From Roseococcus pinisoli (GTDB taxonomy: Bacteria; Pseudomonadota; Alphaproteobacteria; Acetobacterales; Acetobacteraceae), in contig NZ_JAHCDA010000001.1 in assembly GCF_018413645.1 (NCBI RefSeq), positions 1,674,001 to 1,738,000 on the forward strand: a stretch of DNA of 64,000 nucleotides, written 5' to 3'. The position numbers and the translations under genes were made by a program. The notes beneath the pieces were generated by a model that was not told the origin of the DNA, made no database searches, and was given only the letters and a program-made list of their open reading frames with translations. The stretch's first letter is position 1, and every line of letters starts with the position of its first letter. This document shows, in pieces, positions 1 through 64,000 of the stretch.

Positions 1-786
1 ACGGGCCGCCGCACCGTCGGCATGGCCGAGTTCGAGGCCGCGAAGGACAAGGTGATGATGGGCGCCGAGCGGCGCAGCCTCGTCATGTCCGACGACGAGA
101 AGAAGATGACCGCCTATCATGAGGCGGGCCATGCCCTGGTTGCCATGCACGAGCCGGAATGCGACCCGGTTCACAAGGCGACGATCATCCCCCGCGGCCG
201 CGCCCTCGGCCTCGTGATGAGCCTGCCGGCGGGCGACCGCTACTCGAAGCACAAGTCCAAGATGGAGGCCGAGCTCGCCATGGCGATGGGCGGCCGCGTC
301 GCCGAGGAGGTCGTCTTCGGGCGCGACAAGGTGAGCAACGGTGCCTCGGGCGACATCAAGATGGCCACCAACATGGCCCGCATGATGGTCACCGAATGGG
401 GCATGAGCGACAAGATCGGCATGGTCGCCTATGGCGAGAACAGCCAGGAGGTCTTCCTCGGCCATTCCGTCACGCAGTCGAAGAACCTCTCCGAGGAGAC
501 GGCGCGGATCATCGACAGCGAGATCCGCGGCATCATCGACCGCGCCTATGCCCGCGCCACGCAGCTCCTCACCGAGAACCGCGAGGAGCTGGAGCGTCTG
601 GCCAAGGGGCTGCTCGAATACGAGACGCTCTCCGGCGACGAGATCCGCACGGTGCTGCGCGGTGAGCCGGTGGTGCGCAACCGCCCCGACGAGCCCGCTT
701 CCTCGGGCCGTGGCAGCGTGCCGAGCGCGGGGCGCACGCCGCGCCCCGACACCGGCGGTGGCCTCAATCCCCAGCCTGCCGGGTGA
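1..786 (+). CDS. ftsH: ATP-dependent zinc metalloprotease FtsH (3' part)
   Basis: C-terminal protease part of the membrane-anchored AAA+ protease FtsH, which degrades misfolded membrane proteins and short-lived cytosolic regulators. The frame is open from base 1, so the transmembrane and AAA ATPase domains lie outside the window. The zinc-binding motif HEAGH is encoded at 118-132, and a conserved downstream Asp (in GASGDIKMAT) would be the third zinc ligand. The C-terminal tail is Pro/Gly/Arg-rich, as is common in alphaproteobacterial FtsH. The stop codon overlaps the GTG start of folP (GTGA), so the two are translationally coupled; ftsH-folP is a widespread alphaproteobacterial order. Identification is secure; only the 5' end is missing. 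Confidence 0.97.
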   Translation, partial: TGRRTVGMAEFEAAKDKVMMGAERRSLVMSDDEKKMTAYHEAGHALVAMHEPECDPVHKATIIPRGRALGLVMSLPAGDRYSKHKSKMEAELAMAMGGRVAEEVVFGRDKVSNGASGDIKMATNMARMMVTEWGMSDKIGMVAYGENSQEVFLGHSVTQSKNLSEETARIIDSEIRGIIDRAYARATQLLTENREELERLAKGLLEYETLSGDEIRTVLRGEPVVRNRPDEPASSGRGSVPSAGRTPRPDTGGGLNPQPAG

Positions 787-1814
787 CCGGCGAGGAATGG
801 CTTGAGCCGCTGGGCCTGCTGAACGGCCCGGCGGCTTTCGCCGCCATCCGAGATGGGCTCGCCCTGCCGCTGCAGGGCGGGCCCATCGCGTTTTCGCTGG
901 TGCGCGGCCCCGAGGGCGGCGTCATGCCACCGCCCGAGGACCACCCCGCTTTGGGGCGGCTGACGCGGGCGATGCCGGATTTCGCCGGGATGGCGCGGCA
1001 CCGGGCGCGGCCCCTGGTCATGGGCATCGTGAACTGCACGCCGGACAGCTTTTCGGGCGACGGCCTGGGCGGGGGCCATGCGGCCGCCATCGCCCAGGGC
1101 CAGGCGATGCTGGAGGCGGGGGCCGACCTCCTGGATATCGGCGGCGAGAGCACCCGTCCCGATTCCGCGCCGGTCTCGGTCGAGGAGGAGATCGCACGCG
1201 TCCTCCCCGTGATCCGGGAGCTCGCGAAGGTCGCGCCGGTCAGTGTCGACACGCGCAATGCCCGCACCATGGTGGCCGCCCTGGAAGCGGGGGCGAAGAT
1301 CGTGAACGACGTGAGCGGCCTCCGCCACGATGCGGCGGCGCTGCGCGTCGTCAGCCAGGCGCGCTGCCCGGTGGTGATCATGCACGCGCTCACCACCGAT
1401 CCGCGCACCATGCAGCGCGACATCCACTACGAGGATGCGGCGCTCGAGGTCGCGCGCTTCCTGGAGGCGCGGGTCGAGACGCTGGAGCGGCTGGGGATCC
1501 CGCGTAGCCGCATTGCCGTGGATCCGGGCATCGGCTTCGGCAAACGCGTGAAGGACAATCTGGCGCTGGTCGCGCGCCTGACGCTGCTGGCGAATATCGG
1601 CTGCACCATCCTGCTGGGCGCCTCGCGCAAGACCTTCATCGGTCGCGTCACCGGCGTCGTGCAGGCGGGCGAGCGCGTGGCGGGCAGCCTGGCCATCGCC
1701 CTGGCAGGGGCCGCGAACGGCGCGCATATCATCCGCGTCCACGACGTGGCGGAGACGGCGCGCGCGCTGCGGATGGCCGAAGCGCTGGCCTTGGGCTTCG
1801 AGGAGCCGGCCTAG
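783..1814 (+). CDS. folP: dihydropteroate synthase
   Basis: Condenses 4-aminobenzoate with 6-hydroxymethyl-dihydropterin pyrophosphate to form 7,8-dihydropteroate in folate synthesis; it is the sulfonamide target. The 343-aa protein has the pterin-binding signature GIVNCTPDSFSGDG near residue 80, then DIGGESTRP, a central VSVDTRN segment, INDVSGLR-like VNDVSGLR and the late GASRKTFIG segment, all in the expected order. It is longer than the usual 270-280 aa because of an N-terminal extension of about 75 residues, common in alphaproteobacteria. The GTG start overlaps the ftsH stop by four bases, which supports this start. It is followed by a GC-rich inverted repeat before the convergent CoA transferase gene. 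Confidence 0.96.
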   Translation: MTGEEWLEPLGLLNGPAAFAAIRDGLALPLQGGPIAFSLVRGPEGGVMPPPEDHPALGRLTRAMPDFAGMARHRARPLVMGIVNCTPDSFSGDGLGGGHAAAIAQGQAMLEAGADLLDIGGESTRPDSAPVSVEEEIARVLPVIRELAKVAPVSVDTRNARTMVAALEAGAKIVNDVSGLRHDAAALRVVSQARCPVVIMHALTTDPRTMQRDIHYEDAALEVARFLEARVETLERLGIPRSRIAVDPGIGFGKRVKDNLALVARLTLLANIGCTILLGASRKTFIGRVTGVVQAGERVAGSLAIALAGAANGAHIIRVHDVAETARALRMAEALALGFEEPA

Positions 1815-1822
1815 GTCACGCC

Positions 1823-1850
1823 CCGGCCGGCCCCGAGATGGTCCGGCCGG
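1823..1850. terminator. GC-rich inverted repeat between convergent folP and CoA transferase genes
   Basis: CCGGCCGG occurs at 1823-1830 and again at 1843-1850 with a 12-base loop. As a self-complementary octamer it can form a stem in transcripts from either side. No U-tract follows, so termination is inferred only from its position between two convergent stop codons. Confidence 0.35.
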
Positions 1851-1851
1851 C

Positions 1852-3084
1852 TCAGTCCCCGTGCAGCACGACGCCCGCGGCGCGCAGCCGGGCCAGCTCC
1901 TCGGCACCGATCAGGGGCAGGAGCAGCGCGTCATTGTCCTGGCCCAGCCGGGGCGCGGGGTTGCGCAGGATGCCCGGGGTCCTGGACATGCGCGGGATTT
2001 CGCCATGCATCGGCAGCCAGCCGTCCGGCATCTCCTCGTCCGGTACCTCGATCAGCGCCTCGCGCTCGGCGATGTAGTGATCGTCATCCAGGCCCGCGAC
2101 GTCCATGATCGGGCCGATCGTCACGCCGTCGCGATCGAACTGCTCCAGCGCCTGCGCCAGGGTGATGCCGGCGATATAGTCGCGGACGATGCCGTCGATC
2201 TCGTCGAGGTGGCGGATGCGGTCCGAATTGGTGCGGAAGCGCGGATCGTCGAGCAGCTCCGGCCGGCCGAGGCTCTTCATGAGCTTCACGAACACGCCCT
2301 GGGTGGAACTGGAAAGGCCGACCCAGCCGCCATCCTTCGTCTGATAGGCGTTGCGCGGCGCGGTGTTGGTGCTGCGGCTGCCAGTGCGCGGCTTCACTTT
2401 CCCGGAAAGGCGGTAATTCGCCATCTGCGGCTCGAGCATCGCGAAGATCGGCTCGAAGAGCGAGAGGTCCAGCACCTGGCCTTCGCCCGTGGCGCGCGCG
2501 TGATGCAGCGCGATCATCGCGGCGGAGGAGCCGTAGAGGCCCGCATAGGCGTCGGCCATGAACATGGGCGGCAGCACGGGCTCACGGTCGCCGAAGCCGT
2601 TGATGGCGGCGAAGCCGGAATAGCCCTCCACCAGCGTGCCGAAGCCGGGCTTGTGGGAGAAGGGACCCGTCTGCCCCCAGCCGGAGACGCGGACGATCAC
2701 CAGGGCCGGATTCAGCGCCAGCAGCGCGTCGGGGGCGAGGCCCATCTCCTCCAGCACGCCAGGACGGAAGCTCTCCACGAAGATGTCGGCCTCGGCGACC
2801 AAGCGGCGGACCACCTCGATGGCCGGCGGCTGGCGCAGGTCCAGGCAGAGGCTGCGCTTGTTGCGGCAGAGCGTCTTCCAGGAGGTCTCGACGCCCTTGG
2901 TCTTCCAGGCGCGGAGCGAATCGCCGGCCGGCGGCTCCACCTTGATGACCTCGGCGCCATGGTCGGCCAGCACCTTGGTCAGGACATTGCCGGCGACGAG
3001 GCGCGAAAGGTCCACTACACGCAGGGCGTCCAGCGCCCCCTTGGCCCGCGCGTCGAATTCGCGCCGGCGCAGCTTGGAAGTCAT
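1852..3084 (-). CDS. CaiB/BaiF (family III) CoA-transferase
   Basis: A 410-aa family III CoA-transferase, the group including formyl-CoA transferase, CaiB and 2-methylacyl-CoA racemase-like enzymes; it moves CoA between carboxylic acids in the cytosol. Family marks are the N-terminal ALRVVDLSRLVAGNVLTKVL segment with DHGAEVIKVEPPAGD, the block around SFRPGVLEEMGL, and a probable catalytic Asp178 in FMADAYAGLYG (numbered from MTSK). The ATG encoding MTSKLRR at 3084 is preferred over an upstream in-frame ATG at 3102, because the homologous region begins soon after it. It is a single gene, divergent from the sensor kinase. The acid substrate cannot be read from sequence. The gene for an acyl-CoA substrate pathway is not adjacent. 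Confidence 0.9.
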   Translation of the reverse strand: MTSKLRRREFDARAKGALDALRVVDLSRLVAGNVLTKVLADHGAEVIKVEPPAGDSLRAWKTKGVETSWKTLCRNKRSLCLDLRQPPAIEVVRRLVAEADIFVESFRPGVLEEMGLAPDALLALNPALVIVRVSGWGQTGPFSHKPGFGTLVEGYSGFAAINGFGDREPVLPPMFMADAYAGLYGSSAAMIALHHARATGEGQVLDLSLFEPIFAMLEPQMANYRLSGKVKPRTGSRSTNTAPRNAYQTKDGGWVGLSSSTQGVFVKLMKSLGRPELLDDPRFRTNSDRIRHLDEIDGIVRDYIAGITLAQALEQFDRDGVTIGPIMDVAGLDDDHYIAEREALIEVPDEEMPDGWLPMHGEIPRMSRTPGILRNPAPRLGQDNDALLLPLIGAEELARLRAAGVVLHGD

Positions 3085-3247
3085 GGTCACAAACCCTCTC
3101 AATGGGCCGGACGCTATGGGCCGGGGTGGAATGGGTCAATGCGGCATGGATATCCGGCGCGGCGGCGAAGGGCGTGACAAATGCGACTGAAGCCCCCGCC
3201 CGTTCTGTGAGAAACTGCCCGCCCTTCACGTTTTCCCGCGAGCCTCT

Positions 3248-6200
3248 GTGAACGACGACGCCGCATTCCTGGCCAGCCTGCTGGATCACATGCCCTCGGG
3301 GGTGTTGGAGGTCGATGCCAGCGGGAGGGTGCTGCGGGCGAACCGCAGGCTCGGGGAGCTGCTTGGCGTCGAGACACCGCCCGCCGGGAGCCTCCTGGCC
3401 GATTGGCTCGGCCAGCTGGAGGCGACTGGCCGCCTTTCCGTGCCGGTCGATCTTCCCGAGAGTGCGGGCACGGGCCGCTGGCATCTCTCCGGCGGGGTCT
3501 CACTGGACGTCACCGTTCGTTCGCTGCCCGGCGGCGCGCGGCTCTGCCTCTGGACCGAGGCGCCGGCCGACGATGCGTTGGTCCAGGAACGCGCCGGGAT
3601 GGCGTGGATGCTGGAGAATGTCAGCGACAGTGCCGCCCTGATGGATGCCGAGGGGCGCATCCTGCAGAACTCCAGCAGCAGCGCCGCCCTGCTCGGCATG
3701 CCGGAGGATCTCACGCGGCCGGGCAGCACGCACCAGGACGTCCTGCGCTTCCTGCATCGGCGCGGCGACTTCGGCTTCGAGCAGGACGAGGAGACCTTCG
3801 TCGCGCAGCGCCGGGCGCAGATCCTTGCGGCTGGGCGATGCACCTTCACGCGGCGCATGCCCGAGGGGCGCTGGGTCGAATACGACTTCCACCCCATGCC
3901 GAATGGCGAGCTTCTGGTCACGCTGCGCGACGTCAGCGCCCTGCGCGAGACCTCGACCCGGCTGGAGGCCGAGCGCGCGGAGCACGAGGAGGACCGCCGC
4001 CGCGCGAACCTGCTGCTGGAGAACACGCGCGACCTCGTGATCCTGGCCGGGCCGGATGGGTGCGTGCTGGAGAGCTCCAATGGCCGGGAGGCGCCGTTTG
4101 GCCTGCCCACCGCGCTCTTCGAGGCGGGGGCGCCGCTCCGGGATCTCCTCCGCGCGCTCCGGGGGACGGGAGAGGGGGATGTGGTCCTGCCCGCGCGGCA
4201 CACGCGCCGGATGCCCGACGGCCGCTGGGCCGAGCTGCATCTCGTTGCCGCCGAGGATGGCTCCGCCGTGCTCAGCCTCCGCGACGTGACGGAGCTGAAG
4301 GAAGCGCAACTCGCCCTGGAGCACGAGCGCCAGATGCTCCGGCTCATCGTGGACAACATGTCCGACGGCGTCATGCTCTTCGACGAGGAGATGCGCTGGC
4401 GCATGCTCAGCCCGCCGCTGGCCCGGTTCCTGGACCTGCCGGAGAGCCTGAATCGCATCGGCACCAGCGCGCGCGACGTCTTCGAATGGCAGATGCGGCG
4501 CGGCGACTACGGCCCCCCGCCGGAGGACCCGGAGGAATTCGCCGAGGCGCTGGAATCCCGCATGGCCAATCTGCGGCAGGCCGGCGGCACGCATTACACC
4601 CGCAAGATGAGCACCGGCTATTGGCTCGATGCGCGGGTGCAGCCTCTCCCCAACGGCGGCATGCTGGCCTTCTACCACGACGTCACCGCCCTCAAGGAGC
4701 AGGAAGAGCAGATCGAGGCGGAGCGGTCGCTGCTGCGCCAGGTGCTGAACAGCATGCAGGAAATGGTGCTGCTGCTCGATCCGGAGGCGCGGATCATCCT
4801 CTCCAACGGCTGGGGCCGGAACCTGCTCGACCTGCCGGAGGCACTGGTGCTGCCCGGCGCGCGGCTCGCGGATGCGCTGGCCTATATGTACCGCCGCGGC
4901 GATTACGGCTTCGACCTGGCCGAGGAGGAGCTTGTGGCCGGCCGCGTGAGCGCGATCCTGAGCGGCCCGCTCTCCTTCACGCGCCGCAGCGCCGGCAAGT
5001 GGATCGAGTTCAGCTACACGCCGATCTCGCGCGGACGCGTCATGGCCGTGGGGCGCGACGTCACCGCCCTGAAGGAAGGGGAGCGCGCCGCCCTCTCGGC
5101 CCGCGACGCCGCCGAGGCCGCGGCGCGGGCGAAGGCCAGCTTCCTCGCGGCGATGAGCCACGAGATCCGCACACCCATGAACGGCGTGCTGGGCATGCTG
5201 GAGATCCTGTCGCGCAGCGAGCTGAAGGCCGACCAGGCGCGCAGCGTGCAAGTGATGCGCGAGAGCGCCGAGAGCCTGCTGCGCATCGTCGATGATCTGC
5301 TCGACTTCTCGAAGATCGAGGCGGGGCGGATGGAAATCGAGGAGCTGCCCTTCTCCCTGCGCGGCCTGATCGAGGGCATGCTGGAGACGCTGTCGCCCAA
5401 TGCCGCCGCGCGCGGCCTGGCGCTCTTCCTGGACCCGCTGGGCGAGGGGCCTGACTGGCTGGCCGGCGACCCCACGCGCGTCCGCCAGATCCTGTTCAAC
5501 CTCATCGGCAATGCGCTGAAATTCACCGAGCGCGGCTATGTCCGGGTCTCGGCCGAGACCCGGACCGAGGAGGGCAGGGAGGGGCGCCTGGCCGTGCTGA
5601 CGGTCCGTGTGGAGGATAGCGGCATCGGCATGGATGCCGAGACGCTGGCGCGGCTCTTCCAGCCCTTCACCCAGGCGGACAGCTCCACGACGCGGCGCTT
5701 TGGCGGCACCGGCCTCGGCCTCTCGATCGTTCGCAGGCTCGCGGAGCTGATGGGCGGCGAGGTGACGGCAGAGAGCGAGCTGGGCCGCGGCAGCCGCTTT
5801 ACCGTCACGCTGCGCCTGCGCGTCGCGGCCCCGCCCGTGGCGGCGGAAGGTCCGCGCCTGCCAGCGCCCGCAGCGGCGCTCCAGGCCGGCGGCGCGCCCG
5901 GTCGCGACGGCGTGCTGGTGGTCGACGATCACCCCGTGAATCGCGAGGTCATCGGCCGCCAGCTCGAGCTCATCGGCCTGCAGGCCGACATGGCGGAAGG
6001 CGGGGCCGAGGCCCTGGCGCTCTGGCGGCAGCATGCCCACGGCATCATGCTGCTCGACATCCATATGCCGGGGATGGACGGCTTCGAGCTGGCGCATCTG
6101 GTCCGGCAGGAGGAGCAGGCGAGGGGCCTACCGCGCACCACGCTGATCGCCGTCACCGCCAGCGCCCTGAAGGGCGAGGCCGAGCGCTGCTACGCGGCGG

Positions 6201-6652
6201 GGATGGACGGCTTCCTGGCCAAGCCGGTGACGCTCGATGGTCTCACGCGGCTGCTGGGGCGCTGGCTGCCCGGCCTGGCTGGGGAGCACCAGGGCGGCAA
6301 CCTCTTCGACCCGGAGGCCCTGCGCGCCCTCTTCGGGCAGGACCCCGAGCGCCTGGGTGCGATCCTCGAAAACTTCTCCGAGGCCGCGGCGGGCGATCTA
6401 GGGGCGCTGCAGGAGGCCCGGGACGCCGCTCAGCTGCTGGAAGCCGCCCATCGGCTGAAGGGCGCGTCGCAGATGGTGGGCGCGCGCCTGCTGGCCGAGC
6501 AGGCGCAGCTGGTGGAGGAGGCCGCCCGGGCCGGCGGGCTGGACGAGGCCCGGCAGGCGGCGGCCCGGCTGCCCGGCCTGTTCGAGGAGACGATGCGGGT
6601 GGCGCGGCCCGTGCTCGGCGCCGCCCCTCCGGTGACCCTTGATCCGGGGTGA
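3248..6652 (+). CDS. multi-PAS hybrid sensor histidine kinase with receiver and Hpt domains
   Basis: A 1134-aa soluble hybrid kinase. Four to five PAS-like repeats fill residues 1-610; the later ones share the pattern of a RRGDYGF/RRGDFGF motif followed by FTRRM-like and TALKE endings. HisKA follows with phospho-acceptor His638 in [10 protein letters not shown], then HATPase_c with an N box ([11 protein letters not shown], about residue 750) and G boxes ([16 protein letters not shown]). A receiver domain has acceptor Asp937 ([11 protein letters not shown]), and a C-terminal Hpt-like domain has His1068 ([11 protein letters not shown]). It is therefore built for an internal His-Asp-His-Asp relay. 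No transmembrane segment is visible, so the signal is probably cytosolic. The start is GTG. It runs convergently with the response regulator, three bases apart; whether they are partners is not shown. Confidence 0.93.
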
Positions 6653-6655
6653 CCC

Positions 6656-7369
6656 TTAATCAGTCGGCGGGACGAAGATGTAGCCGACGCCCCGCACCGA
6701 GCGGATGGCCTCGGGCTTGGAGGGGTCGGCCTCGATCTTGCGGCGGAGGCGCATGATGCGGTTGTCGATCGCGCGGTCGAAGACCTCAGCCTCGCGATGG
6801 GCCGCCGTCTCCAGCAGCCATTCCCGGGTGAGCGGCCGGTTCGGGTGCCGCACGAAAAGCTGCAGCAGGTCGAATTCGCTGGCGGAAAGCTGGTCCTCGC
6901 GGCCGTCCGGCATGATGAGGATGCGCCGCTCCAGGTTCAGCAGCGCGACACCCACGCGCATCTCGGTGAGGCGCGGCGGCGGCGGCGGGGCCTCGGAGGA
7001 GCGGCGCAGCAGGGCCTTGATGCGGGCCAGGAGCTCGCGCGGCTCGAAGGGCTTGGTCACATAGTCGTCGGCGCCGGATTCGAGGCCCACGACGCGGTCC
7101 ACCGTGTCGCCTGCCGCGGTCAGCATGATGATGCCGATGCGGCTGGAGCGGGAGCGCGCCCAGCGGGCCAGGGCGAAGCCGTCCTCCACCTCGTTCAGAT
7201 GGACGTCGAACAGCGCGAGGTCGGGCAGGGTCTGCGCATGGGCGCGCTTGAACTCCTCGCCCGAGGCGAAGGATTGCGGGCGCAACCCGTGCTGGGCGAG
7301 GTATTCGGAGACGATCCGGCGCTGGAGGGGGTCGTCCTCGACCAGGGCAAGGCGAAGCGGCCCGCTCAT
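6656..7369 (-). CDS. OmpR/PhoB-type response regulator
   Basis: A 237-aa winged-helix response regulator. The receiver domain has the acidic pocket EDD at residues 11-13, phospho-acceptor Asp55 in LALFDVHLNE, and the conserved Lys in YVTKPFEPREL. The DNA-binding domain covers about residues 135-235, with the OmpR-type LTREWLLE and the RAIDNRIMRLRRKIE recognition helix, ending in VRGVGYIF. It is convergent with the hybrid kinase gene, with a 3-base gap between stop codons. Shared location suggests but does not prove a pair, since hybrid kinases more often signal through a separate phosphotransfer protein. No autoregulatory site was recognised upstream. Confidence 0.93.
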   Translation of the reverse strand: MSGPLRLALVEDDPLQRRIVSEYLAQHGLRPQSFASGEEFKRAHAQTLPDLALFDVHLNEVEDGFALARWARSRSSRIGIIMLTAAGDTVDRVVGLESGADDYVTKPFEPRELLARIKALLRRSSEAPPPPPRLTEMRVGVALLNLERRILIMPDGREDQLSASEFDLLQLFVRHPNRPLTREWLLETAAHREAEVFDRAIDNRIMRLRRKIEADPSKPEAIRSVRGVGYIFVPPTD

Positions 7370-7475
7370 GCGCGCGCTCCCTCGTTCCTGCGGCCAGCGA
7401 CTCGTCCCATCGACATGGGGCGCAGGATGACGGGCGCCGGCCGGATTGCAAGCATTTGCGTGAGAAATCCCGGCG

Positions 7476-8714
7476 TCATTCCTGGCCCATCAGGGCCAGC
7501 CCCTCGGCCACCGAGACGAACTCGCCGCCCGCGACCACCCGCTCCGCCCCGAAGCGATCCTCGAAGAGCCGGCGCACCGCCGGCACGAGCGAGGAGCCGC
7601 CCGTGAGGAAGACCCGGTCCACCTGGGCAGGCGCCATGCCGGCATCGGTGAGGGCGGCGTCCACCGCGCTGCCGATGGCCTGTAGCTCGGGCGTGATCCA
7701 GCGCTCGAAATCCGTGCGGGCGATCTCGGCATTCACCTCGAAGGCGCCGTGCCGGAAGGTGAGCGGCGCGTGCTCGGCGCCCGAGAGCGCGGCCTTGGCG
7801 CCGGAGACGGCGCGGTAGAGGGCATAGCCCGCCTCGTCCTCGATGAGGCTGACCAGATGGGCCAGCCGCTCCGGCTCGGCGGCGTTGCGGGCGACGTCGG
7901 CGATGTCGCGCAGGGTCTTGGGCGCCCGCATCAGCGAGAGCAGGTGCCAGCGCGCGAAGTTGACGTACCAGCCGGGCGGGATGGGCAGGTCGTTGCCCCA
8001 GGGGCGGTAGGTGCCGCCCTTGCCGAGCAGCGGCGAGACCACGTTGTCCATGATGCGGTAGTCGAAGGCATCGCCCGCGACGCCGACGCCCGAATGGCCG
8101 AGCGGCGTGACGCGGCGGGGCGGACCTGGATCGAAGCGCAGGATCGAGAAGTCGCTGGTGCCGCCGCCGAAATCCGCCACCAGCACATTGGCCGGGCGGT
8201 CGAGGGTCTGCGCGAAGCGATGGCCGGCAGCGGCCGGCTCATAGGCCACCTGGACGCCGGGCAAGCCCGTCGCGGCGAAGCCGGCCACCAGGCGCTCCTG
8301 GCCATAGGCGTCGTCCGCGGTCTCGCCCACGAACCGCACCGGGCGGCCGACGACGACCCGCGCCCCGGCGACCTCGTCCCGGAAGGGCGCGAGGAGATGC
8401 CCCAGGAAGGCCGAGACCAGGCCCTCGAGGTTCCAGGAGCGGCCGAGGATGCGCGTCTCGGAGAAGCTGCGCTGCGCCAGGTAGCTCTTCATCGACATGA
8501 TGAGGCGCGAGTCGAAGGGATCGTCGAGATAGGCGTCGATGGCGCGCGGACCGGCCGCGTGGCGCGGGCGGCCTTCGCCGTCGAGCCAGAAGCAGAGGAC
8601 GGTGCGGAACACCTCGGCGGTGTCGTGCCGCAGGACGGCGACGCTGCCGTCGGGGCGCAGCGAGGTGACCACGCTGTTCGTGGTGCCGAAATCGATGCCG
8701 ATGACGGAGGACAT
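7476..8714 (-). CDS. Hsp70-family protein (YegD-like)
   Basis: A 412-aa actin/Hsp70-fold ATPase domain without the DnaK substrate-binding domain, resembling the YegD group of chaperone-like proteins. It begins MSSVIGIDFGTTNS, the phosphate-1 motif, with a phosphate-2-like DFGGGTSDFS in the middle and an adenosine-type VFLTGGSSLVPAVRRL near the C-terminus. The ATG at 8714 is chosen because the Hsp70 fold starts directly there; the longer upstream reading frame has no homologous character. It contains a family-typical insertion between the two phosphate motifs. It stands alone, without dnaJ or grpE. Its client is unknown. It probably acts in the cytosol. Confidence 0.85.
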   Translation of the reverse strand: MSSVIGIDFGTTNSVVTSLRPDGSVAVLRHDTAEVFRTVLCFWLDGEGRPRHAAGPRAIDAYLDDPFDSRLIMSMKSYLAQRSFSETRILGRSWNLEGLVSAFLGHLLAPFRDEVAGARVVVGRPVRFVGETADDAYGQERLVAGFAATGLPGVQVAYEPAAAGHRFAQTLDRPANVLVADFGGGTSDFSILRFDPGPPRRVTPLGHSGVGVAGDAFDYRIMDNVVSPLLGKGGTYRPWGNDLPIPPGWYVNFARWHLLSLMRAPKTLRDIADVARNAAEPERLAHLVSLIEDEAGYALYRAVSGAKAALSGAEHAPLTFRHGAFEVNAEIARTDFERWITPELQAIGSAVDAALTDAGMAPAQVDRVFLTGGSSLVPAVRRLFEDRFGAERVVAGGEFVSVAEGLALMGQE

Positions 8715-8793
8715 TTCTGGAAACCGTTGGGAAGGGGGCGCGCCTTGAAGCCCGGGCGCGCCCGTTTGGCAAGCCTTGCCCCCTCCGTCGCGG

Positions 8794-9558
8794 TCAGACG
8801 GCGCGGACCCAGCCGCCATCCACGTCGAGGATCGCGCCCTGGACATAGCCGGCGCCGGGACCGACCAGGAACGCCACGGCCTCGGCGATCTCCTCCGGCT
8901 CGCCGAAGCGCGCGACGCCGGTATCGGCCGCCAGTGCGGCCGCCGCCGCCTCGGCATCCAGGTCGCGCTCCTTCATCACGGTGGCGATGCGGCCCGTGAG
9001 CCGGTCGGTGCGGATGCTGCCGGGGTTCACGCAGTTCACGCGCACGCCGTCCTTCACGCCGCGGTCGGCCATGGCCTTCGTGAAGTTCATCAGCGCGGCG
9101 TTGACGGAGCCGCCGATGGTGAAGTCCGCGCTGGTGACGCGCCCACCGACGCCCGCAACGAGCACGGCATTGCCTTGCGCCGCCACGAGATGCGGCCAGG
9201 CCGCGCGCAGCAGGCGCACGGCGCCGAAGAACTTCAGGGCATAGCCGTCCTCCCAGGCCTCGTCGCCGAGCGCGAGGAAGTCGCCACGCTGGGTCGCGCC
9301 CGCGCTGTGCACGAAGATGTCGAGCTTGCCGAGGCGCGCCACCGTCTCCCCCACGGCCTTCGCGCAGGAGGCCGCGTCGCGGAGGTCGGCCGCGATCGCG
9401 ATGGCGCCGCGCAGCTTCGCCGCTTCCTCCTCCAGCGCCTCGGCCGAGCGCGCGACCAGCGCCACCTGTGCCCCGGAGGCGGCCAGCCGTTTCGCGATCG
9501 CCAGTCCGATGCCGCGGCTCGCCCCGCTGACCAGCGCGACCTTTCCCGTTAATGCCAT
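8794..9558 (-). CDS. short-chain dehydrogenase/reductase-like protein lacking the YxxxK pair
   Basis: A 254-aa Rossmann-fold SDR. The nucleotide-binding motif is SGASRGIGLA near residue 12, followed by VHSAGATQRG in place of NNAG and the late VRVNCVNPGSIRTDRL block. At the position of the catalytic Tyr-x-x-x-Lys it reads IGGSVNAALMNFTKA, with Gly and Asn where Tyr and Lys are expected, so classical hydride transfer chemistry is doubtful. The ATG at 9558 encodes MALTGK and follows the stop codon of the TctC-like gene by four bases, making a two-gene operon (tctC-like, then SDR). Function is unknown; the pairing suggests a role in using the ligand of the binding protein. Confidence 0.88.
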   Translation of the reverse strand: MALTGKVALVSGASRGIGLAIAKRLAASGAQVALVARSAEALEEEAAKLRGAIAIAADLRDAASCAKAVGETVARLGKLDIFVHSAGATQRGDFLALGDEAWEDGYALKFFGAVRLLRAAWPHLVAAQGNAVLVAGVGGRVTSADFTIGGSVNAALMNFTKAMADRGVKDGVRVNCVNPGSIRTDRLTGRIATVMKERDLDAEAAAAALAADTGVARFGEPEEIAEAVAFLVGPGAGYVQGAILDVDGGWVRAV

Positions 9559-9562
9559 TGGA

Positions 9563-10522
9563 TCATTCCATCCTGATGTCGGCTGCGCGCACGACGCGAC
9601 CGATCTTTTCGACTTCGTCGCGCATGAACCGCCCGAACTCCTCTGCATTGCCTGCCACGACCTCGGCGCCCATGTCGAGCAACCTGGCGCGCTCAGCCGG
9701 CTGGGTGACGATGCCGTTGAGTCCCGCATTCAGCCGCTCGACGATCGGCTGTGGAATGCCGGCGGGGCCGACGAAGGCGTACCACTCGTCGATCACGACG
9801 CCGGGCAGCCCTGCCTCGGCGATGGTGGGCACGTCGGGCAGGTAGGGCGCGCGCTGCGCGGAGGTGACGGCAATGGGTCGCAGCGCGCCGTCGCGCACAT
9901 AGGGCAGGGTGGAGCTCGCATTGCCGAACATGAGCTGCAGATGGCCGCTGATGAGGTCGGTCAGCGCCGGCCCGCCGCCGCGATAGGGCACGTGCACCAT
10001 CTCCACCCCCGCCGCGAGGGCGAACATCGCCCCGGCGATATGGACGGAGGTGCCGATGCCCGGCGAGCCGTAGGTGAGGCCGGGATTGCGCTTCGCATGC
10101 TCAATGAGGTCGCTCACGGTCCGCAGGGGAGAGGACACGGGAACGACCAGGATATCCGCCACGCGCGCCAGGAGCTGGATGGGCGTGAGGTCGCGGATCG
10201 CGTCGTAGGGCTGGCGGGAGATCAGCGTCGAGGAGATGACGGTGCTGATGACCATGCCGAAGGTATGGCCGTCCGGCGCCGCCCGCACGATCTCCAGCGT
10301 GCCGATCGCACCCGAGGCGCCGCTGCGGTTCTCGACCACGACGGGCTGGCCGAAGACCTCGGACATCTTCGGCTGGAGCTGGCGCGCCAGGATGTCGGTC
10401 GTGCCGCCGGGCGGAAAGGTCACGACCAGCCGGATGGGGCGCGAGGGGAAGCCCTGTGCAAGGCCGAGGGCGGGCGCGGCCAGCGACACCAGGCCGCCGG
10501 CGATCATCTCCCGTCGCATCAT
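9563..10522 (-). CDS. Bug/TctC-family periplasmic solute-binding protein
   Basis: A 319-aa extracytoplasmic binding protein of the Bug (TctC) family, which captures carboxylates or related small molecules in the periplasm. The N-terminus MMRREMIAGGLVSLAAPALGLAQG is a signal peptide with a twin-Arg-like start, followed by the typical FPSRPIRLVVTFPPGGTTDILAR segment and YGSPGIGTSVHIAG. The ATG pair at 10522 is preceded by GGAG at good spacing, so it is taken as the start. No TctA/TctB membrane genes are nearby; such orphan Bug proteins are very common in betaproteobacteria and Acetobacteraceae. It is cotranscribed with the SDR and divergent from the MmgE/PrpD gene. Confidence 0.9.
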   Translation of the reverse strand: MMRREMIAGGLVSLAAPALGLAQGFPSRPIRLVVTFPPGGTTDILARQLQPKMSEVFGQPVVVENRSGASGAIGTLEIVRAAPDGHTFGMVISTVISSTLISRQPYDAIRDLTPIQLLARVADILVVPVSSPLRTVSDLIEHAKRNPGLTYGSPGIGTSVHIAGAMFALAAGVEMVHVPYRGGGPALTDLISGHLQLMFGNASSTLPYVRDGALRPIAVTSAQRAPYLPDVPTIAEAGLPGVVIDEWYAFVGPAGIPQPIVERLNAGLNGIVTQPAERARLLDMGAEVVAGNAEEFGRFMRDEVEKIGRVVRAADIRME

Positions 10523-10615
10523 GGGGGCGTTTCTCCGTTCCGTTTGTTGGGCGCCCGGTCGGGCGCCGGTCTTTCTTGCGGCGTTCAAAGCCACGCTACC
10601 CGGTCGGCTGGCCGG

Positions 10616-10633
10616 CCTCCATGGAAATGGAGG
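10616..10633. promoter_or_regulatory. inverted repeat in the tctC-like / prpD-like divergent region
   Basis: CCTCCAT (10616-10622) and ATGGAGG (10627-10633) form a perfect 7-bp inverted repeat with a 4-base centre. It lies in the 169-bp region between the divergent binding-protein and MmgE/PrpD genes, 59 bases upstream of the latter. It could be an operator for both promoters or an RNA hairpin; no adjacent regulator gene was found. Confidence 0.3.
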
Positions 10634-10691
10634 GGTGCTGGTCACAAGGCCCGTGCGGGGCTTTGATCACCTGAACGAGGAGGAACGGCGC

Positions 10692-12029
10692 ATGGGTGAA
10701 GGCTTTGCCGGCGAGGTGCTCGGCCGCTTCGTCGCGGAATCCTGCTGGGAGGACATGCCCTCCGCGTTGCGGCACGAGGCGAAGCGCTCCCTCCTGAACA
10801 ATCTCGGCTGCGGGCTCGGCGTGGCGAAGGATCCGGCGGTGACGTCGGCGCTGGCGGTGATGCGGAATTTTTCCGGCGCACCGGTCGCCACCGTGATCGG
10901 CCAGCGCGTGAAGCTCGATCCCATGGCGGCGGCTTTCGTGAACGCCATCGCCTGCAACCTGTTGGACTATGACGACACGCACCTGGCCACGGTGATCCAT
11001 CCCACCGCGCCCGTCGCGCCCGCGCTGCTGGCCCTGGCCGAGCAGCGTGGCTTCTCCGGCGCCGCCGTGCTGCATGCCTTCCTGCTGGGCGGCGAGGTGG
11101 AATGCCGCATCGGCAATGCCGTCTCGCCCGGGCATTACGCGCGCGGCTGGCACATCACCTCCACCTGCGGGACCTTCGGCGCGGCGGCGGGCTGCGCGAA
11201 GCTGCTGGGGCTTTCTGCGGAGCAGACCTGGCATGCCCTCGGCATTGCGGCCTCGCAGGCGGCGGGCCTCGTGGAGAACCTGCCGACAGCCGCGAAGAAT
11301 GTCGGCGTCGGCAATGCGCCGCGCAACGGCATGCTGGCGGCACTGCTGGCCGAGCAGGGCTACAAGGCCGCGCCGGCCGCGATCGAAGGCCCGCTTGGCT
11401 TCGCGCACGCCACCGGCGACACGCTGGACCTCGCGCAAATCACCGAAGGTCTCGGCACGCAGTGGGAGATCGCGCGGAATACCTACAAGCCCTATCCGGC
11501 AGGCATCGTCTTCCATGCGGTCATCGATGCCTGCCTCGCCTTGCGCGAGGAGGTCGGTGCGGCGCCCGAGGTCATCGCCTCCGTCACCGTGGCCGGCGAT
11601 GCGCTGCTGCTCGCGCGCGGCGACCGCGCGGTGAACAACGAGCGCGATGCCAGGGTGAGCATCCATCACAGCGCGGCGCTGGGCTTGGTGCGCGGCCGGG
11701 CCGGCGTTGCGGATTTCGAGATGCCGGCGGTGACCGATCCGATGCTCGCATCCTTCCGCGCGAAGGTGAGGGCGGTGCTGGACGAATCACTGCCGCGCGG
11801 CGCCGCGACGGTGACGCTGCGCCTGGCCGACGGCCGCGACATCCAGCGCACGGTGGTTTATCCCCGCGGCAGTTTCGAGCGGCCGATGAGCGATGCGGAA
11901 TTGGAGCAAAAGTTCAGAGACAATGCGGCGATCGGCGGCTTCGCGGATCGGTCGGAGGCGGGCATTGCCGGGGTCTGGGGGCTGGGCGAGGCGCCGGATG
12001 TCAGCGGGTTGATGAGGGCGCTCGCTTGA
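10692..12029 (+). CDS. MmgE/PrpD family protein
   Basis: A 445-aa member of the MmgE/PrpD family, which includes 2-methylcitrate dehydratase and iminodisuccinate epimerase-like enzymes. Typical features are the N-terminal helical region with LLNNLGCGLG, the NLLDYDDTHLATVIHPTAPVAPALLALAE segment (Asp-rich with a conserved His), LGGEVECRIGNAV and RGWHITSTCGTFGAAAG. The ATG at 10692 has a strong GAGGAGG ribosome-binding site; an in-frame upstream extension lacks family character. Its neighbours (Bug binding protein, SDR) suggest use of an organic acid rather than propionate metabolism, since prpB and prpC are not here. Substrate unknown. Confidence 0.88.
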   Translation: MGEGFAGEVLGRFVAESCWEDMPSALRHEAKRSLLNNLGCGLGVAKDPAVTSALAVMRNFSGAPVATVIGQRVKLDPMAAAFVNAIACNLLDYDDTHLATVIHPTAPVAPALLALAEQRGFSGAAVLHAFLLGGEVECRIGNAVSPGHYARGWHITSTCGTFGAAAGCAKLLGLSAEQTWHALGIAASQAAGLVENLPTAAKNVGVGNAPRNGMLAALLAEQGYKAAPAAIEGPLGFAHATGDTLDLAQITEGLGTQWEIARNTYKPYPAGIVFHAVIDACLALREEVGAAPEVIASVTVAGDALLLARGDRAVNNERDARVSIHHSAALGLVRGRAGVADFEMPAVTDPMLASFRAKVRAVLDESLPRGAATVTLRLADGRDIQRTVVYPRGSFERPMSDAELEQKFRDNAAIGGFADRSEAGIAGVWGLGEAPDVSGLMRALA

Positions 12030-12132
12030 GAGGGCGCTGCCCTCTCAAACTCTCCCGCCAGGGCTTTTGGCCCTGGACCCTGACTGATTGAAGAGCCAAG
12101 AAACTGAGTTTCTTGGCGGGATGTCTTGAGAG
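12028..12132 (+). repeat. dispersed palindromic 3'-end element, copy A
   Basis: Three successive perfect hairpins directly after the MmgE/PrpD stop codon: GAGAGGGC/GCCCTCTC (12028-12046, loop gct), CCAGGGC/GCCCTGG (12058-12076) and CCAAGAAACT/AGTTTCTTGG (12096-12116, 1-base centre), ending with cgggatgtcttgag. The same order of parts occurs inverted at 34194-34278. It overlaps the stop codon and probably acts in termination or 3'-end stability. A fourth short repeat, GAGACA/TGTCTC, spans 12130-12155. Confidence 0.7.
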
Positions 12133-12153
12133 ACAGCGTCCCTCTATTCTGTC

Positions 12154-13239
12154 TCACCCGCCGCGCGCGTGATCGAAGGTGACCGACTTGATCATCGCCC
12201 AGACCTCTGCACCGGGGACGAGGCCGAGCCGGTCCAGCGCGTCGCGTGTGATGCGGGCGAGCATGGTGGTCTCGCCCAAAGCGAGGTGCAGGAAGACCTC
12301 GTGCGGCGAGCCGGTCGGCGCGATGGCGGCCAGCTTCGCCGGCAGCACGTTCTGCACCGAGATGTCCCCGGGCGGCGCCAGCGCGATGGAGACGTCGCGG
12401 GCGCGCAGGCGCAGGCGCAGGCGCGTGCCCGGCGGTTCCGTCTGTAGCGGCGCCAGCAGCTCGCCGCCCGCGAAGCGGAAGCGCGTCAGCCCACGCTCGG
12501 GCTCGTGCGACGCGATGATGCAGGGGATCACGACGCCGGCGTCGCGCCGCGTGGCCAGAGGCAGGTCGGTGCGGGCGGTCAGCTCCTCGACGGTGCCGGC
12601 GGCCAGGACCTTTCCCGCCTCCATCAGCACCAGCCGGTCGGCCAGGGCATCCACCTCGTCCAGCGCGTGGGTCACGTAGAGGATGGGCAGCCGCGCGACG
12701 TCGCGCAGCCGGGCCAGGAAGGGCAGGATCTCGGCCCGGCGCGCGGCATCCAGTGCCGCCAGCGGCTCGTCCATCAGCAGCAGGCGCGGCCGCATGAGCA
12801 GCGCGCGGCCGAGCGCCACGCGCTGGCGCTCACCGCCCGAGAGGCGGGCCGGGCGGCGATCCAGCAGGGGCTCGATGCCCAGCAGCGCCAGCACCTCGTC
12901 GAAGCTCGGGCCGGTCGCGCCCGAGGTCGCGCGGCGCAGGCCGTAGCGCAGGTTGGTGGCCACGTTCATGTGCGGAAAGAGCCGCGCCTCCTGGAAGACC
13001 AGGCCGAAATGCCGCCGCTCCGGCGGCAGCATGACGCGCTGCGCGGTGTCGAGCAGCACCTCGCCGTCCAGCGCGATGCGCCCCTCGTCGGGGCGGAGCA
13101 GGCCGGCCACGGCCTTGAGGATCGTGCTCTTGCCGCAGCCGGAGGGGCCGAAGAGCGCGGTCACGCCCTCGGGCGCGGCGGTGAAGGCGGCGTCGAGCGA
13201 GAAGCCGCCGAAGCCGTGCCGCAGCGAGACCTCCAGCAT
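12154..13239 (-). CDS. modC: molybdate ABC transporter ATP-binding protein
   Basis: A 361-aa ATPase of the molybdate importer. It has Walker A GPSGCGKST near residue 33, the signature LSGGERQRVALGRAL, Walker B LLLMDEPLAALD and the switch His in YVTHALDE. The C-terminal 130 residues contain the TOBE (molybdate-binding) domain ending in AMIKSVTFD, which separates ModC from other importer ATPases. The ATG at 13239 shares its A with the modB stop (TGATG), so translation is coupled. A much longer same-frame extension upstream is a shadow of modB. modA is absent from this operon, so the periplasmic molybdate-binding protein must be encoded elsewhere or be replaced. Confidence 0.94.
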   Translation of the reverse strand: MLEVSLRHGFGGFSLDAAFTAAPEGVTALFGPSGCGKSTILKAVAGLLRPDEGRIALDGEVLLDTAQRVMLPPERRHFGLVFQEARLFPHMNVATNLRYGLRRATSGATGPSFDEVLALLGIEPLLDRRPARLSGGERQRVALGRALLMRPRLLLMDEPLAALDAARRAEILPFLARLRDVARLPILYVTHALDEVDALADRLVLMEAGKVLAAGTVEELTARTDLPLATRRDAGVVIPCIIASHEPERGLTRFRFAGGELLAPLQTEPPGTRLRLRLRARDVSIALAPPGDISVQNVLPAKLAAIAPTGSPHEVFLHLALGETTMLARITRDALDRLGLVPGAEVWAMIKSVTFDHARGG

Positions 13240-13934
13240 CAGAAGCGGCCCAGCAGGCGGTGCATGTGCCGGCCGATCATCTCGGCCAGGATCAGGCCGC
13301 ACATGGCCAGGCCGAAGGAGATGAGCGCGAGCCGCCCCGCCGTCGCCTCGCCGCCCGGCGTCTGGGTGGCGGCGTAGATGGCGAGCGGCAGGGTCTGCGT
13401 CTCGCCCGGGATGTTGGAGGCGAAGGTGATGACCGCGCCGAACTCGCCCAGCCCCGCGGCGAAGGCGGTGACGGCGCCGGCCAGGATGCCGGGCGACATC
13501 AGCGGCAGCGTGACGGTCAGGAAGCGGTCGATCGGCCCGGCGCCCAGCGTGCTGGCGGCGGCCTCCAGCCCGGGATCCACCTGCTCCAGGCCGAGGCGCA
13601 CCGCGCGCACGATCAGCGGGAAGGACATCACGGCCGTGGCCAGCGCGGCGCCGTCCGTCGAGAAGACGAGGCGGATGCCGAACCATTCCATCAGCGGCGC
13701 GCCGATCGGCCCGCGCACGCCGAAGAGCATCAGCAGTGCCCAGCCCACGACGACGGGCGGCACGACCAGCGGCAGATGCACGAAGGCGTCGAGCAGGAAG
13801 CGCCCCGGGAAGCGCCCGCGGGTGAGAAGCCAGGCGATGCCGATGGCGGGAAGCAGGGAAACCAGCACCGAGCGGGAAGCGACATCGAGGCTGAGGCGGA
13901 CCGCCTGCCACTCCTCCGCACTGAGCTGCATCAT
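13239..13934 (-). CDS. modB: molybdate ABC transporter permease
   Basis: A 231-aa inner-membrane permease with about five to six hydrophobic segments, starting MMQLSAEEWQAVRLSLDVA as in other ModB proteins. The EAA-type cytoplasmic loop (AAASTLGAGPIDRFLTVTLPLMSPGI) that docks with ModC is clear, as is the LPLVVPPVVVGWALLMLFG helix. Either of two adjacent ATG codons at 13934 and 13931 may be used; an ATG at 13970 is in frame but gives an atypical N-terminus. It overlaps modC by one base and lies 43 bases downstream of the TauE gene on the same strand. No ModE-type operator was recognised upstream. Confidence 0.93.
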   Translation of the reverse strand: MMQLSAEEWQAVRLSLDVASRSVLVSLLPAIGIAWLLTRGRFPGRFLLDAFVHLPLVVPPVVVGWALLMLFGVRGPIGAPLMEWFGIRLVFSTDGAALATAVMSFPLIVRAVRLGLEQVDPGLEAAASTLGAGPIDRFLTVTLPLMSPGILAGAVTAFAAGLGEFGAVITFASNIPGETQTLPLAIYAATQTPGGEATAGRLALISFGLAMCGLILAEMIGRHMHRLLGRF

Positions 13935-13977
13935 GGGACCGTTATAGTCAGGCGAGAATATCGCGGGCAAGCGCCGC

Positions 13978-14733
13978 TCAGATCAGCAGGGCGAAACTCC
14001 CGCTCGCGACCAGCACGGCCAGGGCGAAGGGCTTGTAGAGCCGCACCGGGATGACGTGGAACAGGCTGGCGCCGATCCGCACGCAGAGGATCTGCAGCGG
14101 CAGGATCCAGAGCACCTTCGCCAGCACGTCCAGCGTCATGAGCCCGCCCAGGGTCGGCCCCAGGACGGAGACGATGGCGATGAGGCCGAAGAAGAGGATC
14201 AGGTTCGCGCGGTGCTGCCGCGCCTCCTCGGGGCCGGAGAGGAGGTAGAGGATCACCGGCGGCCCACTCATGCCCGTGGCGCCCTTCAGCAGGCCGGCCG
14301 AGGTGCCGATGGCGAGGTTCAGCGGCAGGGGACGGCTGCCGTGATAGCGCCAGCCCGACATCAGCAGGAAGCCGAAGACCAGGACAAAGCCGCCGATGAA
14401 ACGGCGCAGCAGCTCCGGATCGGCCGAGAGCAGGACGAAGGTGCCGATGGGCGTCGCGAGGCAGGCCGCGCCGCCCAGGGGCAGGATCACCCGCCGGTCG
14501 GCATCCTTGAAGGCGCGGGGCAACAGCTGCAGCGAGATCACGAGCTCCAGGATCAGCAGCACCGGCACGCCGGCGCGCGGCTCCCACAGCGCGGAATAGA
14601 CGGGGGCGAGGATGATGGCGGTGCCGAAGCCGGCATAGCCGCGCATCAGCCCGGCGATGGCGGTGGCGAAGAGGGCGGCCCAGAGCTGCCAGGTGCCCGG
14701 CAGCGCAAAGAAGGCGTCAAGGAACTGGCTCAA
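13978..14733 (-). CDS. TauE/SafE-family sulfite/anion exporter-like membrane protein
   Basis: A 251-aa polytopic membrane protein of the TauE/SafE family (probable sulfite, sulfoacetate or other organic-anion export). It has seven to eight hydrophobic segments and the two internally similar halves with GYAGFGTAIILAPVYSALW and GTSAGLLKGATGMSGPPVILYLL, the hallmark glycine-rich segments. The start is a TTG at 14733 that overlaps the stop of the DUF3553 gene (ATTGA), with a GAGG just upstream; no ATG exists in the N-terminal region. Substrate unknown. Its position upstream of modBC suggests co-transcription, and an oxyanion theme (sulfur or molybdenum oxyanions) is possible but unproven. Confidence 0.85.
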   Translation of the reverse strand: MSQFLDAFFALPGTWQLWAALFATAIAGLMRGYAGFGTAIILAPVYSALWEPRAGVPVLLILELVISLQLLPRAFKDADRRVILPLGGAACLATPIGTFVLLSADPELLRRFIGGFVLVFGFLLMSGWRYHGSRPLPLNLAIGTSAGLLKGATGMSGPPVILYLLSGPEEARQHRANLILFFGLIAIVSVLGPTLGGLMTLDVLAKVLWILPLQILCVRIGASLFHVIPVRLYKPFALAVLVASGSFALLI

Positions 14734-14897
14734 TCCTCGACCTGCTCCAAGGTGACGACGGCGAGGTTCAGCAGCAGCTTGCCGGCATTCTCGAAATTGA
14801 CCGTGACCCGGTCCCCGATGACGGACTGCACCTGGCCGAGGCCCCAATCCGGACGATCGGGCTGGCGCACGCGCATCCCCGGCTCGATCTCGCTCAC
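14730..14897 (-). CDS. DUF3553 small protein
   Basis: A 55-aa protein matching the DUF3553 pattern: MRVRQPDRPDWGLGQVQSVIGDRVTVNFENAGK, a small beta-barrel-like module also seen at the C-terminus of UvrD/PcrA-like helicases. The GTG at 14897 is chosen because GGAGGA lies nine bases upstream; a longer in-frame start at 14936 lacks a ribosome-binding site. Its stop overlaps the TTG start of the TauE gene, so it is first in the DUF3553-TauE-modB-modC run. In helicases this type of module may contact nucleic acid or RNA polymerase; a role for the free-standing form is not known to me. Confidence 0.8.
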   Translation of the reverse strand: MSEIEPGMRVRQPDRPDWGLGQVQSVIGDRVTVNFENAGKLLLNLAVVTLEQVED

Positions 14898-15071
14898 CCT
14901 GGCATTTCCTCCGTTCCCGATTCCGTTGAACTGCAATCGCCGGAGGGTGGGAAGGGGGCGGCCGGGAGGGTCGGCGGATAAATCTCCTTCCGGGTAAAGA
15001 ATCCGGCAATCCTCGGCTGGCTAGAGCCCGTCGGGCCCGCAAAGGGGCCTGTGAGAGGAACAAGACCGTTC

Positions 15072-15668
15072 ATGTCGATCGACGCGCGCCTCGCGGAGCT
15101 GCTCGCCTCGCGGATCTGCCACGACCTCGGCTCCCCCCTGGGCAGCGTGACGGCCCTGCTGCCCCAGGCGGCGGACCCCGCGGCGCATGGGATCCTGACC
15201 GAGGCCTCGATGGAGCTCGGCGCGCGGATGAGGCTTTTCGCCGCGGCCTTCGGCTGCAGCGACGAGATGGCCTGGAACGACCTGCCGGCGCTGCTGCGGG
15301 GCGCGCCCATGGCCCATCGCGTGCGCTTCGTGGTGACGGGCGCCTCCGCGCAGCTGTCGCCCGGCTGGGTGCGGCTGGTCCTTTCCGCCGCACTGGTCGC
15401 GGCGGAAGCGCTGCCCCGGGGCGGGAGTGTCCACCTCTCGCGCGAGGCCTCGGGCAGCGTGGCGCTGCTGCCGGAAGGCCGGGACGCCGGCTGGTCGCCC
15501 ACGCTGGTGCAGCTCCTCGCCGGGGGCAGCCTGGACGAGGCGCTGGCGGAAGGGCCGAGGCGCGCGCTGGCGCCCTGGATCGTGGTGCAGGCTGCGGCGG
15601 CGGGCGCGGAGCTCGGCCTGGCGCTGCCGGCGGGGACCGGCATGCCGCCTCTGATGATCGGCGCCTGA
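15072..15668 (+). CDS. chpT: ChpT-like histidine phosphotransferase
   Basis: A 198-aa protein resembling ChpT, the dimeric phosphotransferase that in Caulobacter passes phosphate from CckA to CtrA and CpdR. The HisKA-like dimerisation helix carries the acceptor His17 in ASRICHDLGSPLGSV, and a degenerate ATPase-like domain lacking nucleotide-binding boxes follows (residues 80-198), with GWVRLVLSAALVAAEALPRGG. The ATG at 15072 is taken; a GTG 21 bases upstream is in frame. It directly precedes cheA on the same strand (108-bp gap), so it may serve the chemotaxis cluster rather than, or besides, the cell-cycle relay. Confidence 0.82.
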   Translation: MSIDARLAELLASRICHDLGSPLGSVTALLPQAADPAAHGILTEASMELGARMRLFAAAFGCSDEMAWNDLPALLRGAPMAHRVRFVVTGASAQLSPGWVRLVLSAALVAAEALPRGGSVHLSREASGSVALLPEGRDAGWSPTLVQLLAGGSLDEALAEGPRRALAPWIVVQAAAAGAELGLALPAGTGMPPLMIGA

Positions 15669-15776
15669 TCCCCCTGCGCCGCGATCGACCCGGCGGCGTC
15701 TTTACGTTTTCTTCGGAACCCCCGGCTCATCCTGGACGCGCGGCCTGAAAGGGCGGCGCTTTCGAAGGGGCCGAGG

Positions 15777-18296
15777 ATGGACGACCTGCTCGCGGATTTC
15801 CTGACCGAGACGAATGAGGGGCTCGCGCGGCTGGATGAGGCGCTGCTGCAGCTGGAGAAGGAGCCCTCCAGCCGCGGGGTCCTGTCGGAGATCTTCCGCA
15901 CCGTCCACACCATCAAGGGGACCTGCGGCTTCCTCGGGCTGCCGCGGCTCGAGGGCGTGGCTCATGCCGCGGAGAATGTGCTGGGCCTCTGGCGGGAAGG
16001 CACGCTCGCCGTCACGCAGGAGGGCGTGACGCTCATCCTCTCGGCCGCCGATCGCATCAAGCAGATCGTGGCCGGGCTCGAGGCGACGGGGCAGGAGCCG
16101 GCCGGCGACGACACGCCGCTGAAGGCCGCGCTGGATGCGGCCGCCTTGGGCGAAGCGCTGCCGGAAGAAGGCGATCATGAGCCGATCCTCGCCGAGGAGG
16201 AGGCGCCGCCCGCGGATGCGCCCCTCGCGGCCTCGCCGGAGGGCGCTGGTGCGGGCGGTCAGGCGCCGCAGACGATCCGCGTCGCGGTGGAGGTGCTGGA
16301 GGATCTCATGGTCCTGGTCAGCGAGCTGGTGCTGACGCGCAACCAGCTGCTGCAGCTCGCCCGCTCGGAATCCAACGCCGCCTTCGCCGTGCCGCTGCAG
16401 CGCCTCTCGCAGATCACCTCGGACTTGCAGGACGGCGTGATGAAGACGCGCATGCAGCCCATCGGCCATGCCTGGTCCAAGCTGCCGCGTCTGGTGCGCG
16501 ACCTCTCGCGCGATCTCGGCAAGCGCATCGAGCTCGACATGCGCGGCGCCGAGACGGAGCTGGACCGCCAGGTGCTGGAGCTCATCAAGGATCCGCTGAC
16601 GCATATGGTCCGCAACAGCGCGGATCACGGCCTGGAAACGCCCGAGCAGCGCCGCGCGGCCGGCAAGGGCGAGACGGGGCGCATCCTGCTCAACGCCTTC
16701 CACGAGGGTGGGCACATCGTGCTGGAGATCGGCGATGACGGAAGGGGGCTGAACACCGACCGCATCAAGGCCAAGGCTCTGTCCCAGGGCCTCGCGACCG
16801 AGACGGAGCTCGCTGCGATGAACGACCGGGACGTTCATCGCTTCATCTTCCGCGCGGGCTTCTCGACGGCGGCCGAGGTCACCTCTGTCTCGGGCCGGGG
16901 CGTCGGCATGGATGTGGTGAAGACCAATATCGAGCGCATCGGCGGCATCGTGGACCTGCGCTCGCGCGAGCATCGCGGCACCACCTTCACGATCAAGATC
17001 CCCCTCACCCTCGCGATCGCCGCCGCGCTGATCGTCGAGGCTGGCGGGGAGCGCTTCGCCATTCCCCAGGCCGGCGTGCTGGAGCTGGTGCGCGTGGGCC
17101 CGGGCAAGGGGCCGAAGGTGGAGAAGATCAAGGAGGCGCGCGTGATGCGCCTGCGCGACCAGCTTCTGCCGCTCATCCCGCTGAAGAGCCTGCTGCGTCT
17201 GGAGGCCGAGCCCGGCCAAAGCGATGCGGAGGGCTTCGTCGTGGTGACGCAGGTGGGCGCGCAGCTCTTCGGCATCGTCGTCGACCGCGTCTTCGACACG
17301 GAGGAAATCGTGGTGAAGCCCGTCGCGCCCATCTTGCGGCACATCACCATGTTCTCGGGCAACACCATCCTCGGCGATGGCAGCGTGATCATGATCCTCG
17401 ACCCCAACGGAATCGCGCGCGCGACCGGCCTCGGCAGCGAAGCGGCTTCCGACCATGCCGTCAGGAAGGAAGAACCTCGCGGTGGCATGCTGGCGCGCCA
17501 GACTTCGCTGCTGCTCTTCCGCGCCGGAGAGGGCGCGCCGAAGGCCGTGCCGCTTTCGCTCGTCGCACGCCTCGAGAACCTGAAGGCCGGAAGCATCGAG
17601 CGCGCGGGCGACAGCCTCGTCACGCAGTATCGCGGGAACCTCATGCCGCTGGTGCCGCTGCACAGCTTCATGTCGCCACCGGAGGCGGGCCATCAGGCCG
17701 TGCTGGTCTTCGGCGACGGCGACCGCGCGATGGGGCTGATGGTCGACGAGATTCTCGACGTCGTGGATGCCGCGCTCGACATGGATGCGGCCGGGGTGCG
17801 GCCGGGCTTCCTGGGCAGCTGCGTGGTGGCCGGCCGGGTGACCGAGATCCTCGACACGGGTTTCTGGCTGAAGCAGGGCCAGCCCGACTGGTTCGAGCCC
17901 CTGGCCGCCACGGGCGCCCGCCCCAGCCTCCTGGTCGTCGAGGACAGCGACTTCTTCCGCAACCTCATCGTGCCCGCGGTGATGGCCGCGGGCTACGACG
18001 TCACCACCGTCCCGAACGGCCGCGAGGCCCTGCGCCTGCGCGAGGCGGGCGAGCGGTTCGACGTCATCGTCTCGGACATCAACATGCCGGAGCTGGACGG
18101 GTTGGGCCTGGCACGGGCTGTGCGCGAAGGCGGGATCTGGGCCGAGGTACCGATGATCGCGCTCAGCAGCCGCTCCGACCCGCGCGACGTGGAGCGCGGC
18201 CGCGCGGCGGGCTTCAGCGACTACATCGCCAAGTTCGATCGCGAGGCGCTGCTGACGAGCCTGCAGCAATGCCTCCACCCCGCCCTCGCGCGCTGA
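15777..18296 (+). CDS. cheA: hybrid chemotaxis histidine kinase CheA with C-terminal receiver
   Basis: An 839-aa CheA-type kinase. The P1 Hpt domain has acceptor His44 (FRTVHTIKGTCGF). After an acidic linker come the P3 dimerisation domain (about 165-230), the P4 ATPase (NSADHGLETPEQR, GDDGRGLN, GRGVGMDVV), a P5 CheW-like domain, a second CheW-like domain (about 575-700), and a receiver domain with acceptor Asp767 (IVSDINMPELDG). The P2 CheY-docking domain is not evident. The fused receiver resembles CheA-REC proteins of Rhodospirillales that may control type IV pili or gliding-like behaviour rather than flagella. ATG has GAGG just upstream. First large gene of cheA-cheW-cheB-cheR. Confidence 0.95.
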   Translation: MDDLLADFLTETNEGLARLDEALLQLEKEPSSRGVLSEIFRTVHTIKGTCGFLGLPRLEGVAHAAENVLGLWREGTLAVTQEGVTLILSAADRIKQIVAGLEATGQEPAGDDTPLKAALDAAALGEALPEEGDHEPILAEEEAPPADAPLAASPEGAGAGGQAPQTIRVAVEVLEDLMVLVSELVLTRNQLLQLARSESNAAFAVPLQRLSQITSDLQDGVMKTRMQPIGHAWSKLPRLVRDLSRDLGKRIELDMRGAETELDRQVLELIKDPLTHMVRNSADHGLETPEQRRAAGKGETGRILLNAFHEGGHIVLEIGDDGRGLNTDRIKAKALSQGLATETELAAMNDRDVHRFIFRAGFSTAAEVTSVSGRGVGMDVVKTNIERIGGIVDLRSREHRGTTFTIKIPLTLAIAAALIVEAGGERFAIPQAGVLELVRVGPGKGPKVEKIKEARVMRLRDQLLPLIPLKSLLRLEAEPGQSDAEGFVVVTQVGAQLFGIVVDRVFDTEEIVVKPVAPILRHITMFSGNTILGDGSVIMILDPNGIARATGLGSEAASDHAVRKEEPRGGMLARQTSLLLFRAGEGAPKAVPLSLVARLENLKAGSIERAGDSLVTQYRGNLMPLVPLHSFMSPPEAGHQAVLVFGDGDRAMGLMVDEILDVVDAALDMDAAGVRPGFLGSCVVAGRVTEILDTGFWLKQGQPDWFEPLAATGARPSLLVVEDSDFFRNLIVPAVMAAGYDVTTVPNGREALRLREAGERFDVIVSDINMPELDGLGLARAVREGGIWAEVPMIALSSRSDPRDVERGRAAGFSDYIAKFDREALLTSLQQCLHPALAR

Positions 18297-18305
18297 TCCG
18301 GAAGG

Positions 18306-18788
18306 ATGACCATGCAGACCGCTTCCTCGCCGCTTTCAGGGGCGCGCCCGCCCGGTGCCGAGGCCGCTGGCATGATGCTGACGCTGACCGTGGCCGAGCA
18401 GCTTTGCGGCGTGCCCGTGCTCTCGGTCCGCGACGTGCTGGGCGTGCAGGTGATCACGCGCATCCCGCTGGCGCCGCGCGAGGTGGCGGGGAGCCTTAAC
18501 CTACGCGGCCGCATTGTGACCGCCGTCGATTTGCGCAGCCGGCTCGGCCTGCCGGCGCGCGACGACGGCAAGGGGGCCATGTCCGTCGTGGTGGAGGTCG
18601 GTGGGGAGCTCTACAGCCTGCTGGCGGATCAGGTGGGCGAGGTGCTGACGCTCAATGCCGAGGAGCGCGCGCCCAATCCGCCGACGCTGGATGCGGCCTG
18701 GTGCGGCTTCTCGCTCGGCGTGCATCGGCTGGGCGACCAGCTGCTCGTGCTGCTGGACGTCGAGCGGCTGCTGGAGTTGAGCGCGTGA
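18306..18788 (+). CDS. cheW: chemotaxis coupling protein CheW
   Basis: A 160-aa adaptor that links CheA to receptors in the signalling array. The CheW fold runs from about residue 20, with MLTLTVAEQLCGVPVLSVRDVLG, the loop IPLAPREVAGSLNLRGRIVTAVDLRSRLGL typical of the family, and the final LLVLLDVERLLE strand. The start may be 18306 or the next ATG at 18312; the first ~20 residues are not conserved in the family. It follows cheA by nine bases and precedes cheB by 28, consistent with one transcript. No methyl-accepting receptor gene is present in the window. Confidence 0.93.
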   Translation: MTMQTASSPLSGARPPGAEAAGMMLTLTVAEQLCGVPVLSVRDVLGVQVITRIPLAPREVAGSLNLRGRIVTAVDLRSRLGLPARDDGKGAMSVVVEVGGELYSLLADQVGEVLTLNAEERAPNPPTLDAAWCGFSLGVHRLGDQLLVLLDVERLLELSA

Positions 18789-18816
18789 GTCGGTCGTGCG
18801 CTGAGTTCCGCTTCGC

Positions 18817-19917
18817 ATGAGCATCATCCAGCCGCCGCCCCTGCGCGTCATGCTCTGCGACGACAGTTCCACGGTGCGCTCGGCCCTGGCGCGCCTGCTC
18901 GAAACCGATCCGGGCATCCGCATCGTGGCGCGCGTCGGCGACGGCGCGCAGGCGCTGGCGGCGCTGGACCGGGCTGCGCCGCCCGACCGCGCGCAGGTCG
19001 TGCTGCTCGACCTCGAGATGCCGGTGATGGACGGCATGACCGCGCTGCCGCTGATCCTGCAGCGGGAGCCGCGGCCCGTCGTCATCGTCGCGAGCGCGCT
19101 GACCCAGCGCGGGGCCGGCGCCACCATGGCGGCGCTGCGCGCCGGCGCCTCCGATTACATCCCGAAGCCCGGCGCCTCCGCAGGCGCGCTGGCCGATCCG
19201 CATTTTCGCGGCGAGCTGCTGGCCAAGGTAAAGGGCTGGGCGCGGCTCGGGCAGAAGCCGGCCGCGCGTCCCGCGGTGATGCCCGCCCCGGCCGCCCGGC
19301 CTTCCGTCCCTCGCGTGCGGACGGGCCTGCGCGCCGTCGTGCCGACGGTCGTCTGCATCGGCAGCTCCACCGGCGGCCCGCAGGCGCTGGCCGCGCTGAT
19401 CCGGCGCCTGCCGCGGCAGCCGGCAGTGCCGATGCTGGTCGTGCAGCACATGCCGCGGGGATTTACCGCGATGCTCGCGCAGCATCTCGACACGCTCGGC
19501 GGCCCTCCTGTCAGCGAGGCGCGGGAGGGCGATGTGCTGGAAGCGGGTCGCATCTTCGTGGCACCGGGGGACCGGCACCTCCTGACGCGGGCCGAGGGCG
19601 AGCAGGTGCTGCTGCGCCTTTCGGAAGCGCCGCCGGAGAATTTCTGCCGCCCGGCGGTGGATCCCACGCTGCGCAGCCTCGTCGCGACCTTCGGGCATTC
19701 CGTCCAGGCCGTGATCCTCACCGGCATGGGGCAGGACGGGCTGGCCGGCTGCCAGCTCGTCGCGCGGGCGGAAGGCCAGGTCTGGGCGCAGGACGAGGCC
19801 TCCTCCGTCGTCTGGGGCATGCCGGGCGCCGTGGCGCGCGCCGGCCTGGCGGCCGAGCAGGGGACGCCGGAAAGCCTCGGCGATGCCCTGGCCAAGCTCT
19901 GCGGGAGACGCGCTTGA
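18817..19917 (+). CDS. cheB: protein-glutamate methylesterase/glutamine deamidase CheB
   Basis: A 366-aa response-regulator methylesterase that removes methyl groups from, and deamidates, chemoreceptor glutamyl residues. The receiver domain has Asp65 (VVLLDLEMPVMDG). After a Pro/Ala-rich linker the esterase domain carries the expected catalytic triad: Ser184 in GSSTGGPQAL, His211 in VQHMPRGFT and Asp307 in TGMGQDGLAG. Length and order match the family. Its stop overlaps the TTG start of cheR, indicating translational coupling, so methylation and demethylation enzymes are made together. Confidence 0.96.
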   Translation: MSIIQPPPLRVMLCDDSSTVRSALARLLETDPGIRIVARVGDGAQALAALDRAAPPDRAQVVLLDLEMPVMDGMTALPLILQREPRPVVIVASALTQRGAGATMAALRAGASDYIPKPGASAGALADPHFRGELLAKVKGWARLGQKPAARPAVMPAPAARPSVPRVRTGLRAVVPTVVCIGSSTGGPQALAALIRRLPRQPAVPMLVVQHMPRGFTAMLAQHLDTLGGPPVSEAREGDVLEAGRIFVAPGDRHLLTRAEGEQVLLRLSEAPPENFCRPAVDPTLRSLVATFGHSVQAVILTGMGQDGLAGCQLVARAEGQVWAQDEASSVVWGMPGAVARAGLAAEQGTPESLGDALAKLCGRRA

Positions 19918-20750
19918 TCGCCTCGACCTTCGATTTCCTGGCGGCGGTCGTGAAGGACCGCACCGGCGGCGTGATCGGCGCGGACCAGCGCTACATGCTG
20001 GAAACGCGCCTTGCGCCGCTGCTGAAGCGCGAGGCGCTGCGCGACCTCGACGCCCTGCCCGCCCGCCTGAGAGCGCCGCAGGGCGAGGCTCTGGCGCAGG
20101 AGATGGCCGAGCTTCTCACGACGAACGAAAGCAGCTTCTTTCGCGACGGCCGCCCCTTCGATCATCTCCGCCCCCTGCTGCGCGGCCTGCATGCGGCGCG
20201 GCCGGCGGGGCAGCCGCTGCGCCTCTGGTCGGCCGCCTGCTCCACCGGGCAGGAGGCCTATTCGATGGCGATCATCCTGGCCGAGCTGGCCGAAGGCGAT
20301 CCGGGGTTTCGGGGACGGCGCGTGGAGATCCTGGGGACGGATATCTCCGCCCGCGTCATCGGGCGCGCCCGCGCGGGCGTCTTCACGCCCTTCGAGGTGC
20401 AGCGGGGACTGCCCGCCGCCACGCTGACGCGGCGCTTCCAGGAGGAAGGCGCGCAGTGGCGCGTGAAGCCCGAGGTCGCGGCCTGCTGCCGTTTCGAGCG
20501 CGCCAATCTTCTCGCCGACCTGCGCGGCTTCGGCCGCTTCGACGTGATCTTCTGCCGCAACGTGCTGATCTATTTCGACGTGCCGACCAAGGCGCGCGTC
20601 CTGCGGGGGCTGGCGCAGCAGCTGGTGGCGGATGGCGCGCTCTATCTGGGGGCGGCGGAAACGGCGATCGGCCTTACCGACGCTCTCGTCCCGCACGCCA
20701 CGGAGCGCGGCGTCTACGGTCTCGCCGCGCCGCAGCGCCTTCCGGCCTGA
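19914..20750 (+). CDS. cheR: chemotaxis protein methyltransferase CheR
   Basis: A 278-aa S-adenosylmethionine-dependent methyltransferase that methylates glutamates on chemoreceptors. The N-terminal helical domain (about 1-75) is followed by the SAM-binding domain with LRLWSAACSTGQEAYSMAI, EILGTDISARVIGRA and the FDVIFCRNVLIYFD motif. The TTG start overlaps the cheB stop (TTGA) and gives MIASTFDFLAAVV; no ATG is available. Its stop lies one base from the convergent LysR gene stop. With cheAWB it forms a compact adaptation module lacking cheY and cheZ. Confidence 0.95.
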   Translation: MIASTFDFLAAVVKDRTGGVIGADQRYMLETRLAPLLKREALRDLDALPARLRAPQGEALAQEMAELLTTNESSFFRDGRPFDHLRPLLRGLHAARPAGQPLRLWSAACSTGQEAYSMAIILAELAEGDPGFRGRRVEILGTDISARVIGRARAGVFTPFEVQRGLPAATLTRRFQEEGAQWRVKPEVAACCRFERANLLADLRGFGRFDVIFCRNVLIYFDVPTKARVLRGLAQQLVADGALYLGAAETAIGLTDALVPHATERGVYGLAAPQRLPA

Positions 20751-20751
20751 T

Positions 20752-21594
20752 TCAGCTGACCGCGCGCAGGTCGTTCAGCAGCGGCTCGACCAGGGGCGAC
20801 TGCCCCGCGGCATCGCCGAAGAGGCACATTTCCGCGGTGCCGAGCGGGGGCAGGCCTTCCAGCTCCACGAGCCCGTCCGGCAGGCCGGTGCGCCCCATCA
20901 CGGTTGCCGCGAAGCCGGCCTGCGCAGCGGCGGCAATGCCCATCAGGCTCGGCGAGGTATAGACCACGTCGAGGGCGATCCCGGCGCGCGAGAGCGCCGT
21001 CAGCGCACGGTCGCGGAACATGCAGCCCTGCGGCAGCATGGCCAGCGGCAGGGGACGTTCGTGCGGGATCACGAAATCGCGGCTGGCCACCCAGACCACG
21101 GCTTCGGTGAAGATGACGCGCCCCTCGGTCTCGCCGTCGCGGCGCTTGCCGAGCACGAGGTCCAGCTCCTCCCGGGCCAGGGCCGCGCGCAGCTCGTGGC
21201 TGCGGCCGACCTCGACCTCGATGCGGACCTCGGGCCAGGTGCGGGCGAAGCGCGCCAGGGTGGGGGCGAGGTGCCGCGGCACGAAATGGTCGGCCACGCC
21301 GAGCCTCAGCCGGCCCGAGACGGGCGGGGCCACGAATTGCCGCACTGCCTCCTCGTTGAGGGCCAGCATGCGGCGGGCATAGGCCAGCAGGGATTCGCCC
21401 TCGCGCGTCAGCGTTACCTGCTTCGCGCCACGGGTGAAGACGGGCTTGCCCAGCAGCTCCTCGAGCCGCTTCACCTTCAGGCTGATGGCCGACTGCGTGA
21501 GGCCGAGGGCCTGCCCCGCGAGGGTGAAGCCCCCGCGCTCGGCCACGGTGACGAAGCCGCGCAGCAGGTCGAGGTCTAGATCCGGGACGCGCAT
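20752..21594 (-). CDS. LysR-family transcriptional regulator
   Basis: A 280-aa LysR-type regulator. The winged helix-turn-helix at about residues 8-66 reads LLRGFVTVAERGGFTLAGQALGLTQSAISLKVKRLEELLGKPVF, and the co-inducer-binding domain covers about 95-280. The N-terminal DLDLDLLRGFV form is frequent in alphaproteobacterial LysR proteins related to regulators of stress or amino acid genes. It is a single gene between the convergent cheR and the DUF2076 gene. LysR proteins usually act on a divergent neighbour, but none is present, so the target is unknown. Possible start at the ATG at 21594; a second in-frame start was not favoured. Confidence 0.92.
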   Translation of the reverse strand: MRVPDLDLDLLRGFVTVAERGGFTLAGQALGLTQSAISLKVKRLEELLGKPVFTRGAKQVTLTREGESLLAYARRMLALNEEAVRQFVAPPVSGRLRLGVADHFVPRHLAPTLARFARTWPEVRIEVEVGRSHELRAALAREELDLVLGKRRDGETEGRVIFTEAVVWVASRDFVIPHERPLPLAMLPQGCMFRDRALTALSRAGIALDVVYTSPSLMGIAAAAQAGFAATVMGRTGLPDGLVELEGLPPLGTAEMCLFGDAAGQSPLVEPLLNDLRAVS

Positions 21595-21686
21595 CCCGTC
21601 CTTATCGGCCCAAGGGGGCCGGGAGGGCTAGAGCGGCCCGCGCCGGGCCGGGAGAGGTGCAGGCCCGGCGCAGAAGGCCCTTCACG

Positions 21687-21712
21687 AAAAAGGGCGGCCG
21701 GAGCCGCCCTTT
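21687..21712 (-). terminator. rho-independent terminator after the DUF2076 gene
   Basis: AAAGGGCGGC (21689-21698) and GCCGCCCTTT (21703-21712) form a perfect 10-bp stem with a 4-base loop. Read on the minus strand it is followed by TTTTT, five bases past the DUF2076 stop codon. It is one of the clearest intrinsic terminators in the window. Confidence 0.85.
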
Positions 21713-21716
21713 CGCC

Positions 21717-22457
21717 TCACACGTCGTCGTAACCGCCGCCGTCGTCGTAGCCGCCGGAAGCGTCGTTGTCGTAGCCGCCGCCATCGTCGTAGCCGGCGCC
21801 CGTCGCATCCTGCTGGCCCCAACCGGAGTTGGAAGCGGCCGCGCCGGGATCGGTCCAGGCGGAGGAGGCCGGCACCGCCTCATTGCCGAAGCTGCCCGCG
21901 CCGGCGCTCGAGGCGGCCTGGGCCGCGCCGCCACCGCCACTGAAGGCGTTCATCAGCATGTTGCCGACCACGAGGCCGCCGGCCACGCCGGCCGCGGTGG
22001 TGAGCGCCGTGCCCAGGAAGCCCGAACCGCCCCGCGCGCCCTGGATGGCCTGCGGGTTGTAGTTCGGCGGATATTGCGGCTGGGGCGGCGGGGGCATCGG
22101 CGCCGGGCGCGAGCTGCCGAGGCCGAAGAGGCCGCGGCTCTGCGAGGCCTGGGCCTGGCGCGTCGCGTTCTCCAGCTCCCACTCCAGCTGCTGGATGCGG
22201 TTCTGCGCCTCGATCAGCGCGTGCTCCTGCACGAAGGCAGTCTGCGTGATGCGGAAGCGCGCCTCGGGGTAGCGGCTGAAGAGGTCGGCGATGAGCGCGT
22301 CGGCCGCGGGCTCCACGGGCGGCAGGGGCGCCTGCTGCGGACCGGTGGAGGGGATGCGGCTGCCCCAGGGGCTGCTGCTGGAAGCCGGCGCCGGTCGCGA
22401 ATATCCGGCAACCCGCGTCACGTAGTCCGAAATGATCCGGCGTTCGTCTTCAGTCAT
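21717..22457 (-). CDS. DUF2076 protein, Gly-rich
   Basis: A 246-aa protein of the DUF2076 family (periplasmic ligand-binding-sensor-like by Pfam name; function unknown). The N-terminal MTEDERRIISDYVTRV and the segment DALIADLFSRYPEARFRITQTAFVQEHALIEAQNRIQQLE, which looks helical, fit the family. A low-complexity middle (PMPPPPQPQYPPNY) is followed by a Gly/Ala-rich hydrophobic stretch (FLGTALTTAAGVAGGLVVGNML) that may insert in a membrane, and the tail repeats GYDDGGGYD units. Start ATG has GGAAGGATCCC upstream. A candidate promoter with an inverted repeat in its spacer lies 70-100 bases upstream and an intrinsic terminator follows, so it is a single-gene unit. Confidence 0.85.
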   Translation of the reverse strand: MTEDERRIISDYVTRVAGYSRPAPASSSSPWGSRIPSTGPQQAPLPPVEPAADALIADLFSRYPEARFRITQTAFVQEHALIEAQNRIQQLEWELENATRQAQASQSRGLFGLGSSRPAPMPPPPQPQYPPNYNPQAIQGARGGSGFLGTALTTAAGVAGGLVVGNMLMNAFSGGGGAAQAASSAGAGSFGNEAVPASSAWTDPGAAASNSGWGQQDATGAGYDDGGGYDNDASGGYDDGGGYDDV

Positions 22458-22527
22458 GGGATCCTTCCCTCCGAAGGGCGATTCGGGCTGCCCTTCCGCG
22501 CGCAGACGTGGCCCGATCGCGGCTCGA

Positions 22528-22555
22528 ATTCAAGAACTGTACAAACAGTAATCAA
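22528..22555 (-). promoter_or_regulatory. candidate promoter of the DUF2076 gene with inverted repeat in the spacer
   Basis: On the minus strand TTGATT (22555-22550) and TTGAAT (22533-22528) are spaced by 16 bases and match -35 and -10 hexamers at four of six positions each. The spacer contains ACTGT-N4-ACAGT (22536-22549), a perfect 5-bp inverted repeat suited to a dimeric repressor. No matching regulator is identified. Confidence 0.4.
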
Positions 22556-22564
22556 ACGTCCAGC

Positions 22565-22975
22565 TTATCCGATCCGGGGCGGAAGCCCGAGCCGCCGCCA
22601 CTCGATGACCGGGCAGCGGTCCATGACGATTTCCACCTTCTGCGCGCGGGCGCGCTCGGCCGCCGGCTCATTCACCACACCGAGCTGCAGCCAGACCGCC
22701 CGGGCGCCGAGGCTCACCGCCTCGTCGACCACGTCGCCCGCTTCCGCGCTGCGCCGGAACACATCCACCAGATCGAGCGGACCAGCCTCGGCGAGGCTGG
22801 CCACGACCTTGCGGCCGTGGATCTCCTTGCCGGCCAGCACCGGGTTCACCGGCGTCACGTCGTAGCCGCGGTCGAGCAGGAAGCGCATCACCTCGTTGGA
22901 GGCGCGGTCGGGCCGGTCGGAGGCGCCGACCAGCGCGATGCGCCGGGTGGAGAGCAGCAGGTCTTGGATGTCCAT
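22565..22975 (-). CDS. CoA-binding protein (YccU-like)
   Basis: A 136-aa single-domain protein with the CoA-binding Rossmann fold found at the N-terminus of succinyl-CoA ligases. It begins MDIQDLLLSTRRIALVGASDRPDRASNEV, followed by the phosphate-binding VTPVNPVLAGKEIHGRKVVASL and the VDVFRRSAEAGDVVDEA helix; CPVIEWRRLGL lies at the C-terminus. The ATG at 22975 fits the family start; an upstream in-frame extension does not. Such proteins (E. coli YccU group) bind CoA but their role is unsettled. Divergent from the S49 peptidase gene, 62 bp apart. Confidence 0.9.
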   Translation of the reverse strand: MDIQDLLLSTRRIALVGASDRPDRASNEVMRFLLDRGYDVTPVNPVLAGKEIHGRKVVASLAEAGPLDLVDVFRRSAEAGDVVDEAVSLGARAVWLQLGVVNEPAAERARAQKVEIVMDRCPVIEWRRLGLPPRIG

Positions 22976-23037
22976 GGGATCCTCCAGTCGGGCAGGCGGG
23001 GGTTGTTCCCGCGCGGCGGGCCGGCAAGTCTGACGGT

Positions 23038-23853
23038 ATGTGGTATCCGTTCCGGCCTCGCCCACCCCTTGTCGCACTCGTCAGGCTGGAAGGGCTGATC
23101 GCGGCGCGCAGCGGGCCATTCGGGGGGCTGAACCTCGCGGGCGTCAACCCGGTGCTCGAGCGCGCCTTCGGCCTGAAGCGCCTGCAGGCGGTGTTCCTCG
23201 CCATCAACTCGCCGGGCGGGTCGCCGGTGCAGTCCTCGCTGATCGCGCGGCGCATCCGGCAGCTGGCGGAGGAGAAGAACGTCCCCGTGGTGGCGGTGGC
23301 GGAGGATGCGGCGGCTTCGGGCGGCTATTGGCTGGCCTGCGCCGCGGACGAGATCGTGGCCGACCCCGCCTCGGTCCTGGGCTCCATCGGCGTCATCTCT
23401 GCCGGCTTCGGCTTCCAGGAGGCGATGGGCCGCCTCGGCATCGAGCGCCGCCTCCGCACCGCGGGAAGCGAGAAATCGCTGAACGATCCGTTCCGCCCGC
23501 AGGCGCCACAAGAGGAGGCGCGGCTGGAGGAGCTACTCACGGAGTTGCACACGGAATTCAAGGACTGGGTGCGCTCCCGCCGGGGCGCAAAGCTGAAGGC
23601 GCCGGAGGAGCAGCTTTTCACGGGGCGCTTCTGGACCGGCCGCAGGGCACTGGAGCTCGGCCTCTGCGATCGCCTTGGCGATGCGCGGGGCGAGGCCCGC
23701 CGCCGCTTCGGCGATAAGGTGCGCGTCGTCACCATCGGGCCGAAGCGCCGCCGCTTTCCGCTCGGCCTCCTGGGTGGCGCCAGCGCGGCGATGGCCTCGG
23801 GCATCGCTCAGATTGCGGAGGAGCGCGCGGCCTGGGGCCGGCTCGGCCTCTGA
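23038..23853 (+). CDS. S49-family serine peptidase (SppA-like)
   Basis: A 271-aa short-form signal-peptide-peptidase-like protein. The catalytic Ser94 sits in AAASGGYWLACAAD and the general-base Lys146 in AGSEKSLNDP; the 52-residue spacing is that of Bacillus-type SppA. The oxyanion-site region reads AINSPGGSPVQSS. There is no clear N-terminal membrane anchor, so it may be cytosolic or peripheral, unlike the long SppA of enterobacteria. Products of this family cut residual signal peptides or small membrane peptides. The start ATG at 23038 gives MWYPFRPRPP. It is convergent with the NTF2-like gene, 12 bases away. Confidence 0.9.
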   Translation: MWYPFRPRPPLVALVRLEGLIAARSGPFGGLNLAGVNPVLERAFGLKRLQAVFLAINSPGGSPVQSSLIARRIRQLAEEKNVPVVAVAEDAAASGGYWLACAADEIVADPASVLGSIGVISAGFGFQEAMGRLGIERRLRTAGSEKSLNDPFRPQAPQEEARLEELLTELHTEFKDWVRSRRGAKLKAPEEQLFTGRFWTGRRALELGLCDRLGDARGEARRRFGDKVRVVTIGPKRRRFPLGLLGGASAAMASGIAQIAEERAAWGRLGL

Positions 23854-23865
23854 TCGCCCTCCTGG

Positions 23866-24276
23866 CTATTCCCCTTGCGGGATACGCACCTGCGCCAGCC
23901 AGTTCTCGAGGTTGTAGTAGTTGGTGACGCGGGCGATCCGGCCATCGCGGATCGCGAAGAAGGCGCCGACCGGCAGCACGTAGCTCTGGCCCTGCGCCGG
24001 CGGGAGGCCCGCATCGGCGGCGAGATAGGTGCCGTGGATGGTGAATTCGGCGGCGGCGCGCCGGCCGTCCGGCGTCGCCATCACGACCAGGTCCTCGACC
24101 TGCTCGCGGTAGCTCGCCTCCATGCGGCCCAGGAAGGCGCGGAAGGCGTCGCGGCCCGTCTCGCGCGGGCCCTGGTTGACGTCGTGCGCGACGTCGTCCG
24201 TGAGGCAGTCCAGCATGCCGGCCCAGTCGCCCGCATTGAAGGCCGCGTAGTAGCGGCGGATCAGCGTCTCGCTCAT
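23866..24276 (-). CDS. NTF2-like / ketosteroid-isomerase-related protein
   Basis: A 136-aa alpha+beta cone fold protein of the NTF2/SnoaL superfamily: RRYYAAFNAGDWAGMLDCLTDDVAHDVNQG at the start, FRAFLGRMEASYREQVEDLVV in the middle and GRIARVTNYYNLENWLAQV at the end. These small proteins act as isomerases, hydrolases or ligand binders, and the substrate cannot be told from sequence. The ATG overlaps the stop of the upstream racemase gene (ATGA), so it is expressed with it. This pair is probably functional together, perhaps on a hydantoin- or amino-acid-like compound, but that is only inferred from location. Confidence 0.85.
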   Translation of the reverse strand: MSETLIRRYYAAFNAGDWAGMLDCLTDDVAHDVNQGPRETGRDAFRAFLGRMEASYREQVEDLVVMATPDGRRAAAEFTIHGTYLAADAGLPPAQGQSYVLPVGAFFAIRDGRIARVTNYYNLENWLAQVRIPQGE

Positions 24277-24941
24277 ATCGCCACCGAGGGGATGCGGGCG
24301 CCGAGCACAGCCAGGAGCGCGGCGGCGGCGGCGGCCTGGCAGGGCTCGATCACGGGAAGGCCGCTCGCCTCGGCGGCGACGGCGACATGCCCGGCCATGC
24401 CGGCGCAGCCCAGGATCACCACCTCGGCGCCACGTTCTTTCAATTCGCGCGCGGCGGCGGCGATGCGGCCCTGCGGCGCGACCGGGTCGGTCAGCACCTC
24501 CATCGGCAGGTCCAGCGGGATCCAGGCCGCCATCCGGTCCTCGACGCCGAGGGATTGCAGCGCCCGGCGCTGCCGCGGCAGGGATTTCTGGGTGAAGCCG
24601 ATGATGCCGAAGCGCTCGGCCCGGGCCATGGCGGCGGTCACCGCGCAGCGGAACATGCCCAGCACCGGCCGGTCGGTCACCGTGCGCACGGCCTCCAGCC
24701 CGGGATCGCTCACGCAGCCGATGACATAGGCATCGGCCTCCTCGCGCTCCACTTCGCGGCAGAGCGGCTCGGCCACGCTGAACCAGTCGCGCCAGGTGAC
24801 AATGGCGGGCGGACCGTCGGTGAGGCGCGTCACGTCGAAGCGCGGAAGGCCGGGAGCGGCGAAGGGCGCCACCGCCTCGGCAATGCCGTCGGTGCAGGAG
24901 CGCGACGAGTTCGGATTGATGATCAGGATGCGGCCATGCAT
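24273..24941 (-). CDS. Asp/Glu/hydantoin racemase-family protein
   Basis: A 222-aa protein of the aspartate/glutamate racemase superfamily, closest in pattern to hydantoin racemase. It begins MHGRILIINPNSS, and the two catalytic cysteines are visible in YVIGCVSDPGLEAV and VILGCAGMAGHVAV, with ERFGIIGFT between them. It probably epimerises a carbon next to a carboxylate or hydantoin ring without a cofactor. ATG at 24941 is the family start; the longer frame upstream is spurious. It is divergent from the DUF983 gene and translationally coupled to the NTF2-like gene. Confidence 0.88.
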   Translation of the reverse strand: MHGRILIINPNSSRSCTDGIAEAVAPFAAPGLPRFDVTRLTDGPPAIVTWRDWFSVAEPLCREVEREEADAYVIGCVSDPGLEAVRTVTDRPVLGMFRCAVTAAMARAERFGIIGFTQKSLPRQRRALQSLGVEDRMAAWIPLDLPMEVLTDPVAPQGRIAAAARELKERGAEVVILGCAGMAGHVAVAAEASGLPVIEPCQAAAAAALLAVLGARIPSVAI

Positions 24942-25010
24942 TCGGAGAGCATGGCAGGAACGGCCGATTTTTACTATGTTAGGCTGGCAACAGCATATGT
25001 GCGGCTCGTC

Positions 25011-25430
25011 ATGACGGATATCGCTGCCACGACCTGGGAACGCAATCGCCCGGCGCCGGCCTCGCCCTACGTTGCGCCGCCTCTGAAGACGGCGATGTGG
25101 CGGGGCCTGCGGAACCGCTGCCCGTTCTGCGATCAGGGCAAGGTGTTCAAGGGTTTCCTCCGCGTGGTGGACAATTGCGAGCATTGCGACGCGCCGCTGG
25201 GCAAGCTGCGCGCGGATGACGCGCCGCCCTACTTCACGATCTTCATCGCCGGCCACCTCTTCATCCCGCCGGTCCTCTGGATCGAGCGCATCTATTCGCC
25301 GCCGATGTGGATCCAGATGTCCGTCTGGGTGCCGCTCTTCGCCATCGCCACGACGCTGCTGCTGCGGCCGGTCAAAGGCGCCACCGTCGGCCTGATGAGC
25401 CGTTTTGGTTTCACCCAGCCTCAAGCCTGA
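25011..25430 (+). CDS. DUF983 zinc-ribbon membrane protein
   Basis: A 139-aa DUF983 family protein. A zinc-ribbon-like part has RCPFCDQGKVF and CEHCDAPLG (two CxxC pairs), followed by two hydrophobic segments (FTIFIAGHLFIPPVLWI and VWVPLFAIATTLLLRPV), so it is an inner-membrane protein with a probable cytosolic metal site. In alphaproteobacteria these genes often lie near cytochrome oxidase assembly or RNase genes; here it is followed by a UPF0262 gene starting five bases after its stop. ATG at 25011 gives MTDIAATTWERNRPAP. Function unknown. Confidence 0.9.
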   Translation: MTDIAATTWERNRPAPASPYVAPPLKTAMWRGLRNRCPFCDQGKVFKGFLRVVDNCEHCDAPLGKLRADDAPPYFTIFIAGHLFIPPVLWIERIYSPPMWIQMSVWVPLFAIATTLLLRPVKGATVGLMSRFGFTQPQA

Positions 25431-25434
25431 CAAA

Positions 25435-25905
25435 GTGGGCGACCGCCGCCTGATCCGCATTGAGCTGCCCGACGCACCGGCGCCGCCTTCGGCCTATGCG
25501 GAGGCCGATCGCCGCCAGGCCATCGAGGACCTGCTGCGCGGCAACAGCTTCGATCCCTCCGGCATGGGCGAGGGCCCCTTCGTGCTGCACCTCATGGTAC
25601 GCGAGGGGCGCCTCATCCTCGACGTGCGTGACGCGGAGGATCACCCGCTGCGGGCCATCATCCTCGTGCTCGGCCCCTTCCGCCGCCTCATCAAGGACTA
25701 CCTGATGGTGGTCGCGACGCATGAGGAGGCGGTGACCACGGGCGCCATGGATGCCCGCGTGCAGGCCATCGACATGGGCCGGCGTGGCCTCCACAACGAG
25801 GCGGCGGAACTGCTGACCCTGCGGCTGGAAGGCCGCATCGCGGTGGATTTCGAGACCGCGCGGCGCCTCTTCACCCTGATCGCGGCGCTGCACCAGCGGG
25901 TTTAA
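25435..25905 (+). CDS. UPF0262 family protein
   Basis: A protein of about 156 aa matching UPF0262, an alphaproteobacterial family: RRLIRIELPD, RRQAIEDLLRGNSFDP, GPFVLHLMVREGRLILDVRD, LVLGPFRRLIKDYLMV and AIDMGRRGLHNEAAELLTLRLEGR, which matches the typical C-terminal block. The GTG at 25435, five bases after the DUF983 stop, is preferred because it fits reinitiation after that gene; a TTG at 25405 would add ten residues and overlap DUF983. Neither has a clear Shine-Dalgarno sequence. Function unknown. Together with DUF983 and perhaps mtnA it forms a rightward operon. Confidence 0.85.
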   Translation: MGDRRLIRIELPDAPAPPSAYAEADRRQAIEDLLRGNSFDPSGMGEGPFVLHLMVREGRLILDVRDAEDHPLRAIILVLGPFRRLIKDYLMVVATHEEAVTTGAMDARVQAIDMGRRGLHNEAAELLTLRLEGRIAVDFETARRLFTLIAALHQRV

Positions 25906-25911
25906 GCTTTG

Positions 25912-26058
25912 GTGACGAACCTTTTCCCGGGCAGCGAGCCGACGCAATATCCGGCCGCGAAGGCGGCCGGCGCCGCCCGTTCCACTTTCCAGCCGGGCGC
26001 GCCCGCGGTGCGGCGTAGCCAAGCCGCCGGAGGCGGCGCCCGGCGCTTGAGGGTTTGA
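25912..26058 (+). CDS. possible 48-aa small protein encoded by palindromic repeat copy 1
   Basis: An open frame of 48 codons (GTG start, six bases after the UPF0262 stop) covering repeat copy 1: VTNLFPGSEPTQYPAAKAA, then ARSTFQPGAPAVRRSQAAGG and ending RRLRV. The stop codon shares its A with the ATG of the next repeat-encoded frame (TGATG). Low-complexity Ala/Arg/Pro composition suggests it is a by-product of a repeat that keeps translation going rather than a selected protein. Real only if translation through this spacer can be shown; there is no known homologous function. Confidence 0.35.
   Translation: MTNLFPGSEPTQYPAAKAAGAARSTFQPGAPAVRRSQAAGGGARRLRV
25920..26053 (+). repeat. palindromic repeat element, tandem copy 1
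   Basis: A 134-bp unit repeated at 26066-26199 with about 94% identity (eight or nine differences by eye, a period of 146). Internal palindromes are CCGGCCGC-N4-GCGGCCGG (25951-25970) and GCCGCC-gga-GGCGGC (26023-26037). The unit ends gcgcttgaggg. It occupies most of the 301-bp gap between the UPF0262 and mtnA genes. A diverged inverted copy lies at 48006-48130. Confidence 0.85.
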
Positions 26059-26206
26059 TGGCCTACCTTTTCCCGGGCAGCGCACCGACGCAGGATCCGG
26101 CCGCGAGGGCGGCCGGCGCCGCCCGATCCACTTTCCAGCCGGGCGCACCCGCGGTGCGGCGTAGCCAAGCCGCCGGAGGCGGCGCCCGGCGCTTGAGGGC
26201 AAAGAC

Positions 26207-26210
<4 letters not shown>
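26058..26210 (+). CDS. possible 50-aa small protein encoded by palindromic repeat copy 2
   Basis: A 50-codon ATG frame spanning repeat copy 2, paralogous to the frame in copy 1: MAYLFPGSAPTQDPAARAAG, ARSTFQPGAPAVRRSQAAGG, ending RRLRAKT. GAGGG from the end of copy 1 lies 5-9 bases upstream of its ATG, and its own TGA overlaps the mtnA start (ATGA), so ribosomes could pass from UPF0262 to mtnA through two coupled frames. Differences between the copies include both silent and amino-acid-changing positions, so selection on the peptide is not evident. Confidence 0.35.
26066..26199 (+). repeat. palindromic repeat element, tandem copy 2
   Basis: Second copy of the 134-bp unit. The stem CCGGCCGC-gagg-GCGGCCGG is at 26097-26116; only the loop differs from copy 1. 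Its terminal gcttgaggg places GAGGG 9-13 bases upstream of the mtnA ATG, so this repeat supplies the ribosome-binding site of mtnA. Confidence 0.85.
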
Positions 26211-27286
<1,076 letters not shown>

Positions 27287-27341
27287 CCCGGGAAAGGCCG
27301 GGCCTCAGCGCCGGCTCCGATGCTGGGCTCCGAGACGGGGC

Positions 27342-27560
27342 TCAGCCGAGCTGGTGGTGGATATCCGTCGGGATTTCCGTCCGACCGCGCTCGAGGAAGC
27401 GCAGGCCGAGCACGATGAGAAGGCCGCCACCCGCGGCGGCGAAGGCGGCGAAGCCGGGGGCGACGCGCCCCGGCGCCATCCCGTCGGTCAGCAACATGCC
27501 GACGACGCCCAGGACGAGGGCAAGGCCGAAAAGAACGAGGCTGAAACCGAAGCGCTGCAT
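27342..27560 (-). CDS. small two-helix membrane protein
   Basis: A 72-aa protein with two hydrophobic segments, FGFSLVLFGLALVLGVVGMLL and FAAFAAAGGGLLIVLGLRFL (slightly shortened in the middle by a Gly-rich turn), and a short polar tail RGRTEIPTDIHHQLG. The ATG at 27560 has AGGAG eight bases upstream, which supports it as a real gene. It is divergent from the amino-acid binding protein gene and convergent with mtnA. No family is recognised. It is probably an inner-membrane protein. Confidence 0.65.
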   Translation of the reverse strand: MQRFGFSLVLFGLALVLGVVGMLLTDGMAPGRVAPGFAAFAAAGGGLLIVLGLRFLERGRTEIPTDIHHQLG

Positions 27561-27721
27561 GGTGTTGATCTCCTGAGCAGCGTTTTGCCCGAGCGTCCAG
27601 GCGGCAAGACGGAAGAAGCAGGGCATTTTTGAGGCAGACGTGCCCGGTGGGCGGGCAAGTTGCGTCTCGCCGTGAAGGCGTGGAAGCTCCGCCCGGAAGT
27701 CCAGAAAAGAAGGTGACCAGC

Positions 27722-28576
27722 ATGCGACGTTTCCTCCTCGCCGCGGCACTTGCCGGTACGATGTCAGCCTCCGCCTTTGCGCAAACCCAGGCGCCCCAAT
27801 CCCAGCCGCCGTTGCGCTGCGGCCTCGACGGCACCTTCGCGCCGCATGCCTTTCCCTCTCTGCAAGGGGGCGTCCAGGGCTTCCAGGTGGACCTCTTCCG
27901 GGAGGTCGCGCGCCGTATGGGCCGTGAGCTGTTGATCGAGAGCGCAAGCTTCGCGGGGCTGATCCCGGCGCTCAATGCCGGTCGTTACGATTTCCTCTGC
28001 GCCCCCACGACGGTGACGCGCGAGCGCGCGGAGAGCCTGCTCTTCACGGAAGGCTACCTCTGGACCGAGCTGCAATTCGGCATCCGCCGCGGCACGACGC
28101 CCATCCGGTCCGAGGAGGATCTGCGTGGCAAGACCATCAGCGTGAACAAGGGCACGCCCTATGAGCAGTGGGTCCGCAACAATGCCGAGCGCCTGAACCT
28201 GACGCTCATGGCCTTCGACACCCAGCCGGACGCGGTGCAGGCGGTGATCCAGGGCCGCGCCTATGCCAACCTCTCGGGCAATACGGTCGTGCGGTACAGC
28301 GCGAGTCGGACGCCGCAATTCGTTGCCGATTTCGCGCTGCCGGGCACGCGCCTGCATTGGGGCACGCCGTTCCGCCGCGACTCCGGCGCCCTGCGCAACC
28401 AGGTCGAGGACGTGCTGACCTGCATGAAGCGGGACGGCACGGTCGCCCGGCTCAGCGAGCGCTGGTTCGGCAACCGTCCGGGTCCCGACCAGGCGGAGGT
28501 GATGGAGTTCCCGGGCTACGGCGCGCCTGAGATGCCGGGCTTCGATCCGACCCCGCAGAACCCCACCTGCAGCTGA
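27722..28576 (+). CDS. amino-acid ABC transporter substrate-binding protein (family 3)
   Basis: A 284-aa periplasmic binding protein of the polar-amino-acid type. A signal peptide (MRRFLLAAALAGTMSASAFA, cleavage before QTQAP) precedes the family-3 domain with LRCGLDGTFAPHAFPS, GFQVDLFREVARRMGR, FDFLCAPTTVTRERAE-type YDFLCAPTTVTRERAE and a DLRGKTISVNKGTPYE segment. ATG at 27722 is chosen because it starts the signal peptide and has AAGGTG upstream; a longer in-frame start at 27629 is unlikely. Followed by two permease genes. The ligand is unclear; the pattern is of Glu/Gln/His/cystine-type proteins. Confidence 0.92.
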   Translation: MRRFLLAAALAGTMSASAFAQTQAPQSQPPLRCGLDGTFAPHAFPSLQGGVQGFQVDLFREVARRMGRELLIESASFAGLIPALNAGRYDFLCAPTTVTRERAESLLFTEGYLWTELQFGIRRGTTPIRSEEDLRGKTISVNKGTPYEQWVRNNAERLNLTLMAFDTQPDAVQAVIQGRAYANLSGNTVVRYSASRTPQFVADFALPGTRLHWGTPFRRDSGALRNQVEDVLTCMKRDGTVARLSERWFGNRPGPDQAEVMEFPGYGAPEMPGFDPTPQNPTCS

Positions 28577-28631
28577 TGGCAGGTGGTAACGGCCCCGGGC
28601 GCATGAGGGCGGCATCGGGGCGTCGGTCGGC

Positions 28632-29312
28632 ATGACGGGCTGGGAAAAGTTCGCCGACAGTTTCTTCAATGCGCGCGTCGCGATGGAATACGCGCCGAAG
28701 ATCCTGGAGGGCCTTGGCCTCACCATCGTGTTGGCGGCGTGCATCATCGCCGCCGGTCTGGTGGCCGGGCTGGTGCTGGCCGTCATCCGCGCGATGGGCG
28801 TGCGACCGCTGAACTGGCTCATCATCTTCGTGGTGGACCTGTTCCGCGCGCTGCCGCCCCTGGTCATCATCGTGCTGCTCTTCTTCGGGCTGCCGGCGGC
28901 GGGCCTCTCGCTCTCGGGCTTCGCCGCGGCTTGGCTCGCGCTCTCGCTGGTGCTGATGGCCTTCGCCGAGGAGATCTTCTGGGCGGGCATCTCGGCCGTG
29001 CCGCGCGGCCAATGGGAGGCCTCGCGCAGCCTGGGCGTGCCCTTTCTGGTAACCTTCGTGCTGGTCATCCTGCCCCAGGCGATACGCATGGTGATCCCGC
29101 CGCTGGTGAACCGCACCATCGCCATCACCAAGGGCACGGCGCTGGCCTCCGTGGTCGCGGTGCCGGAGATCCTGGGCGCCGCGCAGGCGGGGGTTTCCTT
29201 CTCCTTCAACCCGACCCCGCTCACGCTGGGGGCCATTGCCTATCTGCTGCTCTTCCTGCCGGTCGTGATCTTCGGCCGCTGGGTCGAGACGCGCTTCGCG
29301 TGGAAGAGGTAG
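28632..29312 (+). CDS. amino-acid ABC transporter permease (HisM/GlnP type), first
   Basis: A 226-aa inner-membrane permease with four to five hydrophobic segments. It has the HisMQ-type region LEGLGLTIVLAACIIAAGLVAGL and the EAA loop GQWEASRSLGVPFLVTFVLVILPQAIRMVIPP that contacts the ATPase. The spacing from the binding protein gene is 55 bp and to the second permease 39 bp. It pairs with the next gene to form the transmembrane heterodimer. No ATP-binding gene follows, so the transporter needs an ATPase encoded elsewhere. Confidence 0.92.
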   Translation: MTGWEKFADSFFNARVAMEYAPKILEGLGLTIVLAACIIAAGLVAGLVLAVIRAMGVRPLNWLIIFVVDLFRALPPLVIIVLLFFGLPAAGLSLSGFAAAWLALSLVLMAFAEEIFWAGISAVPRGQWEASRSLGVPFLVTFVLVILPQAIRMVIPPLVNRTIAITKGTALASVVAVPEILGAAQAGVSFSFNPTPLTLGAIAYLLLFLPVVIFGRWVETRFAWKR

Positions 29313-29351
29313 CGCCATGCGACACAGCGTGAATCGCAAGGGAGGGCACTG

Positions 29352-30023
29352 ATGCAGGGTTTCCTGGACGCCTTCTTCAACGTCGAGATCCTGGCCGAGG
29401 CCTGGCCCATCCTGCTCGCGGGCCTGCTGCAGACGCTTCTGCTCTCGGCCCTCGTCGTTCCTCTGGGCTTGATCGGCGGGCTGATCCTGGCGCTGCTCTC
29501 CACCGCCAAGACGCGATGGATCCGCTGGCCGCTGATGGCCTGGGTGGACACCTTCCGCGCCCTGCCGCCGCTGGTGCTGCTGATCTTCATCTATGCGGGG
29601 CTGCCCTTCGCGGGCTTCGAGGTCTCGGCCTTCACGGCCGTGGCGATCGGCTTCTTCCTCAACACCGGCGCCTATTACGGCGAGGTGATGCGGGCGGGGA
29701 TCGAGAGCGTGCCCGCCGGCCAGATGGAGGCGGCGCGCTCGCTCGGCCTCTCGCGTGCCAAGGCGATGCGGCTGGTGGTGCTGCCGCAGGCCTTCCGCAA
29801 CGTGCTGCCGGACCTGATCTCCAACACGCTGGAGGTGGTGAAACTCACCTCCATCGCGGCGGTGGTTGCCTTGCCGGAGCTGCTGTTCCAGGCGAGGCAG
29901 GCGCAGAGCGTGACCTACAACGCAACGCCGATCGTGGCGGCTGCGATTGCCTACTTCATCCTGCTGTGGCCGCTGGTGCGGTTGCTCTCGACGCTCGAGA
30001 ACAGGAAGATCGCCCGGGGGTGA
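29352..30023 (+). CDS. amino-acid ABC transporter permease (HisM/GlnP type), second
   Basis: A 223-aa permease paralogous to the preceding gene, with LLAGLLQTLLLSALVVPLGL, a central DTFRALPPLVLLIFIYAG segment and the EAA loop GQMEAARSLGLSRAKAMRLVVLPQAFRNVLPD. The ATG at 29352 has GGGAGGG upstream. It ends the transcription unit: a GC-rich hairpin (30033-30049) follows ten bases after the stop. The absence of a GlnQ/HisP-type ATPase within this set is unusual, since it normally adjoins the permeases. Confidence 0.92.
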   Translation: MQGFLDAFFNVEILAEAWPILLAGLLQTLLLSALVVPLGLIGGLILALLSTAKTRWIRWPLMAWVDTFRALPPLVLLIFIYAGLPFAGFEVSAFTAVAIGFFLNTGAYYGEVMRAGIESVPAGQMEAARSLGLSRAKAMRLVVLPQAFRNVLPDLISNTLEVVKLTSIAAVVALPELLFQARQAQSVTYNATPIVAAAIAYFILLWPLVRLLSTLENRKIARG

Positions 30024-30032
30024 GGGGGAGTT

Positions 30033-30049
30033 GAGGGGCACTGCCCCTC
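30033..30049 (+). repeat. short palindromic 3'-end element
   Basis: GAGGGGC-act-GCCCCTC, a perfect 7-bp stem, lies ten bases after the permease stop codon. It resembles the first hairpin of the elements at 12028 and 34260, and may be a third, truncated member of that family or a terminator. No U-tract follows. The rest of the gap to the iclR stop at 30240 shows no gene. Confidence 0.45.
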
Positions 30050-30239
30050 GCGCCTTCATTTCATTGCACGTCGCGGCCGGCACTCTCTCGGCTCGCCATC
30101 AGGGCGGGTTACCAATAGTGCGAAACAGCAGGCGCCGCACGAGGCGCCGGAACCACAAGTAAACCGTCGGCCAAGGCCCAAAATGGACCAGCAGCATCTC
30201 CTCATCACATCGCCCGGCTCCCGCGGCGCAGGCTCGCTT

Positions 30240-30938
30240 TTACCTTGTCGCTCCGAGATGCAGCGACATCGCAGCCGCCTCGTGCAACAGCGTCGACGCT
30301 GCCGTGTCGACCGCGGCATCGTCCATGCGATAGCTCGGACCCGTCACACTCAACGCGCCGACGATATGGCCATCGGCATTGAAGATGGGTGCCGCGAGGG
30401 CCGTGACATCCGGCTCCAGGGTCGTCCGGGTCAGGCAGTAACCCTGCGGCCCCACCCGACCCTTGACTGCCGCGCCTATGGCGGTCCGTCCCACGGGAAC
30501 AGATCGGCCGATCCAGGCCGCATGGCGGACGCTGTGACGGCTGAGCACCTGTCTCACATAGAGGACTTCGTCATCCCCATGGGGAAGGCCCAAATTGGCT
30601 GTTTCGCCCGTCGCCTCGGCGAGGCGCTCGAGATGGGTTTGCGAAAGATCGTAAAGGTCGACCCCGTGCAACGCGACGGCGCCGATCCTCAGCATGGCCC
30701 CGCCCAGCGTGTAGCGACCGTCCGGTAGGCGACGTACCAGGTTTTGAGCTTCCAGCGTCGCCAGCAGTCGCGATGCCGTCGAAACCGGAAGATTGATGGC
30801 GCGTGCCGCCTCACTGAGAGTGAGCGTCTGCTGTTCCGCCTGGAAGGCTGACAGTATCTGGAAGGCGCGTCCCACCGCCCGGACCAGGCCCGGCCCCTGA
30901 AGCTCGGCCTTGTCGGTGAATGTTGGTGGCTTCTTCAT
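30240..30938 (-). CDS. IclR-family transcriptional regulator
   Basis: A 232-aa IclR-type regulator. The N-terminal winged helix (about residues 15-75) reads VRAVGRAFQILSAFQAEQQTLTLSEAARAINLPVSTASRLLATLEAQNLV, and the C-terminal effector domain contains ERLAEATGETANLGLPHGDD and the late AAPIFNADGHIVGALSVTGPS. The ATG at 30938 is the family start; the longer frame upstream runs through a 7-bp tandem repeat and is rejected. It is divergent from the binding protein/amidohydrolase operon. A near-consensus IclR box at 31074-31088 lies over that operon's candidate promoter, so repression of these genes is likely. Confidence 0.93.
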   Translation of the reverse strand: MKKPPTFTDKAELQGPGLVRAVGRAFQILSAFQAEQQTLTLSEAARAINLPVSTASRLLATLEAQNLVRRLPDGRYTLGGAMLRIGAVALHGVDLYDLSQTHLERLAEATGETANLGLPHGDDEVLYVRQVLSRHSVRHAAWIGRSVPVGRTAIGAAVKGRVGPQGYCLTRTTLEPDVTALAAPIFNADGHIVGALSVTGPSYRMDDAAVDTAASTLLHEAAAMSLHLGATR

Positions 30939-31006
30939 CCCGTCTCCCCGCGCACTTGCCCAAACGGCGTCTCCATCCTGGCTGACCCCTGGGGTGCCCT
31001 CAACTC

Positions 31007-31048
31007 GGCCCGCGGCCCGCGGCCCGCGGCCCGCAGCCCGCAGCCCGC
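31007..31048. repeat. 7-bp tandem repeat (six units)
   Basis: Four units of GGCCCGC followed by two of AGCCCGC, exactly in register, lie in the 235-bp iclR/binding-protein intergenic region, upstream of the candidate promoter and IclR box. Copy number is likely to vary by slippage. It is not in a coding region on either strand given the chosen iclR start. Confidence 0.8.
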
Positions 31049-31054
31049 AGGGAA

Positions 31055-31088
31055 TTGACAGATTCTTCAAAAATGGAAATGCTTTCCA
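31055..31088 (+). promoter_or_regulatory. candidate promoter and IclR operator
   Basis: TTGACA at 31055-31060 is a consensus -35; 17 bases on, AATGCT (31078-31083) could be a weak -10. Over it lies TGGAAATGCTTTCCA (31074-31088), which differs from the E. coli IclR consensus TGGAAATnATTTCCA at one position. The position predicts that IclR blocks RNA polymerase access and that an effector relieves this. Confidence 0.65.
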
Positions 31089-31173
31089 CCAGGAGGTAAG
31101 ATCGGTAGAGGCGACAAAGAGCTTCATTCGGTCGAACGCGAGCAGGGCCCACCTTCAGGATGAGGACCCCTAG

Positions 31174-32751
31174 ATGCTACGTCGTTCCCTGATCCGCGGC
31201 ATGGCCGCGGCGCCCGCTTTGGCCATGCCGGCCCAGCTCCGCTCTGCCACAGCGACCACCCTGCGCTTCGTCCCTGTGGTCGACCTGGCATTTCTCGATC
31301 CGATCGTCACCGGTGCCTATGTCACCCGCAATCACGGCTACATGGTCTTCGACACCCTCTACGGGATGGACAGCAACCTCGGCATCTCCCCCCAGATGGT
31401 GGAGGGGCATGTCGTCTCGGATGACGACAAGCGCTGGGACCTCACGCTCCGCGAAGGCCTCCTCTGGCACGACGGGACGAAGGTGCTGGCGCGGGACTGC
31501 GTCGCCAGCATCCGACGCTGGGCAAAACGGGATGCCTTCGGCGAGGCGCTGCTGGCCGCGACCGACGAGCTCTCGGCCTCCGATGACCGGACCATCCGCT
31601 TCCGCCTCAAATATCCCTTCCCGCTGCTGCCGACGGCGCTGGGCAAGGTCTCCGTCACCTGCTGCTTCATGATGCCGGAGCGCCTCGCGAACACCGATGC
31701 CTTCCAGCAGGTGCCGGAGATGGTGGGCAGCGGGCCCTTCCGCTTCAGGGCCGACGAGCGGGTGGCGGGCGTCCGCAGCGTCTACGATCGCTTCGAGGGC
31801 TATCGGCCGCGCGCCGACGGCGTCAGCGACTGGGTCGCGGGCCCGAAGGTCGTTCACTACGACCGCGTCGTCTGGAGCACGATGCCGGATGCGGCGACCG
31901 GCACGGCCGCGGTCCAGGCGGGCGAGCAGGACTGGCAGGAAGCCACCCTGCACGACCTGGTTCCAACCCTCCGGCGAAACCGCAACCTGACGATCGACGT
32001 GCTCGACCCCCGCGGCTTCACCTGCCAGATGCGGATGAACTGCCTGCAGCCCCCGTTCGACAATCCCGCCATCCGCCGCGCGGTCATGGGCGCGATCGAT
32101 CAGGCGGCCTTCGTCACGGCGATCGCCGGCAGCGACCCCGCCTTCCAGCTGACGCCGCTGGGCTTCTTCCCTCCGGGTACTCCCCTGGCCAGCGATGCCG
32201 GCGTGGGCGCGCTGAGCGCCCCGCGCGACTATGACCGGGTCAGGCGCGATCTCGCGGCCGCCGGCTACAAGGGCGAGAAGGTCGTGCTCCTCGTCCCCGC
32301 CGATTCCTTCTCGCAGAAGGCTTTGGGGGACGTCGCAGCCGGGCTGCTGCGAGAGGCGGGCATGAACGTCGAGTACACCGCCCTCGACTTCGGATCGGTC
32401 CTGCAGCGGCGCAACCGCCGGACGCCGGTCGAGGAGGGCGGCTGGAGCCTCTTCGTCATCAATTGGCAGGCCCTGGACTGGATGAACCCCGCCATCCACG
32501 CGACCCTGCGCGGCGACGGCGCCTTTCCCGGATGGTTCACCAGCCCGCGCATGGAGGCGTTGCGGGAACGTTGGTTCAGCGCGCCCACCCTCGCGGACCA
32601 GCAAAGGGTCAGCCAGGAGATGCAGAGCCTGGCCTTCGAGGAAGTGCCTTTCTATCCCCTGGGCGTCTACCGGCAGCCAACGCTCTATCGGAAGTCCGTG
32701 ACGAACGTGAACCGCGGCACGCCCACTTTCTGGAGCGTGCGCCCGGCATGA
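31174..32751 (+). CDS. ABC transporter substrate-binding protein, family 5 (peptide/nickel type)
   Basis: A 525-aa extracytoplasmic binding protein of the DppA/OppA (SBP_bac_5) family. It starts MLRRSLIRGMAAAPALAMPA, a twin-arginine-like signal peptide, followed by TLRFVPVVDLAFLDPIVTGA, LREGLLWHDGTKVLARDCVASIRRW and the C-terminal VNRGTPTFWSVRPA. The ATG directly follows a TAG and has GAGGA upstream. No permease or ATPase genes follow; instead its stop overlaps the amidohydrolase start (ATGA). The likely ligand is therefore a compound that the amidohydrolase deaminates or hydrolyses. Controlled by the divergent IclR regulator, by inference. Confidence 0.9.
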   Translation: MLRRSLIRGMAAAPALAMPAQLRSATATTLRFVPVVDLAFLDPIVTGAYVTRNHGYMVFDTLYGMDSNLGISPQMVEGHVVSDDDKRWDLTLREGLLWHDGTKVLARDCVASIRRWAKRDAFGEALLAATDELSASDDRTIRFRLKYPFPLLPTALGKVSVTCCFMMPERLANTDAFQQVPEMVGSGPFRFRADERVAGVRSVYDRFEGYRPRADGVSDWVAGPKVVHYDRVVWSTMPDAATGTAAVQAGEQDWQEATLHDLVPTLRRNRNLTIDVLDPRGFTCQMRMNCLQPPFDNPAIRRAVMGAIDQAAFVTAIAGSDPAFQLTPLGFFPPGTPLASDAGVGALSAPRDYDRVRRDLAAAGYKGEKVVLLVPADSFSQKALGDVAAGLLREAGMNVEYTALDFGSVLQRRNRRTPVEEGGWSLFVINWQALDWMNPAIHATLRGDGAFPGWFTSPRMEALRERWFSAPTLADQQRVSQEMQSLAFEEVPFYPLGVYRQPTLYRKSVTNVNRGTPTFWSVRPA

Positions 32752-34097
32752 GCGACTCAGCGACCACCGCCGTTTTCGGCAGCTACGTCCTGGCGGAGGA
32801 GGACGGCACCCCCGTCGTTCTCCGCGACCACTGGGTCACCATCGAGGGATCGCGGATCGCGGCGGTCGGCCGCGGCCGGCCCCGTGCCGGGCTGGTGCTG
32901 GACAGGCCCGGGCGTATCGTGCTGCCCGGCCTGCTCAACCTGCACAATCATTGCTACAGCGAAGGCATCGCGCGCACACACACGGACGATTCAGAGCAGA
33001 GCCTGGACGATCTGATCTACCGCGTCCTGATGCCGCTCTCGCTTCGGGGGATCGAGATGCTGTCCGCCGGGGAGCGGCTGGCGGTCGCCCGCCTGGGCAT
33101 CCTGCAACTCATCAAGGGGGGATCGGCCACCGTCATGGAGCCGTTCCGCGACGGCATCCCCGAGATGTTCGACGCCGCTTCCGAGATGGGGCTGCGCTTC
33201 TACGGCGCGCCCTATGTCTATTCGGACCCCCATGAATCCTCGAGCGACAGCTACGACCGCTGGAATGCGCTCCACGCGCGCTGGGACGGCGAGGATGAAG
33301 GCCGCATCCGCGTCGCCATGAGTCCCCATGCCACGGATACCTGTGGCCAGGACCTGCTGCGCCTGGCTGTCGGACGCGCGCGCGAGCTGGGGACGCCCAT
33401 CACCCTGCACCTGGCCCAGAGCGCGCAGGAGGTCGCGGCCATTGCCGAAAGGGCCTCCGGCCGCACGCCGGCCGAGTACCTCGATTGGCTGGGCGTTCTG
33501 GGCCCTGATCTCCTCGCGGCTCATTGCGTGCGATGCACCGATGACGATCTGGATCTGATGGCCCGGCGCGACGTCACCGTCCTGAATTGCCCACGAACCC
33601 TGGCGCGTGCGGGGGTGCCGGCCCCCTACGCGCGGTTCGCTTCGCGAGGGGTGAGGACGGTCGTGGCCACCGATGGCTACGACATGGACCTTCTTGGGGA
33701 GCTCGGAGCCGCGGCGATGCTATCGAAATGCCTGGCTGGCCGCTCTGACGTGGCGACAGCGCCAGAGCTCATCAGGGCGGTGACACGCGACGCCGCGGCG
33801 GCGTTGAACCGCCCCGACCTCGGCCGAATTTGCGCCGGTGCTGCCGCCGACGTCACGATCGTGGATCTGTCGCACCCTCATCTGCAGCCCCTGCATGATC
33901 CGCTCAGGGCGCTCGTCGCACTGGCGAACAGGGCCAATATTGACGGCGTGATGGTTGCCGGCCGTTTGCTGCTGAACGAAGGAAGGCTGCTCGCGGCGGA
34001 TGAGGACGACATTGTGGCCTCCGGTGCCGCCGCGATCAGGAGGGTTTGGGAACATCCTGAGTCGCGCTCCGCTTTGCGATTGGATGACCTGCGATAG
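32748..34097 (+). CDS. amidohydrolase (SsnA/TrzN/cytosine-deaminase-like)
   Basis: A 449-aa metal-dependent amidohydrolase. The first metal site is LLNLHNHCYSEG (H-x-H after IVLPGLLN), with later metal or substrate residues in TLHLAQSAQE (His), LLAAHCVRC (His) and VATDGYDMDLLGE (Asp). The N- and C-terminal parts form the small beta-sandwich (GSYVLAEEDGTPVVLRDHWVTIEGSRIAAVGRG split around it). These enzymes deaminate or dechlorinate purines, pyrimidines, triazines or related rings. The ATG at 32748 overlaps the binding protein stop. The substrate is unknown; shared control by IclR suggests catabolic induction. Confidence 0.9.
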   Translation: MSDSATTAVFGSYVLAEEDGTPVVLRDHWVTIEGSRIAAVGRGRPRAGLVLDRPGRIVLPGLLNLHNHCYSEGIARTHTDDSEQSLDDLIYRVLMPLSLRGIEMLSAGERLAVARLGILQLIKGGSATVMEPFRDGIPEMFDAASEMGLRFYGAPYVYSDPHESSSDSYDRWNALHARWDGEDEGRIRVAMSPHATDTCGQDLLRLAVGRARELGTPITLHLAQSAQEVAAIAERASGRTPAEYLDWLGVLGPDLLAAHCVRCTDDDLDLMARRDVTVLNCPRTLARAGVPAPYARFASRGVRTVVATDGYDMDLLGELGAAAMLSKCLAGRSDVATAPELIRAVTRDAAAALNRPDLGRICAGAAADVTIVDLSHPHLQPLHDPLRALVALANRANIDGVMVAGRLLLNEGRLLAADEDDIVASGAAAIRRVWEHPESRSALRLDDLR

Positions 34098-34193
34098 GGA
34101 CGGCACCACACGATAGCCCGAGCAGCTGCGTTCGGTTCCGCTCACCGGTGTTGGCTACCTATCGATCTTGTTCGCAGAGGAAGCGCCAGGCCC

Positions 34194-34278
34194 TCAAGCA
34201 CCCCGGCAAGAACCTCAGGTTCTTGCCGCCCCGAAAAGTCAGAGGCCAGGGAACGGGGTGAGAGGGCAGCGCCCTCTC
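34194..34278 (-). repeat. dispersed palindromic 3'-end element, copy B
   Basis: Reverse-complement orientation relative to copy A at 12028. Read on the minus strand: GAGAGGGC-gct-GCCCTCTC (34278-34260), a ccctggcctc segment, then GGCAAGAACCT-g-AGGTTCTTGCC (34227-34205), ending ggggtgcttgaggg. It lies nine bases after the MaoC stop codon, in the sense direction of that gene. The remaining ~95 bases up to the amidohydrolase stop show no gene. Confidence 0.7.
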
Positions 34279-34286
34279 ACTTTGTC

Positions 34287-35141
34287 TCACGCGAAGCGGA
34301 ACAATCCGTTGCTCACCACCACCACGTCGCGCTCCACCACGCGCGCGCGGAAGGACGCGCCGCCCGCCTCGCGCCAGATCTCCGTGCGGATGGTCTCGCC
34401 GGGATAGACGGGCGAAGAGAAGCGCAGGTCCATCCGGCCGAACTTCGCCGGATCGTAGTCGCAAAGCTCGCGCATCAGCGCGTGGCAGACCACGCCGAAG
34501 GTGCAGAGCCCGTGCAGGATCGGCGCCTTGAAGCCGGCCTTGGCCGCCACGTCGGGGTCGATGTGCAGCGGGTTGTGGTCGCCGTTCAGGCGGTAGTAGG
34601 CCGCCTGCTCGGGCCGCGTCGGCAGGTCGAGCGTGACCTCGGGCGCGCCCGCGGGCTCGGGATGCGGCGCCTTCACCGGGCCGGGCTGGCCGCCGAAGCC
34701 GCCGTCGCCTCGGGCGAAGGTGGTCTGCTCGATGGTGGCGAGCTTCTCGCCCGTCGCCTCGTCGCGCACCACGCGCTCGGAATAGATGAGCGCGCCCTTG
34801 CCGGCGCCGCGATCGACGATGCCGGTGACGCGGGTGGTGCCGACGAGCGTGCCCGAGGCGGGCAGGGGCTTGTGCAGGATGAGCGACTGCTCGCCATGCA
34901 CCACCTTCACCCAGTCCACCCCGGTCTCGGGCGCCTTCACCCAGAAGCCGGGATAGCCCAGCACCACCGCCATCGAGGGCATGGCGCGGATCTCGGGCTC
35001 ATAGGTGAAGGGCAGCTGCCGGCGGTCCAGCGGATCCTGGCCCAGGCCGATGGACAGGTTGTAGAGCGCCACATCCTGCCAGCGGACTTCCGTCCGGATC
35101 TCCGGGACCGGATAGGCGAGGAGCTTTTCCTCGACGATCAC
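34287..35141 (-). CDS. MaoC-family (R)-specific enoyl-CoA hydratase 2-like protein
   Basis: A 284-aa double hot-dog protein of the hydratase-2 type. The N-terminal domain reads WQDVALYNLSIGLGQDPLDRR; the C-terminal one carries the catalytic hydratase-2 motif YRLNGDHNPLHIDPDVAAKAGF-like block with Asp and His, followed by APILHGLCTFG. It would hydrate trans-2-enoyl-CoA to (R)-3-hydroxyacyl-CoA in fatty-acid or bile-acid-like side-chain breakdown. The ATG overlaps the stop of the acyl-CoA synthetase gene (ATGA), so the two form one operon that activates an acid and then acts on the thioester. Confidence 0.92.
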   Translation of the reverse strand: MIVEEKLLAYPVPEIRTEVRWQDVALYNLSIGLGQDPLDRRQLPFTYEPEIRAMPSMAVVLGYPGFWVKAPETGVDWVKVVHGEQSLILHKPLPASGTLVGTTRVTGIVDRGAGKGALIYSERVVRDEATGEKLATIEQTTFARGDGGFGGQPGPVKAPHPEPAGAPEVTLDLPTRPEQAAYYRLNGDHNPLHIDPDVAAKAGFKAPILHGLCTFGVVCHALMRELCDYDPAKFGRMDLRFSSPVYPGETIRTEIWREAGGASFRARVVERDVVVVSNGLFRFA

Positions 35142-37231
35142 GCGCCGATCTCCAGCACGGCATCCGCCGCATAGGCGCCCTCGCCCTCGGGCAGCACCAG
35201 CAGCGGGTTGATGTCGATGGAGACGAGCTGCGGGCCCGCCGCCGCCGCGAAGGTGGAGAGGTTGGCCAGCGCCTCAGCCAGCGCCTTCACGTCGGCCTTC
35301 TTGCGCCCACGCACGCCGTCCAGCAGAGGAAAGCCCTTGAGGCTGCGGATCATCTCCTCGGCCGCGGCGGCGTCGAAGGGGCAGCGGCGGAAAGTCACGT
35401 CCTTCAGCACTTCGATGAAGATGCCGCCCAGCCCCACCATGGCGACCGGCCCGAAAACTGGATCGCGCACCATGCCGAGCGCCATCTCGACCGCGCCCTT
35501 GATCTGCTTGGCGACCAGCACGCCCTCGATCCGCGCGCCAGGCGCACGCTCAGCGGCGCGGGCCAGCAGGGTGGCGAAGCCCTCGCGCACGGCGGCCTCG
35601 CTGTCGATGTCCAGCAGGACGCCGCCGATCTCGCTCTTGTGCAGGATGTCCGGGCTCAGGATCTTCAGCACGACCGGGAAGCCGAATTCCTTCGCGGCAG
35701 CCACCGCGGCCTCGACCTCGGCGCAGCCGCGCTCCGGCACGGCGGGGACGCCGGCCGCGGCGAGGAGGCGCTTGCCCTCGGCCTCGGTGGGCGTCTGGGC
35801 GGGCAGCGTCACCTTCGGCAGCAGCCCGGCGACCGCCTCGGCCTTGGCGAAGGACTGGCCGAAGCGGCCGAGCGCGTGCAGCGCCGTCACCGCGCGGGTC
35901 GGGTCCTCGAAGACCAGGAAGCCGTCGGCCTCGTATTCGCGCACCATGTCCGGCGGCGCGATGATGGACAGCGCCCAGAGCCGGTCGGGATGCTCCTCCA
36001 TCACGGCCTTGAGCTGCCCGCGGATCTTCGGCGCCACGCTGCGCGAGCCGCCGACCTGCGAGAAGAAGATGAGGCAGGAGGAATAGCCGCCATCCACCGC
36101 CATGCTGCGCGTGAACTCGCCGACCATCTCGATCTGGTTGATGGCCTGGGCGGTGCAGTCCACGGGGTTCCGCGGCGCGCAGAAGGAGATGAGGCTGCGT
36201 AGCTTGTCCTGCGCTGCCTGGGGCATGGCCGGCATGGGGAAGCCCACCGCATCGGCCGCGTCGGAGATCAGCACGCCGGCGCCGCCCGAGACGGTCATGA
36301 CGCCCAGCGTGTTCTCGGCCGGGTAGATGCACTTGGTCGCCGCATAGGCGATGTCCAGCAGCTCCTCCGTGTTGCGGGCGCGGACGACGCCGAATTCCTG
36401 CAGCACGGCGTCGGTGATGGCGTCGTCGCCGGCGATGGAGGCGGTGTGTGACTGCGCGGCCGCGCCGCCGAGCTCGCTGCGGCCCACCTTCATCATCACG
36501 ATCGGCTTGCGGTTGGCGCGGGCCAGCCGCAGCGCGGCCAGGAACTTCTCGCTCTCGCGGATGCCCTCGGCATAGGCGCAGATCACGTCGATGTCCGGGG
36601 ACTGAGCCATCCAGCCCAGCACGTCGCCGAGCGCGACCTCGCCTTCGTTGCCGGTGGTGACGACGATGTTCGCGCCGATCCCGCGGTCACGCGCCAGCGA
36701 GAAGAGGTGCGTGCCATAGGCGCCCGACTGGCTGGCGATGCCGATGCGCCCGCCGGGCACGGGCCAGCCGCTGTCGAAGGAGGCGGTGAAGGTCGGGTAG
36801 AAGCCGATGGAATCGTTGAAGAGGCCGAGGCAGTTCGGCCCGAGCAGGCGCATGCCGTGCTTCTTCGCCGTGGCCACCAGGCGGTCCTGCGCGGCGGCGC
36901 CGGCCTCATCGACCTCGGCAAAGCCGGCGGTGAAGACGATGGCCGCCTTGCAGCCCTTCTGGCCGAGTGCGTCGATGGCCTCGATGGCGGCTTCGCCCGG
37001 CACCGCGACGACGGCCACGTCCGGCACGGCCGGCAGGCTCGCCACGTCCGGATAGGCCGGAAGGCCCTGCACGGTCGCGCGCTTCGGGTTGACCGGGTAG
37101 ATGGCGCCCTTGAAGCCGCGCTCCTTCATGTAGGCGATGGGACGGCCGCCGATGCGCGTGGCGTCGTCGGACGCGCCGATGAGCGCGAAGGACCGCGGGC
37201 TGATCAGCGGATCGAGCGAAGAGAAATCCAT
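35138..37231 (-). CDS. ADP-forming acyl/acetyl-CoA synthetase (single-chain)
   Basis: A 697-aa NDP-forming acyl-CoA synthetase with fused alpha and beta parts. In order: CoA-binding domain (MDFSSLDPLISPRSFALIGASDD near the start), succinyl-CoA-ligase-like flavodoxin domain (GPNCLGLFN; QSGAYGTHLFSLA; SHTASIAGDD), and an ATP-grasp domain from about residue 470 with FPVVLKILSPDILHKSEIGGV. There is no GNAT domain, unlike lysine acetyltransferase Pat. It makes an acyl-CoA from the acid, ATP and CoA. The ATG at 37231 with GGAGGAAACGG upstream gives the standard N-terminus; a longer frame is spurious. The MaoC gene follows with a 4-base overlap. Confidence 0.92.
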   Translation of the reverse strand: MDFSSLDPLISPRSFALIGASDDATRIGGRPIAYMKERGFKGAIYPVNPKRATVQGLPAYPDVASLPAVPDVAVVAVPGEAAIEAIDALGQKGCKAAIVFTAGFAEVDEAGAAAQDRLVATAKKHGMRLLGPNCLGLFNDSIGFYPTFTASFDSGWPVPGGRIGIASQSGAYGTHLFSLARDRGIGANIVVTTGNEGEVALGDVLGWMAQSPDIDVICAYAEGIRESEKFLAALRLARANRKPIVMMKVGRSELGGAAAQSHTASIAGDDAITDAVLQEFGVVRARNTEELLDIAYAATKCIYPAENTLGVMTVSGGAGVLISDAADAVGFPMPAMPQAAQDKLRSLISFCAPRNPVDCTAQAINQIEMVGEFTRSMAVDGGYSSCLIFFSQVGGSRSVAPKIRGQLKAVMEEHPDRLWALSIIAPPDMVREYEADGFLVFEDPTRAVTALHALGRFGQSFAKAEAVAGLLPKVTLPAQTPTEAEGKRLLAAAGVPAVPERGCAEVEAAVAAAKEFGFPVVLKILSPDILHKSEIGGVLLDIDSEAAVREGFATLLARAAERAPGARIEGVLVAKQIKGAVEMALGMVRDPVFGPVAMVGLGGIFIEVLKDVTFRRCPFDAAAAEEMIRSLKGFPLLDGVRGRKKADVKALAEALANLSTFAAAAGPQLVSIDINPLLVLPEGEGAYAADAVLEIGA

Positions 37232-37308
37232 CTTGTTCCGTTTCCTCCGGGAACTCCGGCCACCGGGCCGGGGAGGGGCATCGCCGCCGGGCGGCGCGCC
37301 CCAATGTC

Positions 37309-38388
37309 TTAGCTTTGCAACATGCTTTGGAAGATCGTGACGGCCCGCGCAAGCTCCGCCACCGGCACCTGCTCGTGCGGGGTATGGGCGAATTCGATGC
37401 TGCCCGGGCCCATGATCACGCAGGGCGCGACGGCCTGGAGCTCGGAGGCATCGGTGCCGTAGGGGGCGGTGCGCGGCGCCTGCCCGGTGATCCGGCTGGC
37501 GAGCTGGATCAGCGGATGGTCCACCGGCAGCTCGGGCGGGCGGCCCTCGCGCATCTCCTCGAGGGTCAGGCCATTGGCCTGGGCCGAGTCCCGCATGGCC
37601 GTGACGACCGGCGTCGGGTCGATGCGATGGCTGTAGCGGAACTTGATCCGCGCCGTGGCCTTGGCCGCCGTCACGTTCACGGCCGTGCCATGGTTGTCGA
37701 TGACCAGGTTGAAGTCGCTGAACGGCGGGTCGTAGGCCGGGTCCTGCAGGGAGGCGTCGTTGCGCAGGCGCTCGAACATGGCCTTCACCTCCACCAGGAA
37801 GGGGATCAGCGCCCAGTTGGCGTTCGTGCCCTTGCCGGTGGAGGAATGCGCCTGCACCCCCTCGGCCGTCGCCGTGAAGGCGATATGCGCGCGATGGCCG
37901 CGGACGGGGATCAGCCCGGTCGGCTCGGCGACGATGGTGCCGCGCAGCTCGGCGCGCTTCGCGAGCACGGAATGCTCGGCGATGGTGCGGGCGCCCTGCT
38001 TGGTCGTCTCCTCGTCCGTCGTGATGAGCAGCGTGGCGCGCGGGCTGGCCTTGGCCGCCATGATCGCGGCGGCGACATTGGCCTTCATGTCCACAGAGCC
38101 GAGGCCGTGCAGGATGCCGTCGGCGACGCGGCCGCTCCAGGGATCGTCCGTCCAGCCCGTATTGGGAACCGTGTCCATGTGGCCGGAGAGGGCGAAGCCG
38201 CCGGGGCCGCCGCGATGGGCCACCAGGCAACGCTTCTGGACGCCGGCGGCGTCGGTGTAGTCCAGCCGCTCGACCTCGAAACCGGAGAGCTCGGCTTCGA
38301 TCCGGTCGGCGACGGCGATGTTCGAGAGGGGACTGCGGCTGTCGATCCGCACCAGATCGACAGCGAGACGAACGAGGTCATTTTCCAT
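37309..38388 (-). CDS. M20-family metallopeptidase (ArgE/DapE-like)
   Basis: A 359-aa zinc amidohydrolase/peptidase of family M20. Metal ligands appear in ALSGHMDTVPNTGWTDDPW (His, Asp), TTDEETTKQGA (Glu-Glu) and IVAEPTGLIPVRGHR, with a final His in EFAHTPHEQVPV. The lid domain lies around residues 170-280. Members deacylate N-acyl amino acids (acetylornithine, succinyl-diaminopimelate) or trim dipeptides; the substrate is open. Start ATG at 38388. It is divergent from the threonine-synthase-like gene, only 48 bp apart, so promoters must overlap and co-regulation is likely. Confidence 0.9.
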   Translation of the reverse strand: MENDLVRLAVDLVRIDSRSPLSNIAVADRIEAELSGFEVERLDYTDAAGVQKRCLVAHRGGPGGFALSGHMDTVPNTGWTDDPWSGRVADGILHGLGSVDMKANVAAAIMAAKASPRATLLITTDEETTKQGARTIAEHSVLAKRAELRGTIVAEPTGLIPVRGHRAHIAFTATAEGVQAHSSTGKGTNANWALIPFLVEVKAMFERLRNDASLQDPAYDPPFSDFNLVIDNHGTAVNVTAAKATARIKFRYSHRIDPTPVVTAMRDSAQANGLTLEEMREGRPPELPVDHPLIQLASRITGQAPRTAPYGTDASELQAVAPCVIMGPGSIEFAHTPHEQVPVAELARAVTIFQSMLQS

Positions 38389-38436
38389 GGAGGCGCAGGC
38401 TTGCCCGAAGCGGGCGCGCGCGCAACCCTGCGGCCC

Positions 38437-39555
38437 ATGCCTTCCTATATCGATCCGCGCTCCGGCCGCACCTACCCCCTCGAGACCCCCCGCTGGTGCG
38501 GGGATGACGGCGCCCCCTTGCTGGTGAGCGACCTGCCCGGCATCGGGCGGGATGAGATCGCCGGCGGCATCCGCAGCATCTGGCGCTACGCCGCCGCGCT
38601 GCCCTTCCTGCCCGCGCAACCCATCACCATGGGGGAAGGTTGCACGCCGCTGGTGGAGCACGAGGTCGGCGGGTCGACGGTGCTGCTGAAGTGCGAATGG
38701 TTCATGCCGACGGGCAGCTTCAAGGATCGCGGCGCCTCGGTCATGCTCTCCCTCCTGCGCGAGCAGGGCATCGACGCCGTGCTGGAGGACAGCTCCGGCA
38801 ATGGCGGCGCGGCGATCTCGGCCTATGCCGCGGCGGGCGGGATGGCGGCGACCATCTTCGTGCCGGCCAGCACCAGCCCGGCCAAGACGGTGCAGAGCCG
38901 GGCGGTGGGCGCTGCCATCACCCTGGTCCCGGGATCGCGGCAGGACTGCGCGGACGCCGCGGAGGCCAAGGCGAAGGAGATCTTCTATGCCAGCCACAAC
39001 TGGCAGGCCTTCTTCCTGCAGGGCACCAAGACGCTGGCCTATGAGCTCTGGGAAGACCTGGGCTTCAAGGCGCCGGACAATGTGATCGTGCCCTGCGGCG
39101 CGGGCTCCAACGTGCTGGGGGCCTATATCGGTTTTTCGGAGCTGCTGCGGGCGGGCCAGATCCGGAAGCTGCCGCGCATCTTCGCCGCCCAGCCCGAGAA
39201 TTGCGCGCCCATCGCGCGCGCGGCGCTGGGGCTCGATCCGGTCGAGGCGAAGCCGACCATCGCGGAGGGCACGGCCATTTCCAAGCCGCTGCGCACCGCC
39301 GAATGCCTCCAGGCCATGCGGGAAAGCGGCGGCGGCGCGGTGATGCTGAGCGAGGCGGAGATCGCGGCCGCGGCGCTGAGCCTGGCCAGGCGCGGCGTCT
39401 ATGTGGAGCCGACCTCGGCCCAGGCGGCGGCGGCCGTGCCGAAGCTCATCGCGGCGGGCAAGATCGCGGCGCGGGAGACGACGGTGGCGGTGCTGACCGG
39501 CACGGGCATCAAGGCGACGCAGCGCTACGCCGAGATGGTGGGGGTGAAGATTTGA
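38437..39555 (+). CDS. threonine synthase-like PLP-dependent lyase
   Basis: A 372-aa fold-type II PLP enzyme resembling threonine synthase. The PLP lysine is Lys96 in PTGSFKDRGASVML; the phosphate-binding loop reads DSSGNGGAAISAYAA, and GAGSNVLGAYIGF follows. An N-terminal zinc-ribbon-like part (MPSYIDPRSGRTYPLETPRWC) is degenerate. Because the genome context shows no homoserine genes but does show D-amino-acid-type enzymes, it may be a catabolic serine/threonine-type lyase rather than the biosynthetic enzyme; this is inference. The ATG at 38437 is favoured over a longer frame from 37315. First gene of a five-gene run. Confidence 0.88.
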   Translation: MPSYIDPRSGRTYPLETPRWCGDDGAPLLVSDLPGIGRDEIAGGIRSIWRYAAALPFLPAQPITMGEGCTPLVEHEVGGSTVLLKCEWFMPTGSFKDRGASVMLSLLREQGIDAVLEDSSGNGGAAISAYAAAGGMAATIFVPASTSPAKTVQSRAVGAAITLVPGSRQDCADAAEAKAKEIFYASHNWQAFFLQGTKTLAYELWEDLGFKAPDNVIVPCGAGSNVLGAYIGFSELLRAGQIRKLPRIFAAQPENCAPIARAALGLDPVEAKPTIAEGTAISKPLRTAECLQAMRESGGGAVMLSEAEIAAAALSLARRGVYVEPTSAQAAAAVPKLIAAGKIAARETTVAVLTGTGIKATQRYAEMVGVKI

Positions 39556-39595
39556 GTTTGGGCATGAGCGAGCGCGCCGGCGACGCGATGAGGGT

Positions 39596-41101
39596 ATGAA
39601 AATGAAGAACCCGCGTATCGCCCTGCTGGGCTTCTCCATCGAATGCAACCGCTTCGCGCCCGTCGCGACGGAAGCCGACTTTGCCTATCGCTGCCTGCTG
39701 CGCGGTGACGCGATCGTGACCGATTCCCGCAGCCCGTCGCCCCAGGCGCTGGGCGAGACGCCGGGCTTCGTCACCGACATGGACGCCGCCGGCCCCTGGC
39801 AGCCGCGCCCCGTCCTGCTCGCCATGGCCGAGCCCAACGGCCCGGTGGACCACGCCTTCTTCGAGGCGCTGATGGCCGAATGGCAGGCCGGCCTGCGCGC
39901 CCTGCGCGGCCAGGTGGATGGCGTCTTCTGCGTGATGCACGGCGCGGGCCTCACCACCGTGCTCGACGACCCGGAGGGCGCCGTGCAGGCGCTGGTCCGC
40001 GCCGAGCTGGGCGAGCTGCCCTTCGTCTGCAGCTACGACCTGCACGCCAATGTCTCGGACGCCAATGTGGCGCTGAACGACGCCTATGTCGGCTACCTCA
40101 CCAACCCGCACATGGACATGCGCGAGCGCGGCGCGGAGAGCGCGCAGCTGTTGCGCCGCCTGCTCGCCGGCGAGCGCTTCGTGCGCGCGCATCGCCGCCT
40201 GCCCATCGTCGCGCCCACGGTGTCCCTGCTCACCGCTCAGGGCCCCTATGCCGAGGTCATCAACCTCGGCCAGGAGCGCCGGGCCGCCGATCCGCGCATC
40301 GCCAATGTCTCCGTCATGGCCGGCTTCGCCTATGGCGACACGCCCTTCAACGGCATGACGGCCGTCGTCACCGGCACGCATCAGGGCGCGGTGGACCGGC
40401 TGGCCGACGAGTTGGCGGAGGCCGCCTGGGCGCGGCGGGACCGTTTCGTGGCCAGACTCACGAGCCTGGAGGAGGCGACCGAGAGCGCGCGGACCAGCGA
40501 CACGCCGCTCGCCTTCGCCGATGTCGCCGACAATCCCGGCGGCGGCGGAAGCGGCAATACCATGTGGCTGCTCGAAGCCTTCCACCGCGCCGGCGTGCAG
40601 GGCGCGGTCTTCGGTGTGATCCATGATCCGGAGCTCGCGGCCGAGGCGCATGGCCTGGGTGTCGGGAAGACCTTCGAGGCGCGCTTCAACCGTTCCGCCG
40701 CGCAGGATCCCTTCCGCCGGCCCTTCGCGGCCGAGGCCAAGGTAATGGCGTTGTCGGACGGGCATGTGACAGGCCGCCGCGGCATCTTCGCCGGCACGGC
40801 CATGCAGCTTGGCGAGACGGCCTGGATCCAGATCGATGGCATCTCCGTCGTCGTCATCAGCCAGCGCACGCAATGCGCGGACCCGGCCTTCCTCGAGCAT
40901 CTGGGCATCGATGTCGGCAAGGCCCGCGCCGTGGTGGTGAAGTCCCGCGGGCATTTCCGCGGCGGCTTCGATGAATTCTTCAGGCATGAGCAGGTCGTGG
41001 AGGTCGATGCCCCCGGCCTGACCTCTCCCATCCTCACCCGCTTCGACTGGAAGAAGCTTCCGCGGCCCGTTTTGCCGATCGACCAGGACACTGACCGATG
41101 A
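39596..41101 (+). CDS. M81-family metallopeptidase (MlrC/microcystinase C-like)
   Basis: A 501-aa protein of peptidase family M81 with its DUF1485 and MlrC C-terminal parts: N-terminal RIALLGFSIECNRFAPVATEAD, GQVDGVFCVMHGAGLTTVLDDPEGA and SYDLHANVSDANVALNDAYVGYLTNPHMDMRERG (metal-binding His/Asp), then ADVADNPGGGGSGNTMWLLEAF and VVKSRGHFRGGFDEFF. MlrC ends microcystin breakdown in Sphingomonas, but most homologues occur in unrelated operons and act on unknown amides. Start at 39596 or at the second ATG at 39602. Its stop overlaps the next gene (ATGA). Confidence 0.9.
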   Translation: MKMKNPRIALLGFSIECNRFAPVATEADFAYRCLLRGDAIVTDSRSPSPQALGETPGFVTDMDAAGPWQPRPVLLAMAEPNGPVDHAFFEALMAEWQAGLRALRGQVDGVFCVMHGAGLTTVLDDPEGAVQALVRAELGELPFVCSYDLHANVSDANVALNDAYVGYLTNPHMDMRERGAESAQLLRRLLAGERFVRAHRRLPIVAPTVSLLTAQGPYAEVINLGQERRAADPRIANVSVMAGFAYGDTPFNGMTAVVTGTHQGAVDRLADELAEAAWARRDRFVARLTSLEEATESARTSDTPLAFADVADNPGGGGSGNTMWLLEAFHRAGVQGAVFGVIHDPELAAEAHGLGVGKTFEARFNRSAAQDPFRRPFAAEAKVMALSDGHVTGRRGIFAGTAMQLGETAWIQIDGISVVVISQRTQCADPAFLEHLGIDVGKARAVVVKSRGHFRGGFDEFFRHEQVVEVDAPGLTSPILTRFDWKKLPRPVLPIDQDTDR

Positions 41102-42189
41102 ACCTCGACGACATCCAAACCCCGGCCCTGGTGCTCGACCTCGGCGCGCTCCGGCGCAACCTCAAGCTCATGACGGATGCGCTGGCGCGCCATCCCGGCG
41201 TGGTGCTGCGGCCGCACATGAAGACGGCGAAGTCCGTCGAGGTCGCGAAGCTGGCCGCGCCGGATTTCGGCCCGATCACCGTCTCGACGCTGGCGGAGGC
41301 CGAATATTTCGCCAAGGCTGGCTGGATCGACCAGATCTACGCCGTCGGCATCACGCCCCAGAAACTGGAGCGCGTGGCCGCGATGAACGCGGCGGGCGCC
41401 CGCATCAAGATCATCACCGACGACGTGGAGATGGCGGAGAAGATCGCCGCCCATCCCGGCCAGCTGGCGGCGCTGGTCGAGGTGGATAGCGGCGAGCATC
41501 GCGGCGGCATCGTGCCGGAGGGGGCGATGGCTGTGGCGCAGGCGCTGGGCAAGAAGATGCTCGGCACCTTCACCCATGGCGGGCATTCCTATGCCGGCCG
41601 CAGCGAGGCCCAGATGGCCGAGGTCGCCGAGGCCGAGCGCAAGGCCGTGGCCGATACCGCCCAGGCCATGCGCGACGCGGGGCTGAAGGTGAAGATCGTC
41701 TCCATGGGCTCCTCGCCCACCGCGCTCTACGCGAAGAGCCTGGAAGGCGTCACCGAGGTGCGCGCGGGCGTCTACATGTTCGGGGACCTGTTCCAGGGCC
41801 AGATCGGCACGCATCCGCTGCAGGACATCGCCGTGACCGTGCTGGCCAGCGTCATCGGCAAGCGGCCCGATCGCGGCACGGTGCTGCTCGATGCCGGCGC
41901 AATGGCCATGAGCAAGGATCGCAGCACGGAGGCCGCGCCCAAGGATTACGGCTTCGGCCTGATGCTGGATATCGATGGCCAACCGAGCTTCGGCGATGCC
42001 ATCATGCGCCGTGCCTATCAGGAGCACGGCGAGGTGGTGGTGCCGGGCGGCGAGACCTTCCGGATCGGCGACAAGGTGCGGGTCGCGCCGAACCACACCT
42101 GCATGACCGTCGCCGCGCATACGCAGTACCACGTCGTGGACGGCAGCAAGGAGGTGATCGGGGTGTGGGACCGCGTGAACCACTGGTGA
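41098..42189 (+). CDS. DSD1-family PLP enzyme (D-serine dehydratase-like)
   Basis: A 363-aa fold-type III (alanine-racemase-like) PLP enzyme. It begins MNLDDIQTPALVLDLGALRRN; the PLP lysine is Lys42 in VVLRPHMKTAKSVEVAKL. A C-terminal zinc site reads PNHTCMTVAAH: the His-x-Cys pair is that of eukaryotic-type D-serine dehydratase, whereas D-threonine aldolases have His-x-Asp. The enzyme therefore probably eliminates water from a beta-hydroxy-D-amino acid such as D-serine or D-3-hydroxyaspartate. The ATG overlaps the MlrC stop, and its own stop overlaps the GTG of the next gene (GTGA), showing tight coupling. Confidence 0.88.
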   Translation: MNLDDIQTPALVLDLGALRRNLKLMTDALARHPGVVLRPHMKTAKSVEVAKLAAPDFGPITVSTLAEAEYFAKAGWIDQIYAVGITPQKLERVAAMNAAGARIKIITDDVEMAEKIAAHPGQLAALVEVDSGEHRGGIVPEGAMAVAQALGKKMLGTFTHGGHSYAGRSEAQMAEVAEAERKAVADTAQAMRDAGLKVKIVSMGSSPTALYAKSLEGVTEVRAGVYMFGDLFQGQIGTHPLQDIAVTVLASVIGKRPDRGTVLLDAGAMAMSKDRSTEAAPKDYGFGLMLDIDGQPSFGDAIMRRAYQEHGEVVVPGGETFRIGDKVRVAPNHTCMTVAAHTQYHVVDGSKEVIGVWDRVNHW

Positions 42190-42599
42190 AAACGGCGCCT
42201 CACGCCGACCTGGCCGCGCTGCGGGCAAGCGAGACGGCGCGCATGCTCGCCGCCTGCACGCAATGCGGTGCCTGCTTCGACGCCTGCCCGATGATCCCCT
42301 ACGCGCCCGACGCCAAGGGCGCCGACCCGGCGCAGACCGTCCGCGGCGTGCTGGACGTGCTGACGGGCGGGGAGGGCGATGCCGCGGCCCGCGGCTGGAT
42401 CGCCGCCTGCACCCGCAGCGGCAGCTGCAACGACGCCTGCCCCGAGGCCGTCGATCCCATGTTCATGCTGCGCCTGGCCAAGTACCGGGCCAACGAGACC
42501 GGCATGCTGCCCAAGCGGGATGCGATGGAGGCGATGTCGCGCGTGAAGGTCTTCGCGCGGCTGCTCTTCTCCGAAGACGAGCAGAGGGACTGGCTATGA
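42186..42599 (+). CDS. HdrC-like iron-sulfur protein
   Basis: A 137-aa electron-transfer protein with two ferredoxin-type motifs. The first, CTQCGACFDACP, has all four Cys for a [4Fe-4S] cluster. The second, CTRSGSCNDACPEAVDP, has Ser where the second Cys belongs, like the [3Fe-4S] motif of fumarate/succinate reductase subunits. The arrangement matches the HdrC subunit of heterodisulfide reductase-type complexes. The GTG start overlaps the DSD1 stop; the next gene starts in an ATGA overlap. It probably forms a complex with the following HdrB-like protein and passes electrons to or from an unknown oxidoreductase. Confidence 0.88.
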   Translation: MKTAPHADLAALRASETARMLAACTQCGACFDACPMIPYAPDAKGADPAQTVRGVLDVLTGGEGDAAARGWIAACTRSGSCNDACPEAVDPMFMLRLAKYRANETGMLPKRDAMEAMSRVKVFARLLFSEDEQRDWL

Positions 42600-43426
42600 C
42601 CAAGAGCGTCTTCTGGTACGGCTGCAACATGACGCGCCACAGCGAGATCATCCGCCTGAGCGAGCGCATGCTGGCGGCGGTGGGGGTCGAGGCCGCGCCG
42701 GTGGGCGGGCCCTCGGCCTGCTGCGGCAGCACCAAGGAGAGCACGCCCCCGATCGCCGAGGCCATGGGCGACCGCACCATGAAGGCCTTCAACGCGAGCG
42801 GGGCGCCGCGCGTCATCACCTGGTGCCCCTCCTGCCATATGAATCTCGACGACTTCATGGGGCAGACCAACGACCAGAATTTCGACAGCCAGCACCTCTG
42901 CGAGGCGCTGTACGAGCGCCGCGCGGCGCTGGCCCCCCTGCTGACCCGGACGGTGAAGGCGCGCTTCCTCGTGGACCGGCATGTGGGCTTCAACGGACGC
43001 GTGCCGGTGAACGAGATCATCCCGGAGCTGCTGTCGATGATCCCGGGCGTCAGCTTCGCCGACCATGCCTATCGCGCGCCGAGCTACATGTGCTTCGCCC
43101 TGGCCCCCATCCCCGGTGCCCTGGCCGACGTCCAGCGCGCCACCCTGGCGGCGATGAAGGAGACGGGGGCGGACACGCTGATCACCATCTTCCACTCCTG
43201 CCACCGCGAGATGATCGGGCTGGAACGCGACCACGGCATCCGGGTGGTGAACTGGGTGCATCTCCTCGCGGAGGGCATGGGGCTGCCCTACGAGGACGAG
43301 TACAAGGCCTGGCGCAATGCCGAGGACCCGCTGGCGGCCATCGGCCCGGCGCGCGTGGCGGCGGCGGGCGAGGCGGCGGTCAGGAAGCTCGTGGTGCCGG
43401 AGCTGACGCGGCCGCGCCAGGTCTGA
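42596..43426 (+). CDS. HdrB-like cysteine-rich (CCG domain) protein
   Basis: A 276-aa protein of the heterodisulfide-reductase subunit B type. The first CCG motif is complete: Cys10, the pair Cys42-Cys43 and Cys77-x2-Cys80 (C-x31-CC-x33-CxxC), which in HdrB and related proteins binds a noncubane [4Fe-4S] cluster. The second repeat keeps only fragments (YMCFALAP, FHSCHREMIG), so one cluster site is probably lost. It is the last gene of the run, overlapping the HdrC-like gene by four bases. In bacteria such HdrBC pairs accompany flavin oxidases such as GlcDEF or LutABC; no such partner is seen here, so the electron donor is unknown. Confidence 0.86.
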   Translation: MTKSVFWYGCNMTRHSEIIRLSERMLAAVGVEAAPVGGPSACCGSTKESTPPIAEAMGDRTMKAFNASGAPRVITWCPSCHMNLDDFMGQTNDQNFDSQHLCEALYERRAALAPLLTRTVKARFLVDRHVGFNGRVPVNEIIPELLSMIPGVSFADHAYRAPSYMCFALAPIPGALADVQRATLAAMKETGADTLITIFHSCHREMIGLERDHGIRVVNWVHLLAEGMGLPYEDEYKAWRNAEDPLAAIGPARVAAAGEAAVRKLVVPELTRPRQV

Positions 43427-43444
43427 TCGCGACGTTCCGACCGG

Positions 43445-45115
43445 TCAGGCCAGGTCCTGGCTGGCGACGCGGTTCCGCCCTTCCAGCTTCGCCCGGTAAA
43501 GCGCCGCATCCGCCGCCGCGACCAGCCGGGGCCAGATTCCCGGCTGGCGCTCCGCCTGCGCGGTGCCGAAGCTGGCGGTGACCTGCACGGTCTGCCCGGT
43601 CTCGAGCTGATAGGGGAAATCCTGCACGGCCCGCCGCAGCCGCTCCGCGGATTCGGGCGCATGGTTCTCGTCGCAGGCCAGGATCACGCAGAATTCCTCG
43701 CCGCCGAAGCGGGCCAGGATATCGTCCGACCGCAGAACGGCGCGCAGGCGCCGCACCGTCTCCTTCAGCACCTCGTCCCCGCTCATATGGCCGAAGGTGT
43801 CGTTGATTTTCTTGAAGTGATCGATGTCGAGCATGATGGTGCTGATGCGCTGCGAGGCGTCGCCCGCCTGGGTCATCTTCTCCGCCAGTCTTTCCAGCGC
43901 GTGGCGGTTGAGCGCGCCGGTGAGCCCATCGGTCTCCGCCTGCTGGCGGAGCTGTTCGGTCATGGCCATGCGCTCGATCAGCTTGGTGCGCAGCGAGGCC
44001 AGCGCGTCGTAGAGGTCGCGCATCTCGCCGTGCGGCGGGGTGTGTTCGGCGGTCTCGTCGAGCTTGCCGTCGGCCAGTTCGACGACCCTGTGGCGGGCGC
44101 GGAGCAGGGGGCGGAAGACGCGGGTCTGGCTGGCGACGAGCAGCAGCAGCACCAGCATCAGCGCGAGGCCGGAGACGGCTGCGACGAAGAAGAGCGACCG
44201 TCGTGCGGCCGCCGCACGGGTCTCCAGGAGGGCGATGGTCGCGTCGATATAGGCGTCGCGCAGTTCCTCGAGCGGCCGGAAGGTCGGCACGATGGAGGCG
44301 GTCAGATCCGTCGCGGTCATGGTATAGGCGCCCGACTGCGCCTCATCGATGGAACGCGTCAGGAGATCCATCCCCTCGCCCATGAAGCGCGCGGCGACCG
44401 CCGCATGGGCCTCGCGGGTGGCGCGATCGCTGCTCGGGCCGGTCAGCTGCGACGCCAGCTGCCAGAGCTCGCGGACCCGACCTTCGGTACGGTGGAAGGC
44501 CAGGAGGTCCTGAGGGGCGATCGGCTGCCCATGGACCATCGGGATGACGAGATAGGAGCCGAGCCGCCCCGCGAAATCCCGGAGCTCGCTCAGCATGCGC
44601 ATCACCAGCGCGCGGCCCACGACATCGGTCTCCGTGTCCAGCAGGACCTCGATGCCGCGGTCGATGAGCAGCCGCGTCGCATCATAGGCCGAGAACATGC
44701 CTTCCGCCGCGGCGCCGACATCCTCCATGCCATAGGCGGCGACCGCGAGGTCGCCCAGCCGATCGACCTCGCGGCGGGCGGTCGCCAGGGCCCGCCGGAG
44801 TGGGGGGATGGAGAGCGCGAGGGCCGGCGTCCCCGCAGCCCGTTCGATGACGGCATCGGTCGCGGCGCGGGCGTCGCGCAGAAGTCGGAAGGAGGGGCCG
44901 TCGGGGTCGGGATCCTCGCTCATCACCCGATTGGACGGACCACGCTCCGCCGAGACCCGGTTGGCGACGTCGAGGGCGATGCGGAAGGCGGCCAGGCTGT
45001 CCAGGCTGCGCCGGCTGGCCTGCAGGTCGCGATGGGACTGAAGGATCAGGCCGGTGCCCAGCGCCAGGCAGCAGGCCATCACGAGGATGATCGTTGTCCA
45101 GAAGCGGAAGATCAT
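43445..45115 (-). CDS. membrane-bound diguanylate cyclase (GGDEF)
   Basis: A 556-aa signalling protein. A first transmembrane helix (about residues 7-25), a helical periplasmic sensor region of about 260 residues with no named match, a second helix (SLFFVAAVSGLALMLVLLLLV, shortened here, about 310-328), then a HAMP-like segment and a GGDEF domain from about 395. The active-site motif GGEEF is at residues 471-475, and the RxxD of an inhibitory I-site (RSDD) stands five residues before it, so c-di-GMP synthesis with product inhibition is expected. No EAL domain. Single gene on its strand, separated from lsrB by the sRNA-bearing spacer; convergent with the HdrB-like gene. Confidence 0.92.
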   Translation of the reverse strand: MIFRFWTTIILVMACCLALGTGLILQSHRDLQASRRSLDSLAAFRIALDVANRVSAERGPSNRVMSEDPDPDGPSFRLLRDARAATDAVIERAAGTPALALSIPPLRRALATARREVDRLGDLAVAAYGMEDVGAAAEGMFSAYDATRLLIDRGIEVLLDTETDVVGRALVMRMLSELRDFAGRLGSYLVIPMVHGQPIAPQDLLAFHRTEGRVRELWQLASQLTGPSSDRATREAHAAVAARFMGEGMDLLTRSIDEAQSGAYTMTATDLTASIVPTFRPLEELRDAYIDATIALLETRAAAARRSLFFVAAVSGLALMLVLLLLVASQTRVFRPLLRARHRVVELADGKLDETAEHTPPHGEMRDLYDALASLRTKLIERMAMTEQLRQQAETDGLTGALNRHALERLAEKMTQAGDASQRISTIMLDIDHFKKINDTFGHMSGDEVLKETVRRLRAVLRSDDILARFGGEEFCVILACDENHAPESAERLRRAVQDFPYQLETGQTVQVTASFGTAQAERQPGIWPRLVAAADAALYRAKLEGRNRVASQDLA

Positions 45116-45331
45116 GCCGTGCCCGTCCTCGCGCTGCTGCGCATCCGTCCTCCCAGGGCCGAAAGCGGCCGTCGGGATGTTCCAGCTGAAACCGGGCCAA
45201 TTTCATGGCGGGTCGGCAAATTTTGTCTGAAATTACAGTAAAAAGCCCTGCGCCTGCCAGTCCGGATCTCAGCTTCGCCAGCGAAGGGCCGCACCATCTC
45301 CCCTTGGAGGAGAATTGTCGGATGGACCAGA
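45116..45331. other. leader and promoter region of the diguanylate cyclase gene
   Basis: Part of the 404-bp gap between lsrB and the diguanylate cyclase. This AT-richer 216-bp portion holds no open gene with a ribosome-binding site. It must contain the promoter of the diguanylate cyclase gene, read leftwards after the terminator at 45332-45369. A short inverted motif CTG-N6-CAG lies at about 45230, but no convincing -35/-10 pair could be settled by eye. Confidence 0.4.
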
Positions 45332-45369
45332 CAAAAAAGAAGCCCCGCGAGGCTTTCGCCAAGCGGGGC
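45332..45369 (-). terminator. rho-independent terminator of the lsrB-linked small RNA
   Basis: On the minus strand GCCCCGC (45369-45363) pairs with GCGGGGC (45348-45342) around an inner GGC-gaaa-GCC hairpin, followed by TTCTTTTTT. It is a strong intrinsic terminator. It could end both the sRNA and any lsrB read-through. Confidence 0.88.
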
Positions 45370-45442
45370 AGTCATACAGGGAGACTTCACGTCTGGAAGA
45401 CGCAGGATCGGGAGACCCTATCGACGCCGAAGCATCGATGCC
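45332..45442 (-). ncRNA. probable AbcR/alpha-r15-type small RNA
   Basis: On the minus strand, a transcript starting near 45442 would be about 111 nt. Hairpins in order: an 8-bp stem closed by a UUCG tetraloop (45439-45420), a small CGUCU/AGACG stem, an AGUC/GACU stem whose loop carries UCCC, and an intrinsic terminator (45369-45332). Two CUCCC motifs (45414-45410 and 45383-45379), able to pair with Shine-Dalgarno sequences, are partly unpaired. A -10-like TAAATT lies at 45452-45447. It is directly downstream of an LsrB/VtlR homologue, itself downstream of trxB, which is where rhizobial AbcR sRNAs lie. AbcR RNAs repress ABC-transporter mRNAs through such motifs with Hfq. Identity as AbcR is inferred from synteny and structure, not from alignment. 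Confidence 0.68.
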
Positions 45443-45519
45443 TACGAATTTAGACGGTTTTGAACTCTGTGTAAGATGGCTTTCCTTGAGTCAGCATTGC
45501 ACGAAATGCATGCAGGGCT

Positions 45520-46413
45520 TCAGTTGCTGTTCCCGGTCAGTTCCGAGACCAGGAAGTCGCGGAAGACCGATACGCGCTTCGACGACCGCATTTCTTCCGG
45601 ATAGACGAAATATGCATTGATCTTGGGCGCCTTCAGCTCCGGCAGCACGGTCACGAGGCCTTCGAGCTCGTGGCCCATGTAGTCCGGCAGGGCGGCGAGG
45701 CCGAGGCCCGACTGCACCGCGCGCAGCATGCCGTTGAGGCTGTTCACCTCGACCGTGCCGCGGCGCGCCTGGCCGGGGCGGCGGCCCACCTCGGCGAGCC
45801 AGTTGATGTCCTCCACCGGCGGGCGGTAGTCGCCCCAGATGATCAGGCGGTGCGCGTCCAGGTCTTCCTGCCGCTGCGGGATGCCCTGCTTCTTGAGGTA
45901 GTCGGCGCTGCCCACGACCCGCCACGCGAAGGTGGCGATGTGCCGCTGGATCAGGTCCGGCTGACGCGGGGCGTGCATGCGGATGGCGACATCCGCCTCG
46001 CGCATGGCGAGGTCGAGGTCGGCATCGTCCAGCACCACGGAGACGTTGATCTCCGGATAGGCTTCCAGGAAGCGGTGCAGGCGCGGCGACAGCCAGGACC
46101 CGCCGAAGCCGGTGGTCGTGGTCACCTTCAGCCGCCCTGCTGGTCGTTCCCGGCCCTCGGTCAGCAGCGCCTCGGTCATGGCGAGCTTGGCGAAGACGTC
46201 CCGCACGGTGCGGTTGAGCGTCTCGCCGGCCTCGGTGAGGATCAGGCCGCGGGCATGGCGGTGGAACAGCGGAACCGACAGCGCCTCCTCGAGGGCCTGG
46301 ATCTGCCGCGAGACCGCGGATTGCGAGAGCGCGAGCGTCTCGCCGGCATGCGTGAAGCTTCCCGCTTCGGCGACCGCGTGGAAAACGCGGAGCTTGTCCC
46401 AGTCCAATGGCAT
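45520..46413 (-). CDS. lsrB: LysR-family regulator, LsrB/VtlR orthologue
   Basis: A 297-aa LysR regulator starting MPLDWDKLRVFHAVAEAGSF, with HTH THAGETLALSQSAVSRQIQALEE-type recognition region and FHRHARGLILTEAGE. These blocks match LsrB of Sinorhizobium and VtlR of Brucella closely, and so does the trxB-lsrB order. LsrB/VtlR controls oxidative-stress, surface and virulence or symbiosis functions, and VtlR activates abcR2 transcription. The ATG shares one base with the trxB stop (TGATG), so translation is coupled to thioredoxin reductase. The probable target, the AbcR-like sRNA, begins about 78 bases after its stop codon. Confidence 0.88.
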   Translation of the reverse strand: MPLDWDKLRVFHAVAEAGSFTHAGETLALSQSAVSRQIQALEEALSVPLFHRHARGLILTEAGETLNRTVRDVFAKLAMTEALLTEGRERPAGRLKVTTTTGFGGSWLSPRLHRFLEAYPEINVSVVLDDADLDLAMREADVAIRMHAPRQPDLIQRHIATFAWRVVGSADYLKKQGIPQRQEDLDAHRLIIWGDYRPPVEDINWLAEVGRRPGQARRGTVEVNSLNGMLRAVQSGLGLAALPDYMGHELEGLVTVLPELKAPKINAYFVYPEEMRSSKRVSVFRDFLVSELTGNSN

Positions 46414-47384
46414 CAGGCGACGGCCTTCTCTTGGGCGTGTTCCTGCTCCGCCAGGAATTTTTCCGCATCAAGGGCTGCCATGCAGCCCGTGCCGGCGGCG
46501 GTAACGGCCTGGCGGTAGATTTTATCCGCCACGTCGCCGGCGGCGAAGACGCCGGCGATATTGGTTCGCGTGCCGCCAGGGGAGACGGCGAGGTAGCCCG
46601 ACTCGTCCATGTCGAGCTGGCCGCGGAACAGCGCGGTCGCGGGATCATGGCCGATGGCGACGAAGATCCCGTCCACCGCCAGCTCGCGGCGCTCGCCCGT
46701 CTTCACGTGGCGCAGGCTCAGCGCGCGGGCGACGGGGCGGCCGGCATCGGTGCCGAGCATCTCCTCGGTCGCCATGTCCCACAGCACGGTGATGTTCTCC
46801 TTGGCGAAGAGCCGCTGCTGCAGGATTCGCTCGGCCCGCAGCGTGTCGCGGCGATGCACCAGTGTGACATGCGAGGCAAGGTTCGAGAGGTAAAGCGCTT
46901 CCTCCACGGCGGAATTTCCGCCGCCGATCACCGCGACGTCCTTGCCGCGGAAGAAGAAGCCGTCGCAGGTCGCGCAGGCCGAGACGCCGAAGCCCGAGAG
47001 CTCCTGCTCGCCCGGAATGCCCAGCCAGCGGGCCTGGGCGCCGGTGGCGATGACCACGGACTCGGCCAGATAGGTGTCGCCGCTGTCGCATTCGGCGCGG
47101 AAGGGCCGACGCGAGAGGTCCACCTTGGTGACGATGTCGTACTTCAGCTCCGTGCCGACATGCTCCGCCTGCGCCCGCATCTGCTCCATGAGCTCCGGAC
47201 CCTGAACGCCCGTGGCGAAGCCCGGATAATTCTCGACGTCGGTCGTGATGGTGAGCTGCCCGCCGGGCTGCATGCCGGCGACGAGAACGGGCTTGAGACC
47301 CGCCCGGGCCGCATAGATGGCGGCGGTGTAGCCGGCGGGACCGGCGCCGATGATGAGGAGACGGGTCGACAATATAGCGGGCAC
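46413..47384 (-). CDS. trxB: thioredoxin-disulfide reductase
   Basis: A 323-aa NADPH-dependent flavoprotein that reduces thioredoxin. FAD-binding GAGPAGYTAAIYAARAGL lies near the N-terminus, NADPH-binding GGGNSAVEEALYLS in the middle, the redox-active pair Cys137-Ala-Thr-Cys140 in SACATCDGFF, and the FAD-binding GVFAAGDVADK near the end. The GTG at 47384 gives a family-length protein; a TTG at 47372 is an alternative, and an ATG upstream gives an unlikely 53-residue extension. Divergent from the Lrp gene across 157 bp that contain a candidate Lrp operator. Coupled to lsrB. Confidence 0.95.
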   Translation of the reverse strand: MPAILSTRLLIIGAGPAGYTAAIYAARAGLKPVLVAGMQPGGQLTITTDVENYPGFATGVQGPELMEQMRAQAEHVGTELKYDIVTKVDLSRRPFRAECDSGDTYLAESVVIATGAQARWLGIPGEQELSGFGVSACATCDGFFFRGKDVAVIGGGNSAVEEALYLSNLASHVTLVHRRDTLRAERILQQRLFAKENITVLWDMATEEMLGTDAGRPVARALSLRHVKTGERRELAVDGIFVAIGHDPATALFRGQLDMDESGYLAVSPGGTRTNIAGVFAAGDVADKIYRQAVTAAGTGCMAALDAEKFLAEQEHAQEKAVA

Positions 47385-47472
47385 GATTGAATCCGGTGAT
47401 GGCGTGTGTTGGACGCATATCTGCCCATCTTGCCCTGCGGGACAAGGCTGCGGCTTGCATATCCGCGCTTCC

Positions 47473-47508
47473 GCAATGATATTGCGCAGTAATCTTATAT
47501 CGGGCAAT
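47473..47508. promoter_or_regulatory. candidate Lrp-type operator between trxB and the Lrp gene
   Basis: GCAAT-gat-ATTGC (47473-47485) is a perfect inverted repeat with an AT-rich centre, and a further half-site GCAAT is at 47504-47508, 31 bp from the first GCAAT, three helical turns away. The region is much more AT-rich than its surroundings. Phased half-sites in front of an lrp/asnC-type gene are typical of autoregulation by octameric Lrp proteins. Confidence 0.5.
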
Positions 47509-47541
47509 GAATCTACGCGCCGTAAAACGGTTTGGGGACAC

Positions 47542-48000
47542 ATGGCAGAGCTGGACGCGATCGATCTGCGAATTCTCGCTGAGCTTCAGGCAGATGGGCG
47601 GATCACGAACGTGGAGCTCGCGAGTCGCGTGGGCCTTTCGGCGCCGCCTTGTCTCCGCCGGGTGCGCCGGCTCGAGGAGGCCGGGGTCCTGCGCGGCTAT
47701 CACGCCGATGTGGAGCCGGCCGCGCTCGGCTTCGAGGTCACCTTCTTCGCCATCGTCGGGCTGGAGAGCCAGAAGCAGGCCGTGCTCGACGCCTTCGAGG
47801 CGGATGTGGTCGCCTGGCCGGAGGTGCGGGAGTGCCACATGATCCGCGGCGGGGGCGACTTCCTGCTGCGCCTCGTGGCTCGTGGCACGCCGCACGAGAA
47901 CGAGCTGACGAACCGGCTGACCAGCGCGGCGAATGTGCTGAAGGTCCAGACCCTGCAGACCATCCGGACGGGCAAGAACGCGGCCGGCGTGCCGTTTTAA
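47542..48000 (+). CDS. Lrp/AsnC-family transcriptional regulator
   Basis: A 152-aa feast/famine regulator. The N-terminal HTH reads LDAIDLRILAELQADGRITNVELASRVGLSAPPCLRRVRRLEEAG, and the ligand-binding RAM domain includes LGFEVTFFAIVGLESQ and a GGGDFLLRLVARG segment that contacts effector amino acids. The protein is of the typical length. ATG at 47542 is preceded by GGGGA; a longer in-frame start at 47350 lies in the non-coding divergent region and is rejected. Divergent from trxB, with a candidate operator between, and convergent with ilvA across the inverted repeat copy. It may regulate the neighbouring amino-acid genes. Confidence 0.93.
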   Translation: MAELDAIDLRILAELQADGRITNVELASRVGLSAPPCLRRVRRLEEAGVLRGYHADVEPAALGFEVTFFAIVGLESQKQAVLDAFEADVVAWPEVRECHMIRGGGDFLLRLVARGTPHENELTNRLTSAANVLKVQTLQTIRTGKNAAGVPF

Positions 48001-48005
48001 TCGGA

Positions 48006-48130
48006 CCTCAGGCGCCGGCGCGCCCTTCGGGCGCCTGGCTTCGCCGCGCTACGGAGCGCCAGGCCGGTAGGTCACTGGGGCGGCGCCGGCCGCTGTGCGG
48101 CCGGATTCCCTGAACGGGTGCCCTGGTCTT
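48006..48130 (-). repeat. diverged inverted copy of the palindromic repeat element
   Basis: Read on the minus strand, this spacer contains CCGGCCGC-aca-GCGGCCGG (48104-48086) followed by gcgccgcccc, an agccaggcgcccgaagggcg segment and gcgcctgagg, the same order of parts as in the tandem copies at 25920-26199. In the matching reading frame it still encodes an RRSQA motif. It fills the gap between the convergent Lrp and ilvA genes. Confidence 0.6.
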
Positions 48131-48149
48131 GGCGGCCGCCGGCCGGGGC

Positions 48150-49352
48150 TCAGCCCCGCCGGACGACGTATTCGCCGGCTTCCAGGGCCGCCACGATGGC
48201 ATCCGCCTGGGCGCGATCGCGCACCTCGATCATGAGCTCCAGCTCCGCCGTCTGCACGGAGGGGGCTGCGAAGAGGCGCTGGTGGCTGACCTCGATGACA
48301 TTGCCCCCGGCGGCCGCGACGCGCGTCGCGATGTCGGCGAGCACGCCCGGACGGTCCGGGATGTCCAGGTGCAGCCGCAGCAGCCGCCCGTCCCGCAGCA
48401 GGTTGCGCAGCAGGACGTTGGAGAGCATGCGCGGGTCGATATTGCCGCCGCAGACCGGCGTGGCGACCCGCTGGCCGGCAAACCGGTCCGGGTAGGTCAG
48501 CAGGGCCGCGACGCCTGCGGCGCCGGCGCCCTCGGCCACCGTCTTGGCGCCCTCGACCAGCAGGGCGATGGCCTGCTCGACGGCGCGCTCCGGCACCATC
48601 AGCACCTCGATGCCGAGGCGCTGCAGGATGTCGACCGGCATCTCGCCCACGTCGCGCACGGCGATGCCCTCGGCGATGGTCGGGCCGCCCACGCTGACGG
48701 GCCGGCCGGCGAGGCGCTGGCGCATGGCCTGGTAGCCCTCGACCTCGACGCCGAAGACCTTCACGCCCGGCCGCAGCTCGGCCGCGACGATGGCGCAGCC
48801 CGCCACCATGCCGCCGCCGCCCACGGGCAGGATCATGGCGTCGAGCTCCGGCGCGTCCTCGAACATCTCGAGCGCCATGGTGCCCTGGCCGGCGATCACC
48901 GCGGGGTCGTCATAGGGATGGATGAAGGTCAGGCCCTGCTCGCGCGCGAGCTGATGGGCATGGGCCGCGGCCTCTGCCAGCGTCTCGCCGTGCAGCACCA
49001 CGCGGGCGCCGAAGCGCTCGGTCCGGACGACCTTCGTCGCCGGGGTGAACTTCGGCATGACGATGGTGGCCGCGACGCCGAGCAGCGTCGAATGCCGGGC
49101 GACCGCCTGGGCGTGGTTGCCGGCCGACATGGCGATGACGCCGGCCGTGCGCTCCCGCTCGGTCAGCAGCGCCAGCCGGTTGGCGGCGCCGCGTTCCTTG
49201 AAGGCCCCGATGGCCTGCAGGTTATCCAGCTTCAGCAGCACCTGCGCGCCGCAGGCGGCGTCTACCGCCGGGTTCTGGATGCTGGGCGTGCGAAGCACAC
49301 GCCCCTGGATGCGCGCCGCGGCGGCGCGCACATCAGCCAATGAAACGGGCAT
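48150..49352 (-). CDS. ilvA: threonine ammonia-lyase (threonine dehydratase)
   Basis: A 400-aa fold-type II PLP enzyme that deaminates threonine to 2-oxobutanoate, the first step to isoleucine. The PLP lysine is Lys52 in AIGAFKERGAANRL, a slight variant of the usual TGSFKxRGA; the phosphate loop reads SAGNHAQAVA and the glycine loop PVGGGGMVAG. A single C-terminal ACT-like domain (about 325-400, LHLDIPDRPGVLADIATRV) suggests allosteric control. It follows greA by four bases and so probably is the last gene of the long leftward carA operon. Catabolic versus biosynthetic use cannot be told from sequence. Confidence 0.92.
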   Translation of the reverse strand: MPVSLADVRAAAARIQGRVLRTPSIQNPAVDAACGAQVLLKLDNLQAIGAFKERGAANRLALLTERERTAGVIAMSAGNHAQAVARHSTLLGVAATIVMPKFTPATKVVRTERFGARVVLHGETLAEAAAHAHQLAREQGLTFIHPYDDPAVIAGQGTMALEMFEDAPELDAMILPVGGGGMVAGCAIVAAELRPGVKVFGVEVEGYQAMRQRLAGRPVSVGGPTIAEGIAVRDVGEMPVDILQRLGIEVLMVPERAVEQAIALLVEGAKTVAEGAGAAGVAALLTYPDRFAGQRVATPVCGGNIDPRMLSNVLLRNLLRDGRLLRLHLDIPDRPGVLADIATRVAAAGGNVIEVSHQRLFAAPSVQTAELELMIEVRDRAQADAIVAALEAGEYVVRRG

Positions 49353-49356
49353 CGGT

Positions 49357-49830
49357 TCAGGAGAACGCGACGGCGGTGATCTCGATCGCGCGGGCGCCGC
49401 CGGGGGCGGGCACCTCCACGCTGTCGCCCACCGACTTGCCCATCAGGGCCTTGGCCAGCGGGGAGGAGAGCGAGATCGAGCCCGCCTTCATGTCGGCCTC
49501 GTACTGGCCGACGATGCGGTAGGTCGTCTCCTTCTCGGTCTCCTCGTCGACGATGGTCACCCGGGCGCCGAAACGCACCTGGCTGCCGCTCATCTTGGAG
49601 ACGTCGATCACCTCGACCGAGGGGATGATGGATTCGAGTTCCGCCAGGCGGCCCTCGATGAAGGACTGGCGTTCGCGCGCGGCATGATATTCGGCGTTCT
49701 CGGAGAGATCGCCATGCGCGCGTGCCTCCGCAATCGCCACGATAATCGCGGGGCGCTCCACGGACTTCAGTTGCTTCAGTTCCTCTTCCAGCTTGGCCAG
49801 CCCTTCGGCGGTCATCGGGAACTTCTGCAC
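49357..49830 (-). CDS. greA: transcription elongation factor GreA
   Basis: A 157-aa factor that promotes cleavage of backtracked RNA in stalled RNA polymerase. The N-terminal coiled coil has the acidic tip [16 protein letters not shown], with conserved DLSENAEY, and the C-terminal FKBP-like domain includes [17 protein letters not shown] and [21 protein letters not shown]. The GTG at 49830 gives [11 protein letters not shown] and the standard length; the longer upstream frame overlaps carB and is rejected. carB-greA adjacency is conserved in many Rhodospirillales. The spacer upstream contains a 7-bp hairpin. Confidence 0.95.
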
Positions 49831-49862
49831 GGCAGGGTCTTCCTTCGCAGCAATGCCTCCCC

Positions 49863-49894
49863 CGTCGGCAACCCCGTTGCGAAAAACGCCGACG
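49863..49894 (-). other. hairpin in the carB-greA spacer
   Basis: CGTCGGC (49863-49869) and GCCGACG (49888-49894) form a perfect 7-bp stem with an 18-base loop that contains a T-rich stretch on the minus strand. It lies in the 106-bp gap between carB and greA and could be a weak terminator, an attenuating structure or an mRNA processing site for greA. There is no U-tract after it. Confidence 0.3.
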
Positions 49895-49936
49895 AGCAGG
49901 GAGGAGAGGGGAAGCTTGATCGCCTCCCCCCGAATG

Positions 49937-53182
<3,246 letters not shown>

Positions 53183-53185
53183 GGT

Positions 53186-53494
53186 TCAGGGCCTTTTGGG
53201 CGAGAAGAGAAGAAGGATGAGGAAGAGGGCGCCTTGCAGCGCGCCGGAGGCGAGGGCGGCGAAGAGCACCGTCTCGGTGAGGCTGGAGGCGTAGAAGACG
53301 AAGGGCAGGGCGAGCAGCCCGGCGAGGCCGATGCAGGCGAGGTTCACGGCCAAAGGGGGTACGGCCAGGGCGCGCCCCGCAGGCGGCACGCCGCGCAGCA
53401 GGCGCCACAGGGCCGGCGTGCCGAGTAGCGCCACCAGCAGGCCGATGGCGCTGCCATAGAACAGCGGATCCAGGTTGATCCTGACATCGCTCAT
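53186..53494 (-). CDS. small membrane protein (three predicted helices)
   Basis: A 102-aa protein with three hydrophobic segments, LFYGSAIGLLVALLGTPALW, PPLAVNLACIGLAGLLALPF and ETVLFAALASGALQGALFLI (extents approximate). The ATG at 53494 overlaps the stop of the neighbouring small gene (ATGA), and carB begins three bases after its stop, which supports its reality as a coupled gene of the carA-carB operon. No family is recognised. It is the second of two consecutive small membrane proteins; they could work as a pair. Confidence 0.6.
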   Translation of the reverse strand: MSDVRINLDPLFYGSAIGLLVALLGTPALWRLLRGVPPAGRALAVPPLAVNLACIGLAGLLALPFVFYASSLTETVLFAALASGALQGALFLILLLFSPKRP

Positions 53495-53748
53495 GATCCG
53501 CGCAGCTTCTGGCGCTGCCACATCGCTGTTCCGGCGATGGCGTGGCTCACCGCCACGAGGATGACCACCGGCCAGGGGCCGGTCCCGGCGAAGAGGCCGG
53601 AGACATGCAGCGCCGAGCCCATGAGGAGCATGGAGAGGCCGAGCGCGGCCTCCAGCCCCGGAATGATGCGGCGCAGCGCGGTGGTCAGCACGATCGCGAC
53701 CAGGATCGCGACGACGACCCCGCCGAACCAGGCGAAGGCGGCAGCCAT
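53491..53748 (-). CDS. small membrane protein (two or three predicted helices)
   Basis: An 85-aa protein with FAWFGGVVVAILVAIVLTT, EAALGLSMLLMGSALHVSGLF and WPVVILVAVSHAIAGTAMW as hydrophobic stretches and a basic tail QRQKLRGS. ATG at 53748 shares its A with the stop of the LysE gene (TGATG), and its stop overlaps the next start, so it is translated as part of the operon. No family is recognised. The similar size and position of the next gene suggest a two-component membrane unit, but the sequences are not obviously alike. Confidence 0.6.
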   Translation of the reverse strand: MAAAFAWFGGVVVAILVAIVLTTALRRIIPGLEAALGLSMLLMGSALHVSGLFAGTGPWPVVILVAVSHAIAGTAMWQRQKLRGS

Positions 53749-54395
53749 CAGCCGCGCACCCCGCGGAAGCTGTCGCCGAAGGCGAGCTTGGCCGCGATGA
53801 GCGCCAGGGCCACGCCCAGCACGTAGCGCTGCGCGGCGAGCCAGGCCGGCCGCGTGGCGAGGAAGCGGGCGGCGCCGGCCGCGCCATAGACCAGCAGCGC
53901 GTCGAAGACGACGCCGATCGCGACCTGCAGCCCGCCCAGGACCGCGCCCTGCACCAGCACGTTGCCGGCGGAAGCGTCGATGAAGGGCGGCAGCACCGCC
54001 ATGTAGAAGAGCGCGACCTTGGGGTTGAGCGCGGCGGTGGCGAAGCCCACCGCGAAGAGCTTCCCATTCGACTCGCGCGGCAGGCTGCGCGGCGCGAAGA
54101 TGGGCTCGGCACCGGGCTTCAGGCACTGCCAGGCGAGCCAGGCCAGATAGGCGGCGCCGCCGATCCTCAGCGCGTCCCAGGCATAGGGCACGGCGACCAG
54201 CGCCGCCGTGATCCCGGCCGCGGCGCAGAGCATGATTGCGGCCGAGCCGAGCGCGCAGCCGGCCAGCGAGATCATGCCGGCCCGGGTCCCCTGCGCCAGG
54301 GCGCGGCTGACCAGGTAGATCATGTTCGGCCCCGGCGTGACCGCGAGGCCGACCGCGAGCGCCGAGAAGACCAGCAGGGCTTCGATCGAGGGCAT
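53748..54395 (-). CDS. LysE-family amino-acid exporter, first
   Basis: A 215-aa LysE/RhtB-type exporter with six hydrophobic segments. The family signature GLAVTPGPNMIYLVSRALAQGTRAGMISLAG is at the N-terminus, and FATAALNPKVALFYMAVLPPFID lies in the middle. Such proteins export lysine, threonine, homoserine or similar amino acids. It is arranged in tandem with a paralogue, joined by a TGATG overlap. Presence between carA and carB suggests a link to amino-acid excess (arginine or its precursors), but the substrate is not known. Confidence 0.92.
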   Translation of the reverse strand: MPSIEALLVFSALAVGLAVTPGPNMIYLVSRALAQGTRAGMISLAGCALGSAAIMLCAAAGITAALVAVPYAWDALRIGGAAYLAWLAWQCLKPGAEPIFAPRSLPRESNGKLFAVGFATAALNPKVALFYMAVLPPFIDASAGNVLVQGAVLGGLQVAIGVVFDALLVYGAAGAARFLATRPAWLAAQRYVLGVALALIAAKLAFGDSFRGVRG

Positions 54396-55024
54396 CAGGG
54401 CCGGGCCTCCGTGGCCATGCGCGCCGCGAGGCCGGCCAGCACCGTCCCCATCAGCCAGCGCTGGATCCGGGCGAAGAGGGGGCGGCCGGCGAGAAAGGCC
54501 GCGACATGTGCCGCCGCCATCACGATCGCGGCATTCACCGCGACGCTCACGCAGATCTGCACGAGGCCCAGGGCCGCGGCCTGCCCGAAGACGCCGCCGC
54601 GCGCCGGGTCGATGAACTGCGGCAGCAGCGACAGGTACATCACCGCGATCTTGGGGTTGAGCAGGTTGGTCAGCAGGCCCATCGCGACGAGGCGCCGCCC
54701 GTCATGCGGCGGCAGGTTGCGGGGCGCGAAGGGCGCGGCGCGGCCGGTGAAGGCCTGCCAGGCGAGGTACAGGAGATAGGCCGCGCCGGCGAAGCGGATC
54801 GCGTCATAGGCCAGCGGCACCGTGGCCAGGAAGGCCGTGATGCCAAGCGCCGCGCAGAGCATGTAGAAGACGAAGCCCAGCGCCACGCCGATGAGCGAGA
54901 GCAGCCCGGCCAGACGCCCCTGCGCGATGGAGCGGCTGACGAGATAGACCATGTTCGGCCCCGGCGTGAGCACCATGCCGAGGGAGAGGGCGGCGAAAAG
55001 CAGCAGGGTTTCGGTCGCGGGCAT
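54395..55024 (-). CDS. LysE-family amino-acid exporter, second
   Basis: A 209-aa paralogue of the next gene, also with the signature LGMVLTPGPNMVYLVSRSIAQGRLAGLLSLIG and NLLNPKIAVMYLSLLPQFID. It shares the six-helix layout. The ATG at 55024 shares a base with the stop of the preceding 144-aa gene (TGATG). Tandem LysE genes may form a heteromeric exporter or reflect a local duplication; the two differ clearly in sequence, so duplication is not recent. Part of the carA operon. Confidence 0.92.
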   Translation of the reverse strand: MPATETLLLFAALSLGMVLTPGPNMVYLVSRSIAQGRLAGLLSLIGVALGFVFYMLCAALGITAFLATVPLAYDAIRFAGAAYLLYLAWQAFTGRAAPFAPRNLPPHDGRRLVAMGLLTNLLNPKIAVMYLSLLPQFIDPARGGVFGQAAALGLVQICVSVAVNAAIVMAAAHVAAFLAGRPLFARIQRWLMGTVLAGLAARMATEARP

Positions 55025-55458
55025 CAGCGGAACTCCGAACTGCCGGGCAGCAGGCCCAGCCATGAACGCCAGCGCCACGCCGCATTGGCGAGCCAGCGGG
55101 GCAGGGACGTCCCTGCCTCGTTCAGATCGAATTCCGCGGCCAGGGGAAGCCGCGCGCGGTCCGGCGTCCATTCGAGCGGATGGCCGATCTCGCCGAGCAT
55201 GGAGAGCTGCACCGCCCCCTCGATGGTGCCGCCCGCATCGCGCAGCACGACCAGGGCCGGGGCGTCGCCGCCCTGGCCCGGCATGGCGAAGAGCCGGGGC
55301 TGGCGGCAGACGGTCACGCTGTGACGGCCATCCGGGCTCTCGCTTTGCAGGAAGGGCGTGCCGCAGCCGAATCCCTGCTGGGGCCATGCCGCGCCGATCG
55401 CGAGCACCGCCAGCGCGGCGCCGGCCGCGCCCCACAGGAATGTCGGCCGGGCGTTCAT
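55024..55458 (-). CDS. hypothetical secreted or membrane-anchored protein
   Basis: A 144-aa protein not assigned to a family. The N-terminus FLWGAAGAALAVLAIGAAWP is one hydrophobic segment, either an anchor or a signal peptide, followed by GCGTPFLQSESPDGRHSVTVCRQPRLFAMPGQGGDAP and a C-terminal RWLANAAWRWRSWLGLLPG. Two cysteines in the exported part could form a disulfide. The ATG overlaps the SDR stop (ATGA) and the stop overlaps the LysE start, so expression is coupled on both sides. Probably periplasmic; function unknown. Confidence 0.7.
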   Translation of the reverse strand: MNARPTFLWGAAGAALAVLAIGAAWPQQGFGCGTPFLQSESPDGRHSVTVCRQPRLFAMPGQGGDAPALVVLRDAGGTIEGAVQLSMLGEIGHPLEWTPDRARLPLAAEFDLNEAGTSLPRWLANAAWRWRSWLGLLPGSSEFR

Positions 55459-56204
55459 CCCTGCGTGGAGAAGCCGCCGTCGATCGGGATCGCCGTCCCG
55501 GTGACGTAGGCCGCCTCATCGCTGGCCAGGAAGGCCGCGATGCCGAGGAAGTCGGAAGGGTCGCCCCAGCGGCCCACGGGGGTCCGGCGCAGCACGTTGT
55601 CGTGCAGGGGGCTGGAATACTGGCGCGCGCGGCGCGTGAGCTCGGTGTCGATCCAGCCGGGCAGGATGGCGTTGGCGGTGATGCCGTCCTTCGCCCAGGC
55701 CACCGCGATCGACTTGGTGTACTGCACGATCGCGCCCTTGCTGGCGCCATAGGCCGGCGAGAACTCCATGCCGAAGATGGAGAGCATGGAGCCCGTGCTG
55801 ATCACGCGCCCATGGCCGCTGGCCTTCAGCGCCGGATAGGCGGCGCGGGTGAGGCGCATCACGCTGTTGAGGTTGATCTCGAGCACCGTGTTCCACTGCT
55901 CGTCCGTTACCTCGTGCGGCGGGACGCGGAGATTGGTGCCAGCATTGTTCACCAGGATGGCGAGGCCGCCGCCCAGCGCCAGCGTCTCGGCCAGCACGCG
56001 GTCGGTCTCGCCGGGCTGGGCCAGGTCGGCCGCGATGGCATGGGCGTCGCCGCCCAGCGCCTTCAGCGCCGCGGCGTTCTTCTCGTGGTCCCGGCCGGTG
56101 ATGACGACGCGTGCGCCACAGGCCGCGAGGCCCCTGGCCAGGCCGAGGCCAATGCCGCCATTTCCGCCGGTGACGAGCGCGACGCGCCCGCTGAGATCGA
56201 ACAT
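55455..56204 (-). CDS. short-chain dehydrogenase/reductase (classical)
   Basis: A 249-aa classical SDR with NAD(P)-binding GGNGGIGLGLA, NNAGTN, and the catalytic Ser (STGSM) with Tyr-x-x-x-Lys in PAYGASKGAIVQYTKS, all present. The C-terminal PGWIDTELTRRA and DGGFSTQG match gluconate 5-dehydrogenase- and 2-deoxygluconate 3-dehydrogenase-like proteins. It follows carA by 19 bases. A sugar-acid or keto-acid reductase role is likely, but the link to carbamoyl phosphate synthesis is not obvious. The ATG at 56204 has AGGGAAGGATACGCGG upstream. Confidence 0.9.
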   Translation of the reverse strand: MFDLSGRVALVTGGNGGIGLGLARGLAACGARVVITGRDHEKNAAALKALGGDAHAIAADLAQPGETDRVLAETLALGGGLAILVNNAGTNLRVPPHEVTDEQWNTVLEINLNSVMRLTRAAYPALKASGHGRVISTGSMLSIFGMEFSPAYGASKGAIVQYTKSIAVAWAKDGITANAILPGWIDTELTRRARQYSSPLHDNVLRRTPVGRWGDPSDFLGIAAFLASDEAAYVTGTAIPIDGGFSTQG

Positions 56205-56223
56205 CCGCGTATCCTTCCCTGTA

Positions 56224-57609
56224 TCAGGCGGCGGGGTTCTTCCCCTGCGCCTTGTCCATCATCCCCACGAAACGGTGGAACAGGTAGTGGCTATCGCTCG
56301 GGCCAGGGCTGGCCTCGGGGTGGTACTGCACGGAGAAGGCGTGCTTCGCGGGGGCCGCGATGCCCTCGTTGCTGCCGTCGAAGAGGCTGACATGCGTCAC
56401 CTCCACGCCGGCGGGCAGGGACTTCGCGTCGACGGCGAAGCCATGGTTCTGGCTGGTGATCTCGACCTTGCCGGTCGTAAGGTCCTGCACGGGCTGGTTC
56501 GCGCCGCGATGGCCGCGCTCCAGCTTGTAGGTCTGCGCGCCGAGCGCCCGGGCCAGCAGCTGGTGGCCGAGGCAGATGCCGAAGATCGGCACCTCGGCCT
56601 CGAGCACGCCCTGGATGGCGGGCACGGCGTAGACGGCGGTCGCCGCCGGGTCGCCGGGGCCGTTGGAGAGGAAGACGCCGTCCGGCTTCTCGCGCAGGAT
56701 CTCCTCGGCCGTCGCCGTCGCCGGCAGCACGGTCACGGCGCAGCCGGCATCGGCGAGGCAGCGCAGGATGTTGCGCTTGGCGCCGAAATCGATGGCGACG
56801 ACCTTGTGGGTCGGCGCGGTCTGCTTGCCGAAGCCCTTGCCCCAGGACCAGACGGTCTCGTCCCACTGGTAGGACTGGCGGGCGGTGACCTCCTTGGCGA
56901 GGTCCATGCCCTCGAGGCCGGGCCAGGCCTTGGCCTGCGCCAGCAGGGCGTCGACGTCGAAGCGGCCATCGGCGGGGAAGCTCAGCACGCCGTTGGGCGC
57001 GCCGCCGTCGCGGATGCGGGCGGTCAGGGCGCGCGTGTCGACCCCGGAGATGCCCGGGATGTTGTGGCGCTTCAGGAATTCCTGGAGGTGCAGGGTCGCG
57101 CGGTAATTCGCGGGCTCGGTGACATCCTGCTTGATGATCAGGCCGCGCGCGGCGGGCGTGGCGCCTTCCATGTCCTCGACATTGGTGCCGACGTTGCCGA
57201 TATGCGGGAAGGTGAAGTTGATGATCTGCCCGGCATAGGAGGGGTCGGTCAGCGTCTCCTGGTAGCCGGTCATGGCCGTGTTGAAGCAGATCTCGGCGAC
57301 CTGGGTGCCGTGGGCGCCGATGCCCAGCCCCCAGAAGACCGAGCCGTCGTCGAGCACGAGGCAGGCGGTGGCGCCATCGGGCGGAAGGTTCGGCATGGTC
57401 GTGTCCTGAGAAGGGGCGGTCGCGCCGGTGGGCGCCGAGGTGAGGTCGGCGAGGGACAGGCCGGTGGCGGCGAGGATGACGGGCCAATGCTTGGCCGGGA
57501 TGGAGCGGGACTGCCGCCATTTCCGGACGGCCTCGGTCCCGACCTTCAGCTGGCCGGCGGCGGCCTCGGCCCCGCCCAGGAGGGCGAGGATGTCTTCCAC
57601 ACTGCGCAT
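56224..57609 (-). CDS. carA: carbamoyl-phosphate synthase small chain with N-terminal HTH domain
   Basis: Glutaminase subunit supplying ammonia to CarB. The 461-aa frame is longer than the usual ~390: residues 1-71 form an added helix-turn-helix module (VEDILALLGGAEAAAGQLKVG, TEAVRKWRQSRSIPAKHW) resembling Cro/CI-like domains; I recall a named carph-isopro domain of this type on some CarA proteins. CarA proper starts near MPNLPPDGATACLVLDDG; the GATase domain has nucleophile Cys346 in GICLGHQLL and QYHPEASPGP with the catalytic His/Glu. There is no Shine-Dalgarno at the ATG; the promoter is seven bases upstream, which would give a leaderless mRNA. An internal ATG at 57396 could yield HTH-free CarA. 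Confidence 0.95.
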   Translation of the reverse strand: MRSVEDILALLGGAEAAAGQLKVGTEAVRKWRQSRSIPAKHWPVILAATGLSLADLTSAPTGATAPSQDTTMPNLPPDGATACLVLDDGSVFWGLGIGAHGTQVAEICFNTAMTGYQETLTDPSYAGQIINFTFPHIGNVGTNVEDMEGATPAARGLIIKQDVTEPANYRATLHLQEFLKRHNIPGISGVDTRALTARIRDGGAPNGVLSFPADGRFDVDALLAQAKAWPGLEGMDLAKEVTARQSYQWDETVWSWGKGFGKQTAPTHKVVAIDFGAKRNILRCLADAGCAVTVLPATATAEEILREKPDGVFLSNGPGDPAATAVYAVPAIQGVLEAEVPIFGICLGHQLLARALGAQTYKLERGHRGANQPVQDLTTGKVEITSQNHGFAVDAKSLPAGVEVTHVSLFDGSNEGIAAPAKHAFSVQYHPEASPGPSDSHYLFHRFVGMMDKAQGKNPAA

Positions 57610-57616
57610 GGGCTAG

Positions 57617-57645
57617 ACTATGTGGGAAATCTTTTCCCAGTTCAA
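57617..57645 (-). promoter_or_regulatory. carA promoter with operator in the spacer
   Basis: On the minus strand: -35 TTGAAC (57645-57640), a 17-bp spacer and -10 CATAGT (57622-57617), seven bases before the ATG at 57609. The spacer is exactly the perfect inverted repeat TGGGAAA-N3-TTTCCCA (57639-57623). A protein bound there would occupy the promoter. The short distance from -10 to ATG implies a leaderless transcript. Confidence 0.65.
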
Positions 57646-57663
57646 GCAAGACTCAACTGGTCT

Positions 57664-57674
57664 GGGAAATTCCC
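57664..57674. promoter_or_regulatory. second TGGGAAA-type palindrome in the carA / gatB-yqeY-like intergenic region
   Basis: GGGAAATTCCC, a perfect 11-bp palindrome preceded by T so that it shares TGGGAAA with the carA operator; centres are 38 bp apart. It lies 31 bp upstream of the divergent GatB/YqeY-like gene and may serve as an auxiliary operator for carA, or as an operator for that gene. Confidence 0.5.
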
Positions 57675-57704
57675 TCCAGAATCACGATGCAAGGAATTCA
57701 GACG

Positions 57705-58157
57705 ATGGATCTGCGGAGCCGTTTCACCACCGAGCTGAAGACCGCGATGCTGGCCCGCGACGCCGCCACCACCGGCACGCTCCGCCTGATCACGGCCAAG
57801 TTGAAGGACGTGGACATCGCCGCCCGCCCCGGCCCGCCGGTCGATGAGCCCGCCATCATCGCGATGCTGCGCGGCATGGCGAAGTCGCGCCGCGAATCCG
57901 TCGAGCTCTACCGCCAGGGCGGCCGCGAGGAGCTGGCGGCGAAGGAGGAGGCCGAGATCGTCGTGATCGAGAGCTTCCTGCCGGCCCAGATGGACGAGGC
58001 CGGGCTGCAGGCGGCCGTCGCCGCCGCCGTGGCGGAGACGGGCGCGACGACGATCAAGGACATGGGCAAGGTGATGGCCGCGCTGAAGGCGAAGCACGCC
58101 GCGAGCCTGGACATGGCCAAGGCCGGTCCGGCGGTGAAGGCGGCGCTCGGCGGCTGA
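57705..58157 (+). CDS. GatB/YqeY domain protein
   Basis: A 150-aa protein of the GatB/YqeY family, related to the tail of the Asp-tRNA(Asn)/Glu-tRNA(Gln) amidotransferase B subunit and thought to bind tRNA. It has DLRSRFTTELKTAMLARDAATTGTLRLI at the start, an ESFLPAQMDEAGLQAAVAAAVAETGA helix set and the C-terminal KDMGKVMAALKAKHAASLDM. The ATG at 57705 has AAGGA upstream; an ATG at 57687 is an in-frame alternative. Divergent from carA through a 95-bp region with two palindromes. Upstream neighbour of dnaG in many Rhodospirillales, with rpoD beyond. Confidence 0.92.
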   Translation: MDLRSRFTTELKTAMLARDAATTGTLRLITAKLKDVDIAARPGPPVDEPAIIAMLRGMAKSRRESVELYRQGGREELAAKEEAEIVVIESFLPAQMDEAGLQAAVAAAVAETGATTIKDMGKVMAALKAKHAASLDMAKAGPAVKAALGG

Positions 58158-58178
58158 GCGGCGCGCCCGGAAGGGCGG

Positions 58179-58204
58179 GCCCGGCGGTCCTGCGACCGCC
58201 GGGC
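58179..58204. terminator. strong hairpin between convergent GatB/YqeY and DUF3126 genes
   Basis: GCCCGGCGGTC (58179-58189) and GACCGCCGGGC (58194-58204) make a perfect 11-bp stem with a CTGC loop. It lies between two convergent stop codons and can act in both directions. No U-tract. Confidence 0.55.
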
Positions 58205-58212
58205 CTCGCGGC

Positions 58213-58428
58213 TTACTGGAGGGGCAGGTCCTCGGCGAGCACCGTGATGGTGACGTGGTAGGCCACCTCGCCATCCTCGGCATCGCGGTCGACGGTGCCG
58301 ATGGTCTCCGCGCCGGCCAGGACTTCGACGGGGCCGTTGCGCGTCTGCGCGGCGCGGATCATGAGGTTCGGGCTGCCCAGCAGGCGGCGGAGATGGGCCT
58401 GGACGGCCTGGATTTCGGCGGGTTTCAT
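58213..58428 (-). CDS. DUF3126 family protein
   Basis: A 71-aa alphaproteobacterial protein of the DUF3126 family: MKPAEIQAVQAHLRRLLGSP, then a beta-rich part with GPVEVLAGAETIGTVDRDAEDGEVAYHVTITVL, shortened here, which fits the family's conserved EVYIGDEFIG-like and DEDGDRSY-like blocks. Normal length. The ATG at 58428 is the family start; the longer upstream frame is rejected. It is convergent with the GatB/YqeY gene. Function unknown. Confidence 0.82.
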   Translation of the reverse strand: MKPAEIQAVQAHLRRLLGSPNLMIRAAQTRNGPVEVLAGAETIGTVDRDAEDGEVAYHVTITVLAEDLPLQ

Positions 58429-58561
58429 GCGGCGCCGATTAGACCCGTGGGCGCGCCTTGGCAATCGAGATGGTGGTCGACCTTCTCTGGCACAGGCCGA
58501 TGACGCGTGGCATGGTCGGCGCCTGCTGCTTTCGTCACCGTCGATTCCGGGAACCGTCTTC

Positions 58562-58753
58562 ATGATGCATTTTGGCCGTCTCGCGCTGAGCGTCCTCACC
58601 CTCACCGGCGGGGCGCTCCTGGTCACCGCGTGCAGCCCGAGCTTCGGTGGCGGCGGATCGCCCAGCCGCGAGGTCATCATCCTGCCGGCCGGCAGCCCCA
58701 TCCCGCCGGGCGCGAGCGTCCGTTGCGTCGACGGCCGGACGCCGCCCTGCTGA
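58562..58753 (+). CDS. small predicted lipoprotein
   Basis: A 63-aa protein with signal sequence LALSVLTLTGGALLVTAC; the lipobox is VTAC with the lipidated Cys at residue 24. The mature part is about 40 residues, rich in Gly, Pro and Ser (SPSFGGGGSPSREVIILPAG) and ends CVDGRTPPC with two further Cys. Two adjacent ATG codons are available at 58562 and 58565. Its stop directly abuts the convergent DUF2459 stop. Weakly supported by composition, but the signal peptide is convincing. Confidence 0.6.
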   Translation: MMHFGRLALSVLTLTGGALLVTACSPSFGGGGSPSREVIILPAGSPIPPGASVRCVDGRTPPC

Positions 58754-59413
58754 TCAGGCGGCCGCCGATCGGGCCGGGTTGACCGGGCCGCGCGGGCGGC
58801 AGGTCCCGGCCAAGGGAAGAAGCTGGCGCATCACGGCGCCAGGCAGCATGGCGGGCTCGGCATGGACCGGGAAGCCCGCCGCCGTCAGCATCTCGGCCGT
58901 CCAGGCATTGCAGGTGTAGGCGAGGCTGTAGCCGCGCGCCGCCTCGTAGAAGGCGCTGCCCTGGACAAGGTTGAGGAAGACCGGCTCTCCCTGCGGGCCG
59001 GGCGCGAAACTGCGCCAAAGGGCGGCCACCAGCCCCTCCAGCGCCGCCGATGTCGCAGGGAGCGCGATCATCGGGGCGTCGAAGGCTTCGGGCGGCAGGA
59101 CGTTGAGCGCGGTGACCTGCATGACCGCCGGGCCCGGAAAAGGGCCGGCGAGCCATTCGGCGAAGCCCCGCGCCGGCGAAATCATGAAGTTCCGCTTGCC
59201 GAAGCCGAACATCAGGGCGGCCGCGCCGGGGAAGACCGTCGCGAAGGATCCCATCGCGGCGGCCGGGATGCCGATCTCCGTATGCCAGGACCGCTCGACC
59301 ACCCAGATCGCCGGATGGCCGGTTGCGGCCGTGCAGGCGGCGGGCTCGGGCAGGGTGGCGCAGGCCGAGAGGCCCGCGGCCCCGGCCAGGAAGGCGCGTC
59401 TCGGCAGGCTCAA
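58754..59413 (-). CDS. DUF2459 family lipoprotein
   Basis: A 219-aa protein resembling the DUF2459 family. The N-terminus MSLPRRAFLAGAAGLSACATLP has a twin-Arg-like start and lipobox SACA; the lipidated Cys would be residue 18. The mature part has the family-like IWVVERSWHTEIGIPA (histidine-containing, like the SHGWHTGI block) and FGFGKRNFMISPARGFAEWLAG, then a final YTCNAWTAEMLTAAGFPV segment with conserved Cys/Asn that recalls papain-like folds. The start ATG overlaps the cydB stop (4 bases), so it is expressed with cydAB. Function unknown. Confidence 0.75.
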   Translation of the reverse strand: MSLPRRAFLAGAAGLSACATLPEPAACTAATGHPAIWVVERSWHTEIGIPAAAMGSFATVFPGAAALMFGFGKRNFMISPARGFAEWLAGPFPGPAVMQVTALNVLPPEAFDAPMIALPATSAALEGLVAALWRSFAPGPQGEPVFLNLVQGSAFYEAARGYSLAYTCNAWTAEMLTAAGFPVHAEPAMLPGAVMRQLLPLAGTCRPRGPVNPARSAAA

Positions 59414-60420
59414 TAGTACTTCAGCTCCCGTGCCTTGCCGCCGAAGATGCGCCAGATGAAGAAGGTGTAGACGCCGATCAGGGGCAGCACCGCCAGCGCG
59501 CCGACCAGGATGATGATCAGCGATTCCGGCGCGCTCGCCGCCTCGAAAATCGTCATGCGCCCGGGCACGACATAGGGCCAGAAGCTATAGGCCAGCCCCT
59601 GGAAGCACAGCACGAAGATCGTCGCGGTGGAGGCGAAGGGCACCCAGTCCAGCGAATGGTCGGGCCGCGGGTAGCGCTTGAGGAAGATGTGCAGCAGCAG
59701 GAAGAGCGCGCCGCTCGCCAGCGGGATGGGGGCGAGGCCGAAGATCTGCGGCAGGCCGAACCAGCGCTCGAAGATGCGCGGGCTGGCCAGCGGCGTGGCC
59801 GCGCTCACCGCGATCACGCCCGCCCAGGTGGCGTAGAGGGCGCGGCGGGCCCAGCGCGCGGCCATCAGCTGCAGTTCCCCCTCGGTGCGCCAGATCAGCC
59901 AGCAGGCGCCGATCAGCGTATAGCCCGCGACGGTGAAAAGGCCGGTGAGCAGGGCGAAGGCCAGCGGCATCCAGCCCGGCGCGAAGCCCAGGATATAGGA
60001 GCCGAGCATCCAGCCCTGGCTGAAGGCCGCCAGGATGGAGCTGCCCTGGAAGACCATGTCCCAGCGCGGCTTCTGGGCTGCGGGCGCCTTGACGCGGAAC
60101 TCGAAGGCCACGCCGCGCAGGATCAGCCCCATCAGCATCAGCGCCACGGGAACGTAGAGCGCCGTCAGGATGAGGCCATGCGCGGCCGGGAAGGCCACGA
60201 GCAGGATGCCGACGCCGAGCACGAGCCAGGTTTCGTTCGCGTCCCAGAACGGACCGATGCTCGCGATCATCCGGTCGCGCGTCGCCTCGTCCGAGGTGGA
60301 GCGCAGCAGGACGCCGACGCCGAGGTCGAAGCCGTCGAGTACGGCGTAGAGCAGCATGGAGACGGCCATCAGCACCGCGAAGGTGATGGGCAGCCAGGCG
60401 CCTTCGGGAAGGAGTTCCAT
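59410..60420 (-). CDS. cydB: cytochrome bd-type quinol oxidase subunit II
   Basis: A 336-aa subunit of the bd-type (or cyanide-insensitive) terminal oxidase, which reduces O2 to water with quinol and contributes to the proton gradient. It has eight to nine hydrophobic segments with YAVLDGFDLGVGVLLR near the N-terminus, SIGPFWDANETWLVLGVGILLVAFP, and the long C-terminal VGALAVLPLIGVYTFFIWRIFGGK. The ATG is five bases after the cydA stop. The length is nearer to CioB than to E. coli CydB (379 aa). No cydX or cydCD genes are present. Confidence 0.95.
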   Translation of the reverse strand: MELLPEGAWLPITFAVLMAVSMLLYAVLDGFDLGVGVLLRSTSDEATRDRMIASIGPFWDANETWLVLGVGILLVAFPAAHGLILTALYVPVALMLMGLILRGVAFEFRVKAPAAQKPRWDMVFQGSSILAAFSQGWMLGSYILGFAPGWMPLAFALLTGLFTVAGYTLIGACWLIWRTEGELQLMAARWARRALYATWAGVIAVSAATPLASPRIFERWFGLPQIFGLAPIPLASGALFLLLHIFLKRYPRPDHSLDWVPFASTATIFVLCFQGLAYSFWPYVVPGRMTIFEAASAPESLIIILVGALAVLPLIGVYTFFIWRIFGGKARELKYY

Positions 60421-60425
60421 CTCGG

Positions 60426-61769
60426 TTACTCCGCGACCAGGGGCTTGAGGGGATCGGAGGGGCCGAGCTCCTCCGGCTCGGGGGAGGCGGGCCGCTTGGC
60501 CAGGTGCATCAGCGTCAGCACATAGGCGATCAGCAGGCCGCCATAGAGCAGCAGGTACATGATCAGCGAGCTCAGCACGGTCCCGGCCGGGGTGGGGCCC
60601 ACCGCGTCATGGGTGCGCAGCACGCCGGTGACGAGCCAGGGCTGGCGGCCGATCTCGGTGACGTACCAGCCGGCCAGGGTCGCGACCCAGCCGGAGAAGG
60701 TCATCGCCGCCAGGGCCCGGGCCATCCAGGGCGTGACGCCGCGGCGCAGCTTCCACAGCGACCACCAGGAGACGAGCAGCATGAGCACGCCCATGCCGAC
60801 CATGATCCGGAAGGCGAAGAAGACCGGCGCCACGGGCGGGTGATTGCCGATGAACTCGTTCAGGCCACGGATCTCGCCATCGGCCGAATGGGTCAGGATC
60901 CAGCTGGCGAGGTTGGGGATCTCGATCTCGAAGCGGTTGCTGCGGGTCGCCTCGTCGGGGATGGCGAAAAGCCGCAGCCCGGCGCCGCGCTCGGTCTCCC
61001 AGACGCCTTCCATCGCCGCGACCTTCTGCGGCTGGTGTTCCAGCGTGTTCAGCCCGTGCAGGTCGCCCACGAAGATCTGCACGGGAACCAGCACGGCCGC
61101 GACGGTCACGCCGGTCCGCAGCGCGCGCAGCACGCCGGCCGAGCGGTCGCCGCGCAGCCAGCGCAGGGCCGAGAGCCCGGCGATCAGGAAGGCGGCGGTC
61201 AGGCCCGAGGCGAGGAGCATATGCGCCAGGCGGTAGGGCATGGAGGGGTTGAAGACGATGGCCCACCAGTCGACGGCATGGGCGATGCCGTCGCGCATCT
61301 CGAAGCCGGCCGGCGTCTGCATCCAGGAATTCAGCGCCAGGATCCAGAAGGCCGAGAGCGTGGTCCCGCCGGCGACCAGCACGGTCGCGAAGGTGTGGAA
61401 CCAGTTGGGCACGCGGCCGTAGCCGAAGAGCATGACGGCGAGGAAGGAGGCCTCGAGGAAGAAGGCCGTGATGATCTCATAGGCCAGCAGGGGGCCGGCG
61501 ATATTGCCGACATGCTGCATGTAGCCCGGCCAGTTGGTGCCGAACTGGAAGCTCATGGTGACGCCGGAAACCACGCCCATGGCGAAGCTCAGCGCGAAGA
61601 CCTTCACCCAGAAGCGGTAGGCGTCCATCCAGGCGCTGTCCTTCGTGGCGTCAAAGCGCAGCTTGAAGAACAGCAGGAACCAGCCGGTGGCGATGGTGAT
61701 GGTGGGAAAGAGGATGTGGAAGGAGATGTTGGCCGCGAACTGCATGCGGGCAAGCAAGAGCGGGTCCAT
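60426..61769 (-). CDS. cydA: cytochrome bd-type quinol oxidase subunit I (short Q-loop, CioA-like)
   Basis: A 447-aa haem-bearing subunit. It starts MDPLLLARMQFAANISFHILFPTI with axial haem ligand His18, and has GVVSGVTMSFQFGTNWPGYMQHVGNI, EASFLAVMLFGYGRVPNW and a second conserved His/Met region around PYRLAHMLLASGLTAAFLI. The protein is ~75 residues shorter than E. coli CydA, as in the cyanide-insensitive (CioA) group with a short Q-loop. The ATG at 61769 fits the N-terminal pattern. Next to it, two bases upstream, ends the GbsR/MarR-like regulator gene on the same strand, which suggests that the oxidase is under its control. Confidence 0.95.
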   Translation of the reverse strand: MDPLLLARMQFAANISFHILFPTITIATGWFLLFFKLRFDATKDSAWMDAYRFWVKVFALSFAMGVVSGVTMSFQFGTNWPGYMQHVGNIAGPLLAYEIITAFFLEASFLAVMLFGYGRVPNWFHTFATVLVAGGTTLSAFWILALNSWMQTPAGFEMRDGIAHAVDWWAIVFNPSMPYRLAHMLLASGLTAAFLIAGLSALRWLRGDRSAGVLRALRTGVTVAAVLVPVQIFVGDLHGLNTLEHQPQKVAAMEGVWETERGAGLRLFAIPDEATRSNRFEIEIPNLASWILTHSADGEIRGLNEFIGNHPPVAPVFFAFRIMVGMGVLMLLVSWWSLWKLRRGVTPWMARALAAMTFSGWVATLAGWYVTEIGRQPWLVTGVLRTHDAVGPTPAGTVLSSLIMYLLLYGGLLIAYVLTLMHLAKRPASPEPEELGPSDPLKPLVAE

Positions 61770-61771
61770 GG

Positions 61772-62395
61772 TCAGGCGTCCTTCTTCTTCTCGTTCTCCG
61801 CCGAGCGGCGTGGCGCCGCATCGGCCTTGCCGCGGCGCCGGCCCTTGCCGGTGACGATCTGCTGGAAACGGTCGGTCGCCTCCAGGACCTTGGCGACGCG
61901 GCCCCCCATCTTCAGCAGCGCGATGAGGCGCTCGTCCGGGAGACCCTGCACGTCGTTGGCCCATCCCGTCAGCAAAGAAATGACGTCATGGAGGTTGTGC
62001 ATGCGCCCCTGGGCATGGCGCTCGGCCTCGGTCGAGGGCTTCTGCAGCAGGACGTCGCGCAGCAGGGTGAGGGTGGGGTCGATCTCGCGCTTGCGGCGCT
62101 CCTCGGCGAGGATGCGGACGATCTGCCAGACGTCCTCGGGCGTGGAGAAATGCTCCCGCCGGTCGCCGGGGAGGTGCTGCAGCCGCACGAGCCGCCAGGT
62201 CTCGAGCTCCTTGAGGCCCATGGAGACGTTGGAGCGGGAGAAGCCGAGCGAGGCCACGATGTCGTCGGCGTTGAGCGGCCGGTCGGAAAGGAAGAGCAGG
62301 GCGTAGATCTGGCCGACGGTGCGGTTGATCCCCCATCGGGAGCCCATCTCGCCGAAATGGAGGACGAAGGCGGCGGTGGCGGGAGGGAGATCCAT
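61772..62395 (-). CDS. GbsR/MarR-family transcriptional regulator
   Basis: A 207-aa winged-helix regulator of the GbsR type. N-terminal HFGEMGSRWGINRTVGQIYALLFLS, HTH region DDIVASLGFSRSNVSMGLKELETWRLVRL and a helical C-terminal dimerisation part; a basic tail (GKGRRRGKADAAPRRSAENEKKKDA) is shortened in most relatives. The ATG at 62395 is consistent with family starts. It lies first in the leftward regulator-cydA-cydB run, with a 2-base gap to cydA, and is probably an autoregulator: an inverted repeat TTCAG-N6-CTGAA is 14 bases upstream of its start codon. Confidence 0.88.
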   Translation of the reverse strand: MDLPPATAAFVLHFGEMGSRWGINRTVGQIYALLFLSDRPLNADDIVASLGFSRSNVSMGLKELETWRLVRLQHLPGDRREHFSTPEDVWQIVRILAEERRKREIDPTLTLLRDVLLQKPSTEAERHAQGRMHNLHDVISLLTGWANDVQGLPDERLIALLKMGGRVAKVLEATDRFQQIVTGKGRRRGKADAAPRRSAENEKKKDA

Positions 62396-62408
62396 GAGCG
62401 TCAGTATG

Positions 62409-62424
62409 TTCAGTAATTTCTGAA
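62409..62424. promoter_or_regulatory. inverted repeat upstream of the GbsR/MarR-like gene
   Basis: TTCAG (62409-62413) and CTGAA (62420-62424) with a 6-base AT-only centre. It lies in the 91-bp region between this regulator gene and the divergent dnaG, an AT-rich stretch that also contains a TATATT-like -10 on the minus strand just upstream. A dimeric MarR/GbsR protein would be expected to bind here. Confidence 0.45.
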
Positions 62425-62486
62425 AATTCAATATAGGGAAATCGCGGTTCCGTACCGAATTCCGAACCACTAGGATCGCAGCCCCC

Positions 62487-64000
62487 ATGGCACTCCCACA
62501 AAACTTCCTGGACGAGCTGCGCGTCCGCACGCCGATGGCGAGCCTTGTCGGCCGCCGCGTGCGCCTCTCGAAATCCGGCCGCAACTGGAAGGGCCTCTGC
62601 CCCTTCCACAACGAGAAGTCGCCCTCCTTCTATGTCTACGAGGACAGCTTCCACTGCTTCGGCTGCGGCGCGCACGGGGATGCCTTCGCCTTCGTCATGC
62701 GCGCCGAGGGCGGCGGCTTCATGGAGGCCGTCGAGCGCCTGGCGGGGGAGGCCGGGCTCGACATCCCCAAGCCCACGCCCGAGGCCGCGGCCCGCGACCG
62801 CCGCGCCCGGGACCTGCATGGCGTCCTCCAAGCGGCCGAGGCCGCCTATGCCCGGCGGCTCCACCTGCCCGAGGGCGCGGAGGCGCTGGCCTATCTCCGC
62901 AACCGCGGTCTGACCGACGAGACGATCCGCAAGTTCGGCCTCGGATGGTCCGGCGCGGGGCGTGGCGCCCTGGCCGCCGAGCTGCGCGAGGAGGGCATCC
63001 AGCAGTCCCAGCTGCTCGAGGCCGGGCTCATGCAGGAGCGCGAGGAGGGGCGCGCGGTCGACCTCTTCTTCAACCGCGTGATGTTCCCCATCCGCGACCG
63101 CCGCGGGCGCAGCGTGAGCTTCGGCGGCCGCATCCTCGGCGACGGCCAGCCCAAATACGTGAACGGGCCCGAGACGGCGCTCTTCTCCAAGCGGCGCAAC
63201 CTCTACGCCCTGGATCTGGCGCGGGAGGGGGTGTTCCGTGGCGCGAGCCTGCTCGTCGTCGAGGGCTACATGGACGTGATCGCCCTGCACCAGGCGGGCT
63301 TCGGCGGCGCGGTCGCGCCCCTCGGCACGGCGCTGACCGAGGAGCAGCTGAACGCGCTCTGGCAGGTCAGCCCGGAGCCGGTGCTCTGCTTCGACGGCGA
63401 TGCCGCCGGCACCCGCGCCGCCGCCCGCGCGGCGGAGCTGGCCCTGCCGCTGTTGGCGCCCGAGCGCTCGCTCCGCTTCATGACCCTGCCGGCGGGCGAG
63501 GACCCGGATACGCTGATCCGCCGGAGCGGCGCGCGGGGCTTCCAGGCGGCGCTGGAGGCGGCGCAGCCGCTGTCCGAGGCACTGTTCGGCCTGATCGTCG
63601 GCGGCAAGGCCCCCACGGCGCCGGAAGCCCGCGCCGCGCTGCGGAACCGCCTCTCCGCCGCCGCCCAGACCATCCCGGACAAGGCGCTGGCCTCGGAATT
63701 CCGCCGCTCCCTGCTGGACCGCTTCTTTTCCCTCACCAAGCGCCCGGGCCTCCGGGCCGTGCCGCGCCACCCCCGGCCGGAGCCCGACCGGGAGGCCGCG
63801 CAGGCCAAGCGGGCGCGCATCCTGCTGGCCATCTGCCTCCATCACCCCGAGCTGCTGGCGGACATCGAGGAGCCCCTGCTGCTCCTGGATTTACCGGCAG
63901 GAGCGCCACAGCAGGTGAGGAATGCGCTTTTGGCCTGGGTTCCAGAGGCTTCACGCCTTGACTCGGATGAGTTGATCGCCCACCTCGCGAGCGGTGAGGC
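62487..64000 (+). CDS. dnaG: DNA primase (5' part)
   Basis: Bacterial primase that synthesises RNA primers for DNA replication; cut by the window end after 504 codons. The N-terminal CHC2-type zinc-binding domain has Cys38, His41, Cys57 and Cys60 (LCPFHNEKSPSFYV and HCFGCGAHGDA). The RNA-polymerase core with TOPRIM domain follows, including FNRVMFPIRDRRGRSVSFGGRIL, PKYVNGPET-like motif and the metal-binding LLVVEGYMDV and FDGDAAGTRAA. The C-terminal helicase-interacting domain lies beyond base 64000. The ATG at 62487 gives MALPQNFLDELRVRTP. Divergent from the GbsR/MarR-like gene. Confidence 0.97.
   Translation, partial: MALPQNFLDELRVRTPMASLVGRRVRLSKSGRNWKGLCPFHNEKSPSFYVYEDSFHCFGCGAHGDAFAFVMRAEGGGFMEAVERLAGEAGLDIPKPTPEAAARDRRARDLHGVLQAAEAAYARRLHLPEGAEALAYLRNRGLTDETIRKFGLGWSGAGRGALAAELREEGIQQSQLLEAGLMQEREEGRAVDLFFNRVMFPIRDRRGRSVSFGGRILGDGQPKYVNGPETALFSKRRNLYALDLAREGVFRGASLLVVEGYMDVIALHQAGFGGAVAPLGTALTEEQLNALWQVSPEPVLCFDGDAAGTRAAARAAELALPLLAPERSLRFMTLPAGEDPDTLIRRSGARGFQAALEAAQPLSEALFGLIVGGKAPTAPEARAALRNRLSAAAQTIPDKALASEFRRSLLDRFFSLTKRPGLRAVPRHPRPEPDREAAQAKRARILLAICLHHPELLADIEEPLLLLDLPAGAPQQVRNALLAWVPEASRLDSDELIAHLASGE

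Follow-up and report, generated by a model that had tools for sequence, protein, structure and literature searches.

Introduction

CPSase feeds arginine and pyrimidine synthesis alike, and the balancing of these two needs is a classic problem. The carAB genes of Escherichia coli are controlled by PepA, RutR, PurR, ArgR and IHF, and the available part of the account of this control names no DNA-binding part of CarA (PMC6245113). According to the same source, UMP and ornithine set the assembly state of the E. coli enzyme, ornithine favouring the tetramer and UMP the heterodimer (PMC6245113). PutA, also from E. coli, joins two roles in one protein, being a proline dehydrogenase and a single-target repressor of putA/putP (PMC8249747). 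In the open-licence literature, searched by titles and the starts of abstracts, neither a CarA fusion nor CarA as a DNA-binding regulator was found. Here we describe a carA gene of Roseococcus pinisoli, and its relatives throughout the Acetobacteraceae, in which the enzyme carries a predicted DNA-binding-type domain and the promoter a matching palindrome.

Results

The carA locus and its promoter

The window, i.e., the whole stretch of 64,000 nucleotides that was analyzed, contains the following features:

56224..57609, minus strand: carA, CPSase glutaminase subunit with an N-terminal Cro-like domain, 461 aa (TIGR01368 and NF046037; ATG at 57609)
57439..57600, minus strand: carph-isopro/Cro-like domain, residues 4-57 (NF046037; predicted recognition helix at residues 24-34)
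57382..57438, minus strand: flexible linker, about residues 58-76, from the domain to the CPSase small-chain domain (residues 58-72 with pLDDT <50)
57617-57622, minus strand: -10 hexamer CATAGT (predicted start of a nearly leaderless mRNA near 57609)
57623-57639, minus strand: operator 1, perfect palindrome TGGGAAAAGATTTCCCA, 17 bp, exactly filling the -35/-10 spacer
57640-57645, minus strand: -35 hexamer TTGAAC
57663-57679, minus strand: operator 2, degenerate here, CTGGAGGGAATTTCCCA, with a single intact half-site
57687..58157, plus strand: yqeY, divergent from carA (PF09424, 141.9 bits)
49937..53182, minus strand: carB, large subunit, downstream of carA (putative, named from the look of its translation)

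The carA promoter thus reads TTGAAC, TGGGAAAAGATTTCCCA, CATAGT, seven bases and ATG, with the hexamers and the spacer at 57617-57645, in agreement with the first-pass annotation, in which a perfect repeat had been described as the whole 17-bp spacer between the two hexamers and the -10 as ending seven bases before the start codon. The second palindrome reported there fared less well in the window, where it is degenerate with one good half-site and lies 40 bp from operator 1, start to start; a second site (up to one core mismatch) is nonetheless present in 193 of 209 distinct related loci, with a spacing of 38-40 bp in 131 of these 193. The gene yqeY stands divergent beside carA in 171 of the 209 loci and may be controlled by operator 2 too, since this site sits just before the first yqeY ATG. 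On the same strand as carA, positions 49357-56204 (minus) encode a short-chain dehydrogenase and one, apparently two, LysE-type translocators, together with carB and greA, and carA through carB and greA may constitute a single operon.

The N-terminal domain of CarA

Residues 4-57 of CarA matched NCBIfam NF046037 (carph-isopro) with 67.7 bits when the N-terminus was searched alone and 62.2 bits at full length (cut-off 38), and residues 82-452 matched TIGR01368 with 459.6 bits (cut-off 307.35), so that the enzyme part is complete. Cys346, His430 and Glu432, which we take to be the catalytic triad, were invariant across 25 aligned CarA sequences, and enzyme activity is predicted. The Pfam families P22_Cro (PF14549) and YdaS (PF15943) both reached 22.3 bits on the N-terminus, below their gathering thresholds of 30.2 and 30, respectively; judged by score, the N-terminus resembles both families and is outside each of them. 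The predicted structure of the domain had a mean pLDDT of 82.4, and a fold search with this model ranked phage Cro proteins at the top, although weakly, with no E-value <=0.001. Family similarity and predicted fold together point to a predicted DNA-binding-type domain. The fold listings also include MPnS and HppE, enzymes with the same fold, hence the presence of such a domain on an enzyme need not imply DNA binding. The NF046037 entry in the search output gives a name without a function, and a literature search on the name carph-isopro returned no match.

A helix-turn-helix module had been proposed for residues 1-71: it is real and in frame, but the domain proper covers residues 4-57 and the remainder, to about residue 76, is linker. 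Translation of CarA from 57396 only is disfavoured by the conservation of residues 4-57, which in 207 of the 209 distinct loci continue without a break into the CarA core, the exceptions being a frame break (G088) and a contig break (G035); in G033 the reading frame ends further on, within CarA. The suggestion that a paralogue with the same domain binds the operators had to be abandoned, since no other carph-isopro domain in the genome exceeds the cut-off and the next best match reaches 24.8 bits against 38.

Distribution of the fusion

In a sample of 120 Acetobacteraceae genomes from 102 genera, carA was found over the cut-off in 113, as was the carph-isopro domain, which was located at carA in 112 genomes spanning 97 of the sampled genera; G116 has the domain only on a short protein of another kind. 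Eight family genomes were excluded as positives, six with carA missing or cut (G019, G026, G039, G069, G075, G110) and two with a domainless carA (G029, G116), used as controls. In the wider class the domain exceeded the cut-off in 51 of 289 genomes, four of them Acetobacteraceae. A CarA core was sought in 28 loci from the other 47 class genomes and no convincing match was found, L175, which is truncated at 82 aa, and L196, with 47 aa, offering little protein to judge; a class-wide spread of the fusion was therefore not seen in the 28 loci examined beyond Acetobacteraceae. In those other Alphaproteobacteria (L177, L180 and other loci among L173-L201) the domain is N-terminal on mostly long non-CarA proteins, and of two such carriers searched against Pfam one gave a Mitofilin match and the other just sub-threshold Cro/YdaS matches.

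Conservation and loss of the operator

We pooled 154 genome loci and 80 named loci (234) and removed 25 duplicates over -90 to +60, leaving the 209 loci (153 genome, 56 named), which are distinct by sequence and not independent by descent. In the 220 bases that precede the start, every locus has a GGAA-N5-TTCC core, exact in 204 loci and with one mismatch in the other five, and the full TGGGAA-N5-TTCCCA was exact in 123. On the same loci the reversed motif occurred once, a spacer of 4 bases once, spacers of 3, 6 or 7 bases never, and two intragenic windows gave 0 and 1. The expectation that relatives would show domain and palindrome together was borne out in both directions: no domain-bearing locus of the 209 lacked the core, and the exact core was absent from all 32 domainless carA genes, searched over 400 bases. 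These comprise G128, G029 and G116 from Acetobacteraceae and 29 genes from other families of the class, the latter being the highest-scoring of 87 non-family genomes with carA over the cut-off. A one-mismatch core occurred in five of the 32, G128 among them, which resembles background: 14 of the 209 positive loci contain the reversed core when up to one mismatch is allowed.

The tree, which leaves out G033, G035 and G088 of the 209 (CarA core too short or frame broken), counts two domain losses within Acetobacteraceae. G128 is nested in a group with support 100 whose remaining members keep the domain, and G029 and G116 are placed elsewhere, in a poorly supported neighbourhood. The genome of G128 (L251), which has lost both the domain and the exact operator core, measures 1.7 Mb, as compared to 2.6-4.6 Mb for its sampled congeners.

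Genome-wide targets

The only TGGGAAA-N3-TTTCCCA in the 4.79-Mb genome is the one at carA. Across the 120 family genomes we counted 114 exact full operators in 76 genomes, 93 of them at carA (73 genomes) and 21 away from it, i.e., 11 in G072 and 10 elsewhere, the latter number being equal to the total of the reversed-pattern control over the 120 genomes. None of the eleven palindromes of G072 lies at carA, whose own sites in that genome are imperfect, and they possibly represent a repeat. The near-confinement of the operator to carA, together with the lack of a second domain over the cut-off in the R. pinisoli genome, makes the binder look like a dedicated carA regulator, for which the domain of CarA itself would be the obvious family-wide candidate.

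Two promoter layouts

In 149 of the 209 loci (near-type) the proximal operator begins at -35 or closer to the ATG, about -30. TTG directly precedes it in 133 of the 149, the -10 ends 6-8 nt before the ATG in 142, and Shine-Dalgarno-like matches (up to two mismatches) are not enriched, with 29 of 149 vs. 53 of 149 in a control stretch. The operator is farther up in the remaining 60 loci (far-type), 43 of which have a Shine-Dalgarno-like match vs. 14 of 60 in the control. In the 53 far-type loci with the operator beyond -55, its right arm TTCCCA can act as a -35-like hexamer, and TA-n3 stood at the matching place in 36, compared with 3 and 1 in controls. A protein bound between -35 and -10, or over the -35 box, normally blocks the polymerase. 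The operator overlaps the core promoter in both layouts, a point in favour of repression.

The short distance from the -10 to the ATG and the lack of Shine-Dalgarno enrichment in near-type loci lend support to the leaderless carA mRNA that the first-pass annotation had predicted. Leaderless mRNAs are described in Gluconobacter oxydans, accounting for 62 of 1344 assigned starts in an RNA-seq paper (PMC5756330), the main text of which, to the extent available, does not mention carA.

Covariation of residue 33 and the outer operator base

The residue following KWR in the predicted recognition helix (33) is Gln in 199 of the 209 loci. The majority outer base of the operator is G in 191, C in 3 and tied in 5 of the Gln33 loci, and G in 1, C in 8 and tied in 1 of the others; with the 6 ties omitted from the table, Fisher p is about 2e-11, kinship ignored. 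Column 33 was the most informative of the domain by both mutual information and z-score, followed by residue 35 by raw information and residue 24 by z-score. On a FastTree tree about five residue changes and six base changes were placed; three of the residue changes are accompanied by a complete switch of the base, the one in G083 is mixed and one lacks a switch (G065, Ser33 yet GGG), while G074, G080 and G153 switched the base to CGG with Gln33 retained. An independent-pairs test found one pair on supported branches, with which it cannot reach significance, and four on all branches, so that we claim no significance after phylogenetic correction.

Additional variants were sought in 397 genomes by a DNA pattern encoding KWR and, as the next residue, Ala, Thr or Ser, the last by TCN codons only. 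Ten genomes matched, two of them already known, and the eight new loci belong to genera already seen and lie outside the 209 set. Among the extra variants, the outer base is other than G in g96 (Ser) and g68 (Ala/Thr) and mixed in genus g83 (Thr), L345 of the latter showing one core mismatch in both sites. Residue 33 is put forward as a candidate specificity residue, for which the covariation is supporting and not decisive.

Discussion

In the Acetobacteraceae a Cro-like domain on CarA and an operator overlapping the carA promoter occur together and are lost together, and carA is nearly the only target of that operator. From these observations and the predicted fold we infer DNA binding, domain pairing and repression by CarA, and we consider it probable (about 0.85) that CarA is a dedicated repressor of its own gene and a trigger enzyme of the PutA kind, combining as it does a complete enzyme, a predicted DNA-binding-type domain and a conserved operator at its own promoter. 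The Cro-like domains (residues 4-57) of two CarA chains would pair and bind TGGGAA-N5-TTCCCA, and CarA on operator 1 would keep RNA polymerase from using the carA promoter as long as it is bound, because in the window this operator takes up the whole -35/-10 spacer. Most relatives have a further operator about 40 bp upstream, so that two CarA dimers would be able to bind cooperatively, and carA, perhaps with the genes onward to carB, would thus be kept at a set level. Repression might be relieved by a metabolite, such as UMP, ornithine or arginine, or by the balance between CarA and CarB.

Other readings of the same data appear improbable to different degrees. An unlinked transcription factor could bind the palindromes while the domain of CarA serves otherwise, for instance by contacting CarB, an explanation helped by the Cro-like folds of MPnS and HppE; nevertheless we hold it to be unlikely, because such a factor predicts neither the near-confinement of the exact operator to carA, nor the absence of the exact core from 32 of 32 domainless carA genes, two separate losses included, nor an outer operator base that tracks the recognition-helix residue of CarA. 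If CarA does bind, it could activate carA, or act mainly on yqeY, whose recurrent divergent position and immediate vicinity to operator 2 would fit; this is made very unlikely by the location of operator 1, which near-type loci have in the spacer of the promoter and most far-type loci on a -35-like hexamer. Finally, the palindrome could be due to chance or be an RNA feature and the domain a relic. Judged from the window alone, the improbability of a chance origin is modest: when the 77-bp intergenic region was shuffled 20000 times by mononucleotides, 7-bp arms arose around a 3-base loop in 79 shuffles and around any loop of 0-8 in 557. All 209 distinct loci have the core (up to one mismatch), against 0-1 in controls, which removes chance as an explanation, and in the predicted leaderless mRNA the operator would be untranscribed, which speaks against an RNA feature, leaving this last reading with next to no credibility.

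A more tentative extension of the repressor reading, which we regard as possible and rather doubtful, is that the whole CPSase reads its own promoter via its assembly state. As each CarA has one Cro-like domain, a CarAB heterodimer would bring a single half-site binder, two heterodimers joined in a dimer would bring two, and a tetramer of heterodimers would bring four, as many as there are half-sites in the tandem operators spaced by about 40 bp. Since UMP and ornithine set assembly in E. coli, the allosteric state could feed directly into transcription; the direction known from E. coli is opposite to what simple end-product repression requires, hence the effect would have to be reversed in this family, or else CarB-free CarA would be the repressing form. 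Were this extension true, enzyme allostery could stand in for several separate regulators.

The Cro-type fusion, family-wide and paired with a single dedicated operator, suggests a control circuit made of one protein, and is possibly a domesticated phage-type repressor. In the 120 family genomes it spans 97 genera; it was lost twice independently, its promoters come in two layouts, and residue 33 is a candidate for specificity.

The N-terminus of CarA is a member of NCBIfam NF046037 (carph-isopro) and is related to phage Cro proteins (N15 Cro, 6on0/2hin; Xfaso 1 Cro, 3bd1; P22 Cro, 1rzs) by predicted fold and weak profile similarity; these are standalone repressors, whereas the domain of CarA is fused to a housekeeping enzyme. 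PutA binds DNA through a ribbon-helix-helix domain, in contrast to the Cro-like helix-turn-helix of CarA. PutA resembles CarA in having enzyme and DNA-binding-type domain in one chain, essentially a single target and its own divergent promoter region, and differs in being catabolic and relieved by its substrate, CarA being biosynthetic. In E. coli the same gene is transcriptionally controlled and a trigger enzyme, PepA, is also involved (PMC6245113), but the task is there divided among several separate proteins, while the CarA of Acetobacteraceae presents one fused domain and one operator type at the promoter.
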